Source: Desulfobacteraceae bacterium (GTDB lineage: Bacteria > Desulfobacterota > Desulfobacteria > Desulfobacterales > Desulfobacteraceae). From it: a stretch of DNA of 24,642 nucleotides. The DNA lies in NCBI GenBank assembly GCA_003354055.1, contig PIVQ01000033.1, forward strand, positions 1 through 24,642, given 5' to 3'. A program made the translations under genes and the position numbers. The notes under the pieces are model-generated. The model was not told where the DNA came from. It saw nothing but the letters and a program-made list of their open reading frames with translations, and made no database searches. Below, piece by piece: positions 1 to 24,642 of this stretch (position 1 is the first letter of the stretch; each line of letters begins with the position of its first letter).

Positions 1-275
1 TCTTTATTTTTATCGGCCACTGTCTGAAGGTGATTTCTGATGGACAGGTTGGCAGCTGTCTGTACCATATTCAGAATGGCTTTGGTGGAATTGTTCAATT
101 CGCTTTCAATATGCTGCTCAATGGTGTGTTTGGTCAAGAAATAGAGGGTGACAGTACTGATCAGGAGGACGAACATGAAAATCGCGGAGCAGGCCATAAT
201 TGCCTTAATGCGGATGGGAGCATTTTTTATAAAAAATCCAAGAGATTTCCAGGGGTGAAGATCCAATAGCTGCAT
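1..275 (-). CDS. Membrane sensor protein, N-terminal part only (probable Cache-type chemoreceptor or kinase)
   Basis: Partial gene that runs off the left edge; only about 91 N-terminal residues are visible. The ATG at 275-273 follows a good ribosome site (AGGGAGG, 8 bases upstream), which fixes the start. The protein has a short basic cytoplasmic leader (HPWKSLGFFIKNAPIRIKA), one hydrophobic segment at about residues 27-48 (IMACSAIFMFVLLISTVTLYF), then an amphipathic helix rich in Glu, Asn and Gln (IESELNNSTKAILNMVQTAA, then LSIRNHLQTVADKNK). That pattern is typical of the periplasmic entry of Cache-domain methyl-accepting chemotaxis proteins or sensor kinases. The output domain lies outside the window, so chemoreceptor versus kinase cannot be decided. 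A hairpin at 386-414 separates it from the upstream aconitase gene on the same strand, suggesting independent transcription. Confidence 0.72.
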   Translation of the reverse strand, partial: MQLLDLHPWKSLGFFIKNAPIRIKAIMACSAIFMFVLLISTVTLYFLTKHTIEQHIESELNNSTKAILNMVQTAANLSIRNHLQTVADKNK

Positions 276-385
276 CTGCGATACCTCCCTATTTGTAAAA
301 ACGATAATGGATAGAGTTTAGCAGGAAGGTTATGCTTAAGCCAATTGTTTTTCAGATTGCGGAAGGTGGGTCGTTTAGGAAAGAT

Positions 386-414
386 CCCCTCTGTGTCCCA
401 ATGACACAGAGGGG
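386..414 (-). terminator. 12-bp perfect hairpin downstream of aconitase
   Basis: CCCCTCTGTGTC at 386-397 pairs perfectly with GACACAGAGGGG at 403-414 around a 5-base loop. It starts 14 bases beyond the aconitase stop codon. Read on the minus strand it is followed only by a short T-containing stretch (ATCTTTCC), so it may act as an intrinsic terminator or as an mRNA 3'-end stabiliser. Confidence 0.7.
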
Positions 415-427
415 GCTATAATACGAA

Positions 428-3097
428 TCAGGCAGAGATCATCTGGCGCAGGACATAGTGGAGGATGCCCTGGTTTTTAATGTATTGGATTTCAATATCC
501 GTATTCAGTTTAACCACCACCGCAAAGGATGTCACTTTTCCATCCTTTTTAGCCTTGACCTCAATCAGGGCATTGGGTTTGATGGCTTCCAGGTCAACCA
601 TTTCAAAGGTCTCTTCACCGGTCAGACCAAGACTGTCAAAGGATTGTCCCTCCTGGAATACCAGGGGCAGAACCCCCATGCCCACCAAGTTGGAGCGGTG
701 GATCCGTTCGAAGGATTCGGTAATAACCGCCCTGACGCCTAAAAGACTGGTGCCTTTGGCTGCCCAGTCCCGTGAGGATCCGGTTCCGTATTCCTTGCCG
801 CCGAAAACCACGAGATCTGTTTTGGCATTCCGATAGGATTCTGATGCGTCAAATACAAATTCTGTCTGCTTGTCCGGGAAGGTTTTCGTTACACCACCGG
901 TCTCATCCACAAGCCTGTTTTTGATACGGATATTGGCAAAGGTGCCCCGCATCATCACCTCGTGGTTGCCACGTCTGGATCCGTAGGAGTTGAACTCCCA
1001 TGGTTTGACACCGTTGTCGGTAAGATAAATACCTGCCGGATACTCCACAGGGATTGCTCCTGCCGGAGAAATATGGTCGGTGGTGACCGAATCACCGAGT
1101 ACCAGTAGAGGACGTGCGTTTTTTATATCTTTTAAGGCTTCAGTATCCACGGAAAAATCCGTGAAAAACGGTGGGTTGCGGATATAAGTGGAGGTCTCGT
1201 CAAACTGAAAGGTGGTACTTTCTTCTACCTTAAGCTCCTGCCACAGGGTGTCGCCCTGGAAAATATTGGCATATTGCTCTTTGAAGAACTTTTGCTGCAC
1301 ATAGGTTTCCACAAAATGGTTCACCTCTTCAGCATCCGGCCAGATGTCGGTCATGTATACAGGATTGTTGTCCTGATCAACACCTAAGGGTTCGGTTGAA
1401 AAGTCAATATCGATCCGTCCGGCAAGGGCATAGATTACGACCAGAAGAGGCGACATTAAAAAGTTGCCTGTAACCTCCTGGTGGATCCGGGCCTCAAAGT
1501 TCCGGTTTCCGGACAGGACAGAGGTAACGTCCAGGTCATTGGTTTTAATGGCTTCTTCAATATAGGGATCAAGGGGACCGCTGTTGCCGATACAGGTCAT
1601 GCAGCCGAATCCGGTATTGTTGAATCCTAAGTTTTCAAAGTATTCCATGAGGCCGGAACCATTGAGATAATCCAGCACCACACGGGATCCCGGGGACAGG
1701 GAGGTTTTTACATACCAGGGAATGGACAGGCCTTTTTCAACAGCTTTTTTGGCTACAAGTCCCGCACCGATCATGGTGTAGGGATTGGATGTGTTGGTGC
1801 AGGATGTGATGGCGGCAATGACCACAGAGCCATTAGTCATAGCAGGCTGATCTCCTCCCTGGGCAGTGTCGCCCTGGGGCTGGATCTGGATATCCTTGCG
1901 GTTGCCAAGATCGTAAATGGCAGTTGTTTTTTCTTTGACATCGGACAGGATAATTCTATCCTGGGGCCGGGAAGGCCCTGCAATTGAGGCTTCAATGGTG
2001 GACAGATCCACATCAATGGTTTTGGAAAAGGTCAGTTTCTGGTCATGGGTGTTGAAAAATCCGCTGGTCCGGCAATAGGTTTCAACCAGTTCTGCCGCTT
2101 CTTCACGGTTGGTTCTTTTTAAATAGTCCAGAGTCTCTTCATCCACAGGGAAGAACCCTGAGGTTGCCCCGTATTCCGGAGCCATATTGGCGATGGTGGC
2201 CCGGTCGGTGAGGGTCAGGTTTTTCAGGCCTTCACCTGTATATTCAACAATCTTTTCCACTACATTTTCTTCCCTGAGGATGTTGGTGACATAAAGGGCA
2301 ATGTCGGTGGAGGTGATCTGTTTTTTAGGTTTACCGATAAAATTGACCCCGACAATCTGGGGAAGGTTCATATAATAAGGTTGGCCAAGCATCACCGCTT
2401 CTGCCTCAATACCGCCCACACCCCACCCCAGAACACCAAGGGCGTTGATCATGGTGGTATGGGAATCCGTGCCCACCAGAGTGTCGGGGAAGGCCTGAAC
2501 TCCTCCTTCGGTTTCCCGGGTGGCTACAACCGTGGCCAGATATTCCAGGTTAACCTGGTGGCAGATGCCCGATTCGGGCGGTACCACCCTGAAGTTGTCA
2601 AAACTCTTCTGGGCCCATTTTAAAAGTTTGTACCGTTCTTCATTTCTTTCATATTCTTTTTGGGCATTGAGGAAAAAGGAATTTTTCTCCTTAAAATGGT
2701 CCACCTGGATGGAATGGTCAATGACCAGGTCCACGGGGACCAGAGGGTTGATCTTTCTGGGATCCAGGCCGGCTTCATTCACCGCATCCCGCATGGCGGC
2801 AAAATCCACAACCGCAGGAACGCCTGTAAAATCCTGCATCAATACCCGTGACGGATAAAAGGCAATGAGGCTGGCCTCGGATGAGGCGGTTTCATAAAAT
2901 CTTGCCGCATTTACGACATCTTTCCAGACAACGGTTCCGCCGCCCACGTTTCGGGCCAGGTTTTCAATAAGAACCCGGGCCGCAAAGGGGAGGGTACTGA
3001 TTTTTGAGATACCTTCCTCTTCCAGAAGTTGAAGGTTTTGTATGATAAACTCTTTGTTCTGAAATGACATATTTTGCTGAATGCTTTTAAGTGTCAT
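428..3097 (-). CDS. acnA: Aconitate hydratase, AcnA/IRP1 type
   Basis: Interconverts citrate and isocitrate via cis-aconitate in the cytoplasmic TCA cycle, using a [4Fe-4S] cluster. At 889 residues it has the usual length of the AcnA/IRP1 family. The three cluster cysteines are visible in ITSCTNTSNP (Cys433) and GFGCMTCIGNSGPL (Cys499, Cys502). The N-terminal substrate region (VPVDLVIDHSIQVD, LVGTDSHTTMINALGVLGWG) and the C-terminal swivel domain (LGDSVTTDHISPAG, KEYGTGSSRDWAAKG) are intact. The frame is open 17 codons further upstream, but AAGGAG six bases before the ATG at 3097-3095 decides the start (MTLKSIQQ). It is probably monocistronic: a strong hairpin follows it and a divergent kinase gene precedes it. 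In a complete-oxidising sulfate reducer it would serve acetyl-CoA oxidation through the TCA cycle; that metabolic setting is inference. Confidence 0.97.
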   Translation of the reverse strand: MTLKSIQQNMSFQNKEFIIQNLQLLEEEGISKISTLPFAARVLIENLARNVGGGTVVWKDVVNAARFYETASSEASLIAFYPSRVLMQDFTGVPAVVDFAAMRDAVNEAGLDPRKINPLVPVDLVIDHSIQVDHFKEKNSFFLNAQKEYERNEERYKLLKWAQKSFDNFRVVPPESGICHQVNLEYLATVVATRETEGGVQAFPDTLVGTDSHTTMINALGVLGWGVGGIEAEAVMLGQPYYMNLPQIVGVNFIGKPKKQITSTDIALYVTNILREENVVEKIVEYTGEGLKNLTLTDRATIANMAPEYGATSGFFPVDEETLDYLKRTNREEAAELVETYCRTSGFFNTHDQKLTFSKTIDVDLSTIEASIAGPSRPQDRIILSDVKEKTTAIYDLGNRKDIQIQPQGDTAQGGDQPAMTNGSVVIAAITSCTNTSNPYTMIGAGLVAKKAVEKGLSIPWYVKTSLSPGSRVVLDYLNGSGLMEYFENLGFNNTGFGCMTCIGNSGPLDPYIEEAIKTNDLDVTSVLSGNRNFEARIHQEVTGNFLMSPLLVVIYALAGRIDIDFSTEPLGVDQDNNPVYMTDIWPDAEEVNHFVETYVQQKFFKEQYANIFQGDTLWQELKVEESTTFQFDETSTYIRNPPFFTDFSVDTEALKDIKNARPLLVLGDSVTTDHISPAGAIPVEYPAGIYLTDNGVKPWEFNSYGSRRGNHEVMMRGTFANIRIKNRLVDETGGVTKTFPDKQTEFVFDASESYRNAKTDLVVFGGKEYGTGSSRDWAAKGTSLLGVRAVITESFERIHRSNLVGMGVLPLVFQEGQSFDSLGLTGEETFEMVDLEAIKPNALIEVKAKKDGKVTSFAVVVKLNTDIEIQYIKNQGILHYVLRQMISA

Positions 3098-3130
3098 GAT
3101 CGGCTCCTTAAGGCTTTTATAATGAATGCA

Positions 3131-3159
3131 TTGAAAATCCGTGGCCAATAAGATATTAT
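3131..3159 (+). promoter_or_regulatory. Sigma70-type promoter candidate for the hybrid kinase gene
   Basis: TTGAAA at 3131-3136 and TATTAT at 3154-3159 are separated by exactly 17 bases. Transcription would start near 3166, about 50 bases before the kinase ATG at 3217. The promoter lies in the divergent gap with acnA, overlapping the region just upstream of the acnA ribosome site. Confidence 0.55.
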
Positions 3160-3216
3160 CAAAAAACTAATAGATCAAGTCGCAATTACTTAAAATTCAA
3201 TTAATATCATGTTGCC

Positions 3217-4950
3217 ATGGATGATAAACTTCTTACATTTGCGGATGAGCCGATACCTGTTGAGCCTCGTCAGGGGGCACCGGTATGGAAGATCATGGTT
3301 ATTGATGATGAAAAATCCATTCATGATATTACTAGCCTGAGCCTCAAGGAATTTACCTTTGACGGCAAAGGAATAGAATTTATAAATGCCTTTTCTGCTA
3401 AAGAAGCCAAAGCCTGCCTTGAAGCTCATCCGGATACGGCATTGATGCTGGTGGATGTGGTGATGGAGTCCGAAGATTCAGGGTTGCAATTTGTCCATTA
3501 TGTCCGTAAAGCTTTGAAAAATGATATTGTCCAGGTGGTAATCCGGACGGGGCAACCCGGATTTGCCCCTGAAGACCAAGTTATTTCAAAGTACAGTATC
3601 AACTCCTATTTTTCGAAAACCGAAGTCACCTCCCAGAAATTGGTGAGCCTGGTCACCACATCACTTCGAACCTACCAGCTGTCCCTGGCACTGAAGCGGG
3701 AACTTACCAAACGCAAAAAAGCAGAGAACAGGCTTCGGGATCTGAACAAAACCCTTGAAAAAAAGATTCAGGAGCGGACCCGGGAGTTATCCAAGGCCAA
3801 CCAGCTGAAAAGTCAGTTTCTTGCCAATATGAGTCATGAGATCAGGACTCCCATGAATGGTGTTATCGGGATGGCCAATCTTTTATTGGAAGAGTCTCTT
3901 ACCAATAAACAGCGGGAATTTGCATCCATTATCCAGTCTTCGGGAAATACCCTTCTGGCACTGATCAATGATATTCTGGACTTAAGCAAGATCGAGGCAG
4001 GCCAGCTTCAATTTGAAACCCGGGATTTTTCAATTCAGCAAATGATCAATGAAACCCTTGCAATGTTCAGGATAAAGGCCGAGGAAAAAGAACTGGACCT
4101 TACCGTTTCTAAAGACCCTGATCTGCCCGGGATTCTGTCCGGGGATGTCATCCGGGTTAAACAGATCCTGGTTAATCTGGTGGGAAATGCATTAAAGTTT
4201 ACCATAAGGGGAGGGGTGAACATTCGTGTTCTTTTGGAGCAGGATCTGGGAACCCATATCATGCTGGGGCTGGAGGTGGGAGACACCGGGCCGGGCATTG
4301 ACCAGGCCTTTGAAGACAGGCTTTTTGATAAGTTTTCCCAGCAGGATACCTCCACTACACGAAAGTATGGGGGAACCGGTCTTGGTCTTGCCATCACAAA
4401 GCAGTTGGCTGTGCTTATGGAGGGCAGTATTGATGCCTGGAATAAGCCCCAGGGTGGAGCTGTTTTTAAGGTGGTGTTGAAACTCCTAAAACAGAGCGGT
4501 ATAGGTCAGGATACGGGGGCAGGCATCCGGGCGGAGCAGGAAAACGAAAGCCTGAAGGAAAAAATATGTAAAATGAATATTGATATTCTGATTGCCGAAG
4601 ACAATCGAACCAATCAGAAAGTCATATGCCTTATGCTGGGAAAGTTGAACCTTGTGCCTGAGGTGGTGGAAGACGGGGAAGCTGTTTTGGAGAAAATGCG
4701 GAAGAAATCCTATGATTTATTGCTTCTGGATATTCAGATGCCAAAGCTGGACGGTCTTGCAACAGCCAGAATCATAAGGGACAAGGATTCGGATATCCAA
4801 CAAAAGCAAATCCCTATCATCGCCCTGACGGCTCTGGCCATGCAGGAAGATGCCGTTGCCTGTAAAGACGCTGGGATGAACCGGTTTTTAACCAAACCGG
4901 TTCATCCCCGAAAGTTGCTGCATGCCATTGCCGGAGCAATGGGACTGTAA
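3217..4950 (+). CDS. Hybrid sensor histidine kinase: REC-coiled coil-HisKA-HATPase-REC
   Basis: Soluble 577-residue signalling protein; no membrane segment is visible. An N-terminal receiver spans about residues 24-150, with acidic pocket VIDDE and phospho-acceptor Asp80 in LVDVVMES. Its IRTGQPGFAPEDQVI...YFSKTEVT part resembles the receivers that usually accompany DUF3369 domains. A coiled coil (about 155-198) leads to HisKA with His207 in NMSHEIRTPMNG. The ATPase domain shows the N box (NLVGNALKF, about 320-328), DTGPG (356-360) and GTGLGL (386-391). A C-terminal receiver (about 453-577) has Asp505 in LLDIQMP and Lys560 in LTKPVHP. All phospho-relay residues are present. No Shine-Dalgarno is seen before the ATG at 3217; the next in-frame Met would cut into the first receiver strand. 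It converges on the acyl-CoA ligase gene with a gap of only 21 bases. Stimulus and partner are unknown. Confidence 0.92.
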   Translation: MDDKLLTFADEPIPVEPRQGAPVWKIMVIDDEKSIHDITSLSLKEFTFDGKGIEFINAFSAKEAKACLEAHPDTALMLVDVVMESEDSGLQFVHYVRKALKNDIVQVVIRTGQPGFAPEDQVISKYSINSYFSKTEVTSQKLVSLVTTSLRTYQLSLALKRELTKRKKAENRLRDLNKTLEKKIQERTRELSKANQLKSQFLANMSHEIRTPMNGVIGMANLLLEESLTNKQREFASIIQSSGNTLLALINDILDLSKIEAGQLQFETRDFSIQQMINETLAMFRIKAEEKELDLTVSKDPDLPGILSGDVIRVKQILVNLVGNALKFTIRGGVNIRVLLEQDLGTHIMLGLEVGDTGPGIDQAFEDRLFDKFSQQDTSTTRKYGGTGLGLAITKQLAVLMEGSIDAWNKPQGGAVFKVVLKLLKQSGIGQDTGAGIRAEQENESLKEKICKMNIDILIAEDNRTNQKVICLMLGKLNLVPEVVEDGEAVLEKMRKKSYDLLLLDIQMPKLDGLATARIIRDKDSDIQQKQIPIIALTALAMQEDAVACKDAGMNRFLTKPVHPRKLLHAIAGAMGL

Positions 4951-4971
4951 GTTTATCTATATAGCTGAGGT

Positions 4972-6666
4972 TTATTTGGCCTCTTCCTGAGCCCGAAGAT
5001 CCTTTCTTAAAATTTTACCAACATTGGACTTGGGCAGTTCCTGTCTGAATTCAACAGAAACAGGCAGTTTGTATTTTGCAAGCTTGGTATCGCAATATTC
5101 GATCACCTCTTTTTCTGTCATGGTCTGGCCCTCTTTGAGGATGACAAAGGCCTTGACCGCCTCCCCGCGTTTTGGATGGGGAACACCTATACAACAGGCT
5201 TCAAGGATTTTTGCATGTTCAAACAGCACCTCATCGATATCCCTGGGATAAACATTGAACCCGCCTGAAATGATCATGTCCTTGATCCGGTCCACAATAT
5301 AAAAATACCCGTCTTCATCCATTTTAGCCACATCACCGGTGCACAGGTAGCCGTCTTCTGTAATGGTTTTGGCGGTTTCTTCTGGTTTGTTTAAATACCC
5401 TTTCATGACCTGGGGGCCTTTGATGAGAAGTTCACCGGCCTCACCCACGGGCATCTCCTTCGTACTGTCTTCCAGATCTACTATTTTACAGATGGTATCT
5501 GCAATGGGAACGCCTATGCTGCCCTGTTTTCGGGTACCGTTAAATGGATTTATATGGGTGACGGGTGTTGATTCCGTAAGACCGAATCCTTCCACAATAA
5601 TGGACCCTGTTTTCTCCTGAAAACTGTTGATGACATCCAGGGGCAGTGGGGCGGATCCCGAAAAGCAACCTTTGACAGAGGTCAGGTCGCTATTGGCCAT
5701 ATCCGGATGGTCCAGAATACCGATATACATGGTGGGTACCATGGGGGCAAAGGTGACCTTGAATTTGGAAATGGCTTCCAGAAGTGGCTCTGGTTGGGGT
5801 TTGGGCACCAGGACATTGGCCCAGCCCATGCGGATGGCAAAGTTCATGGAGGTGGACATGCCAAATACATGGAAAATCGGCAGTGCGCCCAGCATGACCT
5901 CGGATCCCTTATTAAATGCCGGGAACCAGCCTTCGATCTGTTGGATCTGGTGGGAGACATTTCTATGGGTAAGCATGACGCCTTTGGATACCCCTGTGGT
6001 TCCGCCGGTATACTGGTACATGGCCACATCATCCATGGTCACGTCAGTCTGGGTAGTGTCCGGCTGGAACTTGGCAATCACATCTTTGAATTTAAACAGG
6101 TTGGCAGCAGGTGTCACATCTGCGGCAAGCCCCTTCTTTTTGGCAACCAGGGGGAAAAGAAGCCGTTTCACAAAGGGTAAATAATCCCCGATAGAGGTGT
6201 ATACAATGTTTTTGATACTGGTTTTATCCCGCAGTTTCACCATCCGGTTGGCCAGAAGATCAAGGGTGATGAGAAACTTGGAATTGGAGTCTGTAAACTG
6301 GTGTAAAAGTTCCCTGTCAGAGTAGAGGGGGTTGTTGAGGACCACAACACCGCCGATCCTCAGGGTGGCGTAATAGGCAACCACACAGGGGATGACATTG
6401 GGCAGCAAAATGGCAACACTGTCCCCCTTTTTAATCCCGTAGGATTTGAGTGCTGCTGCAAACCGGCCCACCATTTCATTGAGCTCTTTAAAAGTCAGGG
6501 TATAGCCCTGAAAGATCAGGGCCGGGTTGTCCGGAAAGTTTTTCACAGATTCCTCAAGGTATTGAGGAACCGGAACGTCATTGTAGTCTATCTGGTCCGG
6601 GATGCCCTTTTCATAAGAATTGGTCCAGACTTTTTTTTTGTAGATGCTTTGATCAGACAACGTCAT
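4972..6666 (-). CDS. Long-chain acyl-CoA ligase (AMP-forming), FadD-like
   Basis: Activates a fatty acid to acyl-CoA with ATP through an acyl-adenylate, the entry step of beta-oxidation. The 564-residue protein carries the complete adenylate-forming signature set: P loop TGGTTGVSKG (about 220-229), GFGLTESTP (about 360), the hinge region TGDVAKMDEDGYFYIVDR, and the C-terminal catalytic Lys in NVGKILRKDL (about Lys551). The PRDIDEVLFEH segment is typical of long- and medium-chain ligases. The start is uncertain. The ATG at 6666-6664 sits directly against GGGAG, whereas a TTG two codons downstream (6660-6658) is six bases from the same GGGAG and is better spaced. A TTG at 6708 also lies in frame. 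The leader carries a strong promoter at 6819-6847 and an operator-like palindrome at 6867-6879, which suggests substrate-responsive control. The exact chain-length preference cannot be read from the sequence. Confidence 0.93.
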   Translation of the reverse strand: MTLSDQSIYKKKVWTNSYEKGIPDQIDYNDVPVPQYLEESVKNFPDNPALIFQGYTLTFKELNEMVGRFAAALKSYGIKKGDSVAILLPNVIPCVVAYYATLRIGGVVVLNNPLYSDRELLHQFTDSNSKFLITLDLLANRMVKLRDKTSIKNIVYTSIGDYLPFVKRLLFPLVAKKKGLAADVTPAANLFKFKDVIAKFQPDTTQTDVTMDDVAMYQYTGGTTGVSKGVMLTHRNVSHQIQQIEGWFPAFNKGSEVMLGALPIFHVFGMSTSMNFAIRMGWANVLVPKPQPEPLLEAISKFKVTFAPMVPTMYIGILDHPDMANSDLTSVKGCFSGSAPLPLDVINSFQEKTGSIIVEGFGLTESTPVTHINPFNGTRKQGSIGVPIADTICKIVDLEDSTKEMPVGEAGELLIKGPQVMKGYLNKPEETAKTITEDGYLCTGDVAKMDEDGYFYIVDRIKDMIISGGFNVYPRDIDEVLFEHAKILEACCIGVPHPKRGEAVKAFVILKEGQTMTEKEVIEYCDTKLAKYKLPVSVEFRQELPKSNVGKILRKDLRAQEEAK

Positions 6667-6708
6667 CTCCCTTCTGCGGTTTGGGGGGTTAAAAGAGATA
6701 CTTCGCAA

Positions 6709-6778
6709 GGCGTGGCATCAAAGTAAAGTCGCCCGTGCAAAAATGATCTTCCGATGTGGGTAGCTTCCCTGCCACGCC
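6709..6778 (-). repeat. Inverted repeat in the acyl-CoA ligase leader
   Basis: GGCGTGGCA at 6709-6717 is the exact reverse complement of TGCCACGCC at 6770-6778, enclosing 52 bases. In the minus-strand transcript these arms could close a multi-branched leader whose 3' arm ends about 40 bases before the start codon. A small ATC-GGAA-GAT hairpin could form inside. I could not match it to a riboswitch class I know. Confidence 0.4.
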
Positions 6779-6818
6779 ATCTACCGGGAGGTTTGTTTTT
6801 GATACGCCGCCTGAAGGT

Positions 6819-6847
6819 TTGATAGAAAGAATCTATAGGTCTGTCAA
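6819..6847 (-). promoter_or_regulatory. Sigma70 promoter candidate for the acyl-CoA ligase gene
   Basis: On the minus strand a perfect -35 TTGACA (6847-6842) is followed after 17 bases by TATCAA (6824-6819). This predicts a transcript start near 6812 and a leader of about 145 bases ahead of the ligase start. Confidence 0.6.
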
Positions 6848-6866
6848 GAAAAAAAATGAGAATTAT

Positions 6867-6879
6867 TGAACAATGTTCA
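6867..6879. promoter_or_regulatory. Operator-like palindrome TGAACA-A-TGTTCA
   Basis: A perfect 6+6 inverted repeat around one base lies 19 bp upstream of the minus-strand -35 element and about 100 bp upstream of the aspartate kinase start. Short palindromes of this shape are commonly bound by TetR-family repressors of fatty-acid genes, but no regulator gene is visible here, so the binding protein is unknown. The 6667-6979 gap holds this site, the ligase promoter and the leader repeat, and no additional gene. Confidence 0.45.
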
Positions 6880-6979
6880 GTTATCCAAATAGAAATATTT
6901 TTTTAATAAATGAGTTTCATTGGGGTGGCTGTATCCTAACCCCTTGAAACCTTGGAACCTCTATGGTAATTTGCCGGCC

Positions 6980-8350
6980 ATGAAAGTCATTAAAATAGGC
7001 GGCGGCTGTCTCAAGGACGGTCCGGCTGCAAAAGCCATAATTGATCTGATCACCCGGCGGGGAAAGGGCGATGTTTTTGTATTATCCGCCTTTTATGGGG
7101 TCACGGATATATTGATATCCGGTATTGACCAGGCCCTTGCTGCCGAAGACAATATTTCCAATATCATCAGCCGTCTTAGGGGACTGCACCACACCATTAT
7201 AAAAGATCTGATTGATGATAATACCGTGAAAAAGCAACTGTCAAAGTCCCTTGGGGAAATTTATGCCAAGCTGGAACGTTATTATTTTGGTATCAGTTTT
7301 ACCCGGGAGGCCACTCCCAGGATGCAGGACATGATTGCCACCTTTGGTGAGCGGATCTCTGCGGTTATTCTTTCCAAGGCTGTTGCAGCCCGGGGATGTG
7401 ACAGCCAATATGTCCTGCCTGAGGTCCTAGGTATGATTTCCGACGGCAAGTTCATGGATGCTTCTGCCCTAATGGAAAAGACTGCTGACAATATCCAGGC
7501 CTGGCTTGTCCAATCCATGACCCCGGAAAAAGTCCTTTTTGTGCCCGGGTTCTATGGCGTCAGTGAATCAGGTGAGATAACCACCTTTGGCAGGGGCGGG
7601 TCAGACTACTCCGCAGCTGTTGTGGCTGCAGGGGCTAAGGCAGACGCGTTGGAAATATGGAAAGATACAGAGGGGTTTATGACCGCTGATCCGGATAATA
7701 TTCCCCATTGCCGCCTCATACCCAAGCTGACCTATGAAGAGGCGGCGGAACTGGCCTATACCGGTGCCGGAATCCTCCACCCGAGAACGGTAGAACCTGT
7801 GAAAAATGCCGGCATTGATATTGCCATTAAAAATACCTACAACCCGGATGCACCCGGTAGTCTGATCACCCGGGACGTACCCCTGGCTGAAAATATTATC
7901 AAGAGTGTCTCCTATACAAAAGATGTGGCCATACTAAAGATTTACGCCCCTGGTGTGGGTGCCAGGTTTGGTTTTCTGTCCCAGATTTTAGCCCCCCTTG
8001 GTCGGGCCGGTATTAATGTGAAATCCGTTGTAACTTCCCAAACCTGTATCAGTCTGATTCTTTCCCGTAAGGATATCCAGGCGGGTAATGCAGCGGTTCA
8101 GGCCATACGGCCGGTGCCTTTTCGAAAGTCCGTTGTGGTATCGGATGTGGCCCTTGTCAGTATTGTTGGGGAGGGGCTTCACACCAATCGGGGGATTGCG
8201 GCAAAGTGTTTTTCAGCCGTATCCGGCGCTGATGTTAACATTGAAATGATCTCTTCGGGCACCTCAAATGCCGCCCTTTATTTTCTGGTTAAAGAAAAAC
8301 GCCTGGATGATACCATCCAGGCGCTTCACAAAACATTTTTTGATTCTTAA
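6980..8350 (+). CDS. Aspartate kinase with C-terminal ACT pair
   Basis: Phosphorylates L-aspartate to 4-aspartyl phosphate, the first step toward lysine, threonine and methionine. The 456-residue protein has the amino-acid-kinase fold: Lys in MKVIKIGGG, FTREATPRMQDMIATFGERISA, GRGGSDYSAAVVAAG, and EIWKDTEGFMTADP. AELAYTGAGILHPRTVEP is diagnostic for aspartokinases. Two ACT domains follow (about 315-375 with GINVKSVVTSQTCISLIL, and about 390-450 with VSIVGEG, GADVNIEMISSGTSN), implying allosteric feedback by a pathway amino acid. The usual KFGGTSV entry motif reads KIGGGCL. The ATG at 6980 begins exactly at the first kinase strand; a TTG 20 codons upstream is open, but the added residues look non-homologous. 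No clear ribosome site is seen. Single-function lysC versus the kinase half of thrA-like enzymes cannot be settled, but no dehydrogenase domain is fused. Confidence 0.93.
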   Translation: MKVIKIGGGCLKDGPAAKAIIDLITRRGKGDVFVLSAFYGVTDILISGIDQALAAEDNISNIISRLRGLHHTIIKDLIDDNTVKKQLSKSLGEIYAKLERYYFGISFTREATPRMQDMIATFGERISAVILSKAVAARGCDSQYVLPEVLGMISDGKFMDASALMEKTADNIQAWLVQSMTPEKVLFVPGFYGVSESGEITTFGRGGSDYSAAVVAAGAKADALEIWKDTEGFMTADPDNIPHCRLIPKLTYEEAAELAYTGAGILHPRTVEPVKNAGIDIAIKNTYNPDAPGSLITRDVPLAENIIKSVSYTKDVAILKIYAPGVGARFGFLSQILAPLGRAGINVKSVVTSQTCISLILSRKDIQAGNAAVQAIRPVPFRKSVVVSDVALVSIVGEGLHTNRGIAAKCFSAVSGADVNIEMISSGTSNAALYFLVKEKRLDDTIQALHKTFFDS

Positions 8351-8367
8351 GGATCGGCTCCAAAACT

Positions 8368-8454
8368 ACTTGATCTTTTGTTTTCAAAATCCCCAGTTGG
8401 GGTCTTTTGCAAAAATACCCAGTTAAGGGGTTTTGAAAATAATTTAGATCAAGT
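8368..8454. repeat. Long imperfect palindrome between convergent genes
   Basis: Outer arms start ACTTGATC (8368-8375) and end GATCAAGT (8447-8454). Inside, TTTTCAAAATCCCC is mirrored by GGGGTTTTGAAAA, then TGGG by CCCA, centred on TTTTGCAAAA. The stem is interrupted by small asymmetric loops. It lies 18 bases after the aspartate kinase stop and could terminate or stabilise its transcript. Confidence 0.6.
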
Positions 8455-8492
8455 TATTTTGTAACGATTCCTAATCGATCTGTTGTTCTACA

Positions 8493-8528
8493 GATAGCGT
8501 ATCCGGGTTTACTCCCGGTTACGCTATC
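8493..8528. terminator. Strong hairpin downstream of the SH3 protein gene
   Basis: GATAGCGTA-T-CCGGG (8493-8507) pairs with CCCGG-T-TACGCTATC (8514-8528): 14 base pairs with one T.T mismatch and a 6-base loop. It lies 33 bases past the minus-strand stop of the SH3 gene. There is no long T run on either strand, so it is either a weak or bidirectional terminator or a 3'-end protecting hairpin. Confidence 0.5.
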
Positions 8529-8561
8529 AGGTTAGGTTAACTCATCGCTGTTTCAGTCTTA

Positions 8562-9284
8562 TCAGTCCAGAAGAGAGCCGGAACTCCGCCGTTTGGAAGA
8601 AACACTCTGGCCGATGACCCATCCCAAAAGCAATACCCCGACCCCTGCCAGGAACCATTTGATCATGCCGGTTCTGAACAGGTGGCTGGTTTCCTTTTCC
8701 AGTCTGGTGATTTCAGCGGACAGTTTTTGATTTTCAGCTATTAGATTTTTGTTCTGCTCAAGAGTGCCGGTCACATCCTTGGATGCCTCTGTGAGTTTGT
8801 TAAAGGATTCTTTAGCCTTTTTTAACTGGGCGTCCAGGCGTTTGTTTTCCTGTTGAAGCCGTGTGAGTTTCGTCTGAAGGTCAGACGTTTTTTCTCCTGC
8901 AACCGTTTTTTGGGTTGCCAGTTTGTCTTTGAAGCTGCTTGATGTCTCTGCCAAAAGCCTGAGCCGGTTCTGAAGATCAGCCTTTTCCCTGTTCAACTTA
9001 TCAATGATCTGGGTTTTGGGCATCTCAAACACCACAAATTGTTTGTCGACCCACCCCTGTTCTCCGGATAACAGGGAAACTTTATAAAATCCGTTTTCTT
9101 CTTCCAGAATGTTTAAGGGGGTGTCGCTTCTCAGGGTTTGGAGCACGGAGTAATTGGCTCCCGGGCCTTCCCTGAAGGTGAGAATCAGCATGTCAGAGAC
9201 ATATGCGGTTTTGGCCTGGGAATACGATGCTGCAAGACCGATTAAAAGGGCAACTGCCCATATCCCTGTGAAGAATTTTCTCAT
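8562..9284 (-). CDS. SH3-domain envelope protein with coiled coil and C-terminal membrane anchor (TIGR04211-like)
   Basis: A 240-residue exported protein. Residues 1-24 form a signal peptide (MRKFFTGIWAVALLIGLAAS, then YSQA). A bacterial SH3 domain follows (about 26-90: AYVSDMLILTFREGPGANYS, GWVDKQFV). Then comes a long heptad-rich coiled coil (about 95-200: DKLNREKADLQNRLRLLAET and ENKRLDAQLKKA). One transmembrane helix (WFLAGVGVLLLGWVIGQ, about 210-226) and a basic Ser/Arg tail finish the protein. This order matches the 'SH3 and anchor domain' family related to E. coli YgiM. SH3_3 domains of this kind often bind peptidoglycan or envelope partners; the precise role is unknown. AGGAGG lies 12 bases before the ATG. 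It is divergent from the DAC-like gene, sharing a gap that contains a palindrome at 9399-9414. Confidence 0.85.
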   Translation of the reverse strand: MRKFFTGIWAVALLIGLAASYSQAKTAYVSDMLILTFREGPGANYSVLQTLRSDTPLNILEEENGFYKVSLLSGEQGWVDKQFVVFEMPKTQIIDKLNREKADLQNRLRLLAETSSSFKDKLATQKTVAGEKTSDLQTKLTRLQQENKRLDAQLKKAKESFNKLTEASKDVTGTLEQNKNLIAENQKLSAEITRLEKETSHLFRTGMIKWFLAGVGVLLLGWVIGQSVSSKRRSSGSLLD

Positions 9285-9375
9285 TTTTTTATTTTGCCTC
9301 CTATGGTTTTTTATGTTTCAATAGCAATCATTATGGTATTTTTCAACACTTGGACCATGAAACCCTAAAAAAAAC

Positions 9376-9414
9376 TTGTCAAACAGCGTGGAACATGAGT
9401 ATCAATTGTGATAC
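9376..9414 (+). promoter_or_regulatory. Promoter candidate with overlapping palindrome, upstream of the DAC-like operon
   Basis: TTGTCA at 9376-9381 and TATCAA at 9400-9405 (18-base spacer) form a plausible sigma70 promoter. The -10 is embedded in GTATCA-ATTG-TGATAC (9399-9414), a perfect 6+6 inverted repeat. A protein bound there would block the promoter, so this is a candidate operator for the 9450-13849 gene run. Confidence 0.4.
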
Positions 9415-9449
9415 CTTAAGCCGTGGGAAAACAGGCGGACCCGTGTGAA

Positions 9450-10892
9450 ATGAATCAGAATTCTTATAAAAAATTATGCATTGCCAATATCCTTAACGGG
9501 GTCTCGGACGGATTGTATAAGTATTCAAACCCCAGCCGCGTGGCCCTTTTGTTTGCACCGGGGCCGGATGATCCCATCCAGGTTTTTGATCCTCAGGATT
9601 TACTTCGTGGACATGAGTCCAAACTGGAGGAGGTGTTTATCACCAATGAGGACATCTGGCGTGTGCGGGTAAAACAGCGGATCAATTCCCAACCCAGGGA
9701 CTACTTGATACCTGACCGGGATCTGGATATGTCGGGTCTGATTTCCTTTGCCGGTGCCTGCAGTGAGTTTTTTTACCAGATCTGGTTTACGGAACATCAT
9801 CCGGATCTCTGCTCTATCCGGCCGACGGAGAAATGGCTTGAACAGGCAGCCACCCTTCTGGCCCATGATTATAACTCCCGTAATACCCCGATCAACTCTT
9901 CGGATTATGTATTAAAAAATTATGCGCTTCAGGCCATTGCCGACCATCTGGTGGATGAACGAAATCAGAATCTTGGGTTTGACACAAAGATACAGATTCC
10001 CAGCATCCTTAACCATATTCTGGCCATATCGAAGACAAAGGAAGAAGGGGCCTGGGCTCGGGGTATTTTATTTTTTACAGATCCTCAGACCATCAACAAT
10101 ATTGATTTTTTGACAAAGATTCAACGTCATGAGCGGCCATTGGTGAACAATATCAAGCATATCCGAAAATTGCTGGTGGGTGTGGAACGCTCGGACAGAA
10201 AACTTGTATCCGACGGGAACACCATTATCGGTATCACAGATGCCGATGTGCCTGAATATGCCATTGCTGCCCATTTTAAGGGAGATTACGGCTTTCTTCG
10301 TATGGGAAGCCAAACGGTGGCCTCCTTTTCCGATGGTAATTTCCATTCATCTACCAGAGAGGCTAAAATGGTTGAGCTGGAAGAGATCCTTCTGGATTCC
10401 AACCTTCCTACCGAAGCGGCCGGCACCCTGTTTAATGTGATATCCGGACTGGTGCATAAGGCCGGTCATGCCCGCCACGGCTGTACTCTGGTCATTGATA
10501 TGAACGAAACGCCCCTGACATTGTCCGGTCATGTGCTGGAGCCGCCTTTAACCCTTCTGGAACCCAAAAATTTTGATTTGGCCATGGCCTTAATGCGTAT
10601 TGACGGTGCTGTGCATCTGACCACCGATACCCGGATCCACGGATTTGCCTGTCTACTTGACGGGAAGACCATATCCTGGGAGAATATGGCACGGGGCGCA
10701 AGGTATAATTCCGCCCTAAGATTTTCCGCAGCCACCCCCAAGGTGATTGTGGTGGTGGTGTCGGCAGACCGGCCGGTTTCAATCATTTATAATGGTATTG
10801 AACTGAATGCATTCTGCCGCTGGAAACCGGTATATCAATATATGCCTGAAATTATAACCCTGAAAAAGCATCTGAACGGAGTTTTAATATGA
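9450..10892 (+). CDS. Diadenylate-cyclase-like (DAC/DisA_N) protein with N-terminal sensor-type domain, variant active site
   Basis: A 480-residue soluble protein. The C-terminal about 150 residues resemble the DAC fold that makes c-di-AMP: GCTLVIDM (about 344), then IDGAVHL with the DGA motif (385-387), then GARYNSALRFSAATP followed by VIVVVVSADRPVSIIYNG. In canonical enzymes (DisA, CdaA) the second motif is GTRHR; here it reads GARYN (Arg418-Tyr-Asn), so two of the three RHR residues and the preceding Thr differ. The N-terminal about 320 residues are not a domain I recognise with certainty; they occupy the place of the 'DACN' sensor domains described for proteobacterial DAC proteins. Start: the ATG at 9450 has AGGCGG about 11 bases upstream; a GTG at 9423 is also open but has no ribosome site. 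Its stop overlaps the next gene (ATGA). Family membership is likely; catalysis is unproven. Confidence 0.68.
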   Translation: MNQNSYKKLCIANILNGVSDGLYKYSNPSRVALLFAPGPDDPIQVFDPQDLLRGHESKLEEVFITNEDIWRVRVKQRINSQPRDYLIPDRDLDMSGLISFAGACSEFFYQIWFTEHHPDLCSIRPTEKWLEQAATLLAHDYNSRNTPINSSDYVLKNYALQAIADHLVDERNQNLGFDTKIQIPSILNHILAISKTKEEGAWARGILFFTDPQTINNIDFLTKIQRHERPLVNNIKHIRKLLVGVERSDRKLVSDGNTIIGITDADVPEYAIAAHFKGDYGFLRMGSQTVASFSDGNFHSSTREAKMVELEEILLDSNLPTEAAGTLFNVISGLVHKAGHARHGCTLVIDMNETPLTLSGHVLEPPLTLLEPKNFDLAMALMRIDGAVHLTTDTRIHGFACLLDGKTISWENMARGARYNSALRFSAATPKVIVVVVSADRPVSIIYNGIELNAFCRWKPVYQYMPEIITLKKHLNGVLI

Positions 10893-11188
10893 CACACGAT
10901 CACGGACATTCCCATAGCCACGGACATTCCCATGACCATAGCCATTCCCATGATCACGGCCACTCACGTGAGCCTGTCAAAGAGATGTCCATGGAAGATA
11001 AATTACAGACCCTTTTTTCCCATTGGATTGATCATAACGACAGTCACAAGGATAATTTTGTTTCCTGGGCAGCCAAGGCCAGAGAAGCCGGTCTCGAAGA
11101 TGTAGCCGCATCTTTGGAACAGGCCGGCAGCTTGTCCAGGCAAGTAACCGGAAAACTTAGGGAGGCCCTGGCCAGACTCAACGGCTAA
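10889..11188 (+). CDS. Small protein with alternating-histidine metal-binding tail
   Basis: 99 residues. The first 26 contain His at every odd position from 3 to 25 (12 His interleaved with Gly, Ser and Asp), a pattern seen in nickel, cobalt or zinc-binding chaperones and transporters. The rest is a compact helical domain (MSMEDKLQTLFSHWIDHNDS, then KDNFVSWAAKAREAGLEDVA) that resembles the small domain (DUF8180-like) often joined to His-rich tails; this family call is from memory of the pattern. The start codon overlaps the upstream stop by ATGA, implying translational coupling with the DAC-like gene; the gap to the HD-GYP gene is 19 bases. It is not a transporter: no membrane helix is present. 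Likely role: metal buffering or delivery, perhaps to the metal-dependent enzyme downstream (inference). Confidence 0.82.
   Translation: MTHDHGHSHSHGHSHDHSHSHDHGHSREPVKEMSMEDKLQTLFSHWIDHNDSHKDNFVSWAAKAREAGLEDVAASLEQAGSLSRQVTGKLREALARLNG
10901..10933 (+). repeat. 18-bp-period tandem repeat inside the His-rich gene
   Basis: CACGGACATTCCCAT occurs at 10901-10915 and again at 10919-10933, followed by degenerate CAT/CAC units to about 10967. This is a coding repeat that could have expanded by replication slippage and could vary in His count between strains. Confidence 0.7.
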
Positions 11189-11207
11189 CCCCCCGGGAGA
11201 GACGCCC

Positions 11208-12803
11208 ATGGTTCGACCAAAGCAGGAGCACCCCCCCGCAGGGAATGCCAGCGGGAATGCCACTGAAAAAGTCACCGGATATTCAAACCATCTCATTGAT
11301 CTGTGCCTGGCCCTTTCCAGAGAAAAGGACCTGACCCAGCTTTTGGATCTTATTGTGTCCAAAGCAAGGCAACTGACCAATGCAGAAGCCGGCAGCCTTT
11401 ATATGGTAGATGAGGACGAGCTGAGCTTTGAGGTTCTGCAAAATGAACCCTTGGGTATCTATTATAAAAAACAGGAAAAGACCGCCCCCCCCATGCCATC
11501 GGTTCCCCTGAAAAAAGAGGGGGAGCCCAATCTTGCAAATGTGTCGTCCTGTGTGGCCAACACAGGACTGCCCATTCATATTGAAGATTTATATGCCCCA
11601 GGACAGCGGGTGTTCTCAGGGGTGCGTACCTGGGATAAAAGTTCCGGGTTCAGGTCGGTTTCCATGTTGGCCCTCCCCTTGATCGGCTATAAGGGGGAAG
11701 TGGTGGCCGTGCTCCAGCTTATTAACCGGAAAAATGACAAAACAGGTGAAATTCAGGCCTTTAAGCCTTCGGATCTCCATGTCATGTCAGCCATTGCCTC
11801 CCAGGCTGCCGTGGCCATTGTAAAGGTCAAGCTGATCAATGATCTTCAGATCCTGATGTACTCTTTTGTTAAGGCCATTGCCTGGGCGGTTGATGCCAAA
11901 TCCCATGTGACGGGGGAACATATAAACCGGGTGGCCGGATTGACCATGAGGATTGCCCATCTGGTGAATGACACTGAAACCGGCCTGTTTAAGGATATAC
12001 GGTTTAGTAACGACAATCTCGATGAGCTGAAGTATGCTGCCTGGATGCATGATGTGGGCAAAATTATCACCCCCGGACATCTGATTGAAAAGTCTAGAAA
12101 ATTAGAGAGCATTTTTGATGGGATGGCGGTAATTGAGCAGCGGTTTGCGGTCATTAAAATGAGTGTGGAAATCCAATGGCTGAGAGATGGAAAGAGCGAT
12201 GGTGTATCTGAAAAAGAACTGAACCGGACATTGGTAAAGATTGACGATGATTATCAATTTCTTGTCCAGTGTAATAATGCCTCTAAATTCATGAATGACG
12301 CAGACATGACGCGGCTTACCCGGATCCGAAATCGGACCTATGTCACCAGGGATGGAGCCTCCTCGCGCTGGCTTACGGAAGAAGAATTTAAACTGCTCGG
12401 AATAAAAAGGGGTAACTTAAGTTCCAAGGAAAGAAAAGTAATTGAAGACCATGCCCTGATGACCCGGAAAATTTTAGATAATATTCAGTTCCCCAAACAT
12501 CTGTCAAAGGTACCGGTATTGGCCTCCTGTCATCATGAAAAGCCCAATGGTAAAGGATACCCTGGCGGATTACAAGATAATGAGATCCCCCTTCAGGCAA
12601 AAATTATGGCTATTGCCGATATCTATGAGGCCTTGACTGCCAAGGACAGACCTTATAAAAGACCCATGGAACCATCCGAGGCTGAGGCCATTCTCCTTAA
12701 GATGAAGGAGAACAATGAAATTGACGGTGCATTATTTGATCTGTGCCGGGAAAGTGACATTTTCAAACATTTACCGGCATCTGATGATTTCCTAGCTGAT
12801 TAA
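11208..12803 (+). CDS. GAF-HD-GYP cyclic-dinucleotide phosphodiesterase
   Basis: 531 residues, soluble. A GAF sensor domain spans about 25-205 (LTQLLDLIVSKARQLTNAEA, VLQLINRKN). It is followed by an HD-GYP domain: GEHINRVAGLTMRIA (His238), AAWMHDVGKI (His281-Asp282), CHHEKPNGKGYPGGL (His442-His443, GYP 450-452) and AIADIYEALTAKDRPYK. These are the metal ligands and signature of the family that hydrolyses c-di-GMP; related HD enzymes hydrolyse c-di-AMP. About 100 extra residues (roughly 303-402) sit between HD and the helix that precedes HHE, where canonical HD-GYP proteins have only a short link. The start ATG follows GGGAG by 8 bases. Nineteen bases separate it from the His-rich gene, and 53 from nagZ. 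Given the DAC-like gene in the same run, c-di-AMP is a candidate substrate (inference). Confidence 0.9.
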   Translation: MVRPKQEHPPAGNASGNATEKVTGYSNHLIDLCLALSREKDLTQLLDLIVSKARQLTNAEAGSLYMVDEDELSFEVLQNEPLGIYYKKQEKTAPPMPSVPLKKEGEPNLANVSSCVANTGLPIHIEDLYAPGQRVFSGVRTWDKSSGFRSVSMLALPLIGYKGEVVAVLQLINRKNDKTGEIQAFKPSDLHVMSAIASQAAVAIVKVKLINDLQILMYSFVKAIAWAVDAKSHVTGEHINRVAGLTMRIAHLVNDTETGLFKDIRFSNDNLDELKYAAWMHDVGKIITPGHLIEKSRKLESIFDGMAVIEQRFAVIKMSVEIQWLRDGKSDGVSEKELNRTLVKIDDDYQFLVQCNNASKFMNDADMTRLTRIRNRTYVTRDGASSRWLTEEEFKLLGIKRGNLSSKERKVIEDHALMTRKILDNIQFPKHLSKVPVLASCHHEKPNGKGYPGGLQDNEIPLQAKIMAIADIYEALTAKDRPYKRPMEPSEAEAILLKMKENNEIDGALFDLCRESDIFKHLPASDDFLAD

Positions 12804-12856
12804 GCAAGCACCCTTACGACTATCAAACTTCCAACTATTCAACCCAAAGTACAATT

Positions 12857-13849
12857 ATGACACAATTATCCATAGAAGAGATGGCCGGCCAGCGGTTGAT
12901 GCTGGGCTTTGACGGTCTGACTCTTAATAACCAGTTAAAGCATCTGATCAGGAACTATAAGGCCGGCGGTATTATTCTGTTTAAACCCAATATTGACTCC
13001 CCTGAACAATTGAGAACGCTTTGCGCTGATGCAAGGCGGTTTGCCCTTGACTGCGGTCTGCCGGATCTTTTTATTGCAGTGGATCAGGAGGGTGGTGTGG
13101 TGGCTCGGCTGCGTCACCCCTTTACCGAATTCCCCGGAAATCCCCATGTTCACACCAGGGAACAGGCTGATGAATTTGCCAGGATTACTGCAGATGAACT
13201 TCTGGATATGGGAATCAACATGAACATGGCTCCTGTCCTGGATGTTGTGCCCAAAGGTGTGGACAGCATCATGAAAGAGAGGGTGTTTCCCGGAGATGAT
13301 ACCCTGGTGGCGGAGCTGGGTACTGCGATGATTCAAGGCTTCCAGGAGAAAAGGATTATGGCTGTGGCAAAACATTTTCCGGGTATAGGCAGGACTGTCA
13401 AGGATTCACATTTTTTTCTGCCAATTCTGGATGCCGATCTTGATACTCTCAGGAAAAGTGATATCAAACCCTTTGAATCGGCCAGGGATGCTAAGGTGTC
13501 AGGGGTTATGCTCTCCCATATTTCTTATCCCCGGCTGGACAGTACTTGGCAGGCCAGCCTATCCCCTGCCATTGCCCGGGATCTACTCCGCCGGGATCTT
13601 AAGTATGAAGGGCTGGTCATGACCGATGACCTGGATATGAAGGCCATCTCCCATGATATGGAGACCTGTATCCGTCAGATCATGATTTCAGAGATCGATT
13701 TGGCCTTGGTCTGCCACTCCGGACCCAATATTCAGAAAGCCCTCGATGAGGTGGTCAGGCTGTTGGAAACAGATGAAAACCTGTTTGTTTTGGGTAAAGC
13801 TTCAGTGGAAAGAATTTTGGCTGCCAAGGAACGATTTCTAAAAGGATGA
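12857..13849 (+). CDS. nagZ: Beta-N-acetylhexosaminidase, glycoside hydrolase family 3 (NagZ-like)
   Basis: Removes terminal N-acetylglucosamine from 1,6-anhydromuropeptides in cytoplasmic peptidoglycan recycling. The 330-residue single TIM-barrel length fits NagZ. Visible motifs: AGGIILFKPN, IAVDQEGGVVARLR, MGINMNMAPVLDV, VAKHFPGIGRTVKDSH (Asp183-Ser-His185 dyad) and LVMTDDLDM (Asp257 nucleophile). The usual KHFPGHG reads KHFPGIG, so one conserved His is Ile; the catalytic DSH loop His is retained. No signal peptide is present, consistent with a cytosolic enzyme. No Shine-Dalgarno is seen before the ATG. It is the last gene of the co-directional run and converges with tsaD (46-base gap). Confidence 0.9.
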   Translation: MTQLSIEEMAGQRLMLGFDGLTLNNQLKHLIRNYKAGGIILFKPNIDSPEQLRTLCADARRFALDCGLPDLFIAVDQEGGVVARLRHPFTEFPGNPHVHTREQADEFARITADELLDMGINMNMAPVLDVVPKGVDSIMKERVFPGDDTLVAELGTAMIQGFQEKRIMAVAKHFPGIGRTVKDSHFFLPILDADLDTLRKSDIKPFESARDAKVSGVMLSHISYPRLDSTWQASLSPAIARDLLRRDLKYEGLVMTDDLDMKAISHDMETCIRQIMISEIDLALVCHSGPNIQKALDEVVRLLETDENLFVLGKASVERILAAKERFLKG

Positions 13850-13865
13850 CAGAAGATTGGGGGCT

Positions 13866-13884
13866 CAGACCCGATTCAGGTCTG
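13866..13884. terminator. Short hairpin between convergent nagZ and tsaD
   Basis: CAGACC (13866-13871) pairs with GGTCTG (13879-13884) over a 7-base loop. It lies in the 46-base gap between two converging genes. There is no T tract on either strand, so an intrinsic terminator function is weakly supported. Confidence 0.3.
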
Positions 13885-13895
13885 GTCCGAATTGG

Positions 13896-14894
13896 TCAAA
13901 TCTTGGTTCTGGAAAAGACATCATGATCCTTTGTGCACAAATCATTGTTCTGGATCATGGTAAATCCCCGGGCAGCAATCATGGCGGCATTGTCTCCGCA
14001 CAGAGATAGGGGAGGGGAGAATACCTTTATTCCATGTTTGCCGGACCGATTTTCAAGTGCTGCCACAAAGGTTTGGTTGGCTGAAACTCCGCCTGCGATA
14101 CCGATGCGTTTACATTTCCGGAATTGAGCTGCATTGATCAGTTTTTTGGACAATACATCAATGACCGCTGCCTGGAATCCGGCTGCTACATTCGCTTGAT
14201 CCGCTTTATCCATATCCGGATGGTCATGAAGATACCGGGCAACGGACGATTTTAATCCGCTGAAACTGAAATCCAAGCTGTCTTTTCCCAGCATACTTCT
14301 TGGAAATTTAATCAACCCGGGATCACCGTTTGTTGCAAGGCGTTCAATTACAGGGCCGCCCGGATAGCCCAGGCCCATCATTTTCGAGACCTTGTCAAAG
14401 GCTTCCCCGGCTGCATCATCCCGGGTTTGGCCCAGCAGTTCAAATTGATGGGGTGATGTGACATGGTAAATGTTGGTGTGGCCGCCGGACACAACCAGGG
14501 CAATAAAGGGAAATTGCGGGGGCTCTTCAAGAAGCAGGAGCGAGTAAATATGGGCTTCCAGATGATTGACCCCGGCCAGGGGAAGGTCTCTGCCCCAAGC
14601 CAATGCCTTGGCAAAGGAAAACCCCACAAGCAGGGCTCCGATAAGACCCGGTCCCCGGGTGGCGGCAATCCCGTCAATTTGGTCCAGGCAGATCCCAGCT
14701 TCAACAATGGCTTTGTCCACCACAGGTTCTATGGCTTCAATATGCATCCTGGAGGCAAGCTCCGGTACCACACCTCCGTATTGAGCATGGGTGTCCACCT
14801 GCGAGGCAATAACGGATGAACGGATCCGCCTGCCGCTTTCTACAACAGCGGCAGCAGTTTCATCGCAGGAGGATTCGATCCCGAGAATGATCAT
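13896..14894 (-). CDS. tsaD: tRNA N6-adenosine threonylcarbamoyltransferase TsaD
   Basis: Transfers threonylcarbamoyl to A37 of ANN-decoding tRNAs in the cytoplasm, working with TsaB, TsaC and TsaE. The 332-residue length is typical. Visible motifs: MIILGIESSCDETAAAVV, HAQYGGVVPELASRMHIEA (metal-binding HxxxH region, His in SRMHIEAI), GPGLIGALLVG, VNHLEAHIYSLLL, VSGGHTNIY, DDAAGEAFDKVSKMMGLGYPGG and GGVSANQTF. The nearest upstream gene is purM, 55 bases away on the same strand, so the two are probably cotranscribed. The ATG is preceded by a weak AGGA about 10 bases away. It is an essential housekeeping gene and nothing is missing. Confidence 0.97.
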   Translation of the reverse strand: MIILGIESSCDETAAAVVESGRRIRSSVIASQVDTHAQYGGVVPELASRMHIEAIEPVVDKAIVEAGICLDQIDGIAATRGPGLIGALLVGFSFAKALAWGRDLPLAGVNHLEAHIYSLLLLEEPPQFPFIALVVSGGHTNIYHVTSPHQFELLGQTRDDAAGEAFDKVSKMMGLGYPGGPVIERLATNGDPGLIKFPRSMLGKDSLDFSFSGLKSSVARYLHDHPDMDKADQANVAAGFQAAVIDVLSKKLINAAQFRKCKRIGIAGGVSANQTFVAALENRSGKHGIKVFSPPLSLCGDNAAMIAARGFTMIQNNDLCTKDHDVFSRTKI

Positions 14895-14949
14895 GGGGCA
14901 TTAATCCTGAATAATATAATCCTGAAGGTTGGAATCCGGCATAAGGGAA

Positions 14950-15993
14950 TCAGACATACTGGGTCTGAGCTTCGTTGTTTTCCCTGTCTGAAATCTCTCC
15001 GATTAGATAGGCTTTTTCATTCATGGCACTTAGACGATCCATGACTTCTTCTGCGGATTTGTCAGGCACCACAACCACCATGCCGATACCGTTGTTAAAG
15101 GTCCGTTGCATGTCTGTATCCGGTACATTGCCTTCCCGCTGGAGAATTTGGAAGATCTGGGGGATTTCCCAGGATCCTCTATGGATAATAGCTTTACAGG
15201 CATTAGGAATCACTCTGATAATGTTTTCATCAATACCGCCGCCCGTGATATGGACCAGGCCGTGGACGGGCAGATCCCGAAGCAGGCTCAGAATGGTGGG
15301 CACGTAAATGATGGTGGGTTTGAGCAGTTCTTCACCCAGTGTGGTGCCAAGATCTGGCATCTGGGTTCCGACATCATACTTGCATTTATCAAAAAAGATT
15401 TTGCGTACCAGAGAGAACCCGTTTGAGTGGATGCCTGAGGAGGCAATACCTATAAGTTTATGGCCGGGCCGGATATAGGACCCGTCAATGATCTTGTCAT
15501 TGTCCACAATGCCTACGGAGAATCCGGACAGGTCATATTCCCCGTCATGGTACATGCCGGGCATTTCAGCCGTTTCTCCGCCGATCAGGGCGCAACCCGC
15601 GGCATTACAGCCGTCGGCAATGCCTTTTATAATCTGTTCTGCAACTGTATTATCCAGAGTGCCCATGGCCATATAGTCCAGGAAAAATAGGGGTTTTGCA
15701 CCCTGGACAATGATATCATTGACACACATGGCCACAAGATCGATCCCGATTGTGTCGTGTTTGTCCATCTGAAAGGCAATTTTCAGTTTGGTGCCCACAC
15801 CATCGGTGGCACTGACCAGCACGGGATTGGAAATATTGGAAAGATTCAGGGAAAAGAGTCCGCCGAACCCGCCTATTTCACCCATAACACCTGATCTGGG
15901 TGTGGATTTTGCGATGTCTTTTATCCGGTCTACCAAACGGTTGGCTTTATCAATATCAACACCGGAATCTGCATATGTCAATGAATCATTCAT
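14950..15993 (-). CDS. purM: Phosphoribosylformylglycinamidine cyclo-ligase (AIR synthetase)
   Basis: Closes the imidazole ring in purine synthesis (FGAM + ATP to AIR). 347 residues, a normal length. Motifs: TYADSGVDIDKANRLVDRIK, GEIGGFGGLFSL, LVSATDGVGTKLKIA, CVNDIIVQGAKPLFFLDY, GCALIGGETAEMPGMY, IGIASSGIHSNGFSLVRKI and VHITGGGIDENI. The ATG at 15993-15991 has AAGGTG seven bases upstream. It is the first gene of a probable purM-tsaD unit and is divergent from hom, with a 161-base gap that must hold both promoters. Confidence 0.97.
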   Translation of the reverse strand: MNDSLTYADSGVDIDKANRLVDRIKDIAKSTPRSGVMGEIGGFGGLFSLNLSNISNPVLVSATDGVGTKLKIAFQMDKHDTIGIDLVAMCVNDIIVQGAKPLFFLDYMAMGTLDNTVAEQIIKGIADGCNAAGCALIGGETAEMPGMYHDGEYDLSGFSVGIVDNDKIIDGSYIRPGHKLIGIASSGIHSNGFSLVRKIFFDKCKYDVGTQMPDLGTTLGEELLKPTIIYVPTILSLLRDLPVHGLVHITGGGIDENIIRVIPNACKAIIHRGSWEIPQIFQILQREGNVPDTDMQRTFNNGIGMVVVVPDKSAEEVMDRLSAMNEKAYLIGEISDRENNEAQTQYV

Positions 15994-16084
15994 TTAAATT
16001 CACCTTATGGAATTATGAAAAGAATTAGGGCTCTCTAAAATCCATCAATGATAACCCCAAAAGGCCGTAAAAGTCAAAAGCTTT

Positions 16085-16113
16085 TTGACATGGCGCCCCA
16101 TATGCTGTATCTA
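16085..16113 (+). promoter_or_regulatory. Promoter candidate for hom
   Basis: A perfect -35 TTGACA (16085-16090) is followed after 17 bases by TATCTA (16108-16113), a poor -10. TAAAAT four bases further on is a better hexamer but gives a 21-base spacer. The predicted start lies about 35 bases before the hom ATG. Confidence 0.4.
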
Positions 16114-16154
16114 AAATAATTTAAACCAAGGACCAATCTGGAGATATAAATTCA

Positions 16155-17468
16155 ATGGAAACAATCAATATTGGAATATTGGGATATGGCGTTGTAGGCG
16201 CCGGTGTTGCCAAGTTGCTCAAGCTCAAAAAGCAGTTGCTGGAAGCCCGGACCGGTGCGTTGTTAAATCTTAAAACCATTGCTGATATTGATACTGAAAC
16301 CGACAGGGGCGTCGATCTTGGGGACACGGCCTTGGTGTCGGATGCCATGCAGGTGATTGATGATCCTGACATTGATATTGTGGTGGAGCTCATTGGCGGG
16401 GATACCATTGCCAAACAATTTACGCTCAAGGCTCTTGAAAACAAAAAGCATGTGATCACTGCTAATAAGGCCCTTCTGGCCGGTCACGGCAATGAACTGG
16501 TACGGACCGCCCGTCTCAACCAGGTGGATCTGGCCTTTGAGGCGTCCTGCGGGGGATGTATGCCCATCATCAAGTCTCTTCGGGAATCCCTGGTGGCAAA
16601 TGATATCAACTCCATGTCCGCCATCCTCAACGGTACCTGCAACTACATTCTGACCAAGATTACCCAGGATGGATCCCAATTTGCGGATGCCCTGAAAAAG
16701 GCCCAGGACCTTGGGTTTGCCGAAGCAGAACCTTCTCTGGATGTGGATGGTCATGATACCGCCCATAAGCTGGCCATTTTAAATTCCCTGGCACACGGCA
16801 TGGAGATCAACCTTCAAGATATCCATGTGGAGGGTATCCGGAATATCACTCCGATTGACATTGAGTTTGCCCGGGAATTTGGATACACCATCAAACTTCT
16901 GGCCATTGGTAAAATCCATGACGATCATGTGGAGGCAAGAGTTCACCCCACCATGATCTCAAAGTCCAATCCCCTTTCCCATGTGGACCATTCCATGAAT
17001 GCCATAGCCATTGATGCCGATGCCACAGGAAAAACCATGCTTTACGGTCATGGCGCCGGCATGATGCCGACAGCATCTGCCGTACTCAGTGACATTGCAG
17101 ATATTGCCAGAAACATAATTGCCAAAACCAAGCGCCGGGTCCCCATCTTAGGGTATCCGGAAGACAACATACGCCCGATTCCCATCCTGCCCATAGCTGA
17201 GCTGTTTACCCGGTATTACCTGCGGTTTGAAGCCCAGGATCATCCCGGTGTGCTTGCCAAAATCTCCGGAATTCTGGGCGACAATCAGATCAGCATCAAG
17301 TCCGTCCACCAGAAAGGCCGTCAGAGTAACGGTAAGGTGCCCGTGGTAATGATCACCCATCGTGCCAAGGAACACTGGGTGCAGACAGCTCTGTCCAAGA
17401 TCGCTGCCACAGATTCCGTGGTCGGGGATCCTGTTGTGATCCGTATAGAAGAGGATGACCAGGACTAA
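16155..17468 (+). CDS. hom: Homoserine dehydrogenase with C-terminal ACT domain
   Basis: Reduces aspartate-4-semialdehyde to homoserine with NAD(P)H. 437 residues. N-terminal Rossmann motif GILGYGVVGAGVAKLL, then VELIGG, HVITANKALLA (Lys105), FEASCGGCMPIIKSL, LNGTCNYILTKI, and AEPSLDVDGHDTAHKLAIL with the conserved Lys205. A C-terminal ACT domain starts at about residue 353 (YYLRFEAQDHPGVLAKIS), suggesting feedback control by threonine. The family's EA-x-V-x-G-x-x-P segment reads EASCGGCMP here, placing Cys132 and Cys135 in a CxxC arrangement beside the active site. GGAGAT lies about 9 bases before the ATG. It is followed by thrH (79-base gap) and rfaE1, forming a probable operon. Confidence 0.95.
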   Translation: METINIGILGYGVVGAGVAKLLKLKKQLLEARTGALLNLKTIADIDTETDRGVDLGDTALVSDAMQVIDDPDIDIVVELIGGDTIAKQFTLKALENKKHVITANKALLAGHGNELVRTARLNQVDLAFEASCGGCMPIIKSLRESLVANDINSMSAILNGTCNYILTKITQDGSQFADALKKAQDLGFAEAEPSLDVDGHDTAHKLAILNSLAHGMEINLQDIHVEGIRNITPIDIEFAREFGYTIKLLAIGKIHDDHVEARVHPTMISKSNPLSHVDHSMNAIAIDADATGKTMLYGHGAGMMPTASAVLSDIADIARNIIAKTKRRVPILGYPEDNIRPIPILPIAELFTRYYLRFEAQDHPGVLAKISGILGDNQISIKSVHQKGRQSNGKVPVVMITHRAKEHWVQTALSKIAATDSVVGDPVVIRIEEDDQD

Positions 17469-17516
17469 ATCGGATAAAAGACCAGGCGGTTAAGAGAGCA
17501 GGAGTGAACATAACTA

Positions 17517-17547
17517 AGTTATATAAAAAGTTGGAGTTATATAAAAG
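17517..17547 (+). repeat. Direct repeat immediately upstream of thrH
   Basis: AGTTATATAAAAAG (17517-17530) is repeated as AGTTATATAAAAG (17535-17547) after the spacer TTGG, and the second copy abuts the thrH ATG. The only ribosome-site-like element (GGAG at 17533-17536) overlaps the second copy and is 11 bases from the ATG, so the duplication sets the spacing of thrH initiation. Confidence 0.65.
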
Positions 17548-18153
17548 ATGAAGATACTTGTTGCGGATCTGGAAGGTGTATTTCTGCCTGAAATCTGGAT
17601 CAATGTGGCCCTGAAAACCGGAATTGAGGAACTCAAGCTGACCACAAGGGATATCAGCGACTATGATGTGCTCATGGCAAAACGCCTCTCCATACTGGAC
17701 GCGAACAATCTGACCCTGAAGGATATTCAGGACGTGATCGCAACACTGGACCCCCTGGACGGTGCAAAGGATATGCTGGACTGGATCAGGGAGCGAAATC
17801 AGATAATCATTCTCTCAGATACTTTTGAAGAGTTTGCAGGCCCGCTTATGGCCAAGCTTGGGTATCCTGCTCTACTCTGCCACAATCTGACCGTGGACAG
17901 CCAGGGAAGGATAACAGATTATAACCTGAGGATCGATAACCAGAAAACCCGTGCGGTAAAGGCCCTGCAGAGCCTAAACTACCATGTGATTGCATTTGGA
18001 GATTCCTATAATGATACCGGCATGATCCAGGCAGCCGATCAGGGATTCTTCTTTAAACCGCCGGATACCATTGAGACGGATTTTCCCGGCATTCCCATTA
18101 CCTGGAATTATGATGAGCTCAAATCAATGATCAGTAAAACCCTGGAAGACTAA
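17548..18153 (+). CDS. thrH: Bifunctional phosphoserine phosphatase/homoserine phosphotransferase ThrH
   Basis: A HAD-superfamily protein of 201 residues, close in pattern to Pseudomonas ThrH, which dephosphorylates phosphoserine and can pass the phosphate to homoserine. Motif I is DLEGV (Asp7 nucleophile; Glu at the usual second Asp, as in ThrH). The following PEIWINVALKTGIEELKLTT, DISDYDVLMAKRL and LSDTFEEFAGPLMAKLG are family hallmarks. Motif IV is FGDSYNDTGM. Placement directly after hom supports a threonine-pathway role: no thrB homoserine kinase is seen in the window. Its stop codon overlaps the next start (TAATG). Whether it works mainly as phosphatase or phosphotransferase is not visible from sequence. 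Confidence 0.9.
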   Translation: MKILVADLEGVFLPEIWINVALKTGIEELKLTTRDISDYDVLMAKRLSILDANNLTLKDIQDVIATLDPLDGAKDMLDWIRERNQIIILSDTFEEFAGPLMAKLGYPALLCHNLTVDSQGRITDYNLRIDNQKTRAVKALQSLNYHVIAFGDSYNDTGMIQAADQGFFFKPPDTIETDFPGIPITWNYDELKSMISKTLED

Positions 18154-19133
18154 TGACAGGAATACCAATGGTTGATATTGACAGCTTTAGTAAGCTTCGT
18201 GCTCTGGTCATCGGGGATTTGATGATTGATGAATACCTTTGGGGTAATGTGGATAGGATTTCCCCTGAAGCCCCCGTACCCGTTGTGGCGGTTGAAACCG
18301 AAAGCCAGACTCTTGGCGGTGCCGGAAACGTTATCAACAATCTTGTGGCCATGGGGGCCCGTGTCTTTGCCATCGGCACGGCCGGAACCGGTAAAGCCGG
18401 GCAGATGATTTTTGAAAAACTTGAAGATCTTGGTGTGGAAACCTCAGGCATTGTCAGTGAGCCGGAACGGCCGACCACCCGGAAAACCCGTGTCATTGCC
18501 TCCAACCAGCAGGTGCTTCGCATAGATAAGGAAGTCAAGCGGCGGATCAATTCCCGTACCCTGGAACGTCTGACAAAAATCATTGCCTCTCGTATCCGGG
18601 AAGTGGATCTCATCATCATCTCGGACTATGATAAGGGCCTTGTCACCAGGGAGTTGGTAGCCCGTACCGTTGACCTGGCCCACCAACACGGGGTGCTGAC
18701 CCTGGCAGATCCCAAATCTCTGGATTTTACAAAATATACCGGGGTTTCCGTTTTGACACCCAACAAAAAAGAGGCAGGGCTTGCCGCCAACATGGATATC
18801 CTGACAGATGAGGATCTTGCGGCTGCTTCGGAAAAAATCATGGCCCAGGCTTCTCTTCAACGCCTGCTTATTACCTGTGGTAAAGACGGTATGGGGTTGT
18901 TTGAGCGGGGAAAAGCTTCCCGTACCATTGAGTCCAAGGCCCGCCAGGTCTTTGATGTATCCGGTGCCGGTGATACTGTTATCTCCCTGCTGGGGCTGGG
19001 ACTGGCAAGTGGTGCCGGATTTGAAGCCGCTGCCGGTGCGGCTAATGCTGCTGCCGGTATTGTGGTGGCCAAGGTCGGAACGGCAACCGCTTCCATTGAT
19101 GAATTAAAACAGGTTCTTGAAACAAATATTTGA
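18153..19133 (+). CDS. rfaE1: D-glycero-beta-D-manno-heptose-7-phosphate kinase (separate RfaE1/HldA-type)
   Basis: Phosphorylates heptose 7-phosphate at C1 in ADP-heptose synthesis for lipopolysaccharide core. A PfkB/ribokinase fold of 326 residues: VIGDLMIDEYLWGNVDRISP, EAPVPVVAVETESQTLGGAG, NVINNLVAMGA, VIASNQQVLRIDKE, LIIISDYDKGLVTREL, ADPKSLDFTKYTGVSVLTPN, KKEA, and the catalytic DVSGAGDTVIS. The adenylyltransferase half found in fused HldE proteins is absent, so a separate gene must supply it. Start choice: the ATG at 18153 overlaps the thrH stop (TAATG), while the ATG at 18168 (MVDIDSF) has AGGA seven bases upstream; either is possible. The last 13 codons and the following promoter and tRNA were duplicated downstream (see 19651-19700). 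Confidence 0.93.
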   Translation: MTGIPMVDIDSFSKLRALVIGDLMIDEYLWGNVDRISPEAPVPVVAVETESQTLGGAGNVINNLVAMGARVFAIGTAGTGKAGQMIFEKLEDLGVETSGIVSEPERPTTRKTRVIASNQQVLRIDKEVKRRINSRTLERLTKIIASRIREVDLIIISDYDKGLVTRELVARTVDLAHQHGVLTLADPKSLDFTKYTGVSVLTPNKKEAGLAANMDILTDEDLAAASEKIMAQASLQRLLITCGKDGMGLFERGKASRTIESKARQVFDVSGAGDTVISLLGLGLASGAGFEAAAGAANAAAGIVVAKVGTATASIDELKQVLETNI

Positions 19134-19151
19134 GTTGAGTGAAAATAGCCC

Positions 19152-19180
19152 TTGACTTGAAAACGGTTTTCCCCTATATT
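19152..19180 (+). promoter_or_regulatory. Promoter of initiator tRNA copy A
   Basis: TTGACT (19152-19157), 17-base spacer, TATATT (19175-19180); the predicted start is about 7 bases before the tRNA. The spacer includes an AAAACGGTTTT palindrome-like core that is mostly kept in copy B. Confidence 0.65.
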
Positions 19181-19193
19181 GACGTTTCTTTGT

Positions 19194-19270
<77 letters not shown>

Positions 19271-19280
19271 CAAAAAAATA

Positions 19281-19306
19281 AGGCCCTGTTTTGCAGGGCC
19301 TTTTTT
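19281..19306 (+). terminator. Rho-independent terminator after tRNA copy A
   Basis: AGGCCCTG (19281-19288) and CAGGGCCT (19294-19301) pair across a 5-base loop and are followed by a T run to 19306, 10 bases past the tRNA. A textbook intrinsic terminator. Confidence 0.88.
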
Positions 19307-19315
19307 AGTACAAGG

Positions 19316-19369
19316 CCCCTGTTTTTTGTACTTTGTAGCAATTTGTTACAAAGCCGCAAGAAACAGGGG
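19316..19369 (+). repeat. Second, compound hairpin of unit A
   Basis: CCCCTGTTT (19316-19324) pairs with AAACAGGGG (19361-19369). Nested within it, CTTTGTA (19331-19337) pairs with TACAAAG (19347-19353). The matching element in unit B is a simple 16-bp hairpin, so this copy carries an internal expansion of about 18 bases. It may be a back-up terminator (TTTTA follows). Confidence 0.6.
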
Positions 19370-19402
19370 TTTTATGATTTTTGGTTCCAAGAAGTCTTCT
19401 TC

Positions 19403-19650
19403 CTAATTTTTACAGGCCGTAAAGTCATAGTGATTGCCAAAAAAACGTTCCGAAAAACATCAATCGAAAGGGCAATCACCAAAAGGCAAATCGATTGTAG
19501 TATACAGAATTGGTAACCTTAAGTGGTAGAAAAAAATACTATGGTTTCGGAACTTATTTTTGCGATTTGCTATAGGTATCATTTTCGTTATGCGATTCTA
19601 AAGAAACTGGAATTGCCCTCCCGGCAAATTAGTCCCTTTTAGGGTCGGGT
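19403..19650. other. Inter-repeat spacer with nested inverted repeats, no gene seen
   Basis: An A/T-rich stretch of about 250 bases between the duplicated units, with no convincing ORF. It holds three inverted-repeat pairs: GTGATTGCC (19430-19438) with GGCAATCAC (19471-19479); GTTCCGAAA (19447-19455) with TTTCGGAAC (19545-19553); and CAATCGA (19461-19467) with TCGATTG (19491-19497). The pairs overlap, so they cannot all form at once. Origin unknown. Confidence 0.5.
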
Positions 19651-19700
19651 CATTGATGAATTAAAACAGGCTTTTGAAATAAATATTAATTTTATATGAT
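19651..19700 (+). pseudogene. Remnant of the rfaE1 3' end
   Basis: In frame this stretch reads IDELKQAFEINI, against IDELKQVLETNI at the true rfaE1 C-terminus. The original TGA stop is altered and the frame runs a few codons further to TGA at 19698-19700. It has no upstream coding part, so it is a non-functional relic of the duplication. Confidence 0.75.
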
Positions 19701-19708
19701 AATAGTTC

Positions 19709-19737
19709 TTGACTTGAAATCGGTTTTCCATTAGATT
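19709..19737 (+). promoter_or_regulatory. Promoter of initiator tRNA copy B
   Basis: TTGACT (19709-19714), 17-base spacer, TAGATT (19732-19737). Same -35 and spacing as copy A; the -10 has changed from TATATT to TAGATT, probably making it weaker. Confidence 0.55.
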
Positions 19738-19749
19738 GCGTCTCGTTGT

Positions 19750-19826
<77 letters not shown>

Positions 19827-19835
19827 CCCAAAAAT

Positions 19836-19863
19836 AAAAGCCTTGTTCTGCAAGGCTTTTTTT
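19836..19863 (+). terminator. Rho-independent terminator after tRNA copy B
   Basis: AAAAGCCTTG (19836-19845) pairs with CAAGGCTTTT (19851-19860) over a TTCTG loop, followed by further T residues. Compared with copy A the stem bases differ, but pairing is preserved by compensatory changes. Confidence 0.88.
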
Positions 19864-19872
19864 ATTATACAA

Positions 19873-19914
19873 GGCCCCTGTTTTTTTGTACTTTGTTGCA
19901 AAAAAACAGGGGCC
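19873..19914. terminator. Perfect 16-bp hairpin following the tRNA terminator
   Basis: GGCCCCTGTTTTTTTG (19873-19888) is the exact reverse complement of CAAAAAAACAGGGGCC (19899-19914), with a 10-base loop. It may insulate the downstream hpf promoter from tRNA transcription. Confidence 0.65.
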
Positions 19915-19946
19915 CTATGATTTTGGGCAATAGGAATTCTTCTGCA

Positions 19947-19975
19947 TTGATTGAGGCGCAAGGCTGTGGTATCTT
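19947..19975 (+). promoter_or_regulatory. Promoter of hpf (extended -10)
   Basis: TTGATT (19947-19952), 17-base spacer, TATCTT (19970-19975) preceded by TGG (extended -10 TGn). The predicted start is near 19982, giving a leader of about 28 bases. Confidence 0.55.
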
Positions 19976-20009
19976 AATAGACGTACCCTCACCATATACA
20001 GGAGGTTCT

Positions 20010-20357
20010 ATGCAAATTTCCATTAATTTTAAGAACATTGTCTCATCAGATTCTTTAAAATCTCACATCCATGAAAAGTTTGACAGGTTGGACAAAATGC
20101 TTGATGCCCCGGCTGATACACATATTGTTTTGTCTGTTGAAAAGTTACGAAATATTGCTGAGGTAAATCTGACAAGTGATAAAATTAAAATTCATGCGAA
20201 AGAAGAAGCTGAAAACAATATGTATGCAGCTATTGATACCCTTTCAGATAAGGTGAAATTACAGATTCGAAAGTTTAAGGATAAACAGCGGCGGCATCTG
20301 GCCGGTGATAAACACAGTATAAAAGCCAACATTCAGGACGATGTGATCAACGCTTAA
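20010..20357 (+). CDS. hpf: Ribosome hibernation promoting factor, short form
   Basis: 115 residues; binds the 30S decoding region and silences ribosomes in stationary phase. The family pattern is clear: MQISINFKNIVSSDSLKSHI, EKFDRLDKMLDAPADTHIVL, EVNLTSDKIKIHAKEEAENN, and MYAAIDTLSDKVKLQIRKFK. The C-terminal dimerisation domain of long HPF is absent, so it is the short HPF/YfiA type. The open frame extends upstream into the tRNA, but AGGAGG six bases before the ATG at 20010 defines the start. It is often found next to rpoN and PTS genes; here it stands alone with its own promoter. The 211-base region after it holds GC-rich inverted segments but no clear terminator. Confidence 0.93.
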   Translation: MQISINFKNIVSSDSLKSHIHEKFDRLDKMLDAPADTHIVLSVEKLRNIAEVNLTSDKIKIHAKEEAENNMYAAIDTLSDKVKLQIRKFKDKQRRHLAGDKHSIKANIQDDVINA

Positions 20358-20568
20358 AAATCCATCTGAAAATATTTTTTGCCCCGGTGCTATGGGTTGC
20401 AGAACCTGGTGCCGGGAGTGAAATTTTGATTTTTTGAGATTTCCTTAGAGCCGGGAAACTGCTTGAGCGTGCTTTAAGGGAGGGCTTTTTCGTCATGCCT
20501 TTAGTTTACCAGGACCAGGTGGTGTGGTATGCCTGCAGGTCAAGGATACCGGGATCTGATAACAGGGC

Positions 20569-22632
20569 TTATTGTCGCGTCCCGCAGTCTTTTCCAAGGG
20601 CCTGATTGACCGCATGGGCCATGTCCGATTTCAGGATGGGTTTCATAAGAAGGCTTGCGATTCCGATGCGTTGTGCGGATGCCTGATCAATCTGATCGCT
20701 GAATCCGGTACAGATGATCACGGGCAGGTCCGGCCTGATGTTGATGAGCTTCATGGCTAATAAGTCGCCGGTTAAGCCGGGCATTGTCATATCGGTCATT
20801 AATAGATCAAAATGGTCTGGTCTGGCGGAAAATTGTTCATATGCCTCCTGAGGATTTCTCATGGAAATGACTTCATACCCAAGGCGGGTGAGCATCTGTT
20901 CCTCAATTTTAATAATATGGGGTTCATCATCCACCAGAAGGATTCTTCCGTGTCCTTTGGGTAGTGTCTGCTTTATTGGTACAGTCTCTTCCTTGTCCTT
21001 TTTAAGGACAACGGGAAAGTAAATGCTGAATTCGGTTCCCACACCCGGACTGCTCTTAACCCGAATATCTCCTTTATAGTTTTTCACTATGCCGTGAACG
21101 ACCGAGAGTCCCAGTCCGGTTCCTTTGGTGATGCCTTTGGTTGTAAAATAGGGGTCAAATATTCTGCTGAGAACTTTTTGACTCATCCCCACACCGGTAT
21201 CTTTTATTATCAGGTTAATATAGTCTCCCGGGGCAAGGTGGCTTTCATCCGGATCAGGAAAAGAAAAACTAACTTCCTTTAAAAAGATGTTCAGTTTTCC
21301 ACCGGTATTTTCCATAGCATGGTAGGCATTGGTGATTAGGTTCATTAGCAGTTGATGAATCTGGGTGGGATCGGCCAGGATCGGCCGACAGGCTTTATCA
21401 ATGTCAAAGTCAATGGAAATGGTGGAAGGGATGATTGAATTGGAAAGGCGGACGGCCTCCTTTACAATTGGCTGAATTTTTATCGGCCTGACCTCCTGGT
21501 CCATCTGTCGGCTGAACGAGAGAATCTGCTTGACCAGATCCCTGGCCCGGAAAGAGGCATTTAGAATTTCATCCACAGAGTCATTCAAAGGGCTGTTGTC
21601 TGGAAGATCTTCCTGTAATATTTCGGTAAACCCGATCAAAGGATGGAGTATATTGTTGAAGTCATGGGCAATCCCACCGGCTAATGCACCAATCGCTTCC
21701 ATTTTCTGAGCCTGCTGGAGCTGTTTTTCAAGCTGCATCCGCTGGGTTTCCACGGCAATCCGGTCTGTGATGTCATTCATAACGATCAGGGACACGTCTC
21801 CCATGGGAACCATATTGAATTCACATGTCCGTTTGTTTTGGGATTTTGTGGTGATTTCCCAGACTTGTGTGGCAATATCCTTTCCGGTTTCCTTTGCGCG
21901 CTGTACAGCACTTTCCCAGGATTGTATGACTTTTTCTCTATAGGTCTCATCAGGGTATGCCGTAAGCCACCAGGCCTCTGCTGTGGATATATCTTCTATG
22001 GTATAGCCGAACAATTCAATACTCTTGTCATTGAAAAAGAGAATATCCTGGTTGCTGTCGGTGATAACCATGGGCAATGGGGATTTCTCTATCATGGTTT
22101 TAAACCGGGTTTCACTCTCGGCAAGAGTCTTCTGGGCGGTTTCCCGTTCATCCATTTCCAGGAGAAGTTGTTCATTGGCGATCATGAGATCATTGACCCG
22201 CTGCTGTACCAATTCTTCAAGGCGTTCATTTTCATCACGGAGCAGGTCTTCGGCAGCCTTTATTCTAAGCATTGCCTTGACCTGGGCAGCCAGTTCCGAT
22301 TCATTGATGGGTTTGGTTAAAAAGGCATCCGCTCCAAGCTCCAGGGCCCGGACTCTGTGTTGTGAGTCCGTTTTTACAGCTGTGAGGATGACCACTGGAA
22401 TAGTGGCGGTTTTTGGTTGTGACTTTAAGACACGGCAGACCTCAAATCCGTCCATCTCCGGCATGTGAATATCCAAAAGGATGACATCCGGTCGGGTGGT
22501 CATTGCAAGCTCTATCCCCTTTTTGCCTGAGTCTGCTGTCAGGACCTCGCAGGGAGAAATCATCATTCTGAGCAGGGCGCTTATGGAAATCAGATTGTCC
22601 TGGATATCGTCAATGGCAAGTATTCTGCTCAT
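20569..22632 (-). CDS. Hybrid sensor histidine kinase: REC-PAS-HisKA-HATPase-REC
   Basis: A 687-residue soluble protein. N-terminal receiver (1-125) with Asp54 in LLDIHMPEMDG and Lys in FLTKPINE; a coiled coil (about 125-175); a PAS domain (about 172-292: FKTMIEKSPLPMVITDSNQD, SIELFGYTIEDI). The HisKA domain has GGIAHDFNNIL (His323). The ATPase domain shows NLITNAYHAM, KDTGVGM and GTGLGLSVVHGI. A C-terminal receiver (about 560-687) has Asp614 in MTDMTMPG and Lys in LLMKPI. The HDFNN form of the H box and PAS-linked design are typical of the hybrid kinase class common in Deltaproteobacteria. AAGGAG six bases before the ATG at 22632-22630 fixes the start, 9 codons inside the open frame. Its partner regulator is not in the window. 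The stop lies 211 bases from hpf, with which it converges. Confidence 0.93.
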   Translation of the reverse strand: MSRILAIDDIQDNLISISALLRMMISPCEVLTADSGKKGIELAMTTRPDVILLDIHMPEMDGFEVCRVLKSQPKTATIPVVILTAVKTDSQHRVRALELGADAFLTKPINESELAAQVKAMLRIKAAEDLLRDENERLEELVQQRVNDLMIANEQLLLEMDERETAQKTLAESETRFKTMIEKSPLPMVITDSNQDILFFNDKSIELFGYTIEDISTAEAWWLTAYPDETYREKVIQSWESAVQRAKETGKDIATQVWEITTKSQNKRTCEFNMVPMGDVSLIVMNDITDRIAVETQRMQLEKQLQQAQKMEAIGALAGGIAHDFNNILHPLIGFTEILQEDLPDNSPLNDSVDEILNASFRARDLVKQILSFSRQMDQEVRPIKIQPIVKEAVRLSNSIIPSTISIDFDIDKACRPILADPTQIHQLLMNLITNAYHAMENTGGKLNIFLKEVSFSFPDPDESHLAPGDYINLIIKDTGVGMSQKVLSRIFDPYFTTKGITKGTGLGLSVVHGIVKNYKGDIRVKSSPGVGTEFSIYFPVVLKKDKEETVPIKQTLPKGHGRILLVDDEPHIIKIEEQMLTRLGYEVISMRNPQEAYEQFSARPDHFDLLMTDMTMPGLTGDLLAMKLINIRPDLPVIICTGFSDQIDQASAQRIGIASLLMKPILKSDMAHAVNQALGKDCGTRQ

Positions 22633-22677
22633 CTCAACTCCTTTGCACGTTTTAGCCATTTGTCCGGGGGCAGGTGT

Positions 22678-22693
22678 ATTCCCTTAGGGGAAT
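22678..22693. promoter_or_regulatory. Small palindrome upstream of the hybrid kinase gene
   Basis: ATTCCC-TTAG-GGGAAT is a perfect 6+6 inverted repeat 46 bases upstream of the kinase start. It could be an operator or leader hairpin; no further support. Confidence 0.3.
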
Positions 22694-22837
22694 GATATAT
22701 TTTTGTCCAGCCATAGTTCTGTGACGCCTCTATCAGTGTTGGAATCCGTTATTGGCGAAGCATAGATTTGAAAAGATATTCTGCAATTGTAAAAGGAATC
22801 CTGAACCGGGTCAAGTCATTTTCGCCGTGTAAAGACG

Positions 22838-22882
22838 GGCTGGGGTTTTAAACTCTCTTTTTTTTGTAAGGCTGGGGTTTTA
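22838..22882. repeat. Paired 13-bp direct repeat in the divergent intergenic region
   Basis: GGCTGGGGTTTTA occurs at 22838-22850 and again at 22870-22882, a centre-to-centre distance of 32 bp (about three helical turns). It lies upstream of the promoter-like TGG-TATACT (22898-22906). Such phasing suggests a pair of activator sites. The gap 22633-22971 otherwise holds only the small palindrome at 22678 and these control elements; no gene is seen. Confidence 0.5.
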
Positions 22883-22897
22883 TCGTAAAAGAGCTCC

Positions 22898-22906
22898 TGG
22901 TATACT
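22898..22906 (+). promoter_or_regulatory. Extended -10 promoter element upstream of the Mut7-C gene
   Basis: TGG-TATACT matches the extended -10 form; no good -35 is present at the proper distance, which fits an activator-dependent promoter using the repeats just upstream. The predicted start is near 22913. Confidence 0.4.
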
Positions 22907-22971
22907 GGATAAGTCAGGATGTTTTGCCTGACGTTAACCCTATAGCGATTGCCAATAAGTTTTTCAGATTA

Positions 22972-23769
22972 ATGACGCAAATGAAAATGGCTCCGTTTCC
23001 AATTCATACCCGCCCGGAAAAGAAACTTACGATTCGGTTTGCCGAAGAATTGGACTTTTTTTTGGCCAGACAGAATCGGCGTATTCCCCTTTTTTGTGAT
23101 GTCCGGCGCAGGGCATCGGTAAAAGATATTATCGAATCCTTTGGCGTCCCCCATACCGAAATCATGGAGATCCTTTTTAACGGGGTGCCTGTGGATTTTT
23201 CATTCATTCCTGAACATGGGGGACAGCTGATCTCGGCTGGCATAGAACCGCCTTTTGATGTGACGGCCAGACATCTGTTAAGGCAGAGCCCTCTGGCCAG
23301 GCTAAAATTTATTGCGGATCTGAACGTGATGAAATTGGGTCGTTATTTGCTGTTGCTCGGTTTTGATGTCTGTCTGGCCCGGCAGTTGACTGATGCGCAA
23401 ATTGCCGCTGCGGCTAAGAAAGAGCAAAGGATTGTGCTCACCCGGGATACCCGGCTTCTATGCCGGAAAAAAATTGAATTTGCGCGCCGGATAAGGACAT
23501 CGCAACCGATGGACCAGTTAAAGGAGACCATTGAATTTTTCGGTCTGTCTCCGGATCCTGACCTGTTTTTTACCCGGTGTTCAGCATGTAACATGGTCCT
23601 TGAACCTGTCACAAAGCTGAGTGTCTATCATCGGCTTGAGCCCAAAACACAAAAATATTTTCATCACTTTCGGGAATGCCCGGACTGTGGTCATATTTTT
23701 TGGAAGGGGTCGCATTATGATGCGATTCTGCATAGGTTTCGAGCGGCAGGCATCTTAGAAATCCATTGA
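22972..23769 (+). CDS. Ubiquitin-fold (MoaD-like) plus Mut7-C RNase domain protein
   Basis: About 265 residues in two parts. The N-terminal about 85 residues form a Mut7-C-associated ubiquitin-like domain (LTIRFAEELDFFLARQNR, VKDIIESFGVPHTEIMEILF, NGVPVDFSFIPEHGGQLI). The C-terminal part is the PIN-like Mut7-C domain: ARLKFIADLNVMKLGRYLLL, LGFD, RIVLTRDTRLL. It ends in a zinc ribbon with CSACN and CPDCGH. Predicted as an RNase, likely acting on RNA in the cytoplasm; substrate unknown. Start is uncertain: Met codons at 22972, 22981 and 22987 are close together and none has a ribosome site; a TTG at 22924 is also in frame. It precedes the DHH gene by 58 bases on the same strand. Confidence 0.85.
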   Translation: MTQMKMAPFPIHTRPEKKLTIRFAEELDFFLARQNRRIPLFCDVRRRASVKDIIESFGVPHTEIMEILFNGVPVDFSFIPEHGGQLISAGIEPPFDVTARHLLRQSPLARLKFIADLNVMKLGRYLLLLGFDVCLARQLTDAQIAAAAKKEQRIVLTRDTRLLCRKKIEFARRIRTSQPMDQLKETIEFFGLSPDPDLFFTRCSACNMVLEPVTKLSVYHRLEPKTQKYFHHFRECPDCGHIFWKGSHYDAILHRFRAAGILEIH

Positions 23770-23793
23770 TTTTAAGGGGGCCGCTGGTATAAT
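23766..23793 (+). promoter_or_regulatory. Promoter of the DHH-family gene (extended -10)
   Basis: TTGATT (23766-23771), 16-base spacer, TATAAT (23788-23793) with TGG directly before it. The consensus -10 with TGn extension predicts a start near 23800, so the DHH gene can be transcribed independently of the Mut7-C gene. Confidence 0.6.
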
Positions 23794-23827
23794 ACGGCTT
23801 TGACCTACCCCTGATATTTGAGGCACT

Positions 23828-24642
23828 ATGAAAATTATTACTACACACAAAGGGGCTGATTTTGATGCCCTGGCAAGCCTTGCGGCAGCCACCCTTGTCT
23901 ATCCCGATGCCAAACCCGTACTTCCGGGCTCAATAAATGGCAATCTCAAAGCCTTTTTATCCATCCACAAAGATCTTTTTAATTTTTATTCGCCAAAGGA
24001 AATTGATCTTGCGGATGTTGACACACTTATTGTGGTGGATACCCATACCTGGCAGCGAATTGACCAGCGGCTTCTGCCCCTGGCCAAAAAAGAGGCCTTA
24101 CAGATTATTGTCTGGGATCATCACAGCCAAGGTGATATGGAGGCTAAGGAAAAATATGTAAGGGAAACCGGTGCCACAGTTACCATGCTGGTCCAGGAAA
24201 TAGAGAAACTAAGAAAACTCATAACGCCAATCCAGGCCACCTTGTTTCTCATGGGGCTGTACGAGGATACCGGTAATCTGTCCTTTCCCTCCACCCTTGC
24301 CGAAGATGCCTATGCGGCCGGATTTCTTCTGGATAGGAGAGCGGACTTAAATATTCTGTCCACCTTTTTGAAACCGGCATACGGCAAGAAGCAGAAGGAT
24401 ATTCTCTTTGAGATGATTCAGTTGGCCGAGCGCAGCGAAATACCAGGCGGATTTACCATGAGTCTGTCGGAGATGGAAGTCAGCGGCCGGGTTCAGAATC
24501 TGGCCATGGTGCTTCAGATGTACAAGGAGATTGTGAATGTAGATGTGGCATTTGGAATTTTCAAGGACTCGGAGCGGGACAAGTGCATGGTCATCGGCCG
24601 AAGTGATGTTGATGAGGTCAACATCGGCTTTATGATGCGGAG
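23828..24642 (+). CDS. DHH phosphoesterase family protein, N-terminal part (probable DHH-CBS-tRNA nucleotidyltransferase type)
   Basis: An open frame of about 271 codons running off the right edge. The N-terminus MKIITTHKGADFDALASLAA carries the first DHH metal motif (HxxxDxD variant). VVDTHTW, IVWDHHSQGD (the DHH motif) and GLYEDTGNLSFPST follow in proper order, and the last about 70 residues lead into the DHHA1 part. In Deltaproteobacteria such N-termini are often joined to two CBS domains and a poly(A) polymerase/CCA-adding domain; KGADFDA and YEDTGNLSF fit that group, but the diagnostic parts are beyond the window. Stand-alone nanoRNase or c-di-AMP phosphodiesterase of the DHH-DHHA1 family is the alternative. 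GAGG four bases before the ATG. Confidence 0.82.
   Translation, partial: MKIITTHKGADFDALASLAAATLVYPDAKPVLPGSINGNLKAFLSIHKDLFNFYSPKEIDLADVDTLIVVDTHTWQRIDQRLLPLAKKEALQIIVWDHHSQGDMEAKEKYVRETGATVTMLVQEIEKLRKLITPIQATLFLMGLYEDTGNLSFPSTLAEDAYAAGFLLDRRADLNILSTFLKPAYGKKQKDILFEMIQLAERSEIPGGFTMSLSEMEVSGRVQNLAMVLQMYKEIVNVDVAFGIFKDSERDKCMVIGRSDVDEVNIGFMMR

Follow-up and report, generated by a model that had tools for sequence, protein, structure and literature searches.

Diadenylate cyclases of the CdaA/DacA and DisA kinds have a DAC domain with a DGA motif, and both features are common to the protein described here. They also have an R-H-R motif, where our protein and its aligned DACND relatives have R-(F/Y)-N, and CdaA has a membrane part where our protein has two N-terminal domains, DACND and DACNH. 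Changing RHR to AAA cost M. tuberculosis DacA both its ATP binding and its activity (PMC3328451), and the same change left M. bovis CdaM inactive (PMC13022847).

The DACND-DACNH-DAC order is a Pfam architecture that is already known, and its members match our protein in domain order and length. Such proteins were reportedly classified by Galperin in 2023, and a 2023 review of DAC architectures may already describe the R-x-N motif. In the papers searched there was no occurrence of DACND, nor, among those listed for the terms, of DACNG, DACNH, DACNK or DACNV, and in none did diadenylate cyclase and Desulfobacter appear together.

The locus and its genes

The locus lies in a stretch of 24,642 nucleotides (the window) from a bacterium related to Desulfobacter. 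Its features are as follows.

8562..9284, - strand: SH3-domain protein gene, divergent, upstream (PF08239; synteny)
9450..10892, + strand: DACND-DACNH-DAC gene, 480 aa, clade B of the DACND family (PF21749, PF21750 and PF02457 above Pfam cut-offs)
10602..10610, + strand: DGA motif of the DAC site, residues 385-387 (invariant in the 49-row alignment A2)
10701..10709, + strand: R-Y-N, residues 418-420, at the R-H-R position of canonical diadenylate cyclases (R418 and N420 invariant in A2)
10889..11188, + strand: small His-rich gene, 99 aa, with an alternating-His tail and a domain of ~66 residues labelled PF26551 (homologue labels and alignment)
11021..11047, + strand: candidate metal site H45-x3-H49-x3-H53, within the conserved domain and not in the tail (alignment A3)
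11208..12803, + strand: GAF-HD-GYP phosphodiesterase gene, 531 aa, seldom a neighbour of the pair (Pfam GAF and HD_5; intact motifs; linkage counts)
12857..13849, + strand: glycoside hydrolase family 3 gene, downstream synteny marker (PF00933)

An earlier note on this DNA had named the three central genes as DAC-like, His-rich and GAF-HD-GYP, the first two overlapping by ATGA and the third following after 19 bases. Pfam matches agree with the identities of the first and third, the HD-GYP motifs are intact, the His-rich gene starts at 10889 inside a DAC-like gene that ends at 10892, and the spacing between 11188 and 11208 is as described. We prefer ATG 9450 as the start of the DAC-like gene over a possible GTG at 9423 because the homologues are nearly all 480 aa long, which is the length counted from 9450. 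The SH3-domain gene marks the syntenic site even where the DAC gene is absent. In relatives, the glycoside hydrolase family 3 gene comes after the DAC gene, the His gene or the HD-GYP gene.

Our preferred reading, held tentatively, is that the DAC-like gene encodes a divergent protein of the diadenylate-cyclase type, a second one for Desulfobacteria, and is joined to the gene of a small protein that probably binds metal; the HD-GYP gene would be a lineage-specific neighbor.

The DAC-like protein and its variant active site

All three domains of the DAC-like protein passed the Pfam cut-offs of 27 bits in the order DACND (221 bits), DACNH (91) and DAC (46.5). A homology search gave 1632 homologues at E ≤ 0.001 from 7993 candidates scored, and DACND is present in 104 of 291 genomes of the class. 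The window protein belongs to clade B of the DACND family (tree support 100/99), whose members mostly have an adjoining His gene, whereas group A was not seen with one. Branches in the tree are long for the plasmid rows and for some group-A rows, and clade B is a single clade while group A is not. Searching the PDB with the protein sequence returned no chain at E ≤ 0.001 (best E 0.0041, an unrelated protein), and a search with the DAC profile gave a best E of 0.28, again an unrelated protein. Phage records held no match and a PHROGs search gave nothing informative. Comparing its profile with that of CdaA gave only a weak result (probability 0.2, E 0.3), so the motif register is taken from the Pfam DAC match together with the order of the motifs.

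Of the two motifs expected in an active diadenylate cyclase of the DisA/CdaA kind, the window protein has DGA at residues 385-387 and reads RYN in place of RHR. DGA, R418 and N420 are invariant across the 49 proteins of alignment A2. R-(F/Y)-N was found in 62/62 aligned DACND proteins from both groups, in a motif alignment that left out two split genes (L041 and L057) and 11 further loci. By contrast, R-H-R is retained in 29 of 30 CdaA-type proteins from the class. Such invariance indicates that the R-x-N variant is conserved, and we reject decay of the DAC site. All seven distant plasmid relatives also have R-x-N, and two of them adjoin genes for a nucleotidyltransferase and a patatin-like phospholipase, a CBASS-like arrangement. 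R-x-N is fixed in this sub-family, in members beside CBASS-like genes as well, at the position of a motif that the enzymes tested so far cannot do without. The literature search found no tested R-x-N enzyme, which leaves the "diadenylate cyclase" annotation of this sub-family with no supporting test in the papers searched. Since RHR is essential in the enzymes that have been tested, synthesis of c-di-AMP by the DAC-like protein is plausible but unproven.

Under the preferred reading, the N-terminal DACND and DACNH domains would act as ligand sensors that switch the DAC domain. The DAC site would bind ATP and most likely still make c-di-AMP with a divalent metal, and the change from R to N may represent an alternative way of holding the phosphates.

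A rather unlikely alternative is that the DAC-like protein is a pseudo-cyclase, that is, a nucleotide sensor or regulator that reads, for example, c-di-AMP made by the cell's own canonical CdaA. Replacement of RHR throughout the aligned DACND proteins, at a position essential in the enzymes tested (PMC3328451, PMC13022847), would fit such a role. So would the strong canonical DAC that DACND genomes often also carry, with GTRHR where inspected (e.g., G014, G044 and G113). However, strict conservation of DGA and the R-x-N region, extending in the latter case to all of the distant relatives, argues against it, and a few genomes seem to hold DACND as their only DAC. The single PF02457 match of four genomes (G023, G197, G219 and G252), whose position was not listed, lies between 1e-10 and 4e-16; a match of this weakness is what the DACND type on its own would give. 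The c-di-AMP riboswitch proved no guide, being found in 16 of the 291 genomes, only one of them with DACND.

It is improbable, in our estimation, that R-x-N DACs make some product other than c-di-AMP, whether another cyclic or a linear dinucleotide, as the relatives beside CBASS-like genes might suggest. In its favor, besides those plasmid relatives, the nearest NCBIfam family is called anti-phage (NF053872, DS2_3 anti-phage protein). The DACNH+DAC half gives a match of 71.9 bits, far below the cut-off of 630 that membership of the family takes. Against it, the genes seen around the window DAC and its relatives are of a housekeeping kind rather than defence genes. No defence genes were seen beside the window DAC; its neighbors are SH3, aspartate-kinase-like, glycoside hydrolase family 3, TsaD-like and PurM-like genes (SH3 and glycoside hydrolase by Pfam, the others by sight). 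PADLOC did not match the DAC protein, and the other two genes gave only sub-threshold-like matches (E 0.012 and 0.026). A broader idea, which we consider unlikely, is that R-x-N DACs form a separate, wide DAC class reaching from Desulfobacteria chromosomes to defence-associated plasmid genes. Its members would lack the usual c-di-AMP synthesis, having another product or sensing nucleotides instead, and one Desulfobacteria clade with a metal-binding partner would join metal status to a nucleotide signal.

The His-rich protein and its pairing with the DAC-like gene

The DAC-His pair was present in 37/48 clade-B loci and in 0/7 other loci of the same survey, in which L205, L209 and L211 lacked a DAC match above 150 bits and L210, where a His gene lies 125 bp beyond a DACND fragment, was not counted. 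This is beyond chance, and the tight joining of the two genes claimed by the earlier note extends outside the window genome. The pair is not obligate. The DAC gene lacks the His gene in 11/48 loci, and the His gene stands without DAC at the syntenic site in six loci (a count that excludes L132 and L135, at or near contig ends), showing that the genes are lost independently. The seven sampled clade-B rows without the His gene form one sub-clade (support 100/100), and the history can be explained by the pair being gained once, in one DACND clade, and lost once, near Desulfobacter.

The same history would fit a fixed neighborhood, slow to rearrange in one lineage, in which the two genes share no function. 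We regard this as possible, if less likely than not, and it is compatible with either of the alternatives concerning the DAC product. Each gene being found without the other at the same site speaks for it, as does the overlap between them: the DAC gene ends in ATGA in 27/37 loci with the His gene and in 9/11 loci without it. With ATGA equally common where no His gene follows, the overlap alone says little about coupling, and we reject it as evidence. On the other side, the pair is still found where DAC identity has fallen to 50% (L083 and L200), is present amid different surrounding genes in L008 and L012, and has the exact 4-base overlap as the first start in 20 of its 37 loci.

A Pfam search with the His-rich protein gave no significant match. 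Precomputed database labels assign PF26551 to 30/30 homologues among the matches listed, and the window protein aligns with them. Residues H45, W46, H49, N50, S52, H53 and W60 are invariant in the 38-row alignment A3. The domain is not confined to DAC loci: it occurs in 199 of the 291 genomes and follows 32 of 122 DACND places (56 His places entered; the counts omit a second G263 row, a fragment). Among the matches listed, none of 94 further His places lay within 5 kb of DACND, and none of 20 other PF26551 places that we fetched was next to a DAC gene. These counts led us to reject the protein as a DAC-only accessory; adjoining a DAC gene is what sets the clade-B members apart from other PF26551 proteins.

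The His-rich protein is predicted to bind metal, and probably does. Of 12 His-domain loci away from the window-type site, four are near metal-linked genes, namely a FecCD transporter (L140 and L142), a corrinoid adenosyltransferase (L149) and a hemerythrin (L145), and the other eight have no clear metal gene adjoining. Four of these eight (L138 and L146-L148) adjoin an apparent penicillin-binding protein, Pfam-checked for L147 only. In the PDB, the His domain matched designed coiled coils and chains of the rubrerythrin type, with best E values between 2e-9 and 3e-4; we read these matches as a reflection of helix make-up. The relevant passages of a study of nickel in cable bacteria (PMC11247825) concern the RcnA loop rather than this protein. 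In the preferred reading, the His protein would serve as a buffer or reporter of divalent metal, be it Zn, Ni, Co or Fe, and may thereby tie the DAC enzyme to metal status. With a probable metal-binding partner encoded next to the DAC gene in one clade, the idea that metal controls a nucleotide signal can be put to the test.

The HD-GYP gene as a neighbor

Pfam scores for the HD-GYP protein were 60 (GAF) and 108 (HD_5), and its motifs are intact (HDVGK at 281, HH at 442-443 and GYP at 450). The best PDB match was 4mcw (E 4.1e-19), the PmGH enzyme, which likewise combines GAF and HD-GYP with the motifs kept. Unlike 4mcw, the window protein has its HD half split by an insertion of ~110 residues, common to its relatives in the class; the HD-to-GYP gap is 161, compared with 53 in an HD-GYP protein of ordinary build from L093. 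Its substrate is probably c-di-GMP rather than the DAC product.

The earlier note had proposed a self-contained module of a maker, an HD-GYP breaker of the same messenger, and a metal-binding tuner of the breaker. We find this very improbable and reject the module as a conserved unit. An HD-GYP gene directly follows the pair in 2/48 related loci, where the two copies are orthologous to each other (four of the 48, L002, L192, L197 and L203, have <1.7 kb downstream), and it lies beside DACND in one of the 104 DACND genomes. With the best five candidates per genome scored, DACND and a full-length relative of the HD-GYP protein occur together in 26 genomes, side by side in one. In 34/37 loci the His gene comes after DAC and HD-GYP is missing, and the His family is mostly unlinked to DACND. 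Even in L001, whose DAC is 93% identical and the closest of the 18 genome loci, HD-GYP is absent from the site.

What does favor the module, apart from the intact motifs, is the linkage of a few close relatives. All three genes form one run in L010 as in the window, and in L008 the HD-GYP gene is near DAC with one opposite-strand gene between. Conservation of the trio beyond the window genome therefore holds for one further genome, and nearly for a third, but not in general. HD-GYP orthologues with at least 53% identity were near DAC in 3/3 cases (best five candidates per genome scored in one of the two surveys). The 18 genomes have a mean of ~12 matches to the HD-GYP protein per ~4.2 Mb, from which we roughly estimate that ~1% of loci would have an HD-GYP gene within 2 kb by chance, or ~0.6 of 48, where two were seen. 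The trio is weakly more than chance. Against pure chance speaks that the adjacent HD-GYPs are closely orthologous and that the one further relative at or above 53% identity, that of L008, is also near DAC. The trio is for the most part a matter of neighborhood. A fragment on another contig of G008 fits the missing end of the L008 HD-GYP copy.

Three adjoining genes and the R-x-N site

Three genes lie in one run on the forward strand.
9450-10892, +, DAC-like gene; DACND (221 bits), DACNH (91) and DAC (46.5, cut-off 27) domains by Pfam
10889-11188, +, His-rich gene; conserved domain of about 66 residues and an alternating-His tail
11208-12803, +, GAF-HD-GYP gene; GAF and HD_5 by Pfam, HD-GYP motifs intact

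A check of the coordinates agreed with the earlier note: the end of the DAC-like gene and the start of the His-rich gene share ATGA, and the HD-GYP gene begins 19 bases further on. The DACND protein family is already known, as is the DACND-DACNH-DAC architecture from Pfam, and all 30 listed homologues of the His-rich protein carry the label PF26551. The literature searched, outside which the key DAC review lies, yielded no description of the R-x-N site or of the adjoining His partner.

Canonical enzymes carry DGA and RHR. According to the available excerpts of three reports, both motifs mark the active site in B. subtilis CdaA (PMC8573169); M. tuberculosis DacA neither binds ATP nor is active once RHR has been replaced by AAA (PMC3328451), and M. 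bovis CdaM loses its activity when either RHR or DGA is altered (PMC13022847). The window protein keeps DGA (385-387) and has RYN (418-420) where RHR is expected; a profile comparison with CdaA, itself weak, aligned the two DGA motifs and placed GARYN opposite GTRHR. All 62 aligned DACND proteins had R-(F/Y)-N with DGA upstream (37 Y, 25 F), and R418 and N420 were invariant in a 49-row alignment of the family. R-(F/Y/L)-N was also present in all seven DACNH-DAC relatives found on plasmids, from Priestia (3), Citrobacter, Dyadobacter, Gluconobacter and Phycisphaera. Conservation in 62/62 and 7/7 proteins rules out decay of the DAC site and, since the motif is common to both sets, R-x-N marks an old sub-family.

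PF02457 matches occurred in 221 of the 291 genomes of class Desulfobacteria surveyed. The 30 best-scoring proteins were CdaA-like by motif (one, when scanned, also had a YbbR domain), with RHR in 29 and RYR in one, so the change that sets the DACND family apart is that of the second arginine. Active DisA also lacks the CdaA-type glutamates after the RHR motif, which leaves the RHR change as the one informative difference. We consider it unlikely that the DAC-like protein is a pseudo-cyclase sensor, and distinctly improbable that it makes a different product. One CdaA-type protein (L174) reads GTRYR rather than GTRHR, a naturally occurring substitution at the middle position.

DAC matched three times in the other genome bearing all three genes (G010); the strongest match stands at 7.5e-34, so this genome has a canonical DAC too. 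PF02457 gave a single, weak match in each of four genomes (G023, G197, G219, G252), pointing to DACND as the sole DAC there; it may serve alone, or no c-di-AMP may be used.

Two of the seven plasmid genes, both distant (L188, NZ_CP029730.1; L190, NZ_CP014690.1), lie beside genes for a nucleotidyltransferase and a patatin-like phospholipase. The pairing is as in CBASS, and here the CBASS-like set has DAC as a partner. Another plasmid gene has a cytosine methyltransferase gene and a restriction endonuclease gene next to it.

Conservation of the DAC-His pair

We compared 48 loci, window included, in which the DAC protein was at least 50% identical and carried GARYN; four had less than 1.7 kb of downstream sequence. 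In 37 of them a same-strand His-domain gene comes after DAC, and the two are joined beyond this genome. The other 11 loci resemble one another (DAC 71-74% identical to the window's). The GH3 gene, downstream of the trio in the window (12857-13849, +), comes directly after DAC in the fully listed His-less loci (L014, from Desulfobacter vibrioformis, L071, L074, L078 and L081) and in L002. No His gene followed DAC in the seven other DACND loci of this comparison.

Across the class, 104 of the 291 genomes had DACND, at 122 places. With 56 His places entered, a His-domain gene followed on the same strand within 2.5 kb at 32 of the 122 DACND places, none of them among the 71 best-scoring; 94 further listed His places added no such case. 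In a tree of 29 group-B proteins (the sub-group of the window protein), 33 group-A proteins (other DACND) and the seven plasmid relatives, group B held together with support of 100/99, and the seven sampled rows lacking a His gene formed one sub-clade (100/100). The pair is conserved, in one clade, and since B is one clade and the His-less rows one sub-clade, one gain and one loss would suffice. Some genomes, e.g., G014, G044 and G113, have both A and B copies.

Of the 37 loci with a His gene, 27 have a DAC gene ending in ATGA, but so do 9 of the 11 without, which makes the 4-base overlap weaker evidence than it first seems. That the pair reflects mere neighbourhood, a question independent of what the DAC protein makes, is possible but doubtful.

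The pair is not obligate. The His domain was found in 199 of 291 genomes, mostly at other places. Six loci (L130, L131, L133, L134, L136, L137) have an SH3-type gene, the upstream marker in the window (8562-9284, -), and then the His gene in the same order with no DAC between; in five of the six, L134 being the exception, GH3 is no more than about 2.1 kb away, with Pfam confirmation of SH3 and GH3 for L131 only. A tblastn search between the SH3-type and His genes of these six gave no trace of DAC (best E 0.16). Of 12 His places examined elsewhere (L138-L149), four have a metal-linked gene nearby, coding for a FecCD transporter in L140 and L142, a corrinoid adenosyltransferase in L149 and a hemerythrin in L145. 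An apparent penicillin-binding protein adjoined the His gene in L138 and L146-L148 (Pfam for L147 only), and neighbours of the remaining four had no clear assignment. Invariant residues of the aligned domain include H45, H49 and H53, three histidines four apart, which together with the His tail suggest a metal-binding helix. These observations fit a dedicated subunit less well than a protein for metal handling in general that was recruited to a place beside DAC.

Linkage of the HD-GYP gene

The trio is not conserved as a module: only 2 of the 48 loci, the window and L010 (70% identity), have an HD-GYP relative immediately after the pair, and a full-length or long relative (E<=1e-60; best five candidates per genome scored), present in 74 of 291 genomes, occurs together with DACND in 26, at 20 kb or less only in G010, the genome of L010. 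In L008 a relative (53% identity) lies at the contig end, one opposite-strand gene away from the pair; a fragment on another contig of that genome fits its missing end. In L001, whose DAC is 93% identical to the window's, DAC and His are followed by GH3, with no HD-GYP there. From about 12 HD-GYP matches per genome of about 4.2 Mb, chance would place some HD-GYP gene within 2 kb at roughly 1% of loci.

One result speaks for the earlier note: the L010 and L008 proteins were the only relatives found at least 53% identical to the window's, so every close orthologue found lay near DAC. Two histories would fit: linkage in a small number of related lineages and its repeated loss, or a late gain. Set against the 2 of 48 loci, a self-contained module of maker, breaker and metal-binding tuner of the breaker is nonetheless highly improbable.

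From the domains, motif and linkage observed, we infer a different arrangement, tentative but the most likely of those considered. The DACND-DACNH-DAC protein would be a sensor-cyclase whose activity depends on metal and still yields a cyclic dinucleotide, probably c-di-AMP; the neighbouring, probably metal-binding His protein would buffer or report metal; and the HD-GYP protein would act apart from DAC, probably on c-di-GMP.

In one GAF-HD-GYP family (window 11208-12803; L019, L021, L089-L093, L095, L096) an insertion of about 110 residues splits the HD half; the HD-to-GYP gap is 156-171, whereas a different HD-GYP protein of L093 has a gap of 53. Elsewhere in the window, tRNA genes at 19194-19267 and 19750-19823 have equal scores and similar reading frames after each, as if the unit had been duplicated. 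The end of the window truncates a DHH-domain gene (23828-24640); hydrolases of c-di-AMP and of nanoRNA are among the DHH proteins.
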